A stretch of 64,000 nucleotides of DNA from Winogradskyella sediminis (GTDB lineage Bacteria > Bacteroidota > Bacteroidia > Flavobacteriales > Flavobacteriaceae): the NCBI RefSeq assembly GCF_003387355.1, contig NZ_QUNH01000001.1, positions 630,023 to 694,022 of the forward strand, read 5' to 3'. Both the position numbers and the translations under genes were made by a program. The notes under the pieces are model-generated. The model saw only the letters and a list, made by a program, of their open reading frames with translations. It did not search any database and had not been told where the DNA came from. Numbering within the stretch: the first letter of the stretch is position 1; each line of letters begins with the position of its first letter. Of this stretch, positions 1 through 64,000 are shown piece by piece.

Positions 1-993
1 ACCTTTGATATTCCTGAAAATCTTAAAGAAACATTTAGTTTTAAAGCCGGACAATACATCACTTTAAAAACAACTATTAATGGCGAGGACATTCGTAGAG
101 ATTACTCTATTTGTGCCTCTCAAAATAGTGGAGCTATTACCGTAGCTGTAAAAGCAGTTGAAAACGGCACATTTTCTATTTATGCCAACACTACCTTAAA
201 AGCGGGTGATCTCTTAGATGTTGCGGCTCCTAATGGTCGTTTTACTTTTGAAGCCAATGCCGCCAAAACAAGAACCATCGCTGCTTTCGCTGCCGGAAGT
301 GGCATTACTCCTGTTTTAAGTATTGCTAAAACGCTATTGGAAGACGAACCGTTTAGTAATTTCATTTTGGTATACGGCAACAAATCGTCTAAAAACACCA
401 TGTTTTTTAGAGAGCTGGTAGAATTACAGGCACAGTATGGTAACCGTTTTCATGTTCATTTTATTTACAGTCAAGCGCGCGAAGAAGGTGCATTATTAGG
501 CCGCATAGAAAGAAGTACGGTAAACCTCATTGTAAAAAACAAGTACAAAGGTGTTACTATTGAAAATTTCTACCTCTGTGGACCAGAACAAATGATCCAT
601 ACGGTGAAAGACGTATTGATTGAAAATGGCATTAAAGAAAAAGCTATTAAATTTGAATTATTTACAGCTCCTGTAGAAACCACAGCCGAAACTACGACCA
701 ATTTACCATCAGGTGAAACCAAGATTAAAGTTGTGGTGGACGAAGAAGAATTTGAATTTAATATGCCTCAAAAGCAAACCATCCTTGAAGCTGCATTAAA
801 ACAAGATATTGATGCACCATATTCTTGTCAAGGTGGTATTTGTAGTAGTTGCATTGCAAAAGTCACAGAAGGCACTGCAGAGATGCGACAAAACAATATT
901 CTAACAGACGGCGAAGTAGCAGAAGGCCTCATATTAACTTGCCAAGCACATCCAACCTCAGCTTCTATTGCTGTAGATTATGATGATGTTTAA
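1..993 (+). CDS. PaaE-like ferredoxin--NADP(H) reductase with C-terminal 2Fe-2S domain, 5'-truncated by window edge
   Basis: The reading frame is open from base 1, so the N-terminus lies outside the window; about 330 residues are visible. In order they show an FAD-binding barrel with the RRDYS motif, an NAD(P)-binding fold with GSGITP and the CGPEQM segment, and a plant-type ferredoxin domain with CQGGICSSC (C-x4-C-x2-C) and a fourth cysteine in LILTCQAHP. This order is that of the phenylacetyl-CoA oxygenase reductase PaaE and related electron-transfer proteins. The physiological partner cannot be told from here. An internal ATG at 337 is not the start, because the FAD domain lies upstream of it. 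A terminator hairpin follows the stop. Confidence 0.88.
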   Translation, partial: TFDIPENLKETFSFKAGQYITLKTTINGEDIRRDYSICASQNSGAITVAVKAVENGTFSIYANTTLKAGDLLDVAAPNGRFTFEANAAKTRTIAAFAAGSGITPVLSIAKTLLEDEPFSNFILVYGNKSSKNTMFFRELVELQAQYGNRFHVHFIYSQAREEGALLGRIERSTVNLIVKNKYKGVTIENFYLCGPEQMIHTVKDVLIENGIKEKAIKFELFTAPVETTAETTTNLPSGETKIKVVVDEEEFEFNMPQKQTILEAALKQDIDAPYSCQGGICSSCIAKVTEGTAEMRQNNILTDGEVAEGLILTCQAHPTSASIAVDYDDV

Positions 994-1018
994 AGAAAGA
1001 TTTTAGTGGTTAGACATG

Positions 1019-1056
1019 AAGACCTTTCAGATTGTAAAATCCTGAAAGGTCTTTTT
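1019..1056 (+). terminator. Rho-independent terminator after the PaaE-like gene
   Basis: Arms GACCTTTCAG (1021-1030) and CTGAAAGGTC (1042-1051) pair perfectly around an 11-nt loop and are followed by a T run. It lies 26 bases after the stop at 993. Confidence 0.8.
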
Positions 1057-1159
1057 GTTTTCTAAAAGGTCTTTAGACTAAATTGTAAAAGAAAAAATTA
1101 ACTTGAATTAAGATTACTTAAGTGATTTTTGATCCATGCAATAATAGTAACAAAACGTA

Positions 1160-2176
1160 TTATAAAACTGCTTTAATTTTTGAAATGATTTCAGCTTCAG
1201 AAATACTACTTGCGGCATTCTCATACCCTTCCGGAAACTTATTGCCATAAACAGACGTTGGTATTAACGGAAACTCGTTTCTATCTGCTGTGAGCGCAAA
1301 ATCTATAGGTTGATTGAAAGGAGCAAAACCAGCAAAAGGATGCGTTACTCCCCAAATAGTGATTACTTTTTTACCCAACATGGCAGCCATATGGGCATTT
1401 CCAGAATCCATAGCCAACATAAGGTCTAAATTTGAAATAAGCGCAAGCTCTTCGTTTAAATTTAATTTTCCGGCAATAGATCTTACATTTTCAAATTTTG
1501 CTTCTAAGGTGTTTAAAAATGTGATTTCTTTTACGCCTCCTCCGAATAAGATAACATTGTATGCTTTAGACATTTCGGCAATAACCTTTTCCATTTGGTC
1601 CAAAGGGTACATCTTGCTATGGTGCGCAGCAAAAGGAGCAATACCGATTGTTTTAAAATTTTTATTAGGAATAAACGCCTTCAGTTTATCTGTTAAAACT
1701 TGAGGTTTTGGAAACGTCGGATGAGATAAATCGATAGAATAACCTAGGGTTTCAAAAACCTCCGCATAGCGTTGATGCGTGGTTTTTAATTGTTGAAACG
1801 AAGCGCCTGAAGTCAGTGCTTTTTTTTCAGCTCTACCTTTATCTAATTGCACCACTCTTTTTCCGAAGAAAAATGATTTTAAAATTTTGCTACGTAGTAC
1901 ATTGTGTAAGTCTGCAACGGCATCAAAATGAAGTTTTCTTAATGCCTTGGCTAATTTGTATAAACCAAACACACCTTTATGCTTTCCTTTTAAATCGGCT
2001 TCATAAAAGTTTACGTTTTCTAAATCTTGAAAAAAAGGTTTAAAAAACGCTCTAGAAACAACAGTAATTTTTATTCCTGGATGTTGTAGGGTTAATGCTC
2101 GCAACACAGGTACTGTCATTGCTACGTCTCCCATGGCAGAAAACCTAAGAACTAATATGTGTTTGGGTTGTGACAT
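1160..2176 (-). CDS. Glycosyltransferase family 9 (heptosyltransferase-like)
   Basis: About 338 residues of a GT-B fold GT9 enzyme, the family of ADP-heptose:LPS heptosyltransferases that act on the cytoplasmic face during lipid A-core assembly. The N-terminal acceptor domain begins with KHILVLRFSAMGDV, and the C-terminal donor-binding part has the typical DSGNAHMAAMLGKKV followed by TIWGVTHP. I chose the ATG at 2176 (MSQPKHIL) over the one at 2188 because it places the first beta strand at the usual distance from the start. A DUF4254 gene lies just upstream on the same strand. Donor and acceptor sugars cannot be told from sequence. Confidence 0.85.
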   Translation of the reverse strand: MSQPKHILVLRFSAMGDVAMTVPVLRALTLQHPGIKITVVSRAFFKPFFQDLENVNFYEADLKGKHKGVFGLYKLAKALRKLHFDAVADLHNVLRSKILKSFFFGKRVVQLDKGRAEKKALTSGASFQQLKTTHQRYAEVFETLGYSIDLSHPTFPKPQVLTDKLKAFIPNKNFKTIGIAPFAAHHSKMYPLDQMEKVIAEMSKAYNVILFGGGVKEITFLNTLEAKFENVRSIAGKLNLNEELALISNLDLMLAMDSGNAHMAAMLGKKVITIWGVTHPFAGFAPFNQPIDFALTADRNEFPLIPTSVYGNKFPEGYENAASSISEAEIISKIKAVL

Positions 2177-2186
2177 AATGATGTAC

Positions 2187-2219
2187 AAACCTGTCGGGCT
2201 TTAAAAGCCCAACAGGTTT
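2187..2219 (-). other. Long imperfect hairpin between DUF4254 and GT9 genes
   Basis: AAACCTGT and ACAGGTTT flank an inner palindrome built from GGGCTT and AAGCCC, with one C-A mismatch between the two stems. On the - strand it lies after the DUF4254 stop and just before the GT9 start. It has no good T tract, so it could be an attenuator, an mRNA-processing site or a dispersed palindromic repeat rather than a full terminator. Confidence 0.5.
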
Positions 2220-2224
2220 ACGAA

Positions 2225-2833
2225 CTATTTCTGCCCTCTCAAAACAGGATTTAGTTCATCGTCATTATACATTTTCATTTGCTTATACACTTTCATGTAT
2301 TTATCTCCATTAGAAATATCGTTAAGCAAATCATCAATAGCAGTACTTAAATCTACACGTTGCTCTAATAAGACGTTTAGTTTTGTTTGGCAAGCTGCTT
2401 TGTGAGCATCACTAGCATCTTCTCTTACAGTTTCGAGATGCATATGGTAAATTTTTAAGGCCAAAATAGAAAGTCTATCAATAGCCCAAGCCGGACTTTC
2501 AGAATTAATTTTAGCATTAGGCTTTACTTCAACGTCTTTATATTTATCCAGGAAATAACTGTCTATAAATTCAACAGTATCCGTTCTATCTTGATTAGAC
2601 GCATCAATCATTCGCTTTAATTTTAACGCTGCTACTGGGTCAATGTTTGGGTCTCTAATAATATCTTCGTAAGCCCATTGCACCGTATCGATCCAGCATT
2701 TTCTATAGAGTAAATGTGCGATTAAATCTTCGTCCTTATTGTATTTATTTATAAAGGGTTGATCTACAGTATTTAACACTTTATAGGTTTTAATAACCTC
2801 TTGAAATATGGAGTTTGCTTTTTCTGAAAACAT
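2225..2833 (-). CDS. DUF4254 domain-containing protein
   Basis: 202 residues, soluble and helical, with no signal peptide or membrane segment. The N-terminal stretch LIAHLLYRKCWIDTVQWAYED and the central AWAIDRLSILALKIYHM are what I recognise of the Bacteroidota family DUF4254. The family has no established function; it is often encoded beside GT9 glycosyltransferases, as here, which suggests a link to LPS-core or surface-glycan assembly. That link is inference. A -7 promoter element TATATTTG lies 23 bases upstream of the ATG. Confidence 0.8.
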   Translation of the reverse strand: MFSEKANSIFQEVIKTYKVLNTVDQPFINKYNKDEDLIAHLLYRKCWIDTVQWAYEDIIRDPNIDPVAALKLKRMIDASNQDRTDTVEFIDSYFLDKYKDVEVKPNAKINSESPAWAIDRLSILALKIYHMHLETVREDASDAHKAACQTKLNVLLEQRVDLSTAIDDLLNDISNGDKYMKVYKQMKMYNDDELNPVLRGQK

Positions 2834-2855
2834 AATGAAATCGATTTATTGTTTA

Positions 2856-2863
2856 CAAATATA
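2856..2863 (-). promoter_or_regulatory. Candidate -7 promoter element for the DUF4254/GT9 genes
   Basis: The minus strand reads TATATTTG, matching the Bacteroidota consensus TAnnTTTG, 23 bases before the start at 2833. I see no TTG at the ideal -33 distance. Confidence 0.45.
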
Positions 2864-2905
2864 GTTTGAATTATTAACTTTATCGACCGAACTAATTTAC
2901 ATATT

Positions 2906-3565
2906 ATGCAAATCCACAACCTTTCTGAAACACCTTCAATATTAAACACCTTTATGTCTGAATTAAGAGATAAAACAGTTCAGAAAGACAGCATGCGATT
3001 TCGTAGAAATATTGAACGTATTGGTGAAATTATGGGTTATGAGCTCAGTAAATCATTACAATTTAACCCACACACCATTGAAACTCCACTCGGTAAATCG
3101 GAAACGGTTTTACACAAAAAAGATATTGTTCTTTGTTCAATTTTACGTGCGGGAGTACCGCTTCATAATGGCTTACTCAATTATTTTGATGCTGCTGAAA
3201 ATGCTTTTATTTCTGCCTACAGACAACACAAACACAACCCTGAAAGCTTTGAAATTGTAGTCGAATATTTAGCCTGCCCAAGTTTAGATGGCAAAACTTT
3301 AATCTTAGCAGATCCAATGCTTGCCACAGGTCAGTCTATGGTGGCAACTTACGAAGCCTTAAAGCCATTCGGCACGCCAAAAGAAATACATTTAGCAAGT
3401 GTTATTGGTGCTCAGCAAGGTGTTGATTATGTGTCTAAAGCTTTTGGACCAGAGGTGAAATTATGGATCGCAGCTATTGACGATACCCTAAACGACAGAG
3501 GCTATATTATTCCTGGACTAGGCGATGCAGGTGATTTGGCATTTGGAAACAAATTACAGCAGTAA
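2906..3565 (+). CDS. upp: Uracil phosphoribosyltransferase
   Basis: 219 residues, close to the usual ~210. The enzyme converts uracil and PRPP to UMP in pyrimidine salvage in the cytoplasm. The PRPP-binding loop is LILADPMLATGQS (around residue 132), and the uracil-binding C-terminus GLGDAGDLAFG matches the family pattern GDAGDR-x-FG apart from a Leu in place of Arg. CSILRAGVPLHNGL is the conserved N-terminal substrate segment. The gene is convergent with the DUF6427 gene, the two 3' ends overlapping by 12 bases. Confidence 0.93.
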   Translation: MQIHNLSETPSILNTFMSELRDKTVQKDSMRFRRNIERIGEIMGYELSKSLQFNPHTIETPLGKSETVLHKKDIVLCSILRAGVPLHNGLLNYFDAAENAFISAYRQHKHNPESFEIVVEYLACPSLDGKTLILADPMLATGQSMVATYEALKPFGTPKEIHLASVIGAQQGVDYVSKAFGPEVKLWIAAIDDTLNDRGYIIPGLGDAGDLAFGNKLQQ

Positions 3566-4471
3566 GCTTACAATTGGTGCTAGAAGTAACAAGGCTACAA
3601 ATACTTCTTTAAACCAACGTTCGGAAATGATTTCAATATAATTTGCCATTATAATTGAAAATGGTGCGAACAAAAAGAGAAATTCACTTCCATTTTTTAA
3701 AGGAGCAATAACAGCTACCAAAACAGCTATTATTGAAGTCCAAGCAATTAGGAAATAAGAGGGTTTTAATTTTTTATTTTTATCAGGCAAATTTTTAAAA
3801 TAATAAACTAGCGTCCAGATATAAGAAGTAAATAACACTGTAAATTTTAAAATATTATCCTTGCTATTATATGACGTAAAATCCAAACTCGCATAACGTT
3901 TAAAGTTACTAGGTTTGAGATATACATCATCTACAATAATATTATAAACTAACAGCAACATAAAAACGGCGGCTACTCCAATAAATGGAATTACAACATT
4001 CTTAAAATCATTTTGGGAATGATAAATTAATGCCACAATTACCAGAGCAAAAAATAGAATAGACCAAAAATAAAATAAGGCTGCAAGTGCAATCCAAAAT
4101 GCTGCATCAAACAACTTTTTCTTAATATGCAAATTAGAATGCAGGCTAATTAAACGCCGTAAAGCAAAGACAATAAATAGGTTAGCAATTAAAAGACTAG
4201 TATGTTTCATCGCCTCTGGAAACATACCAAACAGCAAACCAAAGGTCATAATTGCATAACTATTTCTTTGTGTTAACTTGTTTTTAGAAACAATAAAGTC
4301 GAGTAAGAATACTAAAAATAATGTAATAGCCCATTTAAAAAGGATTGTTAAAGAACTATTTAGATCTAAAAAAAGTAGCGAGTAGTTAGTTACTATAAAT
4401 AGCAGACAAACATAAACTGCAACAAAGATGAAGTTTATAGGCTTAGATTTACTAAAAATACTTGTAATCAT
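3554..4471 (-). CDS. DUF6427 family polytopic membrane protein
   Basis: 305 residues with about nine hydrophobic segments spread over the whole length and no catalytic motif I can name. The N-terminus MITSIFSKSKPINF and the position between upp and a DUF6341 gene are those of the Flavobacteriaceae family DUF6427. Function is unknown. It is divergent from the DUF6341 gene, and the promoter of that gene starts inside the first codons of this one, so expression of the two may be linked. Confidence 0.7.
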   Translation of the reverse strand: MITSIFSKSKPINFIFVAVYVCLLFIVTNYSLLFLDLNSSLTILFKWAITLFLVFLLDFIVSKNKLTQRNSYAIMTFGLLFGMFPEAMKHTSLLIANLFIVFALRRLISLHSNLHIKKKLFDAAFWIALAALFYFWSILFFALVIVALIYHSQNDFKNVVIPFIGVAAVFMLLLVYNIIVDDVYLKPSNFKRYASLDFTSYNSKDNILKFTVLFTSYIWTLVYYFKNLPDKNKKLKPSYFLIAWTSIIAVLVAVIAPLKNGSEFLFLFAPFSIIMANYIEIISERWFKEVFVALLLLAPIVSLLL

Positions 4472-4491
4472 TAACTCTTTTTGTATTTTTG
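4462..4491 (+). promoter_or_regulatory. Bacteroidota-type promoter for the DUF6341 gene
   Basis: TTG (4462-4464), a 19-base spacer and TATTTTTG (4484-4491) match the Bacteroidota sigma-ABfr pattern TTG-N19-TAnnTTTG. It is one of the two best two-part matches in the window. It overlaps the 5' end of the divergent DUF6427 gene. Confidence 0.6.
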
Positions 4492-4539
4492 CTGCTCAAT
4501 CCCAATTCGAAATTAGAATTGGTGTAAATTTATAAAGTT

Positions 4540-4767
4540 ATGAATGATTTCTTTAACGGAATAGCGGATTTATTTGTAAATGTGTTATTTGCACCATTTG
4601 ACGCACTTAAAGCATTAGAGTTAGAAAGCTGGTTTGCTGCTAACACCATTTCTTGGATATTTATTCTTATAGGTTTTGTTGCATTTGTATATTGGATGCT
4701 ACAACTTAAAAAATACAATGAGAACGGAGAAGAAGATAAAAGTATCTCTTCCCATTCTTATTTATAG
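4540..4767 (+). CDS. DUF6341 family small membrane protein
   Basis: 75 residues with one amphipathic N-terminal segment (FFNGIADLFVNVLFAPFDAL) and one clear membrane helix near residues 37-54 (ISWIFILIGFVAFVYWML), then a charged tail. I recognise the Flavobacteriaceae family DUF6341, usually found beside upp and purD. Function unknown. Its 3' end overlaps that of purD by 6 bases in convergent orientation. Confidence 0.7.
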   Translation: MNDFFNGIADLFVNVLFAPFDALKALELESWFAANTISWIFILIGFVAFVYWMLQLKKYNENGEEDKSISSHSYL

Positions 4768-6033
4768 GTCGAAACCGATATCCTTACGATAATACATCTT
4801 ATCAAAATGTAGATTTTCTATACTTTGATAAGATTTTTTTATGGCTTCTGTGTATGTATTACCGTATGAAGTCACCGCCATAACACGACCACCAGAAGTC
4901 ACCACTTTTCCCTCTTTTTCTATTGCTCCTGCATGGAACACAATAGAATCTGAAACTGTTTCTACTCCAGTAATTTCTTTACCTTTTTCATACGCTTCAG
5001 GGTAACCACCAGATACTAGCATTATAGTTGTAGCCGCGCGCTCATCGATATCTATAGATACTTTACTTAGTGTTTGATTCGCCATCGCTTCAAAAATAGC
5101 GACGAGATCTGTTTTTAATCTTGGTAAAACGACTTCGGTTTCAGGATCTCCCATTCTTACATTATATTCAATCACCTTAGGATCGTCTCCTACTTTAATT
5201 AAACCAATAAAAATGAACCCAACGTAAGGTAAGTTATCACTTTTTAATCCTTCGACAGTAGGTTTTACAATTTGGGTTTCTATTTTATCTAAGAATTCTT
5301 GGGTTGCAAAAGGCACCGGAGAAACCGCACCCATTCCACCAGTATTCAATCCTGTATCTCCCTCACCTATCCTTTTATAATCTTTTGCTGTAGGTAAAAT
5401 TTTATAATCTTTACCATCAGTTAATACAAAACAACTAAGTTCAATTCCATCTAAAAATTCTTCGATAACTACTTTGGTACTTGCCGCTCCAAATTTAGAA
5501 TCAACAAGCATACTTTTTAGTTCGTCTTTAGCTTCTTGTAGGTCATTTAAAATTAAAACTCCTTTACCAGCCGCTAATCCATCTGCTTTTAACACATATG
5601 GCGCATTTAACGTTTCTAAAAATGCATAACCTGCTTCTACATTATCTGCAGTAAAACTTTGGTATGCCGCTGTAGGAATGTTATGACGCATCATGAATTC
5701 TTTTGCAAATTCTTTACTGCCTTCTAATTCTGCTGCCGCTTTTTGAGGACCAATTACAGCAACATTTTTCAATGCCTCATCTTCCAAAAAGAAATCATGA
5801 ATACCTTGTACCAAAGGGTCTTCTGGACCCACAACTACTAAATCAATGTTATGTTCTATAACGGCTGATTTAATGGCTTGAAAATCCGTAACACCAATAT
5901 TTAGGTTGGTAGCAATAGCTTGTGTTCCAGAATTTCCTGGAGCTACAAAAAGTGCTTTACAACGATCGCTTTGTGCTAATTTCCATGCAAATGTATGTTC
6001 TCTTCCGCCAGAGCCAAGTACTAAAATATTCAT
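4762..6033 (-). CDS. purD: Phosphoribosylamine--glycine ligase (GAR synthetase)
   Basis: 423 residues, the usual length. This ATP-grasp enzyme makes glycinamide ribonucleotide from phosphoribosylamine, glycine and ATP, the second step of de novo purine synthesis. Visible motifs are MNILVLGSGGREHTFAWK at the start, VVGPEDPLVQGI, the ATP-grasp segment VLKADGLAAGKGVLIL, GLNTGGMGAVSPVP and VIEYNVRMGDPETEVVLPRL. I take the ATG at 6033, not the one at 6054, because the family begins MxVLVxGSGGREH and a promoter -7 element overlaps the longer form. Confidence 0.95.
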   Translation of the reverse strand: MNILVLGSGGREHTFAWKLAQSDRCKALFVAPGNSGTQAIATNLNIGVTDFQAIKSAVIEHNIDLVVVGPEDPLVQGIHDFFLEDEALKNVAVIGPQKAAAELEGSKEFAKEFMMRHNIPTAAYQSFTADNVEAGYAFLETLNAPYVLKADGLAAGKGVLILNDLQEAKDELKSMLVDSKFGAASTKVVIEEFLDGIELSCFVLTDGKDYKILPTAKDYKRIGEGDTGLNTGGMGAVSPVPFATQEFLDKIETQIVKPTVEGLKSDNLPYVGFIFIGLIKVGDDPKVIEYNVRMGDPETEVVLPRLKTDLVAIFEAMANQTLSKVSIDIDERAATTIMLVSGGYPEAYEKGKEITGVETVSDSIVFHAGAIEKEGKVVTSGGRVMAVTSYGNTYTEAIKKSYQSIENLHFDKMYYRKDIGFDL

Positions 6034-6051
6034 CTTAAAAAATTGTTTGAG

Positions 6052-6083
6052 CAAAAATAATTGGTTTTAAGTTTAAAAAACAA
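6052..6083 (-). promoter_or_regulatory. Bacteroidota-type promoter for purD
   Basis: On the minus strand TTG (6083-6081), a 21-base spacer and TATTTTTG (6059-6052) fit the Bacteroidota promoter pattern, ending 18 bases before the chosen purD start at 6033. This supports the shorter start. Confidence 0.55.
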
Positions 6084-6119
6084 TTAATTTACGGAAACCT
6101 TAAAGGCAAAAAAAACACT

Positions 6120-7430
6120 TTGCGATTATTCGATTTTTCTTTAAAAGTTAATGGCTTTGATATTGACAAGGCTAAAAAGGTCTTAGCTGAAATTCAAGCG
6201 AAAAGTGATTTGGATTTTGAGACCTATATTGAAGATCAGAAAAAAGCCATTATTACCTATCATTTAGAGCATAATTCATTTTATAAAACCTTAGGAACAT
6301 CAATTGATATTAATGATTGGGATTCGGTACCAATAATTACCAAACGTCATTTACAACAACCGTTAGAACAACGTTTGAGTGATGGATTTACACCAAAAAA
6401 TGTTTATATAAATAAAACATCTGGTAGCTCTGGTGATCCTTTTATTTTTGCAAAAGACAAATGGTGCCATGCTCTCACTTGGGCAGAAATTATGAACCGG
6501 TTTGGTTGGTATGGTATAGATTTTAATACATCGAAACAAGCGCGTTTTTATGGGATTCCTTTAAATAAAAAGAGCTATTACAAGGAACGCATAAAAGATT
6601 ATTTTAGTAATCGCTACCGCTTTTCTGTATTTGATTTGAGTGATGCTGCTTTTGAAAAAGCTTTAGCAAAATTTAAAAAATCTGAATTTGACTTCATCAA
6701 TGGCTATACAAGTTCAATAGTTCAATTTGCTAAATTTTTAAAACAAAAAGATTTGGTTTTAAGTCAAATTTGCCCAAATCTAAAAGTTTGTATTGTGACT
6801 TCAGAAATGTTATTTGATGATGATAAATCTCTTATGGAAACTTATTTTGGTGTGCCTGTAGTGAACGAATATGGAGCTTCAGAATTAGATCTTATCGCGT
6901 TTCAAAACCTAAAGGATGAATGGCAAGTTAATAGTGAAACACTATATATAGAAATTTTAGATACTAATGATAATGTTTTACCTTATGGTGAAGAGGGCAG
7001 AATTGTCATCACCTCTTTTTACAATATATCACACCCTTTTATTAGATACGACCTTGGAGATATTGGTGTGTTATCTAAAGACAGTACATTTAGAAAACCA
7101 ATTCTAAAAAAACTAATTGGAAGAACAAATGACATTATCGTTTTGCCGAGTGGTAAAAAGGCTGCTGGACTGACCTTTTATTACATTACCAAAAGCGTCA
7201 TAGAAAACGATGGAAATGTCTCAGAATTTGTAGTTGAACAAACGTTTTTAGATGCTTTTAAAATTAGTTATGTTGGTAAATCAGAGCTTTCTGAAGCAAA
7301 GAAAACAGTTATTACTAATGAAGTTATACGTTATTTAGAACCTAATATTACCATTACTTTTGAGTGGCTTGAAAAGCTCCAACGCTCAACTTCTGGAAAA
7401 TTAAAACAATTTACATCACATTTAAAATAA
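6120..7430 (+). CDS. CapK-like / phenylacetate-CoA ligase-like adenylate-forming enzyme
   Basis: 436 residues starting at a TTG codon, since no in-frame ATG lies near the N-terminus. The nucleotide-binding motif NKTSGSSGDPFIF (about residues 99-111), NEYGASELDLIAF, and FIRYDLGDIG with KKLIGRTNDIIVLPSGKK place it with the CapK/PaaK branch of the ANL superfamily, which activates a carboxylate as its adenylate. CapK-like proteins are common in capsule and O-antigen loci, where their substrate is usually unknown. Here it opens the polysaccharide locus and is followed 7 bases later by a GT4 gene. Substrate not predictable. Confidence 0.8.
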   Translation: MRLFDFSLKVNGFDIDKAKKVLAEIQAKSDLDFETYIEDQKKAIITYHLEHNSFYKTLGTSIDINDWDSVPIITKRHLQQPLEQRLSDGFTPKNVYINKTSGSSGDPFIFAKDKWCHALTWAEIMNRFGWYGIDFNTSKQARFYGIPLNKKSYYKERIKDYFSNRYRFSVFDLSDAAFEKALAKFKKSEFDFINGYTSSIVQFAKFLKQKDLVLSQICPNLKVCIVTSEMLFDDDKSLMETYFGVPVVNEYGASELDLIAFQNLKDEWQVNSETLYIEILDTNDNVLPYGEEGRIVITSFYNISHPFIRYDLGDIGVLSKDSTFRKPILKKLIGRTNDIIVLPSGKKAAGLTFYYITKSVIENDGNVSEFVVEQTFLDAFKISYVGKSELSEAKKTVITNEVIRYLEPNITITFEWLEKLQRSTSGKLKQFTSHLK

Positions 7431-7437
7431 AGCATTT

Positions 7438-8598
7438 TTGAAAAAATTAATGATCATCACTAGTTATTTTCCACCAGAAATTGGTGCGGCTTCTAACCGT
7501 ATTTTTCATTTGGCTGAAGGTTTGAAAACAGATTACGATGTAAGCGTTGTGACTCCACTCCCAAATTATCCAACTGGAAAGATTTTTGATGATTACAAAG
7601 GTAAATTCAAATCTAAAACCAAAGAAAATGGAATTACTATAAACCGTTTATGGATTTATGCTTCGGTTTCTAGAAATAAATTTTTGCGCTTAATCGCTAT
7701 GCTTTCCTATAGTTTTAGTTTGTTGTGGTTTTTTATATGGAACAAGATTCCTGAAAAAGTTATTGTACAATCTCCTCCACTTTTAGTATCTTTTACTTGC
7801 ATGTTTTTCTTAAGATCTAGAAAACGACAATTGATTCTGAATGTAAGTGATTTATGGCCAAGTGCTGGTTTAGAATTAGGCGCTTTAAAAGAAGGTTTTG
7901 CCTATTCTATGCTAAAGAAGCTAGAAGCCTTTAACTATAAAAAAGCAAATCTTATTTTGGGGCAAAGCAACGAAATTTTGGCTCATATTAAAACCATCAC
8001 TACCACACCGAAATTATTTCTTTATAGAAATTTTCCTGAAATTAAATTTCCACAACTTACAGAAAGTACATCCTCTAACGGTAAAATAAAATTAGTTTAT
8101 GCTGGACTTTTAGGTGTAGCACAAGGAATTTACAAGCTATGTAATGAAATTGACTATAAAACTATAGAATTTCATATTTATGGATCAGGTGCAGAAGAAA
8201 CAGCGATTAAAGAACTCATTGCATCAAGGAATGATTTGCCGTTGTACTTTCACGGTCGTGTTGATCGGACCGAGTTACATCAGGTACTTCTAAATTATGA
8301 CCTTACCATTATTCCACTTTTAAACAGAATTTACGGCTCAGTACCTTCTAAAATCTTTGAATATGCAAAATTAGGGCTGCCAATGCTATATTTTGGAGGA
8401 GGTGAAGGAGAAGACGTTATTGAGGAAAACGCATTAGGATGGGTTGCTAAAGAAGGGGATTATGAGTATTTAAACACCATACTTAGATCTATTTCTAAAG
8501 CTGATTTAAATTATGGTCTAAAATCAGCCATACAAACTACAGCAAGACTACATTTTGATTTTGAGAAACAGTTAGCATCGTTAAAGCAGGTGCTTTAA
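7438..8598 (+). CDS. Glycosyltransferase family 4, WbuB-like
   Basis: 386 residues from a TTG start at 7438 (the next candidate is ATG at 7450). The N-terminal GT-B domain has YFPPEIGAASNRIFHLAEGL and the WbuB-like NVSDLWPSAGLELGALKEG. The C-terminal donor-binding domain has KLVYAGLLGVAQGI and the segment VPSKIFEYAKLGLPMLYFGG with a Glu positioned as in GT4 retaining enzymes. One or two hydrophobic stretches near residues 88-125 may peripherally anchor it. It forms a two-gene + strand unit with the CapK-like gene and meets the sugar-transferase gene tail to tail with a 4-base overlap. Confidence 0.85.
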   Translation: MKKLMIITSYFPPEIGAASNRIFHLAEGLKTDYDVSVVTPLPNYPTGKIFDDYKGKFKSKTKENGITINRLWIYASVSRNKFLRLIAMLSYSFSLLWFFIWNKIPEKVIVQSPPLLVSFTCMFFLRSRKRQLILNVSDLWPSAGLELGALKEGFAYSMLKKLEAFNYKKANLILGQSNEILAHIKTITTTPKLFLYRNFPEIKFPQLTESTSSNGKIKLVYAGLLGVAQGIYKLCNEIDYKTIEFHIYGSGAEETAIKELIASRNDLPLYFHGRVDRTELHQVLLNYDLTIIPLLNRIYGSVPSKIFEYAKLGLPMLYFGGGEGEDVIEENALGWVAKEGDYEYLNTILRSISKADLNYGLKSAIQTTARLHFDFEKQLASLKQVL

Positions 8599-10007
8599 TA
8601 TGCTTTTTCATCGCCTTTAAGGACATTAATAATAGTCTGACCAATAATTTTAAGGTCTAATAATAGCGACCAATTTTCTATATAAAAATTGTCGTATTTT
8701 ACTCTATTAATAATATCCTCGTCTCTTTTAATCTCTCCTCTATAGCCTTTAATTTGAGCTAAACCAGTGATACCTGGTTTTACATTATGTCTATAGATAA
8801 AATTATACTTGTTAATTTTCTTAGAATAATCGTCGGTATAGGTTAACATATGTGGTCTTGGACCCACAACAGACATTTCACCCTTTAATACATTTACAAA
8901 CTGTGGTAACTCATCAATACTTGTTCGTCTAATAAATTTACCTATCGTAGTCACACGCGTATCATTTTGTCTTACGTAAGTACCTTTAGACTCTTGGGTT
9001 GTGGTAAGAGACCTATATTTATAGCAATAGAATGCTTTGTAATTAATACCTGTTCGTTTATGCTTATAAAACAATGGTCCTTTAGACTCTAACTTAATTA
9101 AAACAAACAAAATAATAGAAATCACAGGTAATATAAAAATGATTATTAGCAGAGCAAAAACAATGTCAAATACACGTTTAATAAATTTGTTTACTTCATT
9201 GTTGAGAGCAACCTCTTGTATAGATAATACAGGAATGTAATTGTAATAATCAGTTTTATAACGTTTATTGATTAGCTTTTTAGTATTAGGAATAAACTTA
9301 ATGTTACAGTGATTTATATTAGCATATCTTACATATTCATTGAGTTCTTTCTCTGACAGATCAGCAATTGAACAGTATATTTCATCTATATTATCATTAT
9401 TCTTCGCTAAATAAGTAAAACTATCTTCAATATCTCCTGAATTATTTTCATCTTGAGTATTGCTAAACACAGCCTTTATATTATAACCTAATTCTTTCTT
9501 TTCTCTAAATATTTTCTTTAATGCATTAACACTTTCTCCATCTCCTATGACAATAATATTTCTTAAATTTCCTTTGAGATATACCCTAATACTTTTTAAA
9601 ATATAATAGCTTAATAGTTTTACAAAGCTTATAGCTAAAAATGTATATATAAGATAATTAAGCGTTACTGAAACTTCTATATTTATACTTCTAAAAAATC
9701 CTTCAAACGCATAAACCAGTATACTGTAAACAAAAAATTGTTTTAAAATTAAGGAAAGGATATTTAACAACGACGTGTACCGATAGACCTTATAAAAATT
9801 TATAAAATGTGTAGATAAAAGCCAAAAAACTATAGAATAAAAGAGATATAAAATATTTTTATTATTGAAGAATTCGTAAGAGAAAAAATATAATTCTTGG
9901 CTATTAAAATTTAATAAATAGAATGCAAGACAGTTTATAATAAAGAGATCATAAACAATCAAAAACGGCCTTAAAATCCATGAATATCTTCCTCTTATAA
10001 ATTCCAT
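8595..10007 (-). CDS. Initiating sugar-phosphate transferase (polyprenyl glycosylphosphotransferase, WbaP/WcaJ type), copy 1
   Basis: 470 residues. The first ~145 hold about four membrane helices, followed by a nucleotide-binding-like cytoplasmic domain (IVIGDGESVNALKKI). After a re-entrant helix starting KRVFDIVFALLIIIF comes the catalytic domain with SIDELPQFVNVLKGEMSVVGPRP and KPGITGLAQIKGYRGEI. Such enzymes move a sugar-1-phosphate from a UDP-sugar to undecaprenyl phosphate, the first membrane step of capsule or O-antigen synthesis. It is a paralogue of the gene at 10095-11438, with the same domain order and nearly the same C-terminal ending (KGDEKAY versus KGEDKAY). Confidence 0.92.
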   Translation of the reverse strand: MEFIRGRYSWILRPFLIVYDLFIINCLAFYLLNFNSQELYFFSYEFFNNKNILYLFYSIVFWLLSTHFINFYKVYRYTSLLNILSLILKQFFVYSILVYAFEGFFRSINIEVSVTLNYLIYTFLAISFVKLLSYYILKSIRVYLKGNLRNIIVIGDGESVNALKKIFREKKELGYNIKAVFSNTQDENNSGDIEDSFTYLAKNNDNIDEIYCSIADLSEKELNEYVRYANINHCNIKFIPNTKKLINKRYKTDYYNYIPVLSIQEVALNNEVNKFIKRVFDIVFALLIIIFILPVISIILFVLIKLESKGPLFYKHKRTGINYKAFYCYKYRSLTTTQESKGTYVRQNDTRVTTIGKFIRRTSIDELPQFVNVLKGEMSVVGPRPHMLTYTDDYSKKINKYNFIYRHNVKPGITGLAQIKGYRGEIKRDEDIINRVKYDNFYIENWSLLLDLKIIGQTIINVLKGDEKAY

Positions 10008-10094
10008 ATCTATTTAATCGTCTTAAGACTTCATTAAAGCGGTTTTAAATGAAGCTTAATTAAAATCACCTCATCAATGTTTAGTGTGTTATGA

Positions 10095-11438
10095 TTAATA
10101 TGCTTTATCTTCTCCTTTAAAAATGTTTAAAACCGTTTGACCAATAATATTTATATCTAATAAAAGAGACCAATTTTCAATGTAAAAAATATCGTATTTT
10201 GTTCTGTTTACGATATCATCTCTAGTTTCAATCTCGCCTCTATATCCACGGACTTGAGCTAAACCTGTAATACCAGGCTTAACATAGTGTCTTACCATAT
10301 ATTTTGATATTTTAGTACCATACATCTCATTTTGTCTCCACAGATGAGGCCTTGGACCTACTACAGACATAGAGCCAAAAAGTACATTAAAAAACTGTGG
10401 TAATTCATCTATGCTCGTTTTACGAATAAACTTGCCCACTCGTGTTACCCTAGCATCATTTCGAGTTGCTGATTCCTCTGTCGTTGAATTTACTGTCATG
10501 GATCTAAACTTATAGCACAAAAAGCCCTTTTCTTTAATTCCTGGTCTATTTTGATGAAAAAATATAGGGCCTTTACTTTCTAAAACAATTATTAAACCGA
10601 CGATAGGAATGAGCCAAGACAATAAAAAGCAGATTATAAATAACGCAAAAACAATATCAAAAAGGCGTTTAAATCCACTTTTAAGAGGATCTTCTAATGG
10701 AATTTGCCTTAAGGATACAACGGGAGTTATATCATAATAATTTAAGTGAAGATTCTTCGCAAAGAGCCCTTTATTATCTGGAATAAATTTTAAAGTTTTA
10801 TAATTAGTATCGCAAAACTCAATAAATTCTTTTATGCTATTATTAGATAACTCTTTAATAGAACAGTAAACTTCATCGATATTATGTAATAGAATATACT
10901 CAAAGCTCTCACTTACAGAACCTAATTTATTAGAATCTGATGAATCTGTAAAGAATCCCTTAAACCTGTAGCCAAATCCAACTTCTTTATTAAAAAATTC
11001 CTGAAGCTTTTTAGTAGAACGATTTGCACCTATTATTACAACTTGTTTGTAATTACTTCCGGTAATGGATCTGTATTTTCTGAAAAGAAAAAACAAAGAA
11101 ATCCTCCAAAAATTAAGTATTAGAAAAATTAAAACAAAAAACTTTAAAACGATGCGAGGGCCGATACTTGCATCTATAATGTATAAGAAAGATAATATTG
11201 CCAGAGTAAATAAAAAAATCTGTTTAAAAAGTAAAGAAATTATTCTTATCAGTTTTGTAAATCTATAAACCTCATAAAATGAAAAAGAGATGGATAAAAT
11301 AAACCAAAAAGAAACAAAACAAGTGATATAGATTAAATTACTCGTTAAAAAGAAGTATGACAGCAACGAAATAATCAATAAATCTAAGACGTAAAGCGCT
11401 GGTCTTATTAAGTATGAAAATCTTCCTTTTTTAATCAT
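10095..11438 (-). CDS. Initiating sugar-phosphate transferase, copy 2 (paralogue)
   Basis: About 447 residues from the ATG at 11438 (MIKKGRFSYLIRP), which aligns with the start of copy 1; an ATG at 11465 would add nine residues with no counterpart. It has four N-terminal membrane helices, a Rossmann-like middle part (VVIIGANRSTKKLQEF) and the catalytic domain with KRLFDIVFALF, SIDELPQFFNVLFGSMSVVG and KPGITGLAQVRGYRGEI. An 87-base spacer separates it from copy 1. The two may use different donor sugars, or one may be redundant; the sequence does not decide. Confidence 0.9.
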   Translation of the reverse strand: MIKKGRFSYLIRPALYVLDLLIISLLSYFFLTSNLIYITCFVSFWFILSISFSFYEVYRFTKLIRIISLLFKQIFLFTLAILSFLYIIDASIGPRIVLKFFVLIFLILNFWRISLFFLFRKYRSITGSNYKQVVIIGANRSTKKLQEFFNKEVGFGYRFKGFFTDSSDSNKLGSVSESFEYILLHNIDEVYCSIKELSNNSIKEFIEFCDTNYKTLKFIPDNKGLFAKNLHLNYYDITPVVSLRQIPLEDPLKSGFKRLFDIVFALFIICFLLSWLIPIVGLIIVLESKGPIFFHQNRPGIKEKGFLCYKFRSMTVNSTTEESATRNDARVTRVGKFIRKTSIDELPQFFNVLFGSMSVVGPRPHLWRQNEMYGTKISKYMVRHYVKPGITGLAQVRGYRGEIETRDDIVNRTKYDIFYIENWSLLLDINIIGQTVLNIFKGEDKAY

Positions 11439-11510
11439 GAATAATCTATCGCAATTGATGAGCAAATATAAATATTCCGATTGATTTATTTTAGGCTCAG
11501 TGCATTATTG

Positions 11511-12647
11511 TTATTTACGACAGTAACTTAAATATAAATGTTCTAATGCCTTTATATTATTATCTAAATTGAACCTTTCATTAAAAATTTTTTGAGAATT
11601 ATCTTCAAAATTTAATCGTTTCGAATCGTTTTTAATTAACTCTATTATTCTGTTACTCATTAAGACAACAGCATCTAAGTCTAATAAAAAACCATTTTTT
11701 TGATCTGTTACTAAATCTCTATTGCCGTCACAATCCGTTGCCACAATGGCCTTAGATAATGATAAGCTTTCAATAACCGCATATGGTAAGCCTTCGTAAC
11801 GTGCCGTAGAAATATATAGTTTTGATTTAGAAATGATATGAAATATCTTTTCACGCTCAATCCATTCAATCATGGTTGTGTTAGACTCTAAACCGTACTT
11901 TTTAATAAGTCGTTTAACATTTTCGGTATTTGGACTAACGAGTCCCACACCCATAATAACTAGATGAATATCTGGTATTTCTTTTACTATTTCTCGTAAG
12001 ACTTCGATCATCATTTCAATGTTCTTTTGATACGATGGTCTTCCGACCGTACAAATATATTCAGAGGGAAGGTTGTAACTAGATAAATCACTAAACTTCG
12101 GATTGAGTACAACTGGAGAAATACAATTATTAAAAAGTGCTGTTTTCGATCTTTTATATTTTACTTCATTTAATCCTCTTTCTAATTCTGAATTAGATGA
12201 TGCTAGTAATATTGAATTTCTATTTTTAAGAATGCGCTCTATAAAGACTAAAAAGTGCCGTTTTAGACGATTCTTGGTACTTAAAAAAGAATACGCTTGC
12301 GGAGTGTGTAAAACTTTAATTCCATCAATAAAAAAACCTATTGTATTACCTATTAATCCGCCCTTAGCACTATGTGCATGTATTAAGTCTGGTTTTTCTC
12401 TTTTTACAATTTTATAAGCCTCAATTATAGATTTAAAATCTTTAACAAAGTGAATATCGCGTTCTATGGGAATTTTATACTCTTTAACAGCTGTATTTGT
12501 AGCATCTATAAAGTTAGAACTGTCTTTTGTACCATGTATTACAACATGCTCAAACTTTGAGGCATCCATAGCATTAATTAACACTCTAAGCGAAGTATCT
12601 ACACCTCCCACAGAGTGTAGAATATGAATAATTTTAATTTTCTTCAT
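11511..12647 (-). CDS. Glycosyltransferase family 4
   Basis: 378 residues with the GT-B pattern: IKIIHILHSVGGVDTSLRVL at the N-terminus, DLIHAHSAKGGLIGN in the acceptor domain, CTVGRPSYQKNIEMMIEVL at the start of the donor domain, and ARYEGLPYAVIESLSLSKAI with the conserved E-x7-E-like acidic pair. It most likely adds one sugar of the repeat unit on the cytoplasmic face; linkage and donor are unknown. Its start overlaps the end of the upstream polymerase-like gene by 14 bases, so the two are probably translated together. Confidence 0.87.
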   Translation of the reverse strand: MKKIKIIHILHSVGGVDTSLRVLINAMDASKFEHVVIHGTKDSSNFIDATNTAVKEYKIPIERDIHFVKDFKSIIEAYKIVKREKPDLIHAHSAKGGLIGNTIGFFIDGIKVLHTPQAYSFLSTKNRLKRHFLVFIERILKNRNSILLASSNSELERGLNEVKYKRSKTALFNNCISPVVLNPKFSDLSSYNLPSEYICTVGRPSYQKNIEMMIEVLREIVKEIPDIHLVIMGVGLVSPNTENVKRLIKKYGLESNTTMIEWIEREKIFHIISKSKLYISTARYEGLPYAVIESLSLSKAIVATDCDGNRDLVTDQKNGFLLDLDAVVLMSNRIIELIKNDSKRLNFEDNSQKIFNERFNLDNNIKALEHLYLSYCRK

Positions 12648-13860
12648 TATGACAATTTAAACACCTCACTGCTTCTGGATTTCTAGAGATTAAAATTAAT
12701 ACCATAGCAAACAAATAAACGCCAACCTGTCTATGAAAACAGTTTTCTACAAGAAAGACAAATATAAATGTAAGTATAATGGAGACATTGATTCTATCTT
12801 TTCTATTTCGATACAAACTTACTATTAAAAATACAGTAAAAAGAGAGCAACCTATAAAACCTATAGATATTAAAACATCAAAAAATTGATTATGTGTGTT
12901 ATACTTTGTTTTTAAAAACCATTTTCTTTTAGTAAGGTCTTCAATAGACGTAGAATAACAATTCTCAAGAGCTCTATTTGTTCGTTTAAACGAACCATAA
13001 CCAAAAACTTTTTCAGTTATAGATTGTTCATTAAATATAGTGTATACACAGCTCCAAATCTCAACTCTAGGTTCCCATTTTTTAAAATTTTCAATAAAAG
13101 TGGACTGTTTATTATTATATAAAAATCTATGTTTCAGGTTTTCATTTAACATAAACGAAGCGCTTAACACTACAGAACTTAAAACTATACCTACGAGTAG
13201 GATTTTATATTTTCTTAGAATGATTAAATTATAAATTCCGATAAAAACTAGTGAAAGTAGTGCCATACGAGCTGAAACTAACAAAATAAAAAAAACAACC
13301 ATTATACAGTTAGCGATAAGGAATGCCTTTTTTGTTTTATTTGATGTTCTAATTAAATCAAGTGAAAACACAAAACTAAGCACTGCCATAAGCGCCAAAT
13401 AAATTCGTTCAGTAATTAAAACCTCAGTAACAATGCCACCTTCCGAAAAATTAAAGTCTGAAGTTTTAAGGATATACCCACAGATATTAAATACAGATAT
13501 GAGAATGGCGACCAAAACCCCTAAAATAAACGAAAACTTTACATTTAAGTTGATATTTATTGGTAAATAGAGTAAGTAAATAACAATAATTATTAATAAC
13601 TTTTCAACAATAAATATGTTTTCTATTAAACTTTGAGTCCATAAAATATTAATAATAAGATAGCCAAGAAACGCTAAAAAAGTAATGAAAATAGAATTTT
13701 TACATGGTTTAAAATCTGTTTTCTTAATAACAAAAAAATATAGAGAACCAAGTAATATTAATATGATATTAGGCACTACCCTTAATTCTCCTTCTAGTGG
13801 TAAAAAGAAAATTAAAAAACAGAATAAATATTCGTAATATTTAATAATGATATTTTTCAA
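12634..13860 (-). CDS. O-antigen polymerase/ligase-like membrane protein (Wzy/WaaL superfamily), copy B
   Basis: 408 residues with ten or more hydrophobic segments and a large hydrophilic loop near residues 235-315 (GYGSFKRTNRALENCYSTS and NTHNQFFDVLISIGFIG), the loop arrangement of Wzy polymerases and WaaL ligases. The H-N-x-F pattern in that loop is typical of the superfamily. Such proteins join lipid-linked repeat units, or pass the glycan to its final acceptor, at the periplasmic face. It overlaps GT2 upstream by 4 bases and GT4 downstream by 14. Whether this one or the protein at 14644-16044 is the polymerase is not decidable from sequence. Confidence 0.8.
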   Translation of the reverse strand: MKNIIIKYYEYLFCFLIFFLPLEGELRVVPNIILILLGSLYFFVIKKTDFKPCKNSIFITFLAFLGYLIINILWTQSLIENIFIVEKLLIIIVIYLLYLPININLNVKFSFILGVLVAILISVFNICGYILKTSDFNFSEGGIVTEVLITERIYLALMAVLSFVFSLDLIRTSNKTKKAFLIANCIMVVFFILLVSARMALLSLVFIGIYNLIILRKYKILLVGIVLSSVVLSASFMLNENLKHRFLYNNKQSTFIENFKKWEPRVEIWSCVYTIFNEQSITEKVFGYGSFKRTNRALENCYSTSIEDLTKRKWFLKTKYNTHNQFFDVLISIGFIGCSLFTVFLIVSLYRNRKDRINVSIILTFIFVFLVENCFHRQVGVYLFAMVLILISRNPEAVRCLNCHNEEN

Positions 13861-14651
13861 GCCCTAAAAATACGTTTAATATTATGACTTGTTTTTCGAG
13901 AAATAAAATAAAGCAAGACGTTTCTTACCAAACCATAAATCGGATAAAAACCAAACCTAAAGTTGTATAATATAACTCTAATTCTGCTTTTTACTTGTAA
14001 TTTTCTTTTTGTTGATGAAATAGACTTATCATCAATTACATAATTTAAAAGTGCCTCTGGTAAATTTTCAGATTTATAATTGTTTACTATTCTGAAAAAA
14101 AACGCATAATCCTCTGCAGCCTTATAGTTTGTAGGATAATATCCTACATTTTTTAAAATCGATTTTCTAAAAACAACAGATGGGTGAACAAACATACTGT
14201 TCGTAAACATTTTCTTTTTTATTTCATTATAACTTATAGGGTGTTTTAAAACATAAGATAGTTCTTTATCTGCATTAATGACATTTACCCATGTACCAAG
14301 TAAATAAGTGTCCTTATTGGTCTCTAAATACGATATTTGTTTTTTAAACCTATCTTTTATACAAAAATCACCGCTATCTAATCTACCAATATACTCGTAG
14401 TCCATGGATTCTATAAGTTCTAATCCTCTGTTTAGAGCAAATTCTATGCCTTTGTTCTCTTCTAAAATGTCTAAAAATATTTTTCCGTGCTGATAAAAAT
14501 TCTCTAATTCCGATTTTACAGGAACGCTACTTTTACTACCATCATCCACGATTAAAATATCGACATTAATGCTTTCATTAATAGATTTAATTGACAGGAT
14601 TAAATCTTCAAAATTATTATAATGCGGAATTAAAACTATAATCTTAGTCAT
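13857..14651 (-). CDS. Glycosyltransferase family 2
   Basis: 264 residues of GT-A fold. The N-terminus IIVLIPHYNNFEDLILSIKS is followed by ILIVDDGSKSS, which binds the nucleotide, and YIGRLDSGDF has the metal-binding D-x-D-like motif (DSGD). AAEDYAFFFRI carries the ED pair that usually supplies the catalytic base. The basic C-terminal tail has one hydrophobic stretch (YPIYGLVRNVLLYFI). It probably adds a sugar to the lipid-linked repeat unit. Its ends overlap both neighbours by 4-8 bases, marking a tightly packed operon. Confidence 0.87.
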   Translation of the reverse strand: MTKIIVLIPHYNNFEDLILSIKSINESINVDILIVDDGSKSSVPVKSELENFYQHGKIFLDILEENKGIEFALNRGLELIESMDYEYIGRLDSGDFCIKDRFKKQISYLETNKDTYLLGTWVNVINADKELSYVLKHPISYNEIKKKMFTNSMFVHPSVVFRKSILKNVGYYPTNYKAAEDYAFFFRIVNNYKSENLPEALLNYVIDDKSISSTKRKLQVKSRIRVILYNFRFGFYPIYGLVRNVLLYFISRKTSHNIKRIFRA

Positions 14652-16044
14652 TTTTCTCTTTTTTTAGCATAATTAATATTGCCAAGCAAATCCAAAATCC
14701 ATAAAGTCTAAATGAATCTATTTGCAGCCAATTTAAAAAATAACCAAAGAAACTAATGATTAATGCTATAACAATATAGTTGTATCTTTTAATGGTTTTA
14801 TAATAGATAAATATCCTCTTAATAATAACATATAAAAAAAGTGAAAAACCTATAAAACCTACGATACCTGTTTCTGTTAGTATCCGTAAATACATATTAT
14901 ATCCTGGTGGAAAAGATTTCACCTCTTCATTTAAATACATGGTTTTAAACTCATAGTTGTGTTTTAATGCCCAATCAGGATAATGATCTAATGCTTGAAA
15001 CGTTTGCTGTCCCCAACCAGTCCCGAAAACAGGATTTTCCTTAAATACTTGAAAATTCGCATATTGAATACCAAGCCTCGATTTATTAGAAACAGCATTC
15101 TCTGATGATTTAAACTCTAAATTATTCGCAAAATTCAAAGCCTCTATTCGTTCTTCAATACTAGAGGCAATTTCTTTTCCCTTAAAAACAACACCTAATA
15201 CCAAAACAACCATACCTAACATCATGGCTTTAGTGAAAAGTGTTTTAAATTTAGGATACTTATTATACGAATAATACACCCCAAAAACAATCTGAACTAT
15301 TATAATTACGAATGCTGTTCTTGACTTGGTTAAAAGTGCTAAAAGCACAACCATTAAAAAGGGTAAAAATCTCAATGGTTTTTTTGAAGTAAATATGTAA
15401 CTAAACATAAACCCAGATATCGTTAATAAATACGAGCTTAATGCAGGAGGTTCAAAAGTAGTAGACGACACCCTTCCTAGTCTAAAATCTAAATAGATAT
15501 CCACAAACGGCAGATAATCAAATAGTTTTACAACAGGAATTAATTCTTTTAGATTAAAAGTTATAATAATAAACTCTATTATTCCACAACTAAATACGAT
15601 TATAAAACTTATAAAAAATATTTTTCTTAGCATAAAGAAAAACTTACTTACACCATATTCTCTACATACATTTATAAAGACAATAAAGAAAACAACACTT
15701 ATCATTAAAAGAGATAACAGCTGCCTTATAAATCTATTTATTCCTGTAGTTTGCTTAAAATAATAATCTAAAATATGGGGTAAGTTAATTATAGTTGCAA
15801 GTCCCAACAAGAGACAAAATATTAAGAATAAATTATACTCTAAAGACTTTAATGGTATATATATCTTACCTTTTAATAAACTATAGAATATTAGAAATAA
15901 AAATGATATAAGAAAAAATATTGGTGATGAATCTGAGCTATATTCCCCAAGGAACCCAAGCCATTTCGGGATTTGAGAGTTAAACGGAAGAAAAAAAACT
16001 CCTAAAACAAAAAAGAAAATGTAGGCTTTTTTAACCATATTCAT
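14644..16044 (-). CDS. O-antigen ligase/polymerase family membrane protein (PF04932-like), copy A
   Basis: 466 residues with roughly 11-12 membrane segments. The periplasmic loop near residues 335-395 contains FGTGWGQQTFQALDHYPDW, the G-x-G-W pattern typical of PF04932 proteins, followed by NMYLRILTETGIVGFIG. It either polymerises repeat units or transfers the glycan to an acceptor. A second protein of the same superfamily lies two genes downstream, so the pair may be polymerase and ligase. It starts 7 bases after the sulfotransferase stop. Confidence 0.85.
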   Translation of the reverse strand: MNMVKKAYIFFFVLGVFFLPFNSQIPKWLGFLGEYSSDSSPIFFLISFLFLIFYSLLKGKIYIPLKSLEYNLFLIFCLLLGLATIINLPHILDYYFKQTTGINRFIRQLLSLLMISVVFFIVFINVCREYGVSKFFFMLRKIFFISFIIVFSCGIIEFIIITFNLKELIPVVKLFDYLPFVDIYLDFRLGRVSSTTFEPPALSSYLLTISGFMFSYIFTSKKPLRFLPFLMVVLLALLTKSRTAFVIIIVQIVFGVYYSYNKYPKFKTLFTKAMMLGMVVLVLGVVFKGKEIASSIEERIEALNFANNLEFKSSENAVSNKSRLGIQYANFQVFKENPVFGTGWGQQTFQALDHYPDWALKHNYEFKTMYLNEEVKSFPPGYNMYLRILTETGIVGFIGFSLFLYVIIKRIFIYYKTIKRYNYIVIALIISFFGYFLNWLQIDSFRLYGFWICLAILIMLKKEKND

Positions 16045-16051
16045 TTAAAAT

Positions 16052-16969
16052 TTATTTCCAAGTTGATAGATCTCTTCCTAAAAATCTTTCAAGATTATCA
16101 ATATCCTCTCGGAAAAATGCATCCAATTCATTTTTGGTCTCTTTACTAATTATACTTTCATAATTTGTCTTGGCATTTTTTGTATTTGCATGAATGACAA
16201 AAAAGCGCAATTTGGCCCACCTTTCTTCGGAAAGAAAAACTCGTAGAACTTTTCTTATAAAGAAATTTCTAATAGGGCTATCACCAAATCCGATTTTTTG
16301 AATCCATTTATTTCTAATCTGCCCTGTATTGTTTAAGGTTCTAAACTCGGGTAAGAACGTATTATTAACGTCTAAAAAACTAAATAAATCTTTTACTACT
16401 TTTTCTGGATTTTCAGTTATATCTTCATAAAGTATAATATGTATTTGCTCTCTATTAACAATTTTAAGAAGCTCAGCAATTTGTTTATAATACAAACCGT
16501 GAGTTTTATATGTTAGCTCAGATAAAGTTCTAATATCACCCGTTTCAATTCTTTGGTCCTCCATATCGAAAGCCTCCTCAATAGGAAGATCTTCATAATT
16601 AAACTTTACTGCATAATTATAAGCAGATATAGCCCTTTCTATTGGATTTCTAAGAATTAATACAAACTTTGAGTCTGGATTAGCAATCTTAATTCTTTCT
16701 AAGGCTTCTTTAAAATAAATATAATGTACACTTCCTTGAAATATTATTTTTTCATCATTGTAAACCTCTTCGTAAAAACTAGACAATAAGTCCTTATTAC
16801 TGTAAAACTCCTTTCTTGTAAAGTATTCATAATCTTTAACAGATAAGGGAGCACAAATTTCTGGGTGTTGTGAAGCCCAATCATATATAGATGTTGTTGC
16901 ACATTTTTGCGCACCAATTAAAAATGTATTAGGTATTATTTTGTTATTAAAACTATTACTTTGAACCAT
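16052..16969 (-). CDS. PAPS-dependent sulfotransferase domain protein
   Basis: 305 residues, cytoplasmic. The 5'-phosphosulfate-binding loop is IGAQKCATTS at residues 18-27, including the family's catalytic Lys. The 3'-phosphate-binding segment is RNPIERAISAY at residues 107-117. This is the eukaryote-like heparan/NodH-type sulfotransferase family, which moves sulfate from PAPS to a hydroxyl or amino group of a sugar. Its place between the flippase and a polymerase-like gene suggests that the repeat unit is sulfated before export; that is inference. It overlaps the flippase gene upstream by 14 bases. Confidence 0.85.
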   Translation of the reverse strand: MVQSNSFNNKIIPNTFLIGAQKCATTSIYDWASQHPEICAPLSVKDYEYFTRKEFYSNKDLLSSFYEEVYNDEKIIFQGSVHYIYFKEALERIKIANPDSKFVLILRNPIERAISAYNYAVKFNYEDLPIEEAFDMEDQRIETGDIRTLSELTYKTHGLYYKQIAELLKIVNREQIHIILYEDITENPEKVVKDLFSFLDVNNTFLPEFRTLNNTGQIRNKWIQKIGFGDSPIRNFFIRKVLRVFLSEERWAKLRFFVIHANTKNAKTNYESIISKETKNELDAFFREDIDNLERFLGRDLSTWK

Positions 16970-18284
16970 AAAAAACTGATCTATTAATAAATAATAAAAT
17001 TTTATCCTTTTTGTAGATATAAATTACACCCGTTATATTCCAAACAATTAAACTAATCGACGTACTTATTGCTGCACCAACCATATCATAAACAGGAATT
17101 AGTGTTAAATTTAAAAGCACGTTAATAACTAATGTAACTAAAAGTATTCTCTGAAATACGAGTTGCCTTCCAGTCATGTTCAAATATACTCCAACTGACC
17201 CAGAAAAAACATTAATAATTTGACCTAATAAGATTATTATTAAAACATTACTAGAGTCTTGATAATTGTCCCCAAAAAAACTTAATACAAACTTGGGGAA
17301 AATCAGTAAAAGTAAGATTAATGGGAGAGTAAGTAGGAAATTTAACTTTATAGATTTGTTCATTAATTCTATCAAATCTCGTTTTTGTTCTGAAAAAAAC
17401 AATTTAGAAATTAAAGGAGAAATTATGGCATTGATAGACATTAAAACTATGCTTATTAAAAAAGAAACTCTCATAACAACGCCATAGTAAGCCACAATGT
17501 GATATTCATAATAATTTTTAAGCATTATAACATCTATACTTTGCATAATTAAAAGTGCCAAAAAACTAATTGTCATTGGTAAGGAAACCGATAAAATTTT
17601 CTTATAACTTATTCTAGTCTCTCCAACAGCTTTTTTAGATGTAATTTTTTTTAGTATAATTATAACATTGATACTTGTTATTATAGCCGTGAGGATAAAT
17701 GTTGCTATAAATAAATCTAAAAAAAGATCTTCCCTATCTAAATAGATTAAGATAATTACCACAACAAACAAAGTTCCAAATCTTAAAATATTTCTATAAA
17801 ATTCTGATTGTATTAGCTTTTTAAGTCCACGAACAACTTCATAATTTAATAAACTAATGGCATAAAAAAACAATCCAATAAATGCTTTTTCCAAAATCAC
17901 ATTTATTTGAATTTCCTTTAAATATTCAGAAATGAGCGGTTTAATTAAAAGATATATACTAATTAATACAGCACAAGAGATAATTAATATTTTTATTTTC
18001 TTTTTATAAATATTTACAACCTCTTGAAACTCGTTCTGAGCATCAAGCATTCCAGAAAACTGTAAAAAAGAACTATTCATACCCAATAAACTAATTGAGC
18101 CTAATACGACTAAAATAGAGTTTAGATAATTATATTTACCTACTAAATCTTCTTGGAAGTTGTTGGTTATTAATAAAAGCGTTGTAAAACTCAAAACAAC
18201 TCCAAATACCCTAATAGAAAGTACTTGAAAACTCTTATTTGCAAGATCGTTATCCTTAAGTCTTTTTAAGATACCTTTAACCAT
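16956..18284 (-). CDS. Oligosaccharide flippase, Wzx/MATE-like
   Basis: 442 residues with about 12-14 membrane helices in two halves, as in polysaccharide-transport (PST) flippases of the MOP superfamily. The first half starts NKSFQVLSIRVFGVVLSF; the middle has the conserved SVSLPMTISFLALLIMQSID and MLKNYYEYHIVAYYGVVMR segments. The role is to turn undecaprenyl-linked repeat units across the inner membrane. The gene is preceded by a 377-base gap, so it probably begins a separate transcript or follows a processing site within the locus. Confidence 0.85.
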   Translation of the reverse strand: MVKGILKRLKDNDLANKSFQVLSIRVFGVVLSFTTLLLITNNFQEDLVGKYNYLNSILVVLGSISLLGMNSSFLQFSGMLDAQNEFQEVVNIYKKKIKILIISCAVLISIYLLIKPLISEYLKEIQINVILEKAFIGLFFYAISLLNYEVVRGLKKLIQSEFYRNILRFGTLFVVVIILIYLDREDLFLDLFIATFILTAIITSINVIIILKKITSKKAVGETRISYKKILSVSLPMTISFLALLIMQSIDVIMLKNYYEYHIVAYYGVVMRVSFLISIVLMSINAIISPLISKLFFSEQKRDLIELMNKSIKLNFLLTLPLILLLLIFPKFVLSFFGDNYQDSSNVLIIILLGQIINVFSGSVGVYLNMTGRQLVFQRILLVTLVINVLLNLTLIPVYDMVGAAISTSISLIVWNITGVIYIYKKDKILLFINRSVFYGSK

Positions 18285-18661
18285 ATTAATAATTTTGAAT
18301 TCTAAAGAGTGTTTTTATTTATAGGTTATTAAGTTTCATAATTTGATGCCTATAATTATTTGTTGAAATGAAGTTTATAAAGGTTCTTATTAAAATGATA
18401 TGCGAAAGTAATGGAAACTATAAGTATATCCTATTCATTATATCCACTTCCTTTGTTTTAACCAATTGGTTTAGCTTATAAAGAATAGTTTATTTATACT
18501 TCTAAAGACTTACATTATGAAGTGTTGTATGCTCTTAATTAGGTTTGTTGCAATAGTTGATAGAATTAAAATCTTTGTTTAAAAAAATATATTAATAACA
18601 AAGCTATTAGTACTACAAAAATTAAAGGGTTAAATTAAAACCAGTACTCTTGGTTATAGGT
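18285..18661. other. 377-base intergenic gap inside the polysaccharide locus
   Basis: AT-rich and the only long gap between 8.6 and 30 kb. It should hold the promoter for the Wzx-to-sugar-transferase genes. A possible 37-codon ORF on the + strand (18368-18481, starting MKFIKVLIKMICESNGNY and ending TNWFSL) has no partner and no family I recognise. It could be the remnant of a lost gene or chance. I see no transposon ends or clear terminator. Confidence 0.5.
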
Positions 18662-20122
18662 TTACTTTACTACAATCCATTTCCACATATCTTGTACAAA
18701 TAGTTCTTTGTCAGAACTTTCAATTAAATGAAAAATCTTATACTTACCCTTTTCTAAAAATAGCTTGTTAATGCTAAAGCTATAACCACTTTTTTTATAA
18801 TCATTGCCATATTTATTGATATTATGATGAGCTACTCTTTCTTTCATTTCCTTACCTGATAAAAAAATAAAATCATCATTTTTTTTTAAGGCTAATAGTT
18901 TTTTAGAATGATTTAGATTTATGTCATTTTTATACATCCACCCTTCAATATTAATCATCTTGTCGTGTTCATTAATGATAATTTCATTTTGGTTATTTAC
19001 CTTAATAATTTTGTTGTTTTTTACTTGATATACTTCACCTAAAAACGTAGAATCTTTTTCAAACTCTGTTTTATTATAAAGCAATTTTTCTGGATAAAGT
19101 GGCTCTAAATTAGTAATAGATTTATTCTCTAAATCATATTCATTATTAATATAATTGGCCATTAAATTGCTCGTTTTAATTATCCCCTTATAGTTTAAAT
19201 GTTGGTTCTGTGATACTTTACCATCCATAACGTAAGTGTAATTTAGACCACCTAATTCACTATTAATATCAAAGAACCGTACATTACTATTATCTTTTTC
19301 AATATTCTTCAAGGTAGTCGCTATTTTTTCAAATCCGGGTTTTGTTTTATTATAATACTTATCATAAACAGGAGTTGAAAATAATAGTAATTTAAATTTG
19401 TGATCATTTGATAATTCTATAATTTTATTAAGATAAACTTCTTCTTGAGCAGACAAATACATGTCATCATAGTCAAATGTCTTAGACTCAAATTCCTGTA
19501 TCTTGTGTGATGGTAAAACCCACAATCTTTTATTAAAATTATAATTAAGTTTTTTTCCTTTATGAGATAACTTACTCTCTAGTGATTGAGAAATACTACT
19601 TAAATCTGACCAATTTTCATGAAATCTAAAAAAATTGAACATATTATACATCTTGTTGTCTGGATAGATCGAACCAATTTCCTTATACTTCGGCACTCCA
19701 AATCGCTTAAAATATTCTCCATTAAATGGGTGAACTAACAATCGGTTATTTGAGTCAAAGAGCGTATTATTTATATTTGTTGGTTCAATTATTGGCCATA
19801 TCTCTATAGCGACCAATTTAGGTGATTGATTTGTTAAAGCTTCTAATAAATTGTAATATACCTGAACTATATTAATTCCTCCTGCCGATATTTTAATAGA
19901 ATTAACATTACATTTTGCATCAATTATATAAGTATCAATGCCTTTATTGAGATGAGAACTTCCTAAAAAAAGCACATCAGTTGAATTCTTTTCAGATTGA
20001 TATAACGAATTAAATGTACTTACATAAGTGTTTTGATTTTTAAGAAAAAAAGAATCTACATACAACAAGAGAGAAAGTAAAATCCCTAAAAATAAAAACA
20101 CTTTTAAAACTAACTTTTTCAT
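18662..20122 (-). CDS. Membrane-anchored SGNH-like (AlgJ/DltD-type) protein, MBOAT partner
   Basis: 486 residues. One N-terminal membrane anchor (LVLKVFLFLGILLSLLLYV) is followed by a periplasmic domain. DVLFLGSSHLNKGID looks like SGNH block I (GxSH as in DltD/AlgJ-type proteins), and MDGKVSQNQHLNYKG carries the D-x-n-H pair of block V. The last ~120 residues form a separate all-beta-looking region. It follows an AlgI-like MBOAT gene by 9 bases. By analogy with AlgI/AlgJ, the pair would O-acylate the exported polysaccharide; that role is inferred, and I do not recognise a named family. Confidence 0.6.
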   Translation of the reverse strand: MKKLVLKVFLFLGILLSLLLYVDSFFLKNQNTYVSTFNSLYQSEKNSTDVLFLGSSHLNKGIDTYIIDAKCNVNSIKISAGGINIVQVYYNLLEALTNQSPKLVAIEIWPIIEPTNINNTLFDSNNRLLVHPFNGEYFKRFGVPKYKEIGSIYPDNKMYNMFNFFRFHENWSDLSSISQSLESKLSHKGKKLNYNFNKRLWVLPSHKIQEFESKTFDYDDMYLSAQEEVYLNKIIELSNDHKFKLLLFSTPVYDKYYNKTKPGFEKIATTLKNIEKDNSNVRFFDINSELGGLNYTYVMDGKVSQNQHLNYKGIIKTSNLMANYINNEYDLENKSITNLEPLYPEKLLYNKTEFEKDSTFLGEVYQVKNNKIIKVNNQNEIIINEHDKMINIEGWMYKNDINLNHSKKLLALKKNDDFIFLSGKEMKERVAHHNINKYGNDYKKSGYSFSINKLFLEKGKYKIFHLIESSDKELFVQDMWKWIVVK

Positions 20123-20131
20123 ATTTATATT

Positions 20132-21604
20132 TTAAAACTGAAAATAAATAAACTCTTGAATATTTCTGTCACCATAAATACCAAACACAATTATTGTTAA
20201 CACAATATTTAAATAAAACAACCATCTAAATACCGTTGATTGATTATTTAGATACGTTATAATATTATGCTTTCTCTGCAGATATTCAAACATAAACAAC
20301 AATAAAATAGCAATACTAATTATCTTAAACTCATTAGGTTTAAAACCTATTAAATAGGTGTCTTTTTTAAATATATCTCCTAAATTAAAATCATTGAAAA
20401 ACCCTGACGCTATTTGAAAGGAATCACTTAAAGAATTCGCTCTAAAAAACACCCAGGCAAAACATACAATACTAAAAATAATTAAACCAAAGAAAAGATG
20501 ATTTGAAAAGTTGTTTTTTAGTAATCCTAATTTATTAAATATGTTTTTTCTTATCTTAAAAGTACCCTTTTCTATCATTAATATTACACCATGGATTGCT
20601 CCCCAAATTATAAACGTCAGAGCTGCTCCATGCCACAACCCACTTACTACAAACACAATAAAAATATTAGCATAGGTCCTAAATTTACCTTTTTTATTAC
20701 CTCCTAAAGGAATATAAAGATAATCTCTAAACCAAGTAGATAACGAAATGTGCCATCGTCTCCAGAACTCAGTTAGTGATTTTGAAATATAAGGGCTGTC
20801 AAAATTCTTCATTAAATCAAAGCCCATAGTTCTCCCTAACCCAATGGCAATATCCGAGTACCCAGAAAAATCACAATAAATTTGAAATGCAAAAAGGACT
20901 GTAGCATATATGTAACCTACACCTCCATAATCATCCACATTATTATAAACTTGATTAACATAAAGCGCAGCTCTGTCTGCAATAACCATTTTCTTAAACA
21001 AGCCAAAAGCCATTAGCAATAGACCAGATTTTACTAACTTGTAGTTGAAGGTATAAGTTTTATAAAATTGCGGTAATAAATGTGAGGCTCTTTCAATAGG
21101 ACCTGCTACTAATTGAGGAAAAAACGATACAAAAGCACTAAACGCTAAAATATCATGTGTTGGTTTTAATTGTTTTCTGTAAATATCAATAGTATAACTT
21201 AATGTTTGAAACGTATAAAAACTGATACCTACAGGTAGAATGATATTTAATGTAGACACTTCTAGTTCATTACCAAATAATCGGAACGAATCTACAAACG
21301 ATTCTATAAAAAAATTAGTGTATTTAAAATAAACTAGAAACCCTAAATTGACGAACAAACTGACAAGCAACAGCTGTTTTCGTTTTCCCTTATCTTCTAC
21401 TTTATGCATTTGCTTGCCGACATAAAAATCGACTATTGTACTCACAGCAATTAAAAACAAAAAACGCCAATCCCACCAACCATAAAAAGTGTAACTAGCC
21501 ACAAGAATCAGAACATTTCTTAACGTGAGATTTCTTGCCACAAGCCAATAGAGTGCAAAAACTATAGGGAAAAATATAGCAAAATCGAGGGAATTGAATA
21601 ACAT
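20132..21604 (-). CDS. MBOAT family O-acyltransferase (AlgI-like)
   Basis: 490 residues with about 11-12 membrane segments. The core motifs are FWRRWHISLSTWFRDYLYIP, with GGNKKG after it, and VSGLWHGAALTFIIWG, whose His is the family's catalytic residue. FVSFFPQLVAGPIER is the usual AlgI signature. Such proteins carry an acyl group, most often acetyl, across the inner membrane to modify a periplasmic glycan with an SGNH-like partner, which is encoded next. It sits 15 bases after rfbD, in one run with the dTDP-rhamnose genes. Confidence 0.9.
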   Translation of the reverse strand: MLFNSLDFAIFFPIVFALYWLVARNLTLRNVLILVASYTFYGWWDWRFLFLIAVSTIVDFYVGKQMHKVEDKGKRKQLLLVSLFVNLGFLVYFKYTNFFIESFVDSFRLFGNELEVSTLNIILPVGISFYTFQTLSYTIDIYRKQLKPTHDILAFSAFVSFFPQLVAGPIERASHLLPQFYKTYTFNYKLVKSGLLLMAFGLFKKMVIADRAALYVNQVYNNVDDYGGVGYIYATVLFAFQIYCDFSGYSDIAIGLGRTMGFDLMKNFDSPYISKSLTEFWRRWHISLSTWFRDYLYIPLGGNKKGKFRTYANIFIVFVVSGLWHGAALTFIIWGAIHGVILMIEKGTFKIRKNIFNKLGLLKNNFSNHLFFGLIIFSIVCFAWVFFRANSLSDSFQIASGFFNDFNLGDIFKKDTYLIGFKPNEFKIISIAILLLFMFEYLQRKHNIITYLNNQSTVFRWLFYLNIVLTIIVFGIYGDRNIQEFIYFQF

Positions 21605-21619
21605 ATATAAAAATGTGAT

Positions 21620-22486
21620 TTAAACTTTTTGTTTTAAAAGATTAGAATATACTTTTTCTAAACTCACTTTCCAATTAGGTATTTTAATTGATAGTAATCG
21701 ACTTATTTTATCTGTATTCAAAATGCTATATTTAGGTCGTATTGCTGGTGTTGGGTAATCCTTGGTTTCTATTTTATTGAGCTTTACACTACTTCCGCTA
21801 AGTCTGAATATTTCTTTTGCAAATTCATACCAACTGATCTCTCCTTCATTACTATAATGATAAATACCATAGTGAGTTGTTTTCAACTCAATAATTTGTA
21901 ATATAGCTTCTGCTAAATCCTTAGCATATGTGGGACCACCAACCTGGTCACCAACGACACCCAATTCATCACGTTGCTCAGCTAACCTCAACATCGTTTT
22001 TAAAAAATTATTACCATATTCTGAGTACAACCAAGAGGTTCTTATTATAAAATAGTGTTTTAGCGTTTTTAAGATGGCTTGTTCTCCTTTGAGCTTCGTT
22101 TTACCATATACACCTAAGGGATTAGTAATATCACCTTCTAAATACGGTACTGTTGCTTTACCATCAAACACAAAATCTGTAGAGACATGAATTAAAGTGA
22201 CATTAAATTTCTTACAAGATTCTGCTAATAGTTTTGCTCCTATATGATTTACCTTATCTGCTAACTCTATTGCTTCTTCGGCCTTATCTACAGCTGTATA
22301 AGCGGCACAATTAATACAATAGTCAAATGAATGTGAACCAAATGCTCCTTCGATTTTAGCTTTGTTTGTAATATCTAATTCAGAAGATGTTTTAAACACA
22401 AATTCAATATCAGCATACTGAGGTGCCAAATTTTGAAAACACTGCCCTAATTGACCGTTCTTTGCCGTTACAAGTACACGAATCAT
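21620..22486 (-). CDS. rfbD: dTDP-4-dehydrorhamnose reductase
   Basis: 288 residues of the extended SDR fold. It makes dTDP-L-rhamnose from dTDP-4-keto-L-rhamnose with NAD(P)H, the last step of the pathway. The N-terminal VLVTAKNGQLGQCF is the variant nucleotide-binding loop; CINCAAYTAVDKAEE, HVSTDFVFDG and YGKTKLKGEQ (catalytic Tyr and Lys) follow in order. The start overlaps the end of rfbC by 4 bases. The order in transcription is rfbB, rfbA, rfbC, rfbD. Confidence 0.95.
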   Translation of the reverse strand: MIRVLVTAKNGQLGQCFQNLAPQYADIEFVFKTSSELDITNKAKIEGAFGSHSFDYCINCAAYTAVDKAEEAIELADKVNHIGAKLLAESCKKFNVTLIHVSTDFVFDGKATVPYLEGDITNPLGVYGKTKLKGEQAILKTLKHYFIIRTSWLYSEYGNNFLKTMLRLAEQRDELGVVGDQVGGPTYAKDLAEAILQIIELKTTHYGIYHYSNEGEISWYEFAKEIFRLSGSSVKLNKIETKDYPTPAIRPKYSILNTDKISRLLSIKIPNWKVSLEKVYSNLLKQKV

Positions 22487-23028
22487 AGTTGTGCATCTTT
22501 AAATTTAGGCAATAGAATATCTTTATCGGAAAGTATAAATTCTGAACTTGGCAATTGCCAATCGATATTTAGGTCTTCGTCATTGTACAAGATACCAGCC
22601 TCTGAGGCTTTATGATAAAAATTATCACACTTATAACTAAAAATAGTTTCATCTTCTAAGACAATAAACCCATGTGCAAAACCTCTTGGAACAAATAATT
22701 GTGTTTTATTTGCTTCAGATAGTTCAACAGAAAAGTGTTCACCAAATGTGGTTGAATGTTCTCTTAAATCTACAACAACATCTAAAACCCTGCCTTTTAT
22801 GACTCTAACTAATTTCGCTTGTGCATATTCTCCTAATTGGTAATGTAAGCCTCTTAATACACCTTTAGAGGATTGCGATTCGTTATCTTGAACAAACTTA
22901 ACCTCTAAACCCAATGCATTATTAAACTCCTTTTGATTGTAATTCTCAACAAAATAACCGCGTTTGTCTTTAAAAACTTGAGGTTGTACTATAAAGCAGC
23001 CTTTTAACGTCGTCTCTATTACATTCAT
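22483..23028 (-). CDS. rfbC: dTDP-4-dehydrorhamnose 3,5-epimerase
   Basis: 181 residues, a cupin-fold enzyme of usual length. It epimerises C3 and C5 of dTDP-4-keto-6-deoxy-D-glucose. Visible motifs are FKDKRGYFVENYNQKEF, QDNESQSSKGVLRGLHYQ (with the catalytic His), KLVRVIKGRVLDVVVDLR and FVPRGFAHGFIVLED. It is 1 base downstream of rfbA and overlaps rfbD by 4 bases. Confidence 0.95.
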   Translation of the reverse strand: MNVIETTLKGCFIVQPQVFKDKRGYFVENYNQKEFNNALGLEVKFVQDNESQSSKGVLRGLHYQLGEYAQAKLVRVIKGRVLDVVVDLREHSTTFGEHFSVELSEANKTQLFVPRGFAHGFIVLEDETIFSYKCDNFYHKASEAGILYNDEDLNIDWQLPSSEFILSDKDILLPKFKDAQL

Positions 23029-23029
23029 A

Positions 23030-23893
23030 TTATTCAGAAACTAAACTTAATAAGTGCTTACCATAACCACTTTTTGTTAACGGTTTCACCACTTTTATAA
23101 ATTGTTTTTTATCAATATATCCCATTCTGTATGCTGCTTCTTCAATAGACCCTATTTTTAAGCCTTGACGCTCTTCTATAACTTGTACAAATTGTGAAGC
23201 CTGCATTAAAGATTTAAACGTGCCTGTGTCTAACCAAGCTGTTCCTTTATCTAGTACACTTACCTTTAATTTTCCTTGACTTAAATAGGCTTTATTAACA
23301 TCCGTTATCTCTAACTCACCGCGTTTACTTGGCTTAATATTTTTAGCGATGTCTACTACTGAGTTATCATAGAAATAAATTCCGGGAACAGCATAATTAG
23401 ATTTAGGATGTTTGGGTTTTTCTTCTATAGACACTGCATTATCATCCTTATCAAACTCAACAACACCATAACGCTCTGGATCGTGCACGTGATAAGCATA
23501 TACAATACCTCCATCTGGATCGTTATTTTGTTGTAATAATTCAGCTAAACCTGTACCGTAAAAAATATTGTCTCCCAGTATTAACGCCACCTTATCGTTA
23601 TCAATAAAATCTTCTCCGATTATAAAGGCTTGTGCTAAACCATTTGGCTCTTCTTGTACAGCATATTCAAAGTTACAGCCAAACTGTTTACCATCTCCTA
23701 GCAATTTTTTGAATAAAGGCAAATCTTGAGGTGTCGAAATAATCAAAATATCCTTAATTCCAGCCCACATTAAAGTCGATAAAGGATAATAAATCATCGG
23801 TTTATCATAGATAGGCATTAACTGCTTACTGACCGCCAAAGTTAATGGGTGCAATCTTGTACCAGATCCACCAGCAAGTATAATTCCTTTCAT
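23030..23893 (-). CDS. rfbA: Glucose-1-phosphate thymidylyltransferase
   Basis: 287 residues. It joins dTTP and glucose-1-phosphate to give dTDP-glucose, the first committed step to dTDP-rhamnose. Motifs are [20 protein letters not shown] (nucleotide-binding loop), [33 protein letters not shown], the pair [20 protein letters not shown], and GTAWLDTGT. It is separated from rfbB and rfbC by one base on each side. Confidence 0.96.
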
Positions 23894-23894
23894 A

Positions 23895-24920
23895 TTAACT
23901 ATTATATTTATTGAGGTACCAGTTTATCGTTTTCAATATACCAGATTCAAAATTCTCATTGGCTTTCCAACCTAGTTCGTTTTCTAATTTTGAAGCGTCT
24001 ATAGCGTATCTAAAATCATGTCCAGGTCTATCTTTAACAAAAGTTATTAAATCGGCATAAGAACTCGAGTTTTCTCTAGGCTTTATCTCATCTAATATTT
24101 CGCAAATTTTATGAACGATATATAAATTATCGCGTTCATTCTTACCTCCAACATTGTAAGTCTCTCCAGCAGTTCCGTATTTAAATGCTAAACCAATACC
24201 CTTACAATGATCTTCTACATATAGCCAATCTCTAATATTCTTTCCATCTCCATAGATAGGAATAGGCTCATTACGTATAGCCTTTCTTATTATAGTTGGA
24301 ATCAGTTTTTCATCGTGCTGTTTTGGGCCATAATTATTACTGCAATTGGTAGTAACCACATTCATGCCATAAGTATGAAAATAACTTCTTACGATAAAGT
24401 CTGATGATGCTTTTGATGCGCTGTAAGGACTATTAGGTGCATAAGGAGTAGTTTCAGTAAATAGACCTATTTTACCTAATGTTCCATAAACCTCATCGGT
24501 AGATATATGATGAAATCTATTATTCTCGCAACCGTCTTTAAATTTAAACGGAGCCTCCATCCAATTTTTCTTTGCGATGTCTAATAGGTTAAATGTGCCG
24601 TTAACATTTGTTTTTATAAAAGCATCTGGATTTTTAATAGAGTTATCTACATGAGATTCTGCAGCAAAATGTATCACTCCAGAAAAGTTATAAATATTAA
24701 AAAGTTCATTTACCAGCTCTGAGTCACAAATATCTCCTTGAACAAACGTATAATTAGCATTGTTTTCAATTTCCTTTAAATTAGAAAGCTCACCTGCATA
24801 TGTGAGCTTATCTAAATTAACAACTTTAATATCTTTATTGTTTTCTAAAAAATAAACTATAAAATTTGACCCTATAAAACCTGCTCCACCAGTAATTAAT
24901 ACAGATTGTGTTTTATTCAT
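23895..24920 (-). CDS. rfbB: dTDP-glucose 4,6-dehydratase
   Basis: 341 residues of the extended SDR fold. It oxidises, dehydrates and reduces dTDP-glucose to the 4-keto-6-deoxy sugar with bound NAD+. Motifs are [46 protein letters not shown] (with the catalytic Asp-Glu following the Thr), [15 protein letters not shown] and [15 protein letters not shown]. Its start overlaps the end of the Wzz-like gene by 8 bases, so chain-length control and rhamnose synthesis genes are co-transcribed. Confidence 0.96.
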
Positions 24921-25965
24921 AATCTTTTATAAATTTAAATACTCTGATGACCATAAAGCCTAGAATAAATAGTAAAATGGCTAAAATTGGAAATATAACA
25001 TAGTAACGTGTATGCAGTTTTTTATCTTCAACACCCAATTTATCAAAAGGTGAAACAATATCAAAATAAGTATCTTTTTCAGCAACCTTCTTATTTAAAT
25101 AATTAAGGTTTCTTCTAATTTCTTGTTCTTTCAAAAACAAATCATACTCCTTAGTTATTGAATTTTCTTCTTGAAGAGGGAGTCCTGTGTTTATTCCAAA
25201 CGATAAATCTTTCTTTTTAGATTCGTTCATTAAGACTTCCAGATATGTTTTTTGAATACTATCTAAACGCGATAATTCTGTTGTTAACGTTAATCTTTCA
25301 ATGTCTGCTAAAGTGTCTCTAATTCGTTTTTGTCGCTTTGAAAAATCATTTTCAAATGTTTTTCTAAATCCTTCATCAAGCTTCAAAAATATATCTTGCT
25401 TATTTGCTTTTGCAGTAATAGTATAAATACTACCAGATAACAAATCTCTATTACTAACATACTCTTCATATTCTAATTGATCTACTAATGAGGTGTCAAT
25501 AGATTTTAAATAAGTGTCGTACTCTACAAACAAATCATTCTGTGTTACAGGGCCAGCATCTAACTCAAAACCCTTTAATTTACTTGTGTATGCACTATCT
25601 AATTCAAAGATCTCTGACAACTCCGCAATATTATTCGATTTAATTAAAGCATTAAAATAATCGATACTACTAACTAATTCATATTTAGAATCGAAATGCG
25701 CTTCAACAATCATTTTGGAGGCATACATAGGACCTGATTTTTTATCTAAAATAAAACCAAGTATAATTGCTATTAAGAGACCTACTGCAACGAATTTAAA
25801 ATAAACTATTAGTGGCTTTATAGTGTATATAATAGCCGAAAAAATCCCCTTAAAGATACGACCAATAAAAGCAAAGAATTTTTCAAATACTCTACCGATT
25901 GCATTAAATAATTGCCCTAAATCAACCTCTTCATTGTCGGGTTGTTGTGGTAATTTCTCACTCAT
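24913..25965 (-). CDS. Wzz-like chain-length determinant protein
   Basis: 350 residues with two membrane helices, near residues 52-72 (KFVAVGLLIAIILGFIL) and 325-345 (YYVIFPILAILLFILGFMVI), enclosing a periplasmic region rich in helix and coiled-coil-like heptads. This is the topology of Wzz-type polysaccharide co-polymerases, which set glycan chain length. The N-terminal ~45 residues are cytoplasmic. Unlike BY-kinase fusions there is no kinase domain. It leads the rfb genes and follows the DUF6909 gene by 3 bases. Sequence similarity to named Wzz proteins is weak, so the call rests on topology and place. Confidence 0.7.
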   Translation of the reverse strand: MSEKLPQQPDNEEVDLGQLFNAIGRVFEKFFAFIGRIFKGIFSAIIYTIKPLIVYFKFVAVGLLIAIILGFILDKKSGPMYASKMIVEAHFDSKYELVSSIDYFNALIKSNNIAELSEIFELDSAYTSKLKGFELDAGPVTQNDLFVEYDTYLKSIDTSLVDQLEYEEYVSNRDLLSGSIYTITAKANKQDIFLKLDEGFRKTFENDFSKRQKRIRDTLADIERLTLTTELSRLDSIQKTYLEVLMNESKKKDLSFGINTGLPLQEENSITKEYDLFLKEQEIRRNLNYLNKKVAEKDTYFDIVSPFDKLGVEDKKLHTRYYVIFPILAILLFILGFMVIRVFKFIKDYE

Positions 25966-25968
25966 TGT

Positions 25969-27660
25969 TTATGAATTAAATATTTGTTCTAGTATTTTTT
26001 TTGTAATAACATATGTTGGTTTCACTCCAGAAGTACCTAAACCTCCAGAGGCTAATGTACCTCCTGTTTCTAAAGGATTATCACTGGCATAATACGCATA
26101 TCTTACTTTAACATCTTCGTTTATGCTACCTCTAACTCTAGAGGCTGCTTGTATGGCTTTTTGATAATGCGCTCCTTCCATTTCTAAACCAATAACATTC
26201 CATGTCGATTTTTTAAAGAATTTTAAAATTTCTTTATTTTGAAGCGATGTCCCTAAAACGGTCACCATAGTCCCTTCGTAAACAGACACACCACAGTCGG
26301 TTAAATCTTTTTTGCTCAGCTCATTTTTAAAAGGGTAGTTATCTGCTGTACCTTCAAAAATATGTGCTGTAGGAATCATAACATCTCCCTTACCTCCTTC
26401 TAAGATGCCAGCTTTACCCATAATAGAGATCGATTTTACGTCTAAATGAACCGATTTACCATCTACATTTATAGGTTTTAAAAATTCATCTAAAGTTTCA
26501 TAAGCCTGCTCTCCAAAAGCATAATCCATGACAAAAATAACAGCTTTATTTTCCTTAACTTCTTCTAAATATTTAAATTCAGTTTTAGAAAAATCAATTT
26601 TAGCCGTGTCAAAAATCTGAATATCTATATTCGTTCCTGAGGTGTCTTTGATTTGAATCATTCCATTTTGTACAGCTAGCTTTTCAACTTTACTACGTAG
26701 GTCTGAGTTTTTGGAATCACTTAACGCCTCATAAGTTTCAAAAATATCTTTTTTAGCATTAGCACCTTTAAGCGCTCCTTTAGCAAATAAAGAGTTCATA
26801 ACACTATGCATATTAGCACTGATAATATGAATCGGACGCTCTAACAAACCATGTTTATGTAATTCAGATTTTATAGTATCTGCCCAAACCTCACCATGTA
26901 TATGGTGCCCTAAACGCTCTCTTAAGACAGGGCTAAAAGTAATGGTACGTTTAGAGTTATTAATGGTTTCTTCTATTGCCAATTTTCCTAACCAATATAC
27001 AATATGGAGTAAGCGCTCTGGCTGCCCTTCAATTGCAAATTTAGGATAGGCCTCAGTAAGTTCGTTAAATGTTCTTCCTAAAATATTAGCCGTATGCGTA
27101 ATGGCTATTTCGCGTTCTTTTTGTGTTAACTTTTTTGTAGAAAGTACAGCGCTCTCTAATTTTTGCCAGTCTCTAACCGTAGAACCATCTTCACTAATTA
27201 TAACGCGTTTGCTTATTTTATGAGACTCTACAAACAGAAATGTAAGGTGTGTTAATATATCGTAAATCTCTGAGCGACCTCTAGTGATTTCAATATTCAT
27301 TTGTTCATCGTCAATACGATAACAATTACGTCTTCGTTTTGGAGGAATTATAGCTTTAAAGTGTGAATTGCCATAACCTTCATCACTGGTGAGGTTTATA
27401 AACGTACATTCTTCTATTCCTTGAGGTAAACGATCTACAACATAAAGCAACCCTTCCAATTCTGCTTTTTCTTCTCCGATAGAACCATAGATTTCTGGTC
27501 GTAATAACAATAACGCTTCTCGTAAGGTTTCTCCCGAAACTCCCATAGGCTTATAAAACCCACGATTGAAGAGGTGTCTCATCGTTATATACATGCGTTC
27601 TATAGCGCTAGAACTCTCTTGAGCTCTCGTTCTTCCTTGTTTCTTTTTGTTCGTAATCAT
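25969..27660 (-). CDS. DUF6909 family protein, nucleoside-phosphorylase/AMP-nucleosidase-like C-terminus
   Basis: 563 residues, soluble. I recognise the Bacteroidota family DUF6909, which has no assigned role. The C-terminal ~160 residues look like a nucleoside phosphorylase-superfamily domain. M414-GKAGILEGGKGDVMIPTAH resembles the Gly-rich loop plus GD-x-V-x-x-AH of AMP nucleosidase. YEGTMVTVLGTS precedes GLEMEGAHYQKA (E493-M494-E495, the ribose-binding EME pattern), and YYASDNP supplies an Asp (D527) where the family has its catalytic SD. The N-terminal half is helical and specific to this group. It precedes the Wzz-like gene by 3 bases. Catalytic function is inference. Confidence 0.65.
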   Translation of the reverse strand: MITNKKKQGRTRAQESSSAIERMYITMRHLFNRGFYKPMGVSGETLREALLLLRPEIYGSIGEEKAELEGLLYVVDRLPQGIEECTFINLTSDEGYGNSHFKAIIPPKRRRNCYRIDDEQMNIEITRGRSEIYDILTHLTFLFVESHKISKRVIISEDGSTVRDWQKLESAVLSTKKLTQKEREIAITHTANILGRTFNELTEAYPKFAIEGQPERLLHIVYWLGKLAIEETINNSKRTITFSPVLRERLGHHIHGEVWADTIKSELHKHGLLERPIHIISANMHSVMNSLFAKGALKGANAKKDIFETYEALSDSKNSDLRSKVEKLAVQNGMIQIKDTSGTNIDIQIFDTAKIDFSKTEFKYLEEVKENKAVIFVMDYAFGEQAYETLDEFLKPINVDGKSVHLDVKSISIMGKAGILEGGKGDVMIPTAHIFEGTADNYPFKNELSKKDLTDCGVSVYEGTMVTVLGTSLQNKEILKFFKKSTWNVIGLEMEGAHYQKAIQAASRVRGSINEDVKVRYAYYASDNPLETGGTLASGGLGTSGVKPTYVITKKILEQIFNS

Positions 27661-27676
27661 ATCTTAATTTGACCTA

Positions 27677-27684
27677 CAAATATA
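27677..27684 (-). promoter_or_regulatory. Candidate -7 promoter element for DUF6909 and the downstream polysaccharide genes
   Basis: Minus strand TATATTTG lies 17 bases before the DUF6909 start, in the 27-base gap after GH3. No -33 TTG is seen at the right distance. If used, it would drive DUF6909, wzz, rfbBACD, MBOAT and the SGNH-like gene. Confidence 0.4.
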
Positions 27685-27687
27685 GGT

Positions 27688-29190
27688 TTATTTGGTTAAT
27701 TTAAGTTGGTGCATACTATCTGCAATTTTTCTATCATTAGAAAGTCGTGGAATTTTATTTTGACCACCCAATTTCCCTATAGATTTCATATAGGTTTGAA
27801 ATCCATCTTTCTTAATTTTTGTAATTTTTAACGGTCTCAGTACTTTACCTTCGATTAAATCTAAATAATAACTATTTTGTTGCTGTAAAGACTGATCTAG
27901 AGCTTCAATAAGTGTGGCTTCATCGTCAGGTTCGTTTTCAAATTCAATTAACCATTCGTGATACGGTAAGCCTTCTTCCGGACTTATTTGAGGAGCCACC
28001 GTAAACTCATTTACAGAAATTGATGTTTTGGCGGTAGCATCCTTTAAGGCTTGCTCTACTTCTTTTCCGATAACGTGCTCTCCAAAGGCAGAAATAAAAT
28101 GTTTTATGCGTCCGCTTACAATCACTCTATAAGGTTTTAATGATGTAAACTCTACTGTATCGCCAATATTGTATGCCCAAAGGCCAGCGGTTGTAGAAAT
28201 AATCATGACGTAATTTACGCTTAACTTTACATCGGCAATGGTGATCCGTTTAGGGTTCTCATCAAAAAAATGTTCGGCTTCAATAAACTCGTAAAATATA
28301 CCCGAATTTAACTGAAGTAACATCCCTCGCTCTTGCTGTTTATCTTGATAGGCAAAAAAGCCTTCACTAGCCGGATACAATTCTATACTATCTACTTTTC
28401 TCCCAATTAGGTTTTCGAACTTAGCTCGGTAAGGCTCGTAATTAACACCACCAAAAATAAATAAGTTGAAATTTTTAAATAGTTCTCCTACTGGTTTTCC
28501 AGACTTTTCAATAAGTTTTTCAAAGTACATTTGTACCCAAGATGGAATCCCAGAAATGATACTCATGTCTTCATTTATAGTTTCGTCTACCACAGCTTCA
28601 ACCTTTGTTTCCCAATCCTCTATACAGTTGGTCTCTAAACTTGGTAATCTATTTTTTTGAAGATATTTAGGGACATAATGGGCTACAATTCCCGATAGCC
28701 TCCCTAACTTAATACCGTTCTTTTCTTCTAAAATGGGACTGCCTTGAAGGAAAATCATTTTGCCATCTACAAATTTTGAATGTCCTGTTTCATAGATATA
28801 CATTAAAATCGAATTTCTGGCTGCTTCAATATGTGTTGGCATGCTTTCTTTTGTAATAGGAATATATTTTGCACCAGAAGTCGTCCCAGAGGTTTTAGCA
28901 AAATACAATGGTTTGCCTTTCCAAAGAATATCTTCTTCACCTGCGACAACGCGTTCTACGTAAGGTTTTAATTCTTCGTAGTCCCTTATAGGCACGTTCT
29001 TTTTAAACTCGGCATACGTCGTTATGCTCTCAAAATTATGATCTTTACCAAATGCTGTATGCTTGGCTTTAGATATTAAATTTTCGAAAACTTTTTGTTG
29101 TGTTTCAACAGGTCTCGTAGACCATTTTTGAATCCGTTTTGCCACATATTTAGCAAACGGTTTAGAAAGTGCAGCTTTAAATGAAGGCAT
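27688..29190 (-). CDS. GH3 family adenylate-forming (acyl-acid amido synthetase-like) protein
   Basis: 500 residues, near full family length. The ATP-binding motif is FAKTSGTTSGAKYIPIT, followed by LFIFGGVNYEPYRAKFENLI, IELYPASEGFFAYQ and YNIGDTVEFTSLKPYRV, all in the order of plant GH3 (auxin-responsive) enzymes. Plant members join amino acids to jasmonate, auxin or benzoates; bacterial members have no settled substrate. In Flavobacteriaceae it is regularly found with the M23 peptidase gene, as here (1-base overlap), suggesting a role in envelope biology; this is inference. Confidence 0.85.
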   Translation of the reverse strand: MPSFKAALSKPFAKYVAKRIQKWSTRPVETQQKVFENLISKAKHTAFGKDHNFESITTYAEFKKNVPIRDYEELKPYVERVVAGEEDILWKGKPLYFAKTSGTTSGAKYIPITKESMPTHIEAARNSILMYIYETGHSKFVDGKMIFLQGSPILEEKNGIKLGRLSGIVAHYVPKYLQKNRLPSLETNCIEDWETKVEAVVDETINEDMSIISGIPSWVQMYFEKLIEKSGKPVGELFKNFNLFIFGGVNYEPYRAKFENLIGRKVDSIELYPASEGFFAYQDKQQERGMLLQLNSGIFYEFIEAEHFFDENPKRITIADVKLSVNYVMIISTTAGLWAYNIGDTVEFTSLKPYRVIVSGRIKHFISAFGEHVIGKEVEQALKDATAKTSISVNEFTVAPQISPEEGLPYHEWLIEFENEPDDEATLIEALDQSLQQQNSYYLDLIEGKVLRPLKITKIKKDGFQTYMKSIGKLGGQNKIPRLSNDRKIADSMHQLKLTK

Positions 29191-30062
29191 TATTCAAAAT
29201 TGATAAAATTAGTTGGATCTACAGCATATCCCTTACTCCATAACTCGAAATGAAGATGTGGTCCTGTGGTGAGCTCTCCTGCATTACCAGACATGGCAAT
29301 GACTTCACCCGACTGTACAACATCTCCTTGAGATTTAGTAATAGCTGAATTGTGTTTATAAACCGAAATCAATTCTCTGTTGTGCTCAATAATTACAACA
29401 TAACCTGTTTCTACGGTCCATTCTGCAAATATTATGGTACCATCTGCAGTTGCTTTTACTGGTGTATTTACAGGTATAACAACATCTACAGCATAATGTT
29501 TTTCTTCTAAATTATAGCCTTCGGAAATAGTACCGTTTACTGGTGGAAATAAAATATAACTAGAATCATCACCAGCAACTTCAAACAAATTGTATTTATC
29601 TTCCTTTGCTACTTTTTCTCGTAAAAGTGAATCCTCTTTATTTGTAGGTACCTGTAAAATATCTAAATCATTTTTAGCAGCTTCTATAACGGAATCTCTA
29701 TCAAAATCTAACGTAGCTACATCACCTGTGAGTACTTTTCTTATAGATGCGTAATACCGTTTATTTAATTCTAATTCTTGTACTAAAGAATCTGTTTTAT
29801 AATTTAGCATGGTAGCCTTCTTTTTTAATTTGGCTGAAGAATACCCAGGAATATATTCTCTCAATGGAGTAAATGCAATTAATAATACCGTAAAAAACAC
29901 TAATGAAATAGCTGAGAGTGATGACAAAATAAAAACGTTTAATCGCGTTAATTTAATAGCAAAACGTTCTTCAAAAGTATCTTCATTTAAAATGACCAAA
30001 CGGTACTTATGAAGTAACTTTTTTGTAAATTTTTTCTCTTTTATTTTCTTCTTTGCCATCAA
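29190..30062 (-). CDS. M23 family metallopeptidase (membrane-anchored peptidoglycan endopeptidase-like)
   Basis: 290 residues. A basic cytoplasmic N-terminus (MMAKKKIKEKKFTKKLLHKY) leads to one membrane helix near residues 45-68, a coiled-coil-like linker, and a C-terminal LytM domain. The zinc ligands are present: H-Y-A-V-D (HxxxD) and GPHLHFELW (HxH), so the enzyme is probably active against peptide cross-links in the periplasm, or activates an amidase. The GH3 gene follows with a 1-base overlap. The start could be ATG 30062 or the next Met codon at 30059. Confidence 0.9.
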   Translation of the reverse strand: MMAKKKIKEKKFTKKLLHKYRLVILNEDTFEERFAIKLTRLNVFILSSLSAISLVFFTVLLIAFTPLREYIPGYSSAKLKKKATMLNYKTDSLVQELELNKRYYASIRKVLTGDVATLDFDRDSVIEAAKNDLDILQVPTNKEDSLLREKVAKEDKYNLFEVAGDDSSYILFPPVNGTISEGYNLEEKHYAVDVVIPVNTPVKATADGTIIFAEWTVETGYVVIIEHNRELISVYKHNSAITKSQGDVVQSGEVIAMSGNAGELTTGPHLHFELWSKGYAVDPTNFINFE

Positions 30063-30147
30063 AACAAAATTAATTAAAATACTGAAATAGTATCATGATA
30101 AAGTCTTAAAGTTGCTATAACAACGCTATTATTAAACTATAATTACT

Positions 30148-30155
30148 TAACTTTG
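30148..30155 (+). promoter_or_regulatory. Candidate -7 promoter element for tatA
   Basis: TAACTTTG matches TAnnTTTG and ends 19 bases before the ATG at 30175. No TTG stands at the -33 distance. Confidence 0.45.
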
Positions 30156-30174
30156 CAGTCTAAATTAAAAAATT

Positions 30175-30357
30175 ATGAATTTAAGCATTATACCTTTATT
30201 CGTTGGTCCATGGCAGTGGGTTATTATTGGTCTTGCAATTCTTTTATTATTTGGTGGTAAAAAAATTCCGGAATTAATGAAGGGATTAGGAAGCGGTATT
30301 AAAGAATTTAAGGACGCAAGCAAAGACGAATCTGCTGACAATAAAGAGAATAATTAA
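30175..30357 (+). CDS. tatA: Twin-arginine translocase TatA/TatE family subunit
   Basis: 60 residues. One N-terminal membrane helix ([15 protein letters not shown]) is followed by the hallmark [20 protein letters not shown] amphipathic helix and an acidic tail. TatA forms the pore of the Tat pathway for folded proteins in the inner membrane. No tatC is in the window. It is transcribed alone: a promoter element lies upstream and a strong two-way terminator downstream. At 60 residues it is on the short side for the family. Confidence 0.93.
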
Positions 30358-30392
30358 GTAGAAACAATGGATTAGATTCCATTGCACATAAT

Positions 30393-30435
30393 AAAAAAGG
30401 TCATCTAAAATATAATTATTTAGATGACCTTTTTT
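30393..30435. terminator. Bidirectional terminator between tatA and the DUF4837 gene
   Basis: A perfect 17-bp stem, arms 30393-30409 and 30419-30435, with six A on one side and six T on the other around a 9-base loop. It can end transcription from both convergent genes. Confidence 0.92.
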
Positions 30436-30459
30436 GATATATCGGATAATTAAAAAAAA

Positions 30460-31440
30460 CTACTTTATAGTAATAGATTTAATAATAGATTCTAATTCAA
30501 AAATATAATCTCGTTTTTCTAAAGAAGGTGCATATACATACCCATCTGCAATTAAGTAACGATTGTTTATTTTATCTTCTATTGCATACGTTATAAATGG
30601 ACCTGCCATGGTATAACCTTTCATTTCCCACATACCTCTTATTTCGTATGCAGGTTTGTTGTCTATTATAGTTTTAAACATAGATGGAGCATAAGCATCT
30701 TCTACAGCCATATAAATACCATCTTCACCTGGAATTTTAGATTTTGTAATCTCATCTCTCATTTTCACGATATCTACAATAGTGCTGTCTCCTTTAGAAA
30801 TAGTTTCTAATGGTACTTCATAAAACATTAACTCCATCGTCTTAGAATTAGAAAGGTTTTTACGAACCCAGAAAAAATCTTCGTCAGCTTTACTAATTCT
30901 ATACACTGAAGGGATATGTATTGTAATACCCAATTTATTTTCCATTTGTTTATCCTCTAACAACGACAAATCGATACGACGTTGCTTTTCTTTCACTTCT
31001 TCTTTTGTAAAAGCATCAATAATTTTATCCTTATTTTCTTCTAATTGAGCGATAATCTCTTTATCCGTTTTACCACCAACAACAGCAACGGTCTGTGGCT
31101 TAGCAAAGGCGTCTGTGACAATTTTTGTTGTAGCTTCAATATCTCCTTTTTCAATTTTAAGTACAATTCTACTTCTTGCAGCAAAGCCATCGAATACTTG
31201 AGTAGGGATTTGCCTCATATTAAACAATGGTTCTTCAGTAGGTAAGCCGTCTAATGGAGCTGCAAAAATATCTCGCACGCGTTCTCCTACTCCTCCTTCC
31301 CAGACTAGATTATCTGCGACAACAGAAATGGAATTTAAATTTCCGTTTGAAGCTGGTAGATAGATGGATTTATCGGCTTCTTTTTTATCTCCACATGCTA
31401 ATAACAACACACAAATCAATACAGTATATAGCGCTTTCAT
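30460..31440 (-). CDS. DUF4837 family lipoprotein
   Basis: 326 residues. The N-terminus KALYTVLICVLLLACGDKKE is a lipoprotein signal peptide with lipobox LLAC, so the mature protein is lipid-anchored in the envelope. The rest matches what I recognise of DUF4837: SISVVADNLVWEGGVGERVR, DGFAARSRIVLKIEKGD and a C-terminal beta-rich part with YEIRGMWEMKGYTMAGPFI. Function is not established. It lies 24 bases before a LysM transglycosylase gene's stop on the same strand and is convergent with tatA. Confidence 0.82.
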   Translation of the reverse strand: MKALYTVLICVLLLACGDKKEADKSIYLPASNGNLNSISVVADNLVWEGGVGERVRDIFAAPLDGLPTEEPLFNMRQIPTQVFDGFAARSRIVLKIEKGDIEATTKIVTDAFAKPQTVAVVGGKTDKEIIAQLEENKDKIIDAFTKEEVKEKQRRIDLSLLEDKQMENKLGITIHIPSVYRISKADEDFFWVRKNLSNSKTMELMFYEVPLETISKGDSTIVDIVKMRDEITKSKIPGEDGIYMAVEDAYAPSMFKTIIDNKPAYEIRGMWEMKGYTMAGPFITYAIEDKINNRYLIADGYVYAPSLEKRDYIFELESIIKSITIK

Positions 31441-31464
31441 AAATTTATAATTTTTGTTGGTTTA

Positions 31465-33024
31465 TTATTTAGACACAATAAGCGTCATTCCAATTTTTAG
31501 TTTATTACCACTAATATCGTTCCAATCTTTAATATTTTGAACTGAAACTCCAGAAAACTTTTGAGAGATGGTCCAAAGAGAATCTCCAGACTTTACTGTG
31601 TAGGTTTGTTTTCCAGCGCTATTCACCACTTTTTTTACAGGTGTAGAAGGACTAGATCCACCATGTGTTCTAGGATAAATCGTTAAGCGTTGACCGATAC
31701 TAAGGTTATTACTTCTTAGGTTATTCCATCGTTTTAATTGGCTTACTCTCACTCCATATTTCCTAGCTATTTTACCAAGATAATCACCACTTCTTACACG
31801 ATACCTAATTTTAGTATCGTCACTAACTAGCTTCGGCAAAGGTTTTTCTCGCTTATTAAATTCCGTATTTGCATATTCGTAAATCTTATCTTCATGAGTT
31901 ACAAACTTACCAATGGCTTCACGAGGTAATCTTAAAGCATACGTTTTACCTTTAACCTTAGGAATAATGTCTAATTTATATGATGGATTTAAAAACTGTA
32001 ATTCTTCAATTTTAATGCCTGTTACTTCAGAAACATGATGTAACGAAATCATTTGTTTTACATGCACAGTATCGGTTTGTATCAATTGAAAAGGAGGACG
32101 CTCTGGTTTAAACCCATGTTCTTTTGCGTATTCAAAAATGTACATTGTGGCCAAAAAAGCAGGCACATAACCTGCTGTTTCTCTTGGTAAATTATGTCTA
32201 ATATTCCAGTAATTTTTAGAACCTCCAGACCTTCTAATCGCTTTATTAACATTACCTGGACCAGAATTATAAGCAGCTAAGGCTAAATCCCAATCGTTAA
32301 AAATACGATATACTCTATTTAAGTATTCTGCTGCTGCAGTCGTAGATTTTATAGGATCACTTCTATCATCGACATAACTACTAACACTGAGTTTGTGCTC
32401 TTTTCCGGTGCCATACATAAATTGCCAAATTCCTGTTGCACCCACTCTAGAACGTGCTCTTGGTTTTAATGCCGATTCTACAATCGCTAAATATTTCATC
32501 TCTAAAGGAATGTTATGTTTGTCAAATTCTTGCTCAAACATTGGAAAATAGAAATGGCTTAAACCCATTAAACGCTCTAAAGAATTCCGTCTATGCTTAA
32601 GATAATTTTTAATCACATTTTCTAAAGACGCGTTATATTCTACATTAAACGGTGTTCTAGTATTAAGTCTTTCTAACCGCGCTTTTAATGTGTCGGTAGA
32701 AAGTTCTGGGTAATCTACAGGTTCATAGTTTAGCTCTGTAACAGATTTATAGATGGTATCGAAAAGCGAATTGCTATACAACTCATCGAGCCATTTTTTA
32801 TCGAGCTCTGCGACCTCAGGCAAATCTGTAAGACTTTTAATATCAACTGAATCTATTATAGCTTCAATCTTATTTTCAGATTTAAAAAGTTTACCATCTA
32901 AAACTGTATCTTTTGAAGAAACGACGTCCGATGATTTTTTTACAATACTATCATTAGTGTTTTGTGCATATGCATTGACACCAAAAACAATTGTAAAAAA
33001 ACATAATATTATGTATCGTAACAT
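31465..33024 (-). CDS. LysM-containing lytic transglycosylase (MltD-like)
   Basis: 519 residues. A signal peptide (YIILCFFTIVFGVNAYAQ) is followed by a Ser/Asp-rich linker and an SLT domain around residues 140-300. Its catalytic Glu is in YLAIVESALKPRARS, with GATGIWQFMYGTG and LALAAYNSGPGNVNKAI after it. Near residue 330 is a degenerate LysM-like part, and two good LysM repeats lie at the C-terminus (YRVRSGDYLGKIARKYGV and YTVKSGDSLWTISQKF). It cleaves peptidoglycan glycan strands in the periplasm. The domain order is that of E. coli MltD. Confidence 0.93.
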   Translation of the reverse strand: MLRYIILCFFTIVFGVNAYAQNTNDSIVKKSSDVVSSKDTVLDGKLFKSENKIEAIIDSVDIKSLTDLPEVAELDKKWLDELYSNSLFDTIYKSVTELNYEPVDYPELSTDTLKARLERLNTRTPFNVEYNASLENVIKNYLKHRRNSLERLMGLSHFYFPMFEQEFDKHNIPLEMKYLAIVESALKPRARSRVGATGIWQFMYGTGKEHKLSVSSYVDDRSDPIKSTTAAAEYLNRVYRIFNDWDLALAAYNSGPGNVNKAIRRSGGSKNYWNIRHNLPRETAGYVPAFLATMYIFEYAKEHGFKPERPPFQLIQTDTVHVKQMISLHHVSEVTGIKIEELQFLNPSYKLDIIPKVKGKTYALRLPREAIGKFVTHEDKIYEYANTEFNKREKPLPKLVSDDTKIRYRVRSGDYLGKIARKYGVRVSQLKRWNNLRSNNLSIGQRLTIYPRTHGGSSPSTPVKKVVNSAGKQTYTVKSGDSLWTISQKFSGVSVQNIKDWNDISGNKLKIGMTLIVSK

Positions 33025-33062
33025 ATTAAAACAGCATTAGTTAAGCTTTATAAAATAAAGTG

Positions 33063-34031
33063 TTAATTGGGTGTAAAATAAAAAATTGGTGAATTTCTGG
33101 AGTGAGGTTCTCCTTCTATTCCTTCCTTTATCAACTCACCAGTAGTGGTATTTATTGTGCCCACTTCTTCTCTAGCATCTCCTTCTACAAAATATTCAAA
33201 GGCATTATCATTAGCATCATAACCAATAGATGCACGACCTACAAATGAATAACGATCTGTATTATTAGAGATAATATTTCCTTGAATATCTGTTAAATAC
33301 TCATGAACTTCAAAACCAGATTCTCTTCTTCCTATTAAAAATTGATCTTGTTCATTTCCAAAACTACCAAAATAATTATAGTTAAAACTGGTGTGTTCTC
33401 CTATTAAATTAAGCGTACTCAAATCAATAATACTCGTTTTCTTACTAGAAGAATTAAACACATCTTGAATAAACACTAGCTTATTAGAAGCCTGTAAATA
33501 ATCAATTCCTTCTACACCAAAGTTAACAAAATCAAAGGTGGTTGTTAAGTTATGCGTTTCAACCAATGATCCATTTTCGTAAGTTTTTAAAAGGATATTG
33601 TAATCGTCTTCCGTTACTATAAAATGATATCTATTTTCAGATTCCATCATGGCTCCAGACATTAAATAATCGTCTGAATTGTAATTGATATCTACAGATG
33701 TAACCGAATAGTAATAATCTCTCGTTTCAAAAAGCTCTTGCAAATTAATATGATGCAATTTAAAACCCGAATAAAAATCACTCCGTGCAATAAAATACAG
33801 AGAATTAGTGGATGCATCGTGATAATAACCTAATATACTTAAATAATAGTCTATAGAAAAGCTTTCAAAAATGACTTTATTCGTTTGATCTCCAATAAAT
33901 ACAACATCTCCTTCATAATTAAATAGAACTTTATACCTTGAATCTACCGCTTCGGAGTTTCCATCATCACTGCCAGAACAACCCAACAAGGTCATTATGG
34001 CAGCAATAATTAAAACTTTAGATATTCTCAT
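33063..34031 (-). CDS. Hypothetical lipoprotein
   Basis: 322 residues. The signal peptide RISKVLIIAAIMTLLGCSGS ends in lipobox LLGC, so the mature protein begins at that Cys and is followed by a short Ser/Asp-rich tether. The rest is beta-rich, with recurring blocks of the type DYLMSGAMM and HNLTTTFDFVNFGVEG that could be a small propeller, but I recognise no family. It lies between pgk and the transglycosylase gene and is probably transcribed with pgk (9 bases apart). Confidence 0.65.
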   Translation of the reverse strand: MRISKVLIIAAIMTLLGCSGSDDGNSEAVDSRYKVLFNYEGDVVFIGDQTNKVIFESFSIDYYLSILGYYHDASTNSLYFIARSDFYSGFKLHHINLQELFETRDYYYSVTSVDINYNSDDYLMSGAMMESENRYHFIVTEDDYNILLKTYENGSLVETHNLTTTFDFVNFGVEGIDYLQASNKLVFIQDVFNSSSKKTSIIDLSTLNLIGEHTSFNYNYFGSFGNEQDQFLIGRRESGFEVHEYLTDIQGNIISNNTDRYSFVGRASIGYDANDNAFEYFVEGDAREEVGTINTTTGELIKEGIEGEPHSRNSPIFYFTPN

Positions 34032-34040
34032 GGTTCTTTA

Positions 34041-35228
34041 TTAATTCAAAATCGCAGCAATACCTGGTAAGGTTTTACCTTCAAGACTTTCTAACATAGC
34101 TCCACCGCCTGTACTGACGTAACTTACCTTATTTTCAAAACCAAATTGTTTTACCGCAGCAACAGAATCACCACCACCAACTAAAGAAAATGCTCCGTTT
34201 TTGGTTGCATTTGCAATAGAATCACCAAGAGCAATGGTTCCTTTAGAAAAGGTTTCTAATTCAAAAACACCTAAAGGACCATTCCAAAGTATGGTTTTAG
34301 ACTGATTTACAACTTCATCAAAATTTTCTCTCGATTTCGGACCAGCATCCAATCCTTGCCATCCATCAGGAATTTCAGTGACATCGCATACTTGCGTGTT
34401 AGCATCATTACTAAATGCATCTGCTGCAATGACGTCTACAGGTAAATGAATTTTAACACCTTTAGCTTCAGCTTGTTTTAAAATATCTAAGGCCAATTCC
34501 ATTTTGTCATCTTCACAAATAGAATCTCCTATTTTTCCACCTTTAGCTTTTATAAACGTAAAAGTCATTCCACCTCCAATAATTAAGTGGTCTACCTTAT
34601 CTAATATGTTTTCTATCACCGTAATTTTAGAAGACACTTTAGCGCCACCAAGTACTGCTAACACGGGTTTTTCACCATCTTCTAAAACCTTTTTAATACT
34701 TTCAATTTCTTGAGCTAATAGGTTTCCAAAACATTTATGCTCAGGGAAAAACTCAGCCACAATGGTTGTAGAAGCATGCGCTCTATGAGCAGTACCAAAG
34801 GCATCGTTAACATATATATCTCCTAATTTTGACAACTGCTCTGCAAAATCTTTATCTCCTTGCTTTTCTTCTTCATGAAAACGTAAATTTTCTAGCAATA
34901 ATATTTCACCAGGTTGCAAGGCATTAGCTTTTTCTTCTGCCTCTGCTCCTACACAATTACTTGCAAATTTTACTTCAACTCCTAATACATCTTCAATTTT
35001 TGGAATGATATGTTTCAGTGAAAATTCATCTTGAACACCTTTTGGGCGACCTAAGTGCGACATTAAAACACAACTTCCGCCATCTTCTAAAATTTTAATA
35101 ATTGTCGGTTTTGCAGAAACTATTCTTGTCGCATCAGTAACCTGAAAATCATCATTTAAGGGCACATTAAAGTCTACGCGTATTAATGCTCTTTTATCTT
35201 GAAAGTTAAAATCGTTAAGTGTCTTCAT
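34041..35228 (-). CDS. pgk: Phosphoglycerate kinase
   Basis: 395 residues, the usual length. The enzyme makes ATP from 1,3-bisphosphoglycerate in glycolysis. Motifs are [59 protein letters not shown] and [11 protein letters not shown] near the C-terminus. I chose ATG 35228 (MKTLNDFNF) over 35300: the extra 24 residues of the longer form are hydrophobic with no family counterpart, and a promoter -7 element lies inside that stretch. Confidence 0.96.
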
Positions 35229-35248
35229 ATTTATTGAGTTTTGAAACA

Positions 35249-35256
35249 CAAATATA
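35249..35256 (-). promoter_or_regulatory. Candidate -7 promoter element for pgk
   Basis: Minus strand TATATTTG ends 20 bases before the pgk ATG at 35228. It decides the start by falling within the longer possible ORF. Confidence 0.5.
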
Positions 35257-35294
35257 AAGATTAGAAACAGAATTTTTTTATATAGTTTTGCTTT

Positions 35295-36455
35295 ATGCAA
35301 TTTTCTAAAGTTTTAGGTCAAAAACACATAAAAAATCACCTCACTACAAGTGTAGATGCAGGTAGAATTGCCCATGCGCAATTATTTGTAGGTCCTGAGG
35401 GTTCTGGCACACTTCCCATGGCATTGGCATACGCACAATACATATTATGCGGCAATACAAATGGTGAAAATAGAGGAGGAAATGAATCTTGTAACATAAA
35501 GTTTCAGAATTTTTCGCATCCAGACTTACACTTCGCCTTCCCTGTAACCACTAGTGATAAAGTAAAAAGTAAGCCTGTTTCTAAATACTATTTAGAAGAA
35601 TGGAGACAACTTTTAGACCAACAACCTTACGGAAATCTTTTTGATTGGTATAAGCTTCTAGGTGTGGATAATAAACAAGGACAGATAGGTGTCGATGAAG
35701 CTCTTGATATCGTAAAATCTTTAACTTTAAAATCTTATGAAGGAGGTTATAAGGTGATGATTATATGGATGGCTGAAAAATTAAATACCCAAGCCGCAAA
35801 TAAGCTCCTAAAACTTATAGAAGAGCCACCGGAAAAAACAATCTTTATTCTTATAGCTGAAGACGAAGAACAGATTATTAACACCATTCGTTCACGATGT
35901 CAGATTCTACATTTTCCACCGCTTGCAGAAGAAGCTATTTCTGAAGCTTTAATTAAAAATTATCATATTGAGCAGTCTGTAGCAATTAAAATTGCGCATC
36001 AATCTAATGGTAATTATAATAAAGCCTGCGACCTCATTTACCACGATAGTGAAGACATTCAGTTTGAAAAATGGTTTGTTTTCTGGATCCGATCCGCCTT
36101 TAAAGCCAGAGGTAATAAAGCAGCTATTCACGATTTAATATCATGGTCTGAAGACATCGCTAAAACGGGAAGAGAAACGCAAAAAAAGTTTCTTAACTTC
36201 TGTTTAGATTACTTTAGACAAGCATTATTACTCAACTATAAAGCCGATAGCTTAGTATATTTAGAACCAAAATCTGAAGATTTCAAACTCGAAAAATTTG
36301 CTCCTTTTGTTCATGATTCTAATATTTTAGACATCTCAAATGAAATACAAGATGCTATTTATCATATAGAACGTAACGGAAATTCTAAGATTATTCTTAC
36401 AGATTTATCGATTAAGTTAACTCGTTTATTGCATAAAAAAAGCCAAGCATCTTAG
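35295..36455 (+). CDS. holB: DNA polymerase III subunit delta' (clamp-loader)
   Basis: 386 residues. The N-terminus [16 protein letters not shown] with [16 protein letters not shown] is the AAA+ module of clamp-loader delta', here with a degenerate P-loop. [20 protein letters not shown] and [14 protein letters not shown] are the conserved segments around sensor 1 and the SRC motif. The protein helps load the sliding clamp during replication. It is divergent from pgk, its start lying 66 bases beyond the chosen pgk start. The terminator at the 3' end overlaps the stop codon. Confidence 0.9.
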
Positions 36456-36464
36456 GCTTGGCTT
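36434..36464. terminator. Terminator overlapping the holB stop, shared with the OmpH-like gene
   Basis: Arms AAGCCAAGC (36440-36448) and GCTTGGCTT (36456-36464) around a 7-base loop. A run of A at 36434-36440 gives a U tract on the minus strand, so it mainly serves the OmpH-like gene. The holB stop lies in the loop. Confidence 0.78.
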
Positions 36465-36488
36465 ATTATAAAAACGAGATAAAAGTTA

Positions 36489-37052
36489 CTATTTTTCGGT
36501 TGTAGTGTCTACAGCTTTTTCACTAGAATTAGCTTCATCTTTTTCACCGTAAGCAGCGTTAAGCGCAGTAGTTACTTCTTCAGTAATATCTTTGGTTTCA
36601 TCACCATAAACTACACTTCCGGCCTGATTCTTTCCTAATATAAACGTGTATCCGTTCTTTTTACCGTAATCTTCAACAAAAGCATTAAATTTTGAAAGCA
36701 CAGAATCGATCTCAGTTTTATACATCTGATCCATTTGCTGTTGTTGCATTTGCATTTGTTGTTGTACAGGTTGCCATTTTTGAGAAAATGCTTGAGATTC
36801 CTCTTGTTGTTTTTGAGGAGACAATGTACTTAAACGTTGTTGAATTGATTGCATTTCCATTTGATATACACGCGCAATACTATCTCTTTGTTTAGTGAAG
36901 GCTTCATCTTGAGCCTTAAACTTATCTTCAATATCTATTTTCATTTGATATGCGTTGATAATTTCACCATTATCAATAAATCCAATTTTTTCTTGCTCTT
37001 GACAAGATGCCGCAGAAATTAAAATCGCTACGCTTAAAATTATTTTTTTCAT
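36489..37052 (-). CDS. OmpH/Skp-like outer-membrane-protein chaperone family protein
   Basis: 187 residues. The signal peptide KKIILSVAILISAASCQEQE ends in a plausible lipobox (SAASC), so it may be a lipoprotein rather than a free periplasmic chaperone. EKIGFIDNGEIINAYQMKID is the usual Skp N-terminus. Residues ~60-115 form a Gln/Met-rich coiled coil, the tentacle helices. YTFILGKNQAGSVVYGD completes the Skp core, and an acidic tail follows. Skp-like proteins hold unfolded outer-membrane proteins in the periplasm. Confidence 0.85.
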   Translation of the reverse strand: MKKIILSVAILISAASCQEQEKIGFIDNGEIINAYQMKIDIEDKFKAQDEAFTKQRDSIARVYQMEMQSIQQRLSTLSPQKQQEESQAFSQKWQPVQQQMQMQQQQMDQMYKTEIDSVLSKFNAFVEDYGKKNGYTFILGKNQAGSVVYGDETKDITEEVTTALNAAYGEKDEANSSEKAVDTTTEK

Positions 37053-37124
37053 GTTTTTTTATTTTGTTTAAATAATTGTTGAGCTTTAAAAGCCCTTTGT
37101 GATTACATTTTTAATTAAGTTGTG

Positions 37125-37132
37125 CAAATGTA
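37125..37132 (-). promoter_or_regulatory. Candidate -7 promoter element for the OmpH-like gene
   Basis: Minus strand TACATTTG matches TAnnTTTG, 72 bases upstream of the start at 37052, in a 259-base gap with no other gene. Confidence 0.35.
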
Positions 37133-37311
37133 TAAAAGTTAGATTGTGATTTACCTAATTTTTAAACTATTGATAATTTCAATTAAATATAATTCGGTTA
37201 TTTTTATAATCTATTAAAAATAGCTTTAAATAAAGCGATTTAAGCGTAGTTCTAAGATTTTACTTAGTTTGGGTTAATTCGAATAAATATCCTTTAATAA
37301 ACGTCTTTATT

Positions 37312-38172
37312 TTAATAATTAACATTCTTTAATACGTAAATATGCGAAGAATACTCATTAGTACGCTTTGCTTTACGATTAGATAGCCATCCTACCCAAA
37401 AAGCCTTCATTGGATTCATAATACCAGATTTATATTTTTCTGAAAGTAGACATACATAATAGGCATCAAATTTCATTGGCAACAGTTTCATCAATTCCAT
37501 CTGTTCTTTACTAAATAATTTTGAAATCGAATTTTTAGAGAAATGCCAAAGGTGTCTTGGCACATCATATGCTGCCCAAAAGTTTTTATAATACTCCGCA
37601 TCGTAACTTTTATAATTAGGAACAGCAATGACCAAAGTACCATTTGGTTTTAAAAGTGATTTTAACAATGCCGTATGCATTTCTAAATTTGGCAAATGTT
37701 CTAAAACATGCCAAAGGGTGATAACATCAAAACTGTTCGATTTTAATTTTGACAATTCTTCGGTTTCAAAAACAGCATTATTAGTTTTAGAATTTGCAAT
37801 TTGTCTAGCACTTTCGTTGGGTTCTATTCCGGTAATTTTCCAATTATCTTTTAAAGCTGTTTCTAAAAAATCTCCTGTTCCACATCCAATATCTAAAAGT
37901 GTTTTGGATTCTGACTGAAATGAATTAATAAGCTTAAGTTTTCGCCTTAATGAAATTTCTCTCACTTTGTGGTATACAAATTCTAATAGATTTCGCTTCG
38001 TGTCGGTGTGCGAAATATAGTCTTCACTTTTATAATATTCAGACAATTTTTCGCCTTGAGGTTGAGGAAATGTTTCTAACATATCGAGTTCTTCATTATA
38101 TAATAATTGAAACTCTTCTTTTGAAACGGAGTGATCTTTTAGGGTTAAGTATGTTTGTTTTTTGTTTGCCAC
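37312..38172 (-). CDS. Class I SAM-dependent methyltransferase
   Basis: 286 residues. Motif I is TLLDIGCGTGDFLETA (near residue 91), then ITGIEPNESAR, and FDVITLWHVLEHLPNLEMH is the methyltransferase-11 style central motif, with LVIAVPNY after it. VPRHLWHFSKNSISKLF is often seen in Ubi/Coq-like and LPS-associated methyltransferases with an upstream zinc-ribbon, but here no zinc-binding Cys set is present. The substrate is unknown. It is transcribed on the - strand, downstream of the mnmG gene and the parS-like region. Confidence 0.85.
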   Translation of the reverse strand: MANKKQTYLTLKDHSVSKEEFQLLYNEELDMLETFPQPQGEKLSEYYKSEDYISHTDTKRNLLEFVYHKVREISLRRKLKLINSFQSESKTLLDIGCGTGDFLETALKDNWKITGIEPNESARQIANSKTNNAVFETEELSKLKSNSFDVITLWHVLEHLPNLEMHTALLKSLLKPNGTLVIAVPNYKSYDAEYYKNFWAAYDVPRHLWHFSKNSISKLFSKEQMELMKLLPMKFDAYYVCLLSEKYKSGIMNPMKAFWVGWLSNRKAKRTNEYSSHIYVLKNVNY

Positions 38173-38256
38173 AAATTAGAAGGTAATTATGATTTATCAA
38201 ATAGTAATTTTGAACTTGAAATAAATTTATTCTTATATTATTAATCGTTTTTCTAT

Positions 38257-38403
38257 CACCCCTAAAGTCCCCCTCAAGGGGACAATTTATATTTTAAAAA
38301 TTTTATTAATTGATAATAAAAGGTGTATTTAAAACAAATTTTTACAATCAGAAGCACTAAATATTATTAGAACCATTGTCCCCTTGAGGGGACTTTAGGG
38401 GTG
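38257..38403. repeat. Near-perfect 29/30-bp inverted repeat pair with internal dyads
   Basis: The left arm (38257-38286) contains CCCCTAAAGTCCCCCTCA and the right arm (38375-38403) is its reverse complement, differing only by one C in a run. Each arm also folds on itself (GTCCCC against GGGGAC). The GC content is far above the surroundings. It resembles short dispersed palindromic elements of flavobacterial intergenic regions, or a miniature element; no transposase is present. Confidence 0.75.
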
Positions 38404-38426
38404 TTTATTTGCACCAATAAAACAAT

Positions 38427-38442
38427 TGTTTCACGTGGAACA
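38427..38442. promoter_or_regulatory. parS-like ParB binding site 1
   Basis: TGTTTCACGTGGAACA. It fits the bacterial chromosomal parS pattern TGTTNCACGTGAAACA with one change and is palindromic except at one position. It lies 61 bases beyond the mnmG stop. Confidence 0.75.
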
Positions 38443-38503
38443 TTAAAATAATGATTCATGAGATTAGCTTCGCTGAATCTTGGATATCCTTTTTCGCAGG
38501 AAT

Positions 38504-40375
38504 TTAACGACCCAAATAAACCAATAAAACAGAAATATCATTAGGATTAACTCCACTAATTCTTGAAGCCTGAGAAATAGTTACTGGTTGAATTTTTGTT
38601 AATTTTTGTCTAGCCTCTATACTCATAGATTTCAATTTTGAATAATCAAAATCAGTCGGAATTTTTAAATTCTCTAAACGATTAAGCTTATCAGCATTAT
38701 TTTTTTCCTTCTCGATATAACCTGCATACTTCACTTGAATTTCCGTTTGCTCTATCACTTCAGTATCCAAATTTTGCTCATCAATATATTGCGATACAGC
38801 TTCAAACTTTCGCACATCATCAATAGTAATATTAGGGCGCGCATATAACTTAAACATTTTATCTTGTTGTTTAACAGTAGCAGATTTCTTTGCTTCTAAA
38901 ACCGGATTAGCCTCTTCTGGAGTTACACTAGTGTTTCTAAAAAACTCAACAAAAGCTTCAGATTTAGATTGCTTTTCTTCCATACGCTTTAAACGTTTTT
39001 CGGAAGCCAATCCTAGTTCATAACCTTTTGGAGTTAATCTAAAATCTGCATTATCCTGTCTTAAAAGCGTTCTGTACTCAGCACGCGATGTAAACATCCT
39101 ATAAGGTTCTTCTGTTCCTTTTGTAATTAAATCATCAATTAAAACACCTATATAAGCCTCATCGCGTTGTAAGGTAAACACCTCCTTTTCTTGTACTTTT
39201 AAGCTTGCATTAATACCAGCCATTAAACCTTGAGAAGCCGCTTCTTCGTACCCCGTTGTTCCGTTTATCTGTCCTGCAAAATATAAGCCATCGACCAATT
39301 TAGTTTCTAAGGTATGTTTCAATTGAGTCGGAGGAAAGTAATCATATTCAATAGCGTAACCAGGTCTGAAGAATTTCACGTTTTCAAAACCCACTACAGA
39401 ACGCAATGCTTTAAATTGAACATCTTCTGGCAAGGATGTAGAAAACCCATTTATATAATATTCGCAGGTATTCCAACCTTCAGGCTCAACAAATAATTGA
39501 TGCCTATCTTTATCTGCAAAACGATTAATCTTATCTTCAATTGAAGGACAATAACGTGGTCCTACACTTTTAATTCTACCATTAAACATAGGAGAACGAT
39601 CAAAGCCTTCACGCAGTAAATCATGAACCAATTCACTCGTGTAAGACATATGACAAGAGCGTTGTTCCGTTAGAGGTTTGGTAATATCTAAATAGGAGAA
39701 TTTTTGTGGATCTGCATCACCTGGTTGCTCTATCATTTTAGAAAAATCTAAAGAACGACCATCCACTCGTGGTGGTGTTCCTGTTTTCATTCTACCAGAT
39801 TCAAAGCCTAAATTAACCAGCTGTTCTGTAATTCCGGTTGCCGCTCTTTCACCTGCTCTACCTCCACCGAAGTTTTTATCTCCGATATGAATTAATCCAT
39901 TTAAAAATGTTCCGTTGGTTAATACAACCGACTTACCTTTTACCTCGATACCAAGTGAGGTTTTAACACCAACAACTTTGTGATTTTCTACTAAAAGACC
40001 AGAAACCATTTCTTGGTAAAAATCTAGATTTTCTGTTTTTTCTAACAGCATTCTCCAATCCTCAGCAAAACGCATGCGGTCCGATTGTACTCTAGGACTC
40101 CACATTGCAGGACCTTTAGATTTATTCAACATCTTAAATTGAATAGCAGACGTATCAGATACAATACCACTATAACCACCTAAAGCATCAATTTCTCTTA
40201 CAATTTGCCCCTTAGCAATTCCTCCCATTGCAGGATTACAAGACATCTGTGCAATATTTTGAAGATTCATTGTAATCAACAAGGTTTTACTACCCATGTT
40301 TGCAGCCGCAGCAGCAGCTTCACTACCAGCATGACCAGCACCAACAACTATAACGTCATAAACTTCGTTAAACAT
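38504..40375 (-). CDS. mnmG: tRNA uridine-5-carboxymethylaminomethyl(34) synthesis enzyme MnmG (GidA)
   Basis: 623 residues, full length. With MnmE it modifies U34 in the wobble position of several tRNAs, using FAD, NADH, methylene-THF and glycine or ammonium. Motifs are VIVVGAGHAGSEAAAAAANM (FAD loop), MSCNPAMGGIAKGQIVREID, GGRAGERAATGITEQL, MKTGTPPRVDGRSLDF, GLYFAGQINGTTGYEEAASQ and the C-terminal RISGVNPNDISVLLVYL. A parS-like site flanks the gene on each side. The gene was originally named gidA for its place near the replication origin in many bacteria. Confidence 0.97.
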   Translation of the reverse strand: MFNEVYDVIVVGAGHAGSEAAAAAANMGSKTLLITMNLQNIAQMSCNPAMGGIAKGQIVREIDALGGYSGIVSDTSAIQFKMLNKSKGPAMWSPRVQSDRMRFAEDWRMLLEKTENLDFYQEMVSGLLVENHKVVGVKTSLGIEVKGKSVVLTNGTFLNGLIHIGDKNFGGGRAGERAATGITEQLVNLGFESGRMKTGTPPRVDGRSLDFSKMIEQPGDADPQKFSYLDITKPLTEQRSCHMSYTSELVHDLLREGFDRSPMFNGRIKSVGPRYCPSIEDKINRFADKDRHQLFVEPEGWNTCEYYINGFSTSLPEDVQFKALRSVVGFENVKFFRPGYAIEYDYFPPTQLKHTLETKLVDGLYFAGQINGTTGYEEAASQGLMAGINASLKVQEKEVFTLQRDEAYIGVLIDDLITKGTEEPYRMFTSRAEYRTLLRQDNADFRLTPKGYELGLASEKRLKRMEEKQSKSEAFVEFFRNTSVTPEEANPVLEAKKSATVKQQDKMFKLYARPNITIDDVRKFEAVSQYIDEQNLDTEVIEQTEIQVKYAGYIEKEKNNADKLNRLENLKIPTDFDYSKLKSMSIEARQKLTKIQPVTISQASRISGVNPNDISVLLVYLGR

Positions 40376-40390
40376 ATCGTTATTAATTTT

Positions 40391-40406
40391 TGTTCCACGT
40401 GGAACA
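40391..40406. promoter_or_regulatory. parS-like ParB binding site 2
   Basis: TGTTCCACGTGGAACA, a perfect 16-bp palindrome, 16 bases upstream of the mnmG start codon. It is the more symmetric of the two parS-like sites. Confidence 0.78.
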
Positions 40407-40412
40407 ATTAAA

Positions 40413-40497
40413 TTCCTGATAAGACAGGAACCCTAATATTATATTTATTCTTCTTTGTTAGAAGAATACCTAATTCATTTTTGAATTTGCAAATATA
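40413..40497 (-). promoter_or_regulatory. mnmG leader: two hairpins and a -7 promoter element
   Basis: Minus strand TATATTTG (40497-40490) fits the -7 consensus. Downstream on the minus strand come a hairpin with arms 40460-40468 and 40446-40454 and a second with TTCCTG and CAGGAA (40413-40430), before parS-like site 2. The hairpins may end ybeY transcription or structure the mnmG leader. Confidence 0.4.
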
Positions 40498-40517
40498 CAA
40501 TGAAAAAGAAGTACTTA

Positions 40518-40925
40518 TTATCGCTTCGCTAGGTAGTGGTCTTCTTTAGAACGCATCACTTTTTCATCCGCATCAGTCTTATCTTTATAACCGCAATAAT
40601 GCAATACACCATGAATAATTACACGCGCTATTTCATCGTTAAAAGACACTTGAAAATCTGATGCATTTTCCTTCACTCGATCTACAGAAATATAAATATC
40701 GCCATGTAGTTCTTTTCCTACTGAGTAATCGAAACTAATGACATCCGTTAAGGTATCATGGTCTAAAAAATCTACATTTAATTTATGCAAATAATCATCC
40801 GAACAAAAGATATAATTAATCTCTCCTTCCCTACAGTTTTCTTCTGTGATGGTATTAGAAATCCATCTTTCTAACTGGTCCTTGTTTTCTAATATAAAAT
40901 CGGTTTCGTAGTTAAAACTAATCAT
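40518..40925 (-). CDS. ybeY: Endoribonuclease YbeY (rRNA maturation factor)
   Basis: 135 residues, the usual length. It is a zinc-dependent RNase for 16S rRNA 3'-end maturation and ribosome quality control. The central TLTDVISFDYSV and the zinc motif VIIHGVLHYCGYKDK fit the family HGxLHLxGYDH, with a Lys-Asp-Lys variant at the third ligand region; DHYL at the C-terminus is also usual. Its start overlaps the end of the DUF4175 gene by 8 bases. Confidence 0.92.
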   Translation of the reverse strand: MISFNYETDFILENKDQLERWISNTITEENCREGEINYIFCSDDYLHKLNVDFLDHDTLTDVISFDYSVGKELHGDIYISVDRVKENASDFQVSFNDEIARVIIHGVLHYCGYKDKTDADEKVMRSKEDHYLAKR

Positions 40926-43900
40926 TGCTGCTTTTAAAATACTCTTGAATTTTCTTCTTAAAATGATTTTGCAAAGGTAGTGCTTGTCTGTTTAAAATTT
41001 CAGTCGTGTTGAAATATTGTTTTGCCGTAGGGATTTGACTTGGACTTGTAGTATTAAATTCTTCCTTATTCGTTTCAGACTTCCGTTTAGAATCCTGCCC
41101 TTGCATAAAGGTTGCATTTTCTAATTTTAAAAGATTATGCTGTAAATCCATCATCTTTTGTAAAGTTTTATTTGTGAATCCACTATTAAGCAAATCAGAT
41201 TCAATATCCTCCATTTGTCGAATTAACTGTCCTGCAGACTGAATCTTTCCATCTTTAGCTAAACGATCTTCTAAAGCCTGACGTAATTTAACTTGTTGTT
41301 GATAGATTTTATAAAGTTCAGCATTCTGTTCTTCACTTCCTCCTTCACCATAACCTAAATTCTCATCACCTTCACCATCTTTTCCTTCAGCACCATTTTT
41401 TCCACCCTTTCCATTATTTCCATTATCCCATTGCTCTCCATTTCCTTCACCTTTGCCAGATTGGCTACCTTCGTTACCTTGCTTTCCCGATTCACCATTT
41501 TTACCAGACTCACCCTTTTGCCCTGAATCACCAGATTGACCTTTGTCACCAGGTTTTTCACCTTTACCTTGCTCTCCTTCTCTTCCTTTTTCACCAGGTT
41601 TTTCCCCCTCACCTTCTTTTCCATTATCTCCATCTTTTCCTTCATCATTTTTTTTAACCCCTTCTTCCATTTGTTTATTTAATTCTTCTTGACTCATAAT
41701 AATATCAGGCAGTTGTTCACCACCTTGACCCGCACCAGGAGAAGGATTCATTTCCATTTCCATATTATCTAAAACATCACTTAGGAAACTCGCTAATTCA
41801 TTAGTTGCAGTCACCGCATATTGTTGTGCACCCACTCCTTGATATAATCTATTTTCTGTTAAATTATCTAATGCTTTATCGATATTAAAATAAACTTCTG
41901 TAATTTGAGAATTTACATGTTCTGAAATTTTAGGTTGCCTTAAAGACAGCGCAAATAAGCTATCGTCAATGTGTTCAAAATGGGTTCTGAGATTACTCTG
42001 AGCTATAATGTACTTACCGTATTTATTGTTATTAGTACCAATATTATCGAAAGTTTCCATAAGCTCCTCTTGATCGAAAGAATATAACAATAAGTTCTCT
42101 AAAATCTGTCTTAAGGCATCAACATCCTCAGCCATTTGTTCACCTCCTCCTCCGCCTCCATTTGCGGCTTTTTTCATCATATCGCTCATTTGCTGCATTT
42201 TCTTTGCAGCATTCTTTTGCTTTTCTTTAGCCTTTTTACCTTGTGATTGAGCTTCTTGAGGTTGCGATATTAATTCGCTACCTTCCTTCTTTTCCAAAGC
42301 TTCTTTGGCTTCTTTTTGGTCAAATTTAATCTCGTCTTCTAAAAACGCATCTCTAGGAATATCCATTGGTTTTTGAAGTTGTCTATCTTCACGCTTTAAA
42401 TCTTCTAAATCTTTTTGAAGTTTATCAAACTCCTCATTCAATTTCTCTTGAGCTTCTTTTGTGTTTTCTTTATCCTTTTCAGATAATTTTTCTTGCTTTT
42501 CAGATAGTTTTTCTAACGCAATAGAAACCTTTTCAGCTTTCTTCATCACATAAAAACGCTTGGTTAATTCCAATAGCTGTTTCATGCTGCGCTGTTTATT
42601 TTTATTTTGCTTAGCTAGTTCCTCAAGTTTTTGAGTGAACTCTTCTTTATTAATTTTGTCCTGTAATTTTTCCAGTTCCTCTAATAGCTTTTCATCTTTT
42701 TTAAGTTGCGCTTCATTTTCTTTTAAACGCTCTTTTAAGTCTTCTTTAAATTGGTCTTCTTTTTCTTCCTCTTTTTGAAACTCCTCTAAATTATCTTGTA
42801 ATTTTTTGTTGAAATTTTTCATCAACTGTTCCTGATTTTTCTGACGTTTTAAAAATTCTTCAAATTTCTTTTTATCATTAAAATTCAGACTTTCTTTTTC
42901 TTTTTGTGTTTTAGATAATTCTTCGAGCTTTTTATCTTGTTCTTTAAGCTTATCGAAGGTTTTACTAATATCTTTTATGGTTTCATTTTGCTCATTAAGT
43001 TGCTTCTGCTCTTCTTCATCTTTAGTTAATTTTCTATAGCTAAAGGTTGAGCTTTTGGAACGTTTATAATTATGAAGTGCATCGTTATCGAATACTTCAA
43101 AATAGAGTTGGTAACTGACTCCTTCCTCTAAATTATACTGATTAGGAAACGCACTGACAAATTCAGAAAAATTAGAAGTTGAAATTGGAATTGGTTCCAC
43201 CATCTTTCTAGAGTCGTCTTCTGTTGGATAATACACTAATTGTAGTTTGCTTAAACCGTAATCATCAGTCGCTTGTCCATAAAAATAAAGCGATTGCTGA
43301 TCTATAGAATCCTTTTGTACCTTGATGGATAATTCAGGATATTCATCTTTAATAACATTAATATTGTATGCAAGATTTTCATAATCCTTCAGGTCATTAT
43401 TACTGGTAGTAATGCTGTAATTAAAATTTTTAAACAATCGTTTTGAAGCTTCAAAACTACCCTTCTCACCAGATTTAAAATTTAAAGTATCTTCTGCATA
43501 AATCTGAACATTGGTTGTAGATTTCGTGGTTGCTCTCCAAGTTACGTTGGTACCTTCAGGAATCACCGCTGAACCCGTACTTTTTATTACCTCATCTTGT
43601 TTTTTAGTATGTACAGGATAATCTAAAACCATTTCAAAATTCACCAAATTAGGTGTGTTTAATACAGCTAGTTTATATGGTTTGGAGCTAATACCATTTG
43701 CAGATAAAGTAAATTCTATAGCCTCTTTTGGAAGGCTGAACGTATACTGAAATTCTCCTGGTGCCACTTGTTGTAAAAAATAAGATTGTCCATTGAATTT
43801 AATTTGAGCATTTTCAGGAATCACATTTCCGGCAGTAGAAACCTGTAATTTAAAATCCTTATTTTCAACAGCTTGCAAAGATTCATTTAATACAAAAAAT

Positions 43901-44487
43901 TGAAAAGGTGCGGGTGGTTCGTAAGCAGTTTTATAATTTACTACCCGCTCATAACTATCACTAAACCAGTTTATTTTTCCGGAAATAAAAGATAATAAAA
44001 GTATGGCCACAGGAATTGCAGCATACTTTAAGTATTTGGTATTAGATTTAAAGTTAATTGCAGATTTAAAAGGAATGGGTTGTAACTCTTGTGACTTCTG
44101 CTCTATACTTGCTAATAGCAAATCGGATTGTTGTGGATTTTGATTAAGTTGAAGTACATTTAATAATTTATCATTGACTTCAGGAAAATGATTTCCGATG
44201 AGTTTAGAAGCTGTTTCAAAATTTATGCCTTGTCTTAAATTAAATAAATGGGCTAAGGGAATGACAATAAATTTTACAAACAAGGCTAATTCTACAACAA
44301 TGAATGTCCAAAATAAAATAGTTCTAGCCGTTGGATTAAGCCAAAGCACATATTCTACAAAAAGGGTAATTATAAAATATAGCAAACCCATGGAGAAGAA
44401 TAAAATGGCTCCTTTAAGCAGTTCATTGGTATAGTACCTTTTTATAAACTGTTCTAGTTTTTGCTTTATGGTTTGGAAATTGCTCAT
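40918..44487 (-). CDS. DUF4175 family giant membrane protein with coiled coil and collagen-like tract
   Basis: 1189 residues. About three membrane helices (residues ~20-80 and ~145-165) are followed by a beta-rich, Ig-like periplasmic region (~185-480). A highly charged coiled coil comes next (~485-745, rich in E, K and Q), then a conserved helical part with QQYAVTATNELASFLSDVLD near 880-900, and a low-complexity Gly/Lys/Glu tract (~945-1045). The tract contains at least 16 successive Gly-X-Y triplets such as GDKGQSGDSGQKGESGKNGE. I recognise DUF4175; no function is established. It is co-transcribed with ybeY. Confidence 0.82.
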   Translation of the reverse strand: MSNFQTIKQKLEQFIKRYYTNELLKGAILFFSMGLLYFIITLFVEYVLWLNPTARTILFWTFIVVELALFVKFIVIPLAHLFNLRQGINFETASKLIGNHFPEVNDKLLNVLQLNQNPQQSDLLLASIEQKSQELQPIPFKSAINFKSNTKYLKYAAIPVAILLLSFISGKINWFSDSYERVVNYKTAYEPPAPFQFFVLNESLQAVENKDFKLQVSTAGNVIPENAQIKFNGQSYFLQQVAPGEFQYTFSLPKEAIEFTLSANGISSKPYKLAVLNTPNLVNFEMVLDYPVHTKKQDEVIKSTGSAVIPEGTNVTWRATTKSTTNVQIYAEDTLNFKSGEKGSFEASKRLFKNFNYSITTSNNDLKDYENLAYNINVIKDEYPELSIKVQKDSIDQQSLYFYGQATDDYGLSKLQLVYYPTEDDSRKMVEPIPISTSNFSEFVSAFPNQYNLEEGVSYQLYFEVFDNDALHNYKRSKSSTFSYRKLTKDEEEQKQLNEQNETIKDISKTFDKLKEQDKKLEELSKTQKEKESLNFNDKKKFEEFLKRQKNQEQLMKNFNKKLQDNLEEFQKEEEKEDQFKEDLKERLKENEAQLKKDEKLLEELEKLQDKINKEEFTQKLEELAKQNKNKQRSMKQLLELTKRFYVMKKAEKVSIALEKLSEKQEKLSEKDKENTKEAQEKLNEEFDKLQKDLEDLKREDRQLQKPMDIPRDAFLEDEIKFDQKEAKEALEKKEGSELISQPQEAQSQGKKAKEKQKNAAKKMQQMSDMMKKAANGGGGGGEQMAEDVDALRQILENLLLYSFDQEELMETFDNIGTNNNKYGKYIIAQSNLRTHFEHIDDSLFALSLRQPKISEHVNSQITEVYFNIDKALDNLTENRLYQGVGAQQYAVTATNELASFLSDVLDNMEMEMNPSPGAGQGGEQLPDIIMSQEELNKQMEEGVKKNDEGKDGDNGKEGEGEKPGEKGREGEQGKGEKPGDKGQSGDSGQKGESGKNGESGKQGNEGSQSGKGEGNGEQWDNGNNGKGGKNGAEGKDGEGDENLGYGEGGSEEQNAELYKIYQQQVKLRQALEDRLAKDGKIQSAGQLIRQMEDIESDLLNSGFTNKTLQKMMDLQHNLLKLENATFMQGQDSKRKSETNKEEFNTTSPSQIPTAKQYFNTTEILNRQALPLQNHFKKKIQEYFKSSND

Positions 44488-44779
44488 TCTGATTTTAGCT
44501 CTTAGGCTTTAGTGATTAGCGCTGGACTAATTACTCAACATTATTATTAACTGACTAAACTACGATTTTATTTTAAATGTAATTTCTGAAAAATTGGTAA
44601 GATTCTGTTAATATCTGCCGTATTTCATGTTAATTTCGGTTTAACAGACCATTTTGTAAGCAGCATTCCAATTTATAGAAAACTTAGCACTTCGTTCTTC
44701 CTTCTTAAAATCTATAATTTTATCTTTGCGCGAGATTCTGAAATAAATTCAGAAGAACAAACAATTTCTATTTTACGTT
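44488..44779. other. 292-base divergent intergenic region between DUF4175 and gltX
   Basis: It holds the promoter of gltX (TATCTTTG at 44721) and must hold the promoter of the DUF4175 gene. No ORF or RNA structure was seen. Confidence 0.5.
44721..44728 (+). promoter_or_regulatory. Candidate -7 promoter element for gltX
   Basis: TATCTTTG matches TAnnTTTG, 51 bases before the gltX ATG at 44780. Confidence 0.45.
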
Positions 44780-46288
44780 ATGTCTAAAAAAGTACGTGTG
44801 CGTTTTGCACCTAGTCCAACAGGACCTTTACATATTGGTGGTGTAAGAACTGCTTTATTCAACTATTTATTTGCCAAAAAACACCATGGTGATTTTGTAT
44901 TAAGAATTGAAGATACAGACCAAAACCGTTATGTAGAAGGCGCTGAGGATTATATTGTAAAATCATTAGAATGGTGCGGTATTTCTTTTGATGAAGGTCC
45001 AGGTAAGAATGAAACATTTGGTCCTTACAGACAAAGTGAACGTAAAGATTTATACAAACAATATGCCGATGAATTAATTGCTAATGGGAAGGCCTATTAT
45101 GCTTTTGATACCGCTGAACAATTAGATGCAGAACGAAAAGGCCATGAAGCTGAAGGCAAAACATTTATCTATAACTGGCACAACCGTGAAAAAGGGCGTT
45201 TAGTAAACTCATTAGTATTAACAGAAGCAGAAACAAAAGCGAAAATTGATGCTGGTGAACATTATGTGGTTCGTTTTAAATCTCCACAAGATGAAACCTT
45301 ACACTTAAAAGACATTATTCGCGGCGATATTAAAATTGATACCAATGTCTTAGATGATAAAATTTTATTTAAAAGTGATGGTATGCCCACCTATCATTTA
45401 GCCAATATTGTAGATGACCATTTAATGGAAATTACACACGTCATTCGTGGTGAAGAATGGTTACCATCTTTAGCACTACATCAATTATTATATGATGCTT
45501 TTGGTTGGGAAGCACCTGAATTTGCACATTTACCACTAATTTTAAAACCAACAGGTAAAGGAAAATTAAGCAAACGTGATGGTGATAAAATGGGATTCCC
45601 AGTATTTCCATTAGAATATACAGCACCAGACGGAACCGTTTCTAGAGGTTACAAAGAAGATGGTTATTTCCCAGAAGCTGTGGTTAATTTCTTAGCGTTT
45701 TTAGGATGGAATCCTGGTACAGAACAAGAAATTTTCAGTTTAGAGCAATTGGTTGCTGATTTTGATTTAGCGAGAGTAAATAAAGCAGGTGCACGCTTTG
45801 ATCCGGATAAAACCAAATGGTTTAATCATCATTATATGCAACAGCAATTAGATTTGGATTTAGCCGAACAATTTAAAGCTAAAAATATTTTACTAAAAGA
45901 TATTGATATTAACTACATCGCACTCGTTGTTGGTTTAATAAAAGAACGTGCTCATTTTGTAAGTGATTTTTGGGAACTGAGCCACTTTTTCTTTATAGCT
46001 CCAACATCTTATGATGAAAAAGCGTCTAAAAAAGCATTAAAAGAAGGTACAACCGACCTTATGACGAAGGTGATAGAACTTGTAAATAACACTGATGAAT
46101 TTACAGTTGAAAACCTTCAGACAAACATTAAAGGTTGGATAACGGATAACAACATTGGTTTTGGTAAAGTAATGATGCCTTTAAGACTTGCTTTAGTTGG
46201 TGCATTACAAGGTCCGGATGTGTTTGATATTATGTTTATGATAGGAAAAGCAGAAACCGTAAAACGTATTGAAAATTTAATAGCATAA
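44780..46288 (+). CDS. gltX: Glutamate--tRNA ligase
   Basis: 502 residues. It is a class I synthetase that charges tRNA-Glu. The HIGH motif is in APSPTGPLHIGGVRTALFNY and the KMSKS equivalent in KLSKRDGDKMG; RIEDTDQNRYVEGAEDYI and HVIRGEEWLPSLALHQLLYD are the other conserved parts, and the anticodon-binding C-terminus has IGFGKVMMPLRLALVGALQG. A glutamine--tRNA ligase (glnS) is also in the window, so gltX here need only charge tRNA-Glu. Confidence 0.97.
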   Translation: MSKKVRVRFAPSPTGPLHIGGVRTALFNYLFAKKHHGDFVLRIEDTDQNRYVEGAEDYIVKSLEWCGISFDEGPGKNETFGPYRQSERKDLYKQYADELIANGKAYYAFDTAEQLDAERKGHEAEGKTFIYNWHNREKGRLVNSLVLTEAETKAKIDAGEHYVVRFKSPQDETLHLKDIIRGDIKIDTNVLDDKILFKSDGMPTYHLANIVDDHLMEITHVIRGEEWLPSLALHQLLYDAFGWEAPEFAHLPLILKPTGKGKLSKRDGDKMGFPVFPLEYTAPDGTVSRGYKEDGYFPEAVVNFLAFLGWNPGTEQEIFSLEQLVADFDLARVNKAGARFDPDKTKWFNHHYMQQQLDLDLAEQFKAKNILLKDIDINYIALVVGLIKERAHFVSDFWELSHFFFIAPTSYDEKASKKALKEGTTDLMTKVIELVNNTDEFTVENLQTNIKGWITDNNIGFGKVMMPLRLALVGALQGPDVFDIMFMIGKAETVKRIENLIA

Positions 46289-46304
46289 ATTCTATTATAT
46301 AAGA

Positions 46305-46757
46305 TTATCTAAAACTTCTAAGTATTTCTATTAAGCCTTTAGGATACACATCGGTACGATTTACGGTGACTAAGCCAATAGAATTGCTAATGTGAACAAT
46401 ACGAAATGACGCTTGGTGAGGTTGAAGTATAAATACCGTTCGCATTTTATCAATTTCTGGAAAATCTTTAAAAAAAGGTAAATCCCAAAATGTAATAACA
46501 GCGATAATTAATAACCCATTTTCAGTTTCTCGTTTTTCAAAATCGACAATGCTGATATCAAATGGATAGTTTATTTGTTTATAATCTACATGAAGGGCTT
46601 TTATCCAGCCTTCTTTATTGTAGATATTTTGACTTATACCATCTAAACCTATAAAATTATCATCAAATAGTGGAATGACTTCAAGGTTTCTACTTGAATA
46701 CAAGTCAAAATAATTTTTTATGAAAGCCCTGCTTTTATGCGTATTATTTTCTTTCAT
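46305..46757 (-). CDS. NTF2-like (nuclear transport factor 2 family) protein
   Basis: About 150 residues from ATG 46757 (MKENNTHK); a GTG at 46784 would add nine residues. The helical start AFIKNYFDLYSSRNLEVIP with FDDNFIGLDG and a following run of four beta strands ending FRIVHISNSIGLV resemble the NTF2/SnoaL fold. No catalytic residues are evident. NTF2-like domains bind small ligands or act as sensors or enzymes. It is convergent with gltX. Confidence 0.6.
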   Translation of the reverse strand: MKENNTHKSRAFIKNYFDLYSSRNLEVIPLFDDNFIGLDGISQNIYNKEGWIKALHVDYKQINYPFDISIVDFEKRETENGLLIIAVITFWDLPFFKDFPEIDKMRTVFILQPHQASFRIVHISNSIGLVTVNRTDVYPKGLIEILRSFR

Positions 46758-46875
46758 AAAAAAATGTAAAAAATTGATTTTCACTAATATACTGAATTTT
46801 TAAATATTAATCTTAGACCTGAATAAATTTTACTTAAATTTAGCTTCCTAATCAATCTTAATTAAAAAACTCACT

Positions 46876-47811
46876 ATGGGCAATTTTCTTTTAATTCCAA
46901 TTTTATTTATTGTACTGGTCGTTTTTATCTCTTCCTTTTTTGTAGTGAAGCAACAAACCGCAGCTATCATAGAACGATTTGGTAAATTTCAAAGTATCAG
47001 ACAATCTGGGTTACAACTCAAAATACCACTTATAGACAAGGTTGCCGGACGATTAAGTTTAAAAATTCAGCAATTAGATGTTATTATAGAAACTAAAACT
47101 TTAGATGATGTATTTGTGCGTTTAAAAGTGTCCGTGCAATATCGTGTCATTAGTGAAAAAGTGTATGATGCCTTTTATAAACTAGATTACCCACATGAGC
47201 AAATTACCTCTTATGTTTTTGATGTGGTACGTGCTGAAGTCCCTAAAATGAAACTCGATGATGTCTTTGTAAAAAAGGATGATATTGCACTTGCTGTAAA
47301 AGCCGAATTAAATGATGCCATGCTCGATTATGGTTTTGATATTATTAAAACACTGGTAACTGATATTGATCCAGATGCACAAGTGAAAGAAGCGATGAAC
47401 CGTATTAATGCGGCAGAACGAGAAAAAACAGCAGCACAGTTTGAAGGTGATGCTGCAAGAATATTAATTGTAGAAAAAGCCAAAGCTGAAGCCGAAAGTA
47501 AACGATTACAAGGTCAAGGTATAGCAGATCAACGACGTGAAATTGCTCGTGGTTTAGAAGAATCTGTAGATGTTCTTAATAGGGTTGGTATCAACTCGCA
47601 AGAAGCCTCTGCCCTAATTGTAGTTACGCAACACTACGATACGTTACAAGCCGTAGGCCAAGAAACAAATAGTAATCTCATATTATTACCAAATTCTCCA
47701 CAAGCGGGAAGTCAAATGCTTAATGATATGGTAGCAAGTTTTACGGCGAGTAACCAAATTGGAGAAGCTATGAAAAATTCGAAAAAAAAGAATGCTAACG
47801 ATGAAGAATAA
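46876..47811 (+). CDS. SPFH/Band 7 domain protein (stomatin/HflK-like)
   Basis: 311 residues. One N-terminal membrane helix (FLLIPILFIVLVVFISSFFV) is followed by the SPFH domain: TAAIIERFGKFQSIRQSGLQ, the LKIPLIDKVAGRLSLKIQQL core and KTLDDVFVRLKVSVQYRVI. A long Ala/Glu-rich coiled coil with AEREKTAAQFEGDAARILIV comes after it, and a variable tail. Such proteins form oligomeric cages in bacterial membranes and organise membrane proteases or microdomains. A small secreted-protein gene starts within its last bases. Confidence 0.9.
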   Translation: MGNFLLIPILFIVLVVFISSFFVVKQQTAAIIERFGKFQSIRQSGLQLKIPLIDKVAGRLSLKIQQLDVIIETKTLDDVFVRLKVSVQYRVISEKVYDAFYKLDYPHEQITSYVFDVVRAEVPKMKLDDVFVKKDDIALAVKAELNDAMLDYGFDIIKTLVTDIDPDAQVKEAMNRINAAEREKTAAQFEGDAARILIVEKAKAEAESKRLQGQGIADQRREIARGLEESVDVLNRVGINSQEASALIVVTQHYDTLQAVGQETNSNLILLPNSPQAGSQMLNDMVASFTASNQIGEAMKNSKKKNANDEE

Positions 47812-48325
47812 TCTAAAAAATACGCTGATATGCCTTTTAATAACGGCTAGTTTTAATTTATTTGCGCAAACTAAAACGGATGCTTTAAGAGATGCTCAGC
47901 TCACCTCTACAGCTAGTTTAAATATGGATTTTGAAACCGTTTTAAAATATACCCTACCATCCGTGTTAGACATGATGGGAGGAAAAGAAGCGGCTTTAAA
48001 AGTTATCTCTTCTACTTTTGAAGGGATGAAATCTCAAGGATTTGTTTTTGAAAAAGCAGATATCAATGGAGTTTCAGATATTGTAAAAGAACAAGGACAA
48101 TTTCGCTGTGTGGTAGAAGGTTATAACCAAATGGTAATGTCTAATCAACGTATTTCCTCTAAAAGTTATCTTTTAGGCATTTATAATAAAGTCGATAAAT
48201 ATTGGTGGTTTATTGAAGCTAAACAATTAAAAAACGAAGCGTTAACCAATCAAATTTTACCAAATTTTGAAACGGCTTTGGAAATTCCTGATGACGACCT
48301 AAAAGTAGAACCTATCACAGATTAA
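47801..48325 (+). CDS. Secreted hypothetical protein
   Basis: About 174 residues from ATG 47801 (an ATG at 47792 is also possible). A signal peptide (NTLICLLITASFNLFAQ) ends before TKTDALRDA. The mature part has an SV-LDMMGGKEAALKVISSTF helical motif and ends with a beta-strand region (SYLLGIYNKVDKYWWFIEA). I recognise no family. Its start overlaps the end of the SPFH gene by 11 bases, so the two are probably translated together, which suggests the pair acts in the same envelope process. A terminator follows. Confidence 0.7.
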   Translation: MKNNLKNTLICLLITASFNLFAQTKTDALRDAQLTSTASLNMDFETVLKYTLPSVLDMMGGKEAALKVISSTFEGMKSQGFVFEKADINGVSDIVKEQGQFRCVVEGYNQMVMSNQRISSKSYLLGIYNKVDKYWWFIEAKQLKNEALTNQILPNFETALEIPDDDLKVEPITD

Positions 48326-48330
48326 ATAAA

Positions 48331-48364
48331 AAAAAACCTCATAACTAAAATTATGAGGTTTTTT
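48331..48364. terminator. Terminator after the SPFH operon, also usable by glnS
   Basis: Perfect 14-bp stem (48331-48344 and 48351-48364) with loop CTAAAA. It has A runs and T runs on both sides, and it lies between convergent genes. Confidence 0.9.
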
Positions 48365-48401
48365 AATAAATATTTACTACTTATTATTTTTTAAAAAGCA
48401 T

Positions 48402-50411
48402 TTAAACCTCATTAGCCTCAGTAACTAATAATTGATTTTTATCTTCTTTAGCTTTTGCAATAAACGCATCAATGGCATCATTGCGCTCTAAGCCATTTTT
48501 AAGCATTTCTTTTAATGTAATTAAAGTTGCTATACGTGTGCCTGCTTTTTTAACAGCGGTTCCAAATAACGGCTCTAATTCATCATAAGACACTTCATTG
48601 GCAAGTGCTTGTATTTCGGACTTCACTTTTAGTTGTTTTTCTTCATTTAAATTGGTGTATTTTTTACCAAATTGCTGAATTAAACTAATAGCAGAGCGTT
48701 TTTGTTGTTGCGCTTTTCCTTTATTCTGATTTTGATTGTTCTGAGGTTTAGGCTTTTGTTTTGCCCAACTATCTCTTAAACCTACCGTCTTATTAAATAC
48801 TAACTTTTCAGATGTAGAATCATCATCCACATTAAAATAGCCTAAACGTTGAAATTGGAACCGCTCTCCTACTTCAACATCAGCTAAACTTGGTTCTAAG
48901 TAACCCGTTTTTATAGTTAAAGACTTCGGGTTTACAAATTCCATAAAATCTTTATCCTTTTGGCTATCTGGTGATTCGTGCATAAATAAACGATCGTATT
49001 CTCTTATTTCAGCAGTAATCGCATGTTTTAAGGACACCCAATGAAGTGTTCCTTTTACTTTTTTAGACGTATCCTCATCATAGGTACATTGAATTTCTAG
49101 TATTTGACCAGTTTGATCCTTTACAACATCATTTGCTTTGATGATGTATGCATTTTTTAATCTTACTTCACCTCCAAGTTTCAACCTAAAATATTTACTT
49201 CCTGCTTCTTCTTTAAAATCATCTCGCTCAATATAAATTTCTCTAGAGAACGGTACTTTTCTATATCCAGCAGCCTCATCTTCTTGGTTGTTTTCTGCTT
49301 CTAACCATTCTTCTTTATCTTCAGGATAGTTAGTAATCACTACTTTTATAGGATCTAAAACGGCCATAACACGGTTGGCTGTTTTGTTTAAATCCTCACG
49401 AATACAGAATTCTAAAAGTGAAACATCAATGACATTTTCGCGTTTAGCCACACCTACTTTTTCAATAAATTTTCGAATTGAATTTGGTGTGTAACCACGA
49501 CGACGTAAACCAGAAATGGTAGGCATACGTGGATCATCCCAACCAGATACAATACCTTCTTCTACTAAACGTAATAATTTACGTTTGCTCATGATGGTAT
49601 AACTAAGGTTTAAACGTGCAAATTCGCGTTGTTTTGGAGGCAATGGTAAGGCTTCTTTTGCATAGTGGTAAACATGATCTCTAAACCAATTATAAAGCTC
49701 CCTATGTGGTTTAAATTCTAAAGAACACAAACTGTGAGACACTTGCTCTATATAATCACTTTCTCCATGGGTCCAATCGTACATAGGATAAATACACCAA
49801 TCGTTACCAGTTCTATGGTGTTCGGTATGCATAATACGGTACATCATAGGATCTCGCATTAACATATTAGGACTTTCCATATCGATTTTAGCACGAAGAA
49901 TATGTGTACCAGCAGGAAATTCTCCAGCTTTCATACGTTGGAATAAATCTAAATTTTCTTCGATACTACGGTCTCTATACGGACTAGGAGTTCCAACTTG
50001 TGTTGGTGTACCCTTTTGTTCTGCAATGGCTTCTGAAGTTTGACTATCTACATAGGCTTTTCCATCCTTAATTAATTGCACTGCCCAATCATATAACTTC
50101 TGAAAATAATCTGAAGAATATAATTCATTTTCCCACTGGTAACCTAACCAAGCGATATCTTTTTTTATAGCATCAACATATTCTTGCTCTTCTTTCGCAG
50201 GATTGGTATCGTCAAATCTAAGATTTACTGGTGCCTTGTACTTCTCTCCTAGTCCAAAACTAATGCCTATAGCTTTGGTATGACCAATATGTAAATAACC
50301 ATTTGGCTCTGGTGGAAAACGGAAACGCAATTTTTCTTTAGGTAAACCATTGGCCAAATCTTCTTCTATGATATGCTCAATAAAATTGAGTGACTTTGTT
50401 TCTTCTGACAT
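48402..50411 (-). CDS. glnS: Glutamine--tRNA ligase with C-terminal extension
   Basis: 669 residues against about 550 for E. coli GlnRS. It is a class I synthetase; RFPPEPNGYLHIGHTKAIGI holds HIGH, and YTIMSKRKLLRLVEEGIVSG holds the KMSKS-like MSKRK. The anticodon-binding double beta barrel runs to about residue 570. Beyond it are a basic Gln/Asn-rich linker (KPQNNQNQNKGKAQQQKR) and ~90 helical residues with FGTAVKKAGTRIATLITLKE. The extension may be a tRNA-binding appendix; it does not show a clear YqeY pattern to me. The presence of GlnRS suggests direct glutaminylation. Confidence 0.94.
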   Translation of the reverse strand: MSEETKSLNFIEHIIEEDLANGLPKEKLRFRFPPEPNGYLHIGHTKAIGISFGLGEKYKAPVNLRFDDTNPAKEEQEYVDAIKKDIAWLGYQWENELYSSDYFQKLYDWAVQLIKDGKAYVDSQTSEAIAEQKGTPTQVGTPSPYRDRSIEENLDLFQRMKAGEFPAGTHILRAKIDMESPNMLMRDPMMYRIMHTEHHRTGNDWCIYPMYDWTHGESDYIEQVSHSLCSLEFKPHRELYNWFRDHVYHYAKEALPLPPKQREFARLNLSYTIMSKRKLLRLVEEGIVSGWDDPRMPTISGLRRRGYTPNSIRKFIEKVGVAKRENVIDVSLLEFCIREDLNKTANRVMAVLDPIKVVITNYPEDKEEWLEAENNQEDEAAGYRKVPFSREIYIERDDFKEEAGSKYFRLKLGGEVRLKNAYIIKANDVVKDQTGQILEIQCTYDEDTSKKVKGTLHWVSLKHAITAEIREYDRLFMHESPDSQKDKDFMEFVNPKSLTIKTGYLEPSLADVEVGERFQFQRLGYFNVDDDSTSEKLVFNKTVGLRDSWAKQKPKPQNNQNQNKGKAQQQKRSAISLIQQFGKKYTNLNEEKQLKVKSEIQALANEVSYDELEPLFGTAVKKAGTRIATLITLKEMLKNGLERNDAIDAFIAKAKEDKNQLLVTEANEV

Positions 50412-50547
50412 GTATTGGATATTAAAAAATAGGGATTAAGATTGAGGCTAATATCCTACTTCACTTAATCGTTGGTAAAATTAAGCAAAATGTAACATTT
50501 ATACATCATTTTAGACTGATAGTGTGAATCCTTAAATGCAATTTAAA

Positions 50548-50748
50548 ATGAATTATAAATGTCCAAAATGTGATAACACAACTTATGAAGTTGGAGAAAT
50601 GAGAGCAACAGGTGGTACGTTATCTAAAATATTTGATATTCAGAATAAAAAATTTAGCTCTGTGACTTGTAAAAGATGTCGTTATACTGAATTTTATAAA
50701 GCCAAAACAAGTGCATTAAGTAATATTTTTGACCTATTCACAAATTAG
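50548..50748 (+). CDS. Zinc-ribbon nucleic-acid-binding protein (DUF2082)
   Basis: About 66 residues, with the start taken as MNYKCPKC (50548); an ATG at 50536 would add four residues. Two Cys pairs, CPKC near the N-terminus and CKRC (VTCKRCRYTEFYK), with GEMRATGGTLSKIFDIQNKK between them, fit the DUF2082 zinc-ribbon family. It is assumed to bind nucleic acid because of the ribbon; no experimental role is known to me. Confidence 0.8.
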   Translation: MNYKCPKCDNTTYEVGEMRATGGTLSKIFDIQNKKFSSVTCKRCRYTEFYKAKTSALSNIFDLFTN

Positions 50749-50862
50749 AATATTATTATAAGCTAAAATAACCTTCAATTCTAAAATTTCTGTAGTGATA
50801 ACTGATTAAAAAATCTATCTTTTTTGTATCTTAATTTTATAATGAGACAGAAATTGAATTGA

Positions 50863-50870
50863 TATATTTG
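50863..50870 (+). promoter_or_regulatory. Candidate -7 promoter element for folB
   Basis: TATATTTG, 16 bases before the TTG start at 50887. Confidence 0.45.
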
Positions 50871-50886
50871 CTAAAAATTAAATGTT

Positions 50887-51264
50887 TTGGGAATAATAAA
50901 AGTAGAAAATATAAGAGTATTTGCTAACCACGGTTGTTTAAAAGAAGAAACCGCTATTGGTAGTGATTATCGGGTAGATATTGAAGTAAAAGCTAATTTA
51001 CAAACTTCAGCTTCATCTGATGAATTAAGTGATACGGTAGATTATGTATTACTAAACAAAATTGTTAGAGAAGAAATGGCAAAACCTTCAAAGCTTTTAG
51101 AAACCGTTGCAAAGCGTATTTTAAACCGTGTTTTTAACGAAGAAGCCTTAATTACTAAGGCAACAATTGCCGTTAGTAAAATTAATCCTCCGATAGGTGG
51201 TGACGTTGAGATGGTTACTATAAAAATGAGTCAAAAGCGAAAAAAGCAAACCTATTTAGGCTAA
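50887..51264 (+). CDS. folB: Dihydroneopterin aldolase
   Basis: 125 residues starting at a TTG; the ATG at 50882 is out of frame. It converts 7,8-dihydroneopterin to 6-hydroxymethyl-dihydropterin in folate synthesis. IIKVENIRVFANHGCLKEE (family pattern GxxGVxxxE, with Cys-Leu), SDTVDYVLLNKIV and PSKLLETVAKRILNRVFNE are the typical parts, ending with KINPPIGGDVEMVTIKM, which holds the conserved KP-x-x-P-like segment. The tRNA-Cys gene follows on the same strand. Confidence 0.92.
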   Translation: MGIIKVENIRVFANHGCLKEETAIGSDYRVDIEVKANLQTSASSDELSDTVDYVLLNKIVREEMAKPSKLLETVAKRILNRVFNEEALITKATIAVSKINPPIGGDVEMVTIKMSQKRKKQTYLG

Positions 51265-51279
51265 AACATATATAATTTT

Positions 51280-51287
51280 TATATTTG
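51280..51287 (+). promoter_or_regulatory. Candidate -7 promoter element for tRNA-Cys
   Basis: TATATTTG, 32 bases before the tRNA 5' end. Confidence 0.45.
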
Positions 51288-51319
51288 CGCTCTCGTTAAA
51301 TTTAATGAGACGACTAAAA

Positions 51320-51390
51320 GGTGTCGTGGCCGAGTGGCTAGGCAGTGGTCTGCAACACCATCTACAGCGGTTCGAATCCGCTCGACACCT
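51320..51390 (+). tRNA. trnC: tRNA-Cys (anticodon GCA)
   Basis: A 71-nt cloverleaf: acceptor GGTGTCG/CGACACC with T discriminator, D stem GCC/GGC, anticodon stem GTGGT/ACCAT with loop CTGCAAC giving GCA at 34-36, variable loop CTAC, and T arm AGCGG-TTCGAAT-CCGCT. No CCA is encoded. A terminator hairpin follows directly. Confidence 0.97.
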
Positions 51391-51391
51391 C

Positions 51392-51425
51392 AAAAAAGAG
51401 ATACTTAAAAAGTATCTCTTTTTTT
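51392..51425 (+). terminator. Terminator after tRNA-Cys
   Basis: Arms AAGAGATACTT (51396-51406) and AAGTATCTCTT (51410-51420), loop AAA, then a run of T. It overlaps the stop of the next gene on the minus strand and can serve both. Confidence 0.88.
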
Positions 51426-51978
51426 ATTTTATATTCTCTTGCTCTAGTTGTATCGTATTTCTTCTATCGACTATGAAGTAATCGAAAATTAAAAAAATAC
51501 TAAGTAATAACACTCCAAACGTAAACAACAACGATCCATAAGGCCAATGTTGAATTTTAAAAAGTATTCCGAATACTAATGTAAAAATTGTTAATCCAAT
51601 CAAAATATAGTAGACTGCTTTTAAAAATTTATGCTTCCTAAATGTTCTATTTTTAAAATACGAAATACCTTCTACATAAAACCAATAAATAAAGAGTACA
51701 AAAAGTAGTATTTCAAAGATATATGGAACATAAAAAATATGGAATACATTTCCTAAATAATTGAAAACCCAAATTAAAATCATAGCCAATTTAGTATAAT
51801 CTAAAATAGATTTCTCTTTTTTATAAACAAAGCGAATAGCATATAACAACCCAACTGAAGATCCACCAATCAACATTAAACTATATGAAAAAGGCCAATG
51901 CATAATTTTGAATAAGGCACCAAAAATTAAGCTAATAATGGCCAGACGTAAGGGAAAAGTTAAGATTTTAGAATTCAT
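51424..51978 (-). CDS. GldL-like duplicated-motif membrane protein
   Basis: 184 residues with about five membrane helices. The motif G-A-L-F-K-I-M-H-W-P (residues 20-29) recurs as G-I-L-F-K-I-Q-H-W-P (137-146), each within a hydrophobic helix. The same motif marks the first helix of GldL, the proton-driven motor protein of gliding motility and type IX secretion. This protein lacks the GldL soluble tail, so it is not GldL itself. Function is unknown; the resemblance is to the helix motif only. Confidence 0.6.
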   Translation of the reverse strand: MNSKILTFPLRLAIISLIFGALFKIMHWPFSYSLMLIGGSSVGLLYAIRFVYKKEKSILDYTKLAMILIWVFNYLGNVFHIFYVPYIFEILLFVLFIYWFYVEGISYFKNRTFRKHKFLKAVYYILIGLTIFTLVFGILFKIQHWPYGSLLFTFGVLLLSIFLIFDYFIVDRRNTIQLEQENIK

Positions 51979-51990
51979 TTATAGATTTTA

Positions 51991-52674
51991 TTAATCAAGC
52001 GGATTAACATTCTCTATCTGTTCAATCCCCTTTTCATAAAGATCCGGAAAAAGTCCTTGACTTAATAGTATAATACCAAAAACTAAAATCACTAAGGCCA
52101 CTATTTTTTTGGTTTTAAAAATACGGCGTGGCGTTAATTTATTTTTAAGTCGTTTGGCAGCCGCTATTTTAACGAGATCCGTTAAAAAATAAGAAATTAA
52201 CATGGTTACAATAAAGATAAAAACACCGTTTTCAGAACTTGTAATAGACGTTCCAATAACAATAAAACCTAACCAACCTAATAAGACACCAATGTTGATA
52301 AAATTAAGCAGAAACCCTTTAATAAATAGCTTACCATAATCTTTTTTAGGTAACTCAATTCTATGATGTTCTCTTACAATAGAACGAAATGATTTAGACG
52401 TTTTTATAAAACTAATAAGTCCATAAATCACCAATAAAGTCCCACCAAAAACCAACAATTTTGGATCGTCTTTTATTTTTTCTAAGAGCGAATCGGTACT
52501 TTTAAAAATGACGAAAATAAAAACAATATCAGCGAAAATAACACCAAGATCAAATAGCACAGCACTAGTAAACCCTTTTGTAGCACTAGTTTCGAGTAAT
52601 ACGAAAAAAACTGGTCCAATGGTAAAGGCTAAAATTATTCCGAAGGGAATGGCTGTTAAGATATCGTCTAACAT
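51991..52674 (-). CDS. LysE/RhtB-type family translocator
   Basis: 227 residues with about six membrane helices. The N-terminus LTAIPFGIILAFTIGPVFFVL has the GP-x-x motif seen in LysE family amino-acid exporters (GIxxGPVxFxxL-type), and KGFTSAVLFDLGVIFADIVF is the second conserved segment with the conserved Asp. The family exports basic or other amino acids; substrate unknown. It lies 12 bases before the GldL-like gene on the same strand. Confidence 0.85.
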   Translation of the reverse strand: MLDDILTAIPFGIILAFTIGPVFFVLLETSATKGFTSAVLFDLGVIFADIVFIFVIFKSTDSLLEKIKDDPKLLVFGGTLLVIYGLISFIKTSKSFRSIVREHHRIELPKKDYGKLFIKGFLLNFINIGVLLGWLGFIVIGTSITSSENGVFIFIVTMLISYFLTDLVKIAAAKRLKNKLTPRRIFKTKKIVALVILVFGIILLSQGLFPDLYEKGIEQIENVNPLD

Positions 52675-52717
52675 GTAAAACTTGCGATTTACACAAATGT
52701 AAGAAACTCAACGGAAA

Positions 52718-53389
52718 TTACATACGTTTTATTCGTCCACCAAGAATTGTATTTTCATCTATCTCTTTTGGATCTCCATAAATATAAACATTACCTCCAG
52801 CTTTAATTCTTACATTGGCTAATGTTGTAGCATATATATAAGCTTCACCTCCAGCGTTAATACTCACTTCAGCATTTTCAGTTATAAATGCTTTAGCGTT
52901 TACATTACCACCAGTATAAATAGAAATATCTTGATGTTTTGAACTTCCGGTAATATTAATAATACCACCTGTAACGGCTCTTATATTTGCATAACTCGTT
53001 TCTAAATCAGTGGTGATTTCGGCTCCTTCTTGTACTCTTAAATCTATTTCGTATTGTTTAATTGTCTCTTTTACCGTAACCTTAGCCCCTTCATTAGCAT
53101 CAATTTCATCTACAGCTGTAAAATACAGTAAAACTACAGTATCATTACCATCATAACTCTCTCTAAGATTCATACGGATTTTTAACTTACCATTGTTATT
53201 AACAATTTCAACATCCTTGCGGTTCTTACCAGAAATTACAACCTTATTTTCGTCAGAGGCAATCATTTTAAGATGAATTAAATCGAACACTTTAACAGTA
53301 GAAAATTCACCAACATTTTTTTCAATAGCATCTTGTGCAAAACTTGTAAAACCAAGTATTAATGCGAGTATGAGGATATTATATTTCAT
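52718..53389 (-). CDS. Head-GIN domain protein (DUF2807), putative adhesin
   Basis: 223 residues. The signal peptide YNILILALILGFTSFAQDA is followed by a right-handed beta-helix-like repeat of strands typical of DUF2807/head-GIN proteins: ASDENKVVISGKNRKDVEIV, KIRMNLRESY, VQEGAEITTDLETSYA and the ending AGGNVYIYGDPKEID. The family is common on Bacteroidota surfaces and is thought to be adhesive or structural. It is followed downstream by a LysE-type gene and preceded by a small membrane-protein gene. Confidence 0.86.
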   Translation of the reverse strand: MKYNILILALILGFTSFAQDAIEKNVGEFSTVKVFDLIHLKMIASDENKVVISGKNRKDVEIVNNNGKLKIRMNLRESYDGNDTVVLLYFTAVDEIDANEGAKVTVKETIKQYEIDLRVQEGAEITTDLETSYANIRAVTGGIINITGSSKHQDISIYTGGNVNAKAFITENAEVSINAGGEAYIYATTLANVRIKAGGNVYIYGDPKEIDENTILGGRIKRM

Positions 53390-53398
53390 GTGTATATT

Positions 53399-53635
53399 TT
53401 ATTTTAAGATAATTATCTTTTTACTAAACAACCATTTTAATTGAATTTCATCACCAGATTGTTTTTTAGCAATTCGTCGTTGTGGAGTTAAAATCACAGT
53501 AATTACAGCAGATAAAACTGCTAAAATCATTTGGTTAATATCTGTAAAAATAGCTTGAATACTAAATCTTACTATGATATAAATAACGGCGAATATTATA
53601 AAAACGTATAAGCCAGCTTTTGTACTTGTTTTCAT
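53399..53635 (-). CDS. Small two-helix membrane protein
   Basis: 78 residues: two hydrophobic segments (AGLYVFIIFAVIYIIVRFSI and MILAVLSAVITVILTP) and a basic C-terminus (KKQSGDEIQLKWLFSKKIII). I recognise no family. It is packed 9 bases from the head-GIN gene and 11 bases from the YbjQ-like gene, so it is probably a real part of that small operon. Confidence 0.65.
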   Translation of the reverse strand: MKTSTKAGLYVFIIFAVIYIIVRFSIQAIFTDINQMILAVLSAVITVILTPQRRIAKKQSGDEIQLKWLFSKKIIILK

Positions 53636-53646
53636 GTGTATATTAT

Positions 53647-53973
53647 TTAAACAGCAACTTTTACAGCTGTTCCTGTAATTGAAACAATTAAAGTATTTGT
53701 AGTTGCTAGTGTTTCTATATCAATTTGAACACCCACAACGGCATTAGCACCTATAGCTTTTGCATTATCTTGAAGTTTTTGAAACGCTTCTTCTTTTACA
53801 ACTTCTAAACCTTTAGCATAGGCATCATAATATTTTTGTGAACTAAACATATCCTTAAAAGACATGCTTTTCCCTTTATAAGAATGTGTAGAATTAAAAG
53901 AAATACCAGTTACTATACCTAAATAGTCAATGATGTTATGGTTTTCTATAGAATTAGTTGTTGTAAGAATCAT
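53647..53973 (-). CDS. YbjQ/UPF0145 family protein
   Basis: 108 residues, soluble. The pattern MILTTTNSIENHNIIDYLGI, KDMFSSQKYYDAYAKGLEVV and LQDNAKAIGANAVVGVQIDI is that of the YbjQ/DUF74 family, which forms pentameric beta-rich rings and has been called a heavy-metal-binding domain without firm proof. TGTAVKVAV is the usual ending. It lies first in a four-gene operon with the small membrane protein, head-GIN and perhaps LysE genes. Confidence 0.9.
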   Translation of the reverse strand: MILTTTNSIENHNIIDYLGIVTGISFNSTHSYKGKSMSFKDMFSSQKYYDAYAKGLEVVKEEAFQKLQDNAKAIGANAVVGVQIDIETLATTNTLIVSITGTAVKVAV

Positions 53974-54015
53974 ATGATAAACGTTTTACTATAAGTCTTA
54001 TTTTTAGTAAAGATG

Positions 54016-56262
54016 TTACTCTTCACTAGTTTCAGGTTTTCCTACCATATAGAAATCGAGATGCTTTTTAGCTAAATCTGCATTTTTAACTTTAACAACG
54101 ACTTCATCACCAAGCTGGTACATGGTATCAGTGTTTTTACCAATCATAGCATACTGATCCTGGTCAAATTGATAGTGATCATCTTTTAAATCTCTAACAC
54201 TTACCATGCCTTCACATTTATTAGAAATAATTTCAATATAAATTCCCCAATCGGTAACTCCAGAAATAACACCCAAAAATTCTTCATCTTGATGATCTTG
54301 CATAAAGCGAATCTGCATGTATTTAATAGAATCGCGCTCTGCTTTAGTTGCTAAATATTCCATGTTACTAGAATGCTTACAACGTTCTTCATAAATGTCT
54401 TCATTGGCAGATTTTTCGCCATCTAAATAACGTTGTAATAAACGGTGTGCCATGACATCTGGATAACGTCTAATTGGTGAAGTAAAATGACTGTAATACT
54501 CAAACGCTAAACCATAATGCCCTATATTATGTGTTGTGTATTCCGCTTTAGACATGGTTCTAATTGTTAAAGTATCTACTAAATTCTGTTCTTTTTTACC
54601 AACAACATCCTTTAGTAAATTATTTAAAGAGGATGCAATACTGCCTTTATCTTTAAAATTTAATTTATGTCCAAAACGTGCTACAACGGTTTGAAGTTGT
54701 GCTAATTTAGATTCGTCAGGTTCATCGTGAACACGATACACAAATGTTTTCTTTTGTTTACCTACAAACTCAGATACTTTTCGGTTAGCTAATAGCATAA
54801 ATTCTTCAATCATCTTATTAGCATCCTTACTAGTTTTAAAATGAATACCGATTGGATTAGCTTCTTCATCTAAGTTAAATTTTACTTCAACTTTATCAAA
54901 AGAGATAGCTCCTTCTCGCATACGTACCGATCGCATTTTTCGAGCCAATTGATTCATTTTTGTAATAGCTTGTGCAATATCTATATCTGTTTGATAACTT
55001 TTACCAGTTAATGAAACCTCAGTAGGAATTGTTGTATCTATTTTTTCTTTATGTTTTAATACATCAACGTTATTAAGCGACGCATTATTTTCAATTATGG
55101 CTTGTGCTTCTTCATAGGCAAATCGCGCATCAGAATAGGTCACGGTTCTACCAAACCATTCTTTTTTAATTTCGCATTTATCGTTCATATGAAACACAGC
55201 AGAAAAGGTATATTTTTCCTCATGTGGACGCAGTGAACAAGCTCCATTACTCAATATTTCTGGTAACATTGGTACAACACGATCTACTAAATAAATGGAT
55301 GTAGCACGTTCGTAAGCTTCATCATCTAAAACCGTTCCTGGCTGTAAATAATGCGATACATCTGCTATATGGATGCCTATTTCATATAAGCCATTATCTA
55401 AAATTTTAAAGGATAAAGCATCATCAAAATCTTTGGCGTCCTTAGGATCTATCGTAAAGGTTAAATCTTTACGCATATCACGTCGTTTCGCTATTTCTTC
55501 AGGTTTAATTTCTAAATCAATCTTATTAGCAAAAGCTTCCACTTCGTGCGGAAACTCTAAGGGTAATCCGTATTCTGCTAAAATGGCATGAATTTCGGTA
55601 CTATGCTCACCTGGTTTTCCTAAAACTTCTATGACTTTTCCGTTAGGAGAATCAGCCTTTTCTGGCCAATCTTCTAATGATACCAACACAATATCTCCAT
55701 CTTCTGCTTTATTAGTTTTGTTTATTGGAACAAAAATGTCGGTGTACATTTTACTACTTTCAACAACAACGAAGGCAAAATTCTTTTTATCATGAATTTG
55801 AATACTTCCAACATATTCCGTTTTAGCACGCTTTATAATATTGGTAATTTCTCCTTCTTGTTTGCCTCTGTGTTTTCTTTTATAAGCGTAGAATTCTACT
55901 TCGTCACCATGTAAAGCTTTGTTCATATTGTTTGAAGCGATGAATATATCTTCTTCAAAATCGTCTGAAATTACATAGCCATTCCCTTTAGAAGCTACAT
56001 CTAAAATACCAGTATGATATTCGGTATTAACAATAGCTTTAAACTTACCACGATCTACTTCTTCAATCTCTTGTTTAGCTTTGAGTTGTTGTAGTTTCTT
56101 TATAATTTGATTGCGACTACTAGCATCGTTAACACCAAGTTTAGCAGCAATTTGTTTATAATTAAAGGATTGGTTTCTATCTTTTTTTAAAATACTAAGA
56201 ATTGTATTTGTAAGGTTAGAAATCTTATTACTTCTAGATTTCCTTTTTTTCTTTTTTGTCAT
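54016..56262 (-). CDS. rnr: Ribonuclease R
   Basis: 748 residues. A 3'-5' exoribonuclease for structured RNA. From the N-terminus: a winged-helix-like basic domain (SFNYKQIAAKLGVNDASSRN), two cold-shock domains (KGNGYVISDDFEEDIFIASN), the RNB core with FTIDPKDAKDFDDALSFKIL holding the four catalytic Asp, HIADVSHYLQPGTVLD, and YYSHFTSPIRRYPDVMAHRL, then an S1 domain (GVISGVTDWGIYIEIISNKC). The gene reads away from the candidate replication origin. Confidence 0.96.
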   Translation of the reverse strand: MTKKKKRKSRSNKISNLTNTILSILKKDRNQSFNYKQIAAKLGVNDASSRNQIIKKLQQLKAKQEIEEVDRGKFKAIVNTEYHTGILDVASKGNGYVISDDFEEDIFIASNNMNKALHGDEVEFYAYKRKHRGKQEGEITNIIKRAKTEYVGSIQIHDKKNFAFVVVESSKMYTDIFVPINKTNKAEDGDIVLVSLEDWPEKADSPNGKVIEVLGKPGEHSTEIHAILAEYGLPLEFPHEVEAFANKIDLEIKPEEIAKRRDMRKDLTFTIDPKDAKDFDDALSFKILDNGLYEIGIHIADVSHYLQPGTVLDDEAYERATSIYLVDRVVPMLPEILSNGACSLRPHEEKYTFSAVFHMNDKCEIKKEWFGRTVTYSDARFAYEEAQAIIENNASLNNVDVLKHKEKIDTTIPTEVSLTGKSYQTDIDIAQAITKMNQLARKMRSVRMREGAISFDKVEVKFNLDEEANPIGIHFKTSKDANKMIEEFMLLANRKVSEFVGKQKKTFVYRVHDEPDESKLAQLQTVVARFGHKLNFKDKGSIASSLNNLLKDVVGKKEQNLVDTLTIRTMSKAEYTTHNIGHYGLAFEYYSHFTSPIRRYPDVMAHRLLQRYLDGEKSANEDIYEERCKHSSNMEYLATKAERDSIKYMQIRFMQDHQDEEFLGVISGVTDWGIYIEIISNKCEGMVSVRDLKDDHYQFDQDQYAMIGKNTDTMYQLGDEVVVKVKNADLAKKHLDFYMVGKPETSEE

Positions 56263-56485
56263 GTATAATTGTAATCATATTCATTTCCTATAAGTGATAG
56301 GAATTCTTATTTAAAACTTAATAAAAGCGAAGAGAGGAGATTAAGTTTACTACAAAGTTACGGTTAAATTATTTAATAGTGTTTAGCTAAGGTTAAATTA
56401 ATAAAAAACGATGTTATCAACATATATATACATATCATCTTTTTTCTTTTAAAATTTTAAAAAATAAATAGTGGTTATTATAGTC

Positions 56486-56845
56486 TGTTAATAGTGGCTA
56501 TAACTTTTTGAAGTTTTATTTTGATTCTTCGTAGTTTACATTTTACAACATTTTAGTTAACATTAAATTTACATCTAATCGCTTCATTTCTAAGCTTCCT
56601 TAGAAAGCTATTAACATCTGTTAATAACGATTGTTAATAGAATTGACTCATATGTATTTTTAAAAATACTGTTGATTTCATAAAATTTTAGTTTGATAAC
56701 TTATTTTAAAAAAATGGCTAACTAATTAGGATTTTAACTTTCTATTCTGGTTTGGAAAAATATGTGGATAATCCTAATTTTTATTTTCAAGAGTTGTGAA
56801 CAGTTATTAACATTTAGTTATCATTAGAAGTGATACTTATTAACA
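56486..56845. repeat. Six-copy 8-mer array TGTTAATA/TATTAACA
   Basis: Starts at 56486 (+), 56609 (-), 56619 (+), 56632 (+), 56805 (-) and 56838 (-). By rough base-composition arithmetic far less than one copy is expected in 360 bases. The 56609-56639 group holds three copies within 31 bases. Candidate initiator or regulator binding sites. Confidence 0.65.
56763..56771 (-). promoter_or_regulatory. Perfect DnaA box
   Basis: Plus strand TGTGGATAA is the reverse complement of TTATCCACA, the E. coli R1-type consensus. Confidence 0.6.
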
Positions 56846-56974
56846 TCGTTTAATAACGTCAACTAAAAACGGACACATCAAAATTAAAACTTATGGATAA
56901 GTATAACATTATTAGTTATGCTTACTTATAATCAATTGTTAACTTTGAAGTTTAATAACAAAGACCACGCAATT

Positions 56975-57409
56975 ATGACTATTTCAATAGGAAACGATCA
57001 CGCAGGACCAGATTATAAATTTGCAATCGTTAAGCATTTAGAAGCCAATGGACATACCATTACTAATTATGGAACCGATAGTTTAGATAGCGTAGATTAT
57101 CCAGATTTTGTACATCCAGTGGCTAAAGACGTAGAAGCTAAAAAAGTAGATTTTGGTATTCTTATATGTGGAAGCGCTAATGGTGTTGCTATGACAGCTA
57201 ATAAGTATCAACATGTAAGAGCTGGAGTATGTTGGACAAACGAAATTACCGAATTAACACGTTTGCACAATAATGCTAATATTATTTGTATTCCGGCGCG
57301 TTTTACATCGATTCCACAAGCTATTAAAATGGTAGATACATTTTTAAATACTGAATTTGAAGGTGGTCGTCATCAAAACCGTGTGGATAAAATTCCAGCA
57401 TCATGTTAA
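56975..57409 (+). CDS. rpiB: Ribose 5-phosphate isomerase B
   Basis: 144 residues from ATG 56975 (MTISIGNDHAG); an in-frame ATG at 56918 would add 19 residues without a family counterpart. It interconverts ribose 5-phosphate and ribulose 5-phosphate. NDHAGPDYKF and LICGSANGVAMTANKYQHVR hold the family Cys and phosphate-binding loop (usually CGTGIGM), and LTRLHNNANIICIPARF is also conserved. The loop variant SANG may be ordinary in this clade. First gene of a three-gene + operon with a CDF transporter and a GNAT protein. Confidence 0.92.
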   Translation: MTISIGNDHAGPDYKFAIVKHLEANGHTITNYGTDSLDSVDYPDFVHPVAKDVEAKKVDFGILICGSANGVAMTANKYQHVRAGVCWTNEITELTRLHNNANIICIPARFTSIPQAIKMVDTFLNTEFEGGRHQNRVDKIPASC

Positions 57410-58327
57410 ATGAGTCATTCCCATCTTCATAATCACGCTCATGATCATAAGGATTTAAAAGGCCAGAAACTGTTAATATCAATAGTATTAAATATTGTTA
57501 TTACAGTAGCTCAGGTTATTGGTGGATTAGTTTCTGGAAGCTTATCATTATTAAGCGATGCTTTACATAATTTTAGCGATGTAATATCGTTAATTGTGAG
57601 TTATATAGCCTCACTATTAACAAAGCAAAAGGCTTCAATAAATAGAACCTTTGGGTATAAACGTGCAGAAATTTTAGCTGCTTTTATTAACGCAAGTACT
57701 TTAATTGTCGTTGCTGTATTATTAATTATTGAAGCTGTAAAGCGGTTTAAAACTCCCGAAGAAGTAGAATCTGGCTTAGTGATTTGGCTTTCTATTGTTG
57801 CGATTATAGGAAATGGTTTAAGTGTTCTATTATTAAGAAAAGACTCTAAAAATAATATTAATATGCGTTCGGCATATCTACACTTATTTACCGATATGTT
57901 AGCAAGCGTAGCTGTTTTAGTTGGTGGATTATTAATGAAATATTACCAAGTATTTTGGGTAGATAGTTTACTCACCTTATTAATTGCATTATATTTAATT
58001 TGGGTAGGTTACGATTTACTTAAAATATCTACAGGTATGTTAATGTTGTTTACTCCTACAAATATTAATATTAAAGACGTTGTAAGAGCGGTAAATAAAT
58101 TACCTAAAGTTAATAAATTACACCATGTGCATATTTGGAATTTAAGTGACCATGAGTTGCATTTAGAAGCACACTTAGATTTAAAGGAAGATATTTCTAC
58201 CACAGCATTTAATAGTTTACTTCTAGATATTGAAACGATTTTGCATGAAAAGTTTAATATAAATCATGTTACTATTCAACCAGAATTTAATAAAGAAGAC
58301 CCGAAAGAGGTTATTGTACAAGATTAA
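57410..58327 (+). CDS. Cation diffusion facilitator (CDF) family transporter
   Basis: 305 residues, beginning immediately after the rpiB stop. A His-rich N-terminus (HSHLHNHAHDHKD) binds metal; about six membrane helices follow, with GSLSLLSDALHNFSDVISLI holding the HxxxD of helix 2 and YLHLFTDMLASVAVLVGG that of helix 5. The cytoplasmic C-terminal domain has NKLHHVHIWNLSDHELHLEA with further His. It exports Zn2+ or a similar divalent ion in exchange for protons (CzcD/ZitB type). The gene stop overlaps the next start by one base. Confidence 0.94.
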   Translation: MSHSHLHNHAHDHKDLKGQKLLISIVLNIVITVAQVIGGLVSGSLSLLSDALHNFSDVISLIVSYIASLLTKQKASINRTFGYKRAEILAAFINASTLIVVAVLLIIEAVKRFKTPEEVESGLVIWLSIVAIIGNGLSVLLLRKDSKNNINMRSAYLHLFTDMLASVAVLVGGLLMKYYQVFWVDSLLTLLIALYLIWVGYDLLKISTGMLMLFTPTNINIKDVVRAVNKLPKVNKLHHVHIWNLSDHELHLEAHLDLKEDISTTAFNSLLLDIETILHEKFNINHVTIQPEFNKEDPKEVIVQD

Positions 58328-58770
58328 TGATACATATTACAACTAAAAAGTTTAATGCTTTAACTACACAAGAACTTTACAATATACTTCAATTACGAAG
58401 CGAAGTTTTTGTGGTTGAGCAAGATTGTGTTTATCAAGACATAGATGGTAAGGACCAAAAAGCACTACATATTTTTGGTTATAAGAATGATAAAATAGTA
58501 GCCTATACTCGTATTTTTAAAGCAGGCGATTATTTTAAAGAAGCTAGTATTGGCAGAGTAGTCGTGGCACAACAAGAGCGGAAATTTAAATATGGCTACG
58601 ATATAATGAAAGCTTCTATAAATGCTATTAAAACGCATTATAATGATACCATTATTAGGATATCTGCACAAGTATATTTAAAACAGTTTTATAATAATCT
58701 AGGATTTATAGAAGATGGGGAAGACTATTTAGAAGATGGTATTCCTCATATTAATATGCTTAAATCCTAA
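58327..58770 (+). CDS. GNAT family N-acetyltransferase (ElaA-like)
   Basis: 147 residues. NILQLRSEVFVVEQDCVYQD is the ElaA N-terminal hallmark, and ASIGRVVVAQQERKFKYGYD is the acetyl-CoA pyrophosphate-binding A motif in the Q/R-x-x-G-x-G/A style (here Q-E-R-K-F-K-Y-G). LKQFYNNLGFIEDGEDYLEDGIPH follows in register. Substrate unknown. The start codon shares one base with the CDF stop (TAATG), indicating translational coupling. It ends adjacent to the OmpA-like gene stop in convergent orientation. Confidence 0.88.
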   Translation: MIHITTKKFNALTTQELYNILQLRSEVFVVEQDCVYQDIDGKDQKALHIFGYKNDKIVAYTRIFKAGDYFKEASIGRVVVAQQERKFKYGYDIMKASINAIKTHYNDTIIRISAQVYLKQFYNNLGFIEDGEDYLEDGIPHINMLKS

Positions 58771-59604
58771 CTATTTCTCATAGATACGTGTTACTAGTAT
58801 TTCTACACGTCTATCTAGTTCGGGCTTACCACCTAATGGTTGCTTTCTGCGCATGCCTACAAACTTCATACGGTAGTGTTTAACACCTTTATCTACTAAA
58901 TAATCATAGATGTATTTGGCACGTGCTACAGATAGATTACGTTTTTTGGTTTTACGATCTATAGCATCTCGCTGACCTTGTGTACAACACACATGTCCTT
59001 CAATTGTAAAATAAACATTAGTACGCTCAACTAAAATTTCTGCAATTCTATCGAGTACAACTTTAGATTCTTTAGTTAAGTAACTATAACCAGTTCTAAA
59101 CAATAAGTTGTCGAGTAAAATTTTATCTCCTTCTTTTAATTCTCCTTTTAATAAGTCTTCGGTGGTATTTACAACTGGCTTTTCTTCTACAGGTTTCGGT
59201 GGAAAAACAGGAGTTACAATGATTTCAACTTTACGGTTAAGTCCACGTATTTTGTTTAAATCATTTTCTTTAATAATATTGACTAAAATTTTACCTTTTC
59301 CATCCACATTAGTCATTTTAGTCTCATCAAACTCATTATTTGAAAAGACTTCTTTAATGGCATCCGCACGATTTTGTGATAAAACAAGATTATAATTATC
59401 ACTTCCTCTATCATCTGTAAAGCCATAGATTGATACTTTTTCTATGTCAATATCTTCAATTTCTGATAAAAAAAGTAATAACCTACTATGCTCAGTTTCA
59501 GGAATAACATGCTGATCAGTTTCAAAATACACCTCGTGTTTCAATTCTTTTTGAGCAAAAGAAAGTTGAAAAATTAGGCATAAAAGGATAATTAGGGGTC
59601 TCAT
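58771..59604 (-). CDS. OmpA family protein with two OmpA-like C-terminal domains
   Basis: 277 residues. The signal peptide is RPLIILLCLIFQLSFAQKEL. The first OmpA-like domain (~25-135) has VYFETDQHVIPETEHSRL and IYGFTDDRGSDNYNLVLSQN; the second (~155-277) has LLFRTGYSYLTKESKVVLDR and FTIEGHVCCTQGQRDAIDRK with YRMKFVGMRRKQPLGGKPEL. Such domains bind peptidoglycan diaminopimelate and tie the envelope together. The tandem arrangement and the Cys-Cys pair in the second domain are unusual compared with the simple single-domain form. Confidence 0.87.
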   Translation of the reverse strand: MRPLIILLCLIFQLSFAQKELKHEVYFETDQHVIPETEHSRLLLFLSEIEDIDIEKVSIYGFTDDRGSDNYNLVLSQNRADAIKEVFSNNEFDETKMTNVDGKGKILVNIIKENDLNKIRGLNRKVEIIVTPVFPPKPVEEKPVVNTTEDLLKGELKEGDKILLDNLLFRTGYSYLTKESKVVLDRIAEILVERTNVYFTIEGHVCCTQGQRDAIDRKTKKRNLSVARAKYIYDYLVDKGVKHYRMKFVGMRRKQPLGGKPELDRRVEILVTRIYEK

Positions 59605-59668
59605 CTTAAATTATAATTTTCGCACTTATAGAAAATAAGTATGACGTTAAATATAAATAATTTTAACG

Positions 59669-61303
59669 CTATCTCAAAATACTCGCATACTGTGACGGGT
59701 TATTAAGAACGCTTAAGGCTTTTTTGATTTCTGCATTATTAGCAGTGTAATATGTATATAAACCTTCACTATAAAAATAGCGTTTTATAATCTCGTCTGT
59801 AAGCAGCGCTTTTAATTGGGTTTTATTATCGTCTATAGCATTTGTTTTATACGCTTGTAAAGCTTTAGTTAAGGCTTTATATTCCGAATCAATTTCTGTA
59901 TCTAATGCTTCTTCTTTAGCAATGAGAATAGCATTGTGTAAAGCTGTTTCGGTTTTGGTTTCAAAATTAAAACCGCTAGATTTAATATAATTTTTAAACG
60001 CTCTAAAGTCAGCATCCGAAAGTGTAAAGCTCTTTAAATCTTCAATTTGATTATTGTAGTAATAATTTGTGGCAAAATTAAATACTAAATTTTCATTTGA
60101 TATGGCTTTAGTAATGGTTGAGAGTTTAGAATATTCAACTTCTATATCTGGTTCTACTCCACCTCCATCAAATACGTTGCGTCCATTTCTGGTTTTAAAG
60201 GCATTATAATTTTCTTGTCGTGTTCTTGTAGCATTACCGTTTTCATCACGATTCCAATAATCTAGTGCCTGAATGCAGCGACCAGAAGGTGTATAATATC
60301 TAGAAATTGTGATTTTCATTTGTGTACCATAAGTTAAAGGTTTTGGTCTTTGTACCAATCCTTTTCCAAAGCTTCTGGTCCCAACAATTACAGCGCGATC
60401 CATGTCTTGTAATGCCCCAGATACAATTTCGCTTGCCGATGCACTTTTACCATCGATTAAAACAACTAAAGGAATTTCGGTATCTATTGCTTCACGTTGG
60501 GTATAATACGTTTTATTATATTTTTTTACTTTAGATTTTGTGGTGACAACCAACTGATCTTTAGGTACAAATATGTTGGTAACATTAACGGCTTCGTGCA
60601 ATAAACCACCAGGATTTCCTCTTAAATCTAAAATTAATTGGGTTGCTCCCTGGTTTTTTAGTGCTTTAATAGCTCTAATCGTTTCTGAAGAGGCTTTATC
60701 ATTAAACTTTCTCAGTACTACATAACCCGTTTTTTCATCGACCATAGAATAATGCGGTACGGCTTTAATTTCTAGCGATTCTCTAATAATTTTTACGGTA
60801 TTGGTTTTTCCTTGTCGTTTATAAGTTACAGTAACTTCTGTACCTGCTGCGCCTTGTAATAAGTTGGCCGCATCATCTTTAAAATCGGCAACGCTTACCT
60901 TATCTACTTTTATAATTTCGTCGCCTGCTTTAAGTCCGGCTTTATCAGCAGCATAATTTTTATAAGGCTCAACAATAACCAATTTATCTTGTAAGGTTAA
61001 TACTTTAGCACCAATCCCAGTATAATCGCCTGCATTGTTAATTCTAGAGGCTTCTACATCTTGTTCGTTATAAAATTGAGTATAGGGATCTAAATCGTCT
61101 AACATACTTTTTATAGCGGTGTCCATTAAATCACCAGGATTGGTATCATCCACATAATTCATATTAATTTCTTTAAATAGCATAGTAAAGATTTCAATTT
61201 GTTTTGCTATTTCAAAGAAGTCGTTTTTAAAAGCTGTGGTGCTAAAAAAAATAAGCACAGCTAAAACAGGGATAAATATTTTTTTTTGTAAACGTGTTTT
61301 CAT
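59669..61303 (-). CDS. S41 family C-terminal processing peptidase
   Basis: 544 residues. A signal peptide (KKIFIPVLAVLIFFSTTAF) is followed by a helical region, a PDZ domain (GIGAKVLTLQDKLVIVEPYK and ADKAGLKAGDEIIKVDKV) and the S41 protease domain. The nucleophile Ser is in LIDGKSASASEIVSGALQD, and the Lys base in VGTRSFGKGLVQR. LRGNPGGLLHEAVNVTNIF is also typical. The C-terminal ~180 residues are variable and helical. It is a periplasmic processing protease, the exact target unknown. In Flavobacteria it often sits beside rnpA, as here. Confidence 0.94.
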   Translation of the reverse strand: MKTRLQKKIFIPVLAVLIFFSTTAFKNDFFEIAKQIEIFTMLFKEINMNYVDDTNPGDLMDTAIKSMLDDLDPYTQFYNEQDVEASRINNAGDYTGIGAKVLTLQDKLVIVEPYKNYAADKAGLKAGDEIIKVDKVSVADFKDDAANLLQGAAGTEVTVTYKRQGKTNTVKIIRESLEIKAVPHYSMVDEKTGYVVLRKFNDKASSETIRAIKALKNQGATQLILDLRGNPGGLLHEAVNVTNIFVPKDQLVVTTKSKVKKYNKTYYTQREAIDTEIPLVVLIDGKSASASEIVSGALQDMDRAVIVGTRSFGKGLVQRPKPLTYGTQMKITISRYYTPSGRCIQALDYWNRDENGNATRTRQENYNAFKTRNGRNVFDGGGVEPDIEVEYSKLSTITKAISNENLVFNFATNYYYNNQIEDLKSFTLSDADFRAFKNYIKSSGFNFETKTETALHNAILIAKEEALDTEIDSEYKALTKALQAYKTNAIDDNKTQLKALLTDEIIKRYFYSEGLYTYYTANNAEIKKALSVLNNPSQYASILR

Positions 61304-61310
61304 GTGTTTA

Positions 61311-61718
61311 TTATTCAGAAATTTTACAATCTGATGGTTTTTCTAAAGGTTCGTTTTTAGCTAAAAATTTTTTAAACAACAATTTAATGCTGTGATTTAG
61401 TTTATCAAAAGTTGTTCCATCTTTACTGAGGTATAAAATCATAAACGCATAAGATGCTGAACTATTGTTAAAGTAAAGCGGTTTATTAAGCCTATAAGCT
61501 TCACGTATTAAGCGTTTAATTTGATTCCTAGACACAGCCGTTTTATGCAAGCGTTTGCTTACGGATACACCTGTTTTAAGTTGCGAGCCATCTATAAAGG
61601 TGGTTTTAAGATATACCAACCTTAGCGGATAAGCGGTTACGGCTTTACCCTCTGTAAAAAGTTGCTCTATCAGCTTTTTACTTTTTAGTTTATCTTTTTT
61701 TGAATACTTAAAGTTCAC
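61311..61718 (-). CDS. rnpA: Ribonuclease P protein component
   Basis: About 135 residues from the GTG at 61718 (VNFKYSKKDKLKSKK). Longer starts at ATG 61781 or 61757 would run through the M1 peptidase terminator. It assists the catalytic RNA in 5' processing of tRNA precursors. LKSKKLIEQLFTEGKAVTAY and RLHKTAVSRNQIKRLIREAYR carry the RNPxRR-like motif (here RNQIKR), the family signature. rnpA lies about 5 kb from the candidate origin. Confidence 0.88.
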   Translation of the reverse strand: MNFKYSKKDKLKSKKLIEQLFTEGKAVTAYPLRLVYLKTTFIDGSQLKTGVSVSKRLHKTAVSRNQIKRLIREAYRLNKPLYFNNSSASYAFMILYLSKDGTTFDKLNHSIKLLFKKFLAKNEPLEKPSDCKISE

Positions 61719-61747
61719 TTTTTGTTCATCTAGTTTAACAAAAATAA

Positions 61748-61774
61748 AAAACCGCATCAACATGATGCGGTTTT
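61748..61774 (-). terminator. Terminator after the M1 peptidase gene
   Basis: Arms AAAACCGCATCA (61748-61759) and TGATGCGGTTTT (61763-61774), loop 3 bases, with a U tract on the minus strand from the A run before 61748. It overlaps the longest possible rnpA reading and so supports a later rnpA start. Confidence 0.85.
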
Positions 61775-61799
61775 GATTCATTTATATTGCGACTGTGAC

Positions 61800-63599
61800 T
61801 TATTTTGTAAACACATTGTTAGTTCGGTCTACATCTGCCATCATTTGAGAACTATCAATTTCTACTGATTTTACAACCTTTTTTGCATCAAAAGAATAGG
61901 TAGGCATTGCCCAAGCCCAATCGTTAATAATGGTTGCTGAAGTCGGCTTTTCTCCGCGCATCATTTGCAATGGTATATAAAAATCTTCAGTAGTACCATC
62001 TGTATAGGTTACAGTAAGATCTATTGGCATGGGCATTAGACCTATGCGCTCTAAGGTAATTTTTTTACCATCAACCGAAGAGATACCGTAATCAATAGTA
62101 TTTGTAGTTTGTGCAAAATCAGTAAAATACCAATCGAGTTCAAAATCTGTGATACGTTCTGCAGTTCTAATAATATCGAATGGTTTTGGATGTTTAAACT
62201 TAAAATCTTGATAATATTTTTTGATGGTTTTATCTAAATTAGCGTCACCAATAACATAACCTAATTGCGCTAAGAATACTGCACCTTTGCTATACGCAGC
62301 TGCTCCATACACCCTGTTTGAAGCGTAACGATCAGAATGCGTTGTTAAGGGTTGTTCTACTCCAGAATTAGCGAGCGCATAATAACCTCTATACGACCCA
62401 GAAAGTGGATTAGAATTTTTATTTCCGTTTAGTGAATGCATAGCTAAGTTAGAAATATAACTTGTAAAGCCTTCATCCATCCACTCGTGTTTAGATTCGT
62501 TAGAAGCTAACAAAAATTGAAACCAAGTGTGTGCTAACTCGTGTGCTGTAACACCTAATAAGCTACCGTATTTACGTTTACCGGTGATTAAAGTACTCAT
62601 GGCATATTCCATACCTCCATCTCCACCTTGGATTACAGAATATTGATCGTAAGGATATTCTCCAATATGCTCATTAAAAAAGTCCATTAATAACGCTGTA
62701 TCTGCTGGTAATTTTTTCCAATTATCTAAATACACTTTATCTAATGTACTCTTATAATAGAAGTGAAGGGTTGGTCCATTTGGCATTTGAAACGTATCGT
62801 GAATATAATCAGGATCAGCAGCCCAAGTAAAATCATGTACTTTAGGAGCTATAAAATGATACGTTTTTTTATCAGAAGTTTCAGTGGGTTCTCCTTGAAG
62901 ATATCCTGTTCCGCCAACTACATAATCTTTGTCTATAGTTAATTTAACATCAAAATCACCCCAAACACCGTGAAACTCTCTTCCGATGTACGGATCTGCA
63001 TGCCAACCTTCATCATCGTATTCTGCTAATTTTGGATACCATTGTGACATGGATAAGGCTACTCCTTCAGCATTATTTCTACCAGAACGACGAATTTGAA
63101 CAGGTACTTGAGCATCAAAATCCATATTAAAAGTGATTTTTTCACCAGGTTGAATAGGCTTGTCTAATTGCACTTCTAAAACGGTACCGACAGTTTTATA
63201 AGAAACAGAAGTTCCATTTTGTAGTAAAGAATTAACCTTTATATAACCAATTTCATTGGGTTGAAGTTTACTTATACGATCTCCCACACGACGGTCTGGA
63301 TCATCGATAGTACGAGAGCGTACATCCATTTCACTTCCTGGTTGAAAAGCATTAAAATACAAATGGTAGTATACGCGATTAAGCACATCTGGTGAGTTAT
63401 TAGTGTATACCAATTTTTGAGTCCCTTTATATTGATAATTATTAACATCCATGTCTATTGCCATGGTATAATCCACGTGTTGTTGCCAATAGCCATTTGT
63501 TGCATTATTTGCTGAGTTAGTGCTTTTAAAAGCTTGTTCAGTAGATCCACAAGAGATTAAAATTAAAATAGAAAGAAGACCAAGAATAGAATGTTTCAT
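61800..63599 (-). CDS. M1 family metallopeptidase (aminopeptidase), lipoprotein
   Basis: 599 residues. The signal peptide KHSILGLLSILILISCGSTE ends in a lipobox (LISC), so the enzyme is probably lipid-anchored. The zinc site is VTAHELAHTWFQF with KHEWMDEGFTSYISN (HExxH-x18-E). The N-terminal ~200 residues are the beta-sandwich of M1 enzymes with LVYTNNSPDVLNRVYYHLYF. It lacks a clear GxMEN motif; YSVIQGGDGGMEYAMSTLI is the place of it, with GMEYAMST as the variant. Substrate: N-terminal residues of peptides in the envelope. Confidence 0.93.
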   Translation of the reverse strand: MKHSILGLLSILILISCGSTEQAFKSTNSANNATNGYWQQHVDYTMAIDMDVNNYQYKGTQKLVYTNNSPDVLNRVYYHLYFNAFQPGSEMDVRSRTIDDPDRRVGDRISKLQPNEIGYIKVNSLLQNGTSVSYKTVGTVLEVQLDKPIQPGEKITFNMDFDAQVPVQIRRSGRNNAEGVALSMSQWYPKLAEYDDEGWHADPYIGREFHGVWGDFDVKLTIDKDYVVGGTGYLQGEPTETSDKKTYHFIAPKVHDFTWAADPDYIHDTFQMPNGPTLHFYYKSTLDKVYLDNWKKLPADTALLMDFFNEHIGEYPYDQYSVIQGGDGGMEYAMSTLITGKRKYGSLLGVTAHELAHTWFQFLLASNESKHEWMDEGFTSYISNLAMHSLNGNKNSNPLSGSYRGYYALANSGVEQPLTTHSDRYASNRVYGAAAYSKGAVFLAQLGYVIGDANLDKTIKKYYQDFKFKHPKPFDIIRTAERITDFELDWYFTDFAQTTNTIDYGISSVDGKKITLERIGLMPMPIDLTVTYTDGTTEDFYIPLQMMRGEKPTSATIINDWAWAMPTYSFDAKKVVKSVEIDSSQMMADVDRTNNVFTK

Positions 63600-63633
63600 A
63601 CCAATTGTTTTTTTAATATAAAGACGTTATATG

Positions 63634-63673
63634 TAATTGGGTTACCTAGATATTCAACTAAATAACCCAATTA
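63634..63673. terminator. Hairpin between the S8 peptidase and M1 peptidase genes
   Basis: TAATTGGGTTA (63634-63644) and TAACCCAATTA (63663-63673) pair perfectly over an 18-base loop. No clear U tract, so it could be a weak terminator or an mRNA-stability element for the S8 gene that ends at 63699. Confidence 0.45.
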
Positions 63674-63698
63674 TTGTAATGAAATCCAAAAAGGATTA

Positions 63699-64000
63699 TT
63701 ATAATTTTGAAGCCATAATTAAGGCGTTGTATGCATTAACAATTTTACCAGTTTTTGATAAATCTAAAAATGGTTTTACGTTAGAAGCATCTCCACCAAC
63801 GACTACTTTTGTTGTTAATGGTAGTCCAGATTCTAAAATAACTTGTTTTACCTGAGCCGCAGTTAATTTAGGGTAATAAGAGCGTACTAAAGCTACTACA
63901 CCAGCAACAGCAGGCGATGCCATAGAAGTTCCACTTATACTCTTATAGTCATTCTCTGGAAACGTTGAATAGATGGCAGATCCTGGTGCAAAAACATCTA
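63699..64000 (-). CDS. S8 family serine peptidase (subtilisin-like), 3' end only
   Basis: The gene runs off the right edge; about 100 C-terminal residues are visible. On the minus strand the frame reads [20 protein letters not shown] and then [20 protein letters not shown], the catalytic-serine motif of subtilases. A short helical C-terminus follows ([17 protein letters not shown], then [12 protein letters not shown] at the end). No type IX secretion CTD is visible. Apparently a secreted or periplasmic protease. Confidence 0.92.

Follow-up and report, generated by a model that had tools for sequence, protein, structure and literature searches.

The window analysed here is a stretch of 64,000 nucleotides (C1:630023-694022) from an assembly of 32 contigs and 3.80 Mb. 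It holds an intergenic gap of 712 bp (56263-56974) between the divergent genes rnr, on the left, and rpiB, on the right, and the closest named relatives of this rpiB are those of Winogradskyella. The gap and its neighbours are:

54016..56262, minus strand: rnr, ribonuclease R, left neighbour (NCBIfam TIGR02063, 709.7 bits)
56263..56974, no strand: putative oriC (GC3-skew change point; conserved spacer; box cluster without match in the sampled genome)
56975..57409, plus strand: rpiB, ribose 5-phosphate isomerase B, right neighbour (NCBIfam TIGR01120, above cut-off)

The G+C content is 22.9% in this gap against 31.7% across the window, and the ORF lists of the window, read by eye, held no longer gap, in agreement with a sequence-only reading of this DNA that had described the longest gene-free stretch, of about 0.7 kb, as flanked by divergent rnr and rpiB. 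No structured RNA matched Rfam at the gathering score between 56000 and 57100. As argued below, the 712-bp rnr/rpiB gap is very probably the oriC of a Winogradskyella-like chromosome.

One perfect DnaA box, two one-mismatch boxes and six copies of an 8-mer had been listed for this gap, and all of them are present. The exact TTATCCACA occurs as one copy (56763, minus), the one-mismatch boxes are TTATCAACA at 56414 (plus) and TTATCCATA at 56892 (minus), and the 8-mer TGTTAATA/TATTAACA lies at 56486, 56609, 56619, 56632, 56805 and 56838, with three of the six packed into 56609-56639. Of the 18 copies of the 8-mer in the window, six fall in the gap, which makes up 1.1% of the window's length. First-order shuffles of the spacer gave a mean of 0.19 8-mers, with six or more in 0 of 5000; whole-window shuffles (n=200) gave a maximum of four in any 712 bp, and 755 kb sampled from the same genome a maximum of three in any 712-bp stretch. 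Direct pairs of the 8-mer at most 30 bp apart are found at three places in the 3.80-Mb assembly, two of them in the gap, and facing pairs TATTAACA...TGTTAATA also at three places, one of them in the gap. What the sequence-only reading missed is that the 8-mer is the 3' part, eight bases long, of a 9-mer resembling a DnaA box, TTATTAACA in three copies and CTATTAACA in the other three. It was right that the 8-mer is not the DnaA consensus: these boxes carry A at position 6 and do not match TTATNCACA, which within the gap is matched at 56763 only. The cluster of DnaA boxes is above chance under the variant box NTATNMACA, with eight sites in the 712-bp gap and no more than four in any other stretch of this length in the window or the sampled genome, while the strict TTATCCACA counts one. 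Exact TTATCCACA was also considered as an origin marker and rejected, there being 55 copies in the genome and the one in the gap not being conserved.

For the conservation of individual sites, the spacer was aligned with those of 22 relatives chosen out of 71, a site being counted as kept where NTATNMACA stands at the same columns; the alignment may favour matching words, and alignment-free box maps measured from rpiB gave much the same spacing in closer relatives. The candidate elements are:

56414..56422, plus strand: left DnaA box TTATCAACA, kept in 21/22 relatives
56423..56485, no strand: candidate DNA unwinding element, rich in A+T (93% over one stretch of 30 bp), with a putative role in unwinding
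56486..56494, minus strand: DnaA box CTATTAACA (8-mer copy) beside the candidate unwinding element, 21/22 relatives
56608..56616, plus strand: DnaA box CTATTAACA, number 1 of the triple, 19/22 relatives
56619..56627, minus strand: DnaA box TTATTAACA, number 2 of the triple, facing number 1 with a 2-bp gap, 21/22 relatives
56632..56640, minus strand: DnaA box CTATTAACA, number 3 of the triple, 13/22 relatives
56763..56771, minus strand: exact TTATCCACA of the sequence-only reading, not conserved, 0/22 relatives
56804..56812, plus strand: DnaA box TTATTAACA, 22/22 relatives
56837..56845, plus strand: DnaA box TTATTAACA, partly conserved, 8/22 relatives, the stretch being absent in 11
56892..56900, minus strand: one-mismatch TTATCCATA of the sequence-only reading, probably no box, NTATNMACA in 0/22 relatives

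A comparison of this spacer among relatives had been proposed together with the origin, and four of the six 8-mer boxes are retained in at least 19 of the 22. The more conventional boxes fared unevenly: the one at 56414 is conserved, but those at 56763 and 56892 are not. The candidate unwinding element is partly conserved, and its conserved GGTTATTATAG-like end adjoins the 56486 box.

The position of the origin on the chromosome was approached through GC skew, with a two-class model of third-position G and C on coding strands applied to 20 stretches of 20 kb along C1 plus the window (377 ORFs; 694.0-700.0 kb is unsampled, and contigs C2 and C3 lie outside the model). The switch from negative to positive is best fitted at 683.0 kb. 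The fit at the gap (686.65 kb) is 1.8 log units below this best, and the distances are 6.5 at 675 kb, 5.4 at 688 kb, 6.9 at 690 kb, 12.3 at 694 kb, 26.6 at 670 kb, where mnmG lies, and 131 at 630 kb, all in log units that overstate the certainty because bases are not independent. The skew check suggested earlier, run here on sampled stretches, gives a switch at about 675-690 kb, a range that includes the gap; with a resolution of this order, skew alone cannot therefore pick the gap.

Five one-contig relatives were sampled for raw GC skew in eight 20-kb stretches each. The skew is negative at -50 kb and positive at +50 kb of rpiB in 5/5, the -50 kb stretch of one of them, G333, being ambiguous after strand correction, and a negative-to-positive change around dnaA was seen in 0/5. 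In four of these relatives an origin at rpiB fits better than one at dnaA, by 90, 177, 90 and 36 log units, and leaving the origin free on a 40-kb grid gives a best fit level with that of rpiB. For G333, the remaining relative, the free-origin fit at 840 kb beats rpiB (1025 kb) by 6.3 log units and the dnaA model has no valid fit. The dnaA gene is 0.7-1.7 Mb from rpiB in the five relatives and here sits on a contig separate from that of the gap (C3:20.6-21.6 kb), so the claim that this origin is not next to dnaA holds.

A divergent rnr within 4.5 kb upstream of rpiB was found in 71/80 named loci; nine are without it, three of them at contig ends with less than 0.8 kb of upstream contig. In the order-wide sample it is present in 21/21 genomes of the same family, and in other families in 0/22 genomes fetched, with 0/11 in further genomes of a class sample. 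Genus g4, of the same family, has it in 12 of the 16 genomes examined and lacks it in four (20 had an rpiB match). The skew switch, on the own chromosome and in five relatives, and the conserved divergent rnr strongly support the earlier call of an oriC at this place. Elsewhere, the gene diverging from rpiB, read at eight of ten loci, is pgk at three (L129, L224 and L207), a MORN-repeat gene at four (L209, L211, L223 and L138) and a gene for a secreted-type protein at the remaining one, and these other families keep a box-containing gap upstream of rpiB beside pgk or the MORN-repeat gene. In family f2 the 600 bp upstream of rpiB are box-rich (30 loci; 40 genomes searched). From such box-rich gaps with changed partner genes, rpiB may therefore be the lasting neighbour of the origin, with a divergent partner that changes.

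A tiny-genome family, f83, which appears to be Blattabacterium-like, could serve as a weak natural control. Its DnaA domain IV match is absent in 20/20 genomes (19 listed, one deduced), and rpiB in the two genomes fetched is preceded, by a nearest-ORF rule, by gaps of 0 and 95 bp that have no box. For Blattabacterium, PMC2768785 reports no dnaA and no DnaA boxes.

The enrichment of the 8-mer was measured in those 56 of 72 spacers, that of the window included, whose length does not exceed 1.5 kb, the 16 longer ones being excluded. TATTAACA was counted 170 times where shuffles predict 14.9 and is present in 54/56 spacers, TATCAACA occurs 48 times against 3.4, and TATCCACA 26 times against 0.9. 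The density of TATTAACA is 3.53/kb in the spacers versus 0.233/kb outside them in the same loci, an enrichment of 15-fold, with 10-fold for TATCAACA and 10-fold for TATCCACA; the mirror-image 8-mer has 17 occurrences in the spacers. Among the 16 possible middles of TAT-NN-ACA, only TA, CA, AA, GA, CC, TC and AT show enrichment by a factor of 5 or higher, so that the canonical CC and TC rise along with TA and CA; the AT middle probably reflects a conserved ATATATACA run. Pieces of ATAGCGGTATAAC were also seen in 16-20 of the 56 spacers, some at the place that corresponds to window 56474-56510, where a core GTTATTATAG-TGTTAATAG-TATAACTTTTT is near-invariant in 11 aligned spacers.

A conserved anchor, TTATTATAG, is found in 40/72 spacers (43 occurrences), and in each of the 40 a TT.T..ACA site lies 60-62 bp before one anchor, the three extra anchors being without such a site. 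The 9-mer at this anchored position, the one taken in the window by the left box 56414, is TTATCAACA in 17 spacers, TTATCCACA in 12 and TTATTAACA in six, with TTATGAACA, TTATTCACA, TTTTCCACA, TTGTCAACA and TTATAAACA once each. Because TT.T..ACA fixes six positions by construction, the search was repeated with no demand beyond a match at three of the first four bases. Over its 42 readings, positions 7-9 are A in 41, C in 40 and A in 40, position 5 is C in 32, T in eight, A in one and G in one, position 6 is A in 27, C in 14 and G in one, and no flanking column rises above 34/42. Boxes of the 8-mer type and canonical boxes thus interchange at orthologous sites, both at the anchored position and in the aligned spacers, and the swapping of TTATCAACA, TTATTAACA, TTATGAACA, TTATTCACA and TTATCCACA at one fixed position therefore points to one reader, DnaA. 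To judge by these sequence comparisons, the 8-mer is probably a DnaA box with a changed middle, from TTATCCACA to [TC]TATTAACA. Of the two roles that had been offered for it, a clade-specific initiator site fits, and a site for an origin-specific regulator becomes less likely because the 8-mer form swaps with canonical boxes at the same aligned position.

The recognition helix of the DnaA of this genome is RDHATV, and its alanine aligns with the first threonine of RDHTTV (chain 1j1v_A), which is E. coli Thr435 in the numbering of PMC7561715. The recognition helix reads the 3' part TnCACA of the box, and the mutant T435M is defective in box binding (review, PMC5742627). KRH together with RDHATV was found in 20/21 same-family genomes, and the exception, G151, has KRN and RDHSTV, with four TATCCACA. 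Because of this exception, the genus of G151, g4, was sampled. In g4, three genomes with RDHATV and divergent rnr (G365, G360 and G364, the last with a measured spacer of 4.2 kb) have TATNAACA to TATNCACA at 21 to 2, and eight RDHSTV genomes with divergent rnr at 4 to 39; a Fisher test on these box types gives 3e-11, with sites that are not independent. G357 (RDHATV, KRN; 4 to 2) was left out of this test, and G373 (RDHATV, KRN, rnr not adjacent) has 3 to 2. In a DnaA tree of 40 sequences the RDHSTV genomes form a group (support 1.0) that branches from among the RDHATV genomes of the family, so the serine seems to have come back on a single branch, and the evidence amounts to one event.

Within genus g4 the box type would then follow the DnaA helix, as a single evolutionary event, and other families differ. 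The DnaA of family f2 has KDHSTV in the six genomes read, and its 30 rpiB-upstream loci, most of whose DnaAs were unseen, have 58 TATNAACA against 9.7 expected and 34 TATNCACA against 3.3. In eight genomes of family f74, with KDHATV, the ratio of TATNAACA to TATNCACA is 15 to 9. An order-wide single-residue code, with Ser435 for C6 boxes and Ala435 for A6 boxes, is rejected by the f2 and f74 counts. We tentatively entertain, with more doubt than confidence, a joint drift of DnaA and origin in Flavobacteriaceae, towards alanine at Thr435 (RDHATV), histidine after the loop KR and TTAT(C/T)AACA boxes, with a nested subclade that reverted to RDHSTV and TTATCCACA.

We hold it highly likely that the rnr/rpiB gap is the chromosomal origin and that DnaA binds an array of variant boxes there. 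The skew switch, the conserved gene order, the conservation of the boxes and their interchange are the computed support; DnaA as the binder, the site of DNA opening and the loading of the helicase are what we infer. DnaA, encoded elsewhere, would bind about seven boxes of the form [TC]TAT(C/T)AACA, with the canonical TTATCCACA as an accepted alternative, and the six-copy 8-mer would be the core of this box, in which the middle dinucleotide TA replaces CC. The array would begin with a left box and a second box that faces it, about 70 bp off, across the A+T-rich element; then would come a middle cluster in which two facing boxes are separated by 2 bp, and finally one or two boxes closer to rpiB. 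Across the A+T-rich 56423-56485 from the left box stands the 56486 box, its 3' end turned toward this stretch. Assembly of DnaA would melt this A+T-rich element, and loading of the replicative helicase would follow. The facing pair 56608/56619 has a 2-bp gap, and 2 bp is given as the optimal inter-box distance for a DnaA filament in a Helicobacter paper (PMC8235120).

Upstream of dnaA itself (17 regions of 300 bp) no box array was found, eight regions having a single site, which in three overlaps the start codon, and nine having none; there is therefore no sign that DnaA regulates its own gene through such boxes.

The gap could be oriC and its TATTAACA sites could still be bound by some other clade-specific initiation regulator beside DnaA, an arrangement that we think unlikely. 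The 8-mer form does deviate from TTATNCACA at position 6, where deviations are said to lower the affinity of an E. coli-type DnaA (PMC5043019), and canonical boxes are far fewer than TATTAACA in the spacers. However, canonical and TATNAACA forms swap at the same aligned, fixed-spacing position, both kinds of box are enriched in the same spacer set, and box type tracks DnaA sequence in genus g4; moreover, C to A at position 6 is described as rare but tolerated in Epsilonproteobacteria in that paper.

An origin elsewhere near the skew switch can be considered too, for example at mnmG (window 38504-40375), which Ori-Finder 2022 named as the origin of an Algorimicrobium strain, with GC skew said to validate it (PMC12843772). 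Since mnmG is only 16 kb from the gap, the two are inseparable on a coarse skew plot, but the change-point fit falls 26.6 log units below the best at 670 kb versus 1.8 at the gap, no NTATNMACA site lies within 40000-40900, and the box cluster of the gap is without equal in the 755 kb sampled. An origin elsewhere near the switch is thus very improbable, and mnmG was ruled out on the change-point fit and the absence of boxes. A shade less probable still is that the gap serves rnr and rpiB merely as a double promoter and regulatory region, its A+T-rich repeats having arisen by drift: divergent promoters must sit in the gap and A+T words are favoured by its base composition, yet the skew switches here and in five relatives, the box count far exceeds both composition-matched shuffles and the mirror motif, and a box-containing rpiB gap persists beside pgk or a MORN-repeat gene in other families.

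The E. coli-type oriC combines a cluster of boxes with an A+T-rich unwinding element, and dnaA is not adjacent to it. The rnr/rpiB gap, which we favour as a DnaA-bound origin, is alike in its box cluster, in an A+T-rich element that faces the 3' end of a box, an arrangement resembling E. coli R1 and its unwinding element, and in the GC-skew switch, whereas most of its boxes are [TC]TAT(C/T)AACA and not TTATNCACA, and it is flanked by rnr and rpiB. Both origins away from dnaA and DnaA boxes peculiar to a clade are already known kinds. Species-specific boxes have been described in Cyanobacteria (TTTTCCACA) and Thermotoga (AAACCTACCACC) (PMC10225481), and the Epsilonproteobacteria have a box core TTCAC that is tied to changes in DnaA domain IV (PMC5043019). 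The shift seen here is likewise clade-wide, but it takes position 6 from C to A with mostly C or T at position 5, whereas the Epsilonproteobacteria fix T at 5 and rarely have A at 6. A position-6 shift from C to A with C or T at 5 was described for no clade in the literature that we found. The basal unwinding system is made of a DnaA-box, a spacer and DnaA-trios, in which three or more NAN triplets lie no further than 16 bp from the box (PMC8287927). As in that system, a box here adjoins an A+T-rich stretch, and in the direction leading away from the 56486 box a GAT triplet stands two bases from it; a strict run of three in-frame NAN triplets was not seen beside this box, the one read by eye. 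The Ori-Finder oriC of Elizabethkingia meningoseptica, also of the Flavobacteriales, is 649 bp long, lies far from dnaA as here, and has three boxes with at most one mismatch (PMC8994065). Unlike here, that prediction used the E. coli box, and the available text mentions neither a TATTAACA form nor neighbour genes. In the open-access literature we found no description of this box form, of the rpiB neighbourhood or of the link to DnaA.

Box pairs were also met at two other places of the assembly. On the 5.15-kb contig C14, which is possibly a small replicon, two exact TTATCCACA lie 67 bp apart (locus L039, C14:1-3000, positions 877-952), in the first 80 bases of an ORF to which no function was assigned (204-953, minus). 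On C3, 12 kb from dnaA, a perfect facing pair TATTAACAATTGTTAATA (L381, about 1442-1459; C3:8241-8258) stands in the gap after an ORF that we read as resembling ribosomal protein L19, and this pair could be a second DnaA site.

With the rnr/rpiB gap, a large family of marine and soil bacteria gains an origin that can be tested, where software based on the E. coli box or on the usual marker genes can point elsewhere, and a simple rule for finding it: look for rpiB beside a long divergent spacer with many NTATNMACA sites. Should the joint drift be true, it would document in nature a change of specificity shared by an essential initiator and its origin sites. A true link between helix and box would show a stepwise change of DNA specificity by an essential initiator, in which single sites would be free to drift, one by one, thanks to tolerance at positions 5 and 6 of the box.
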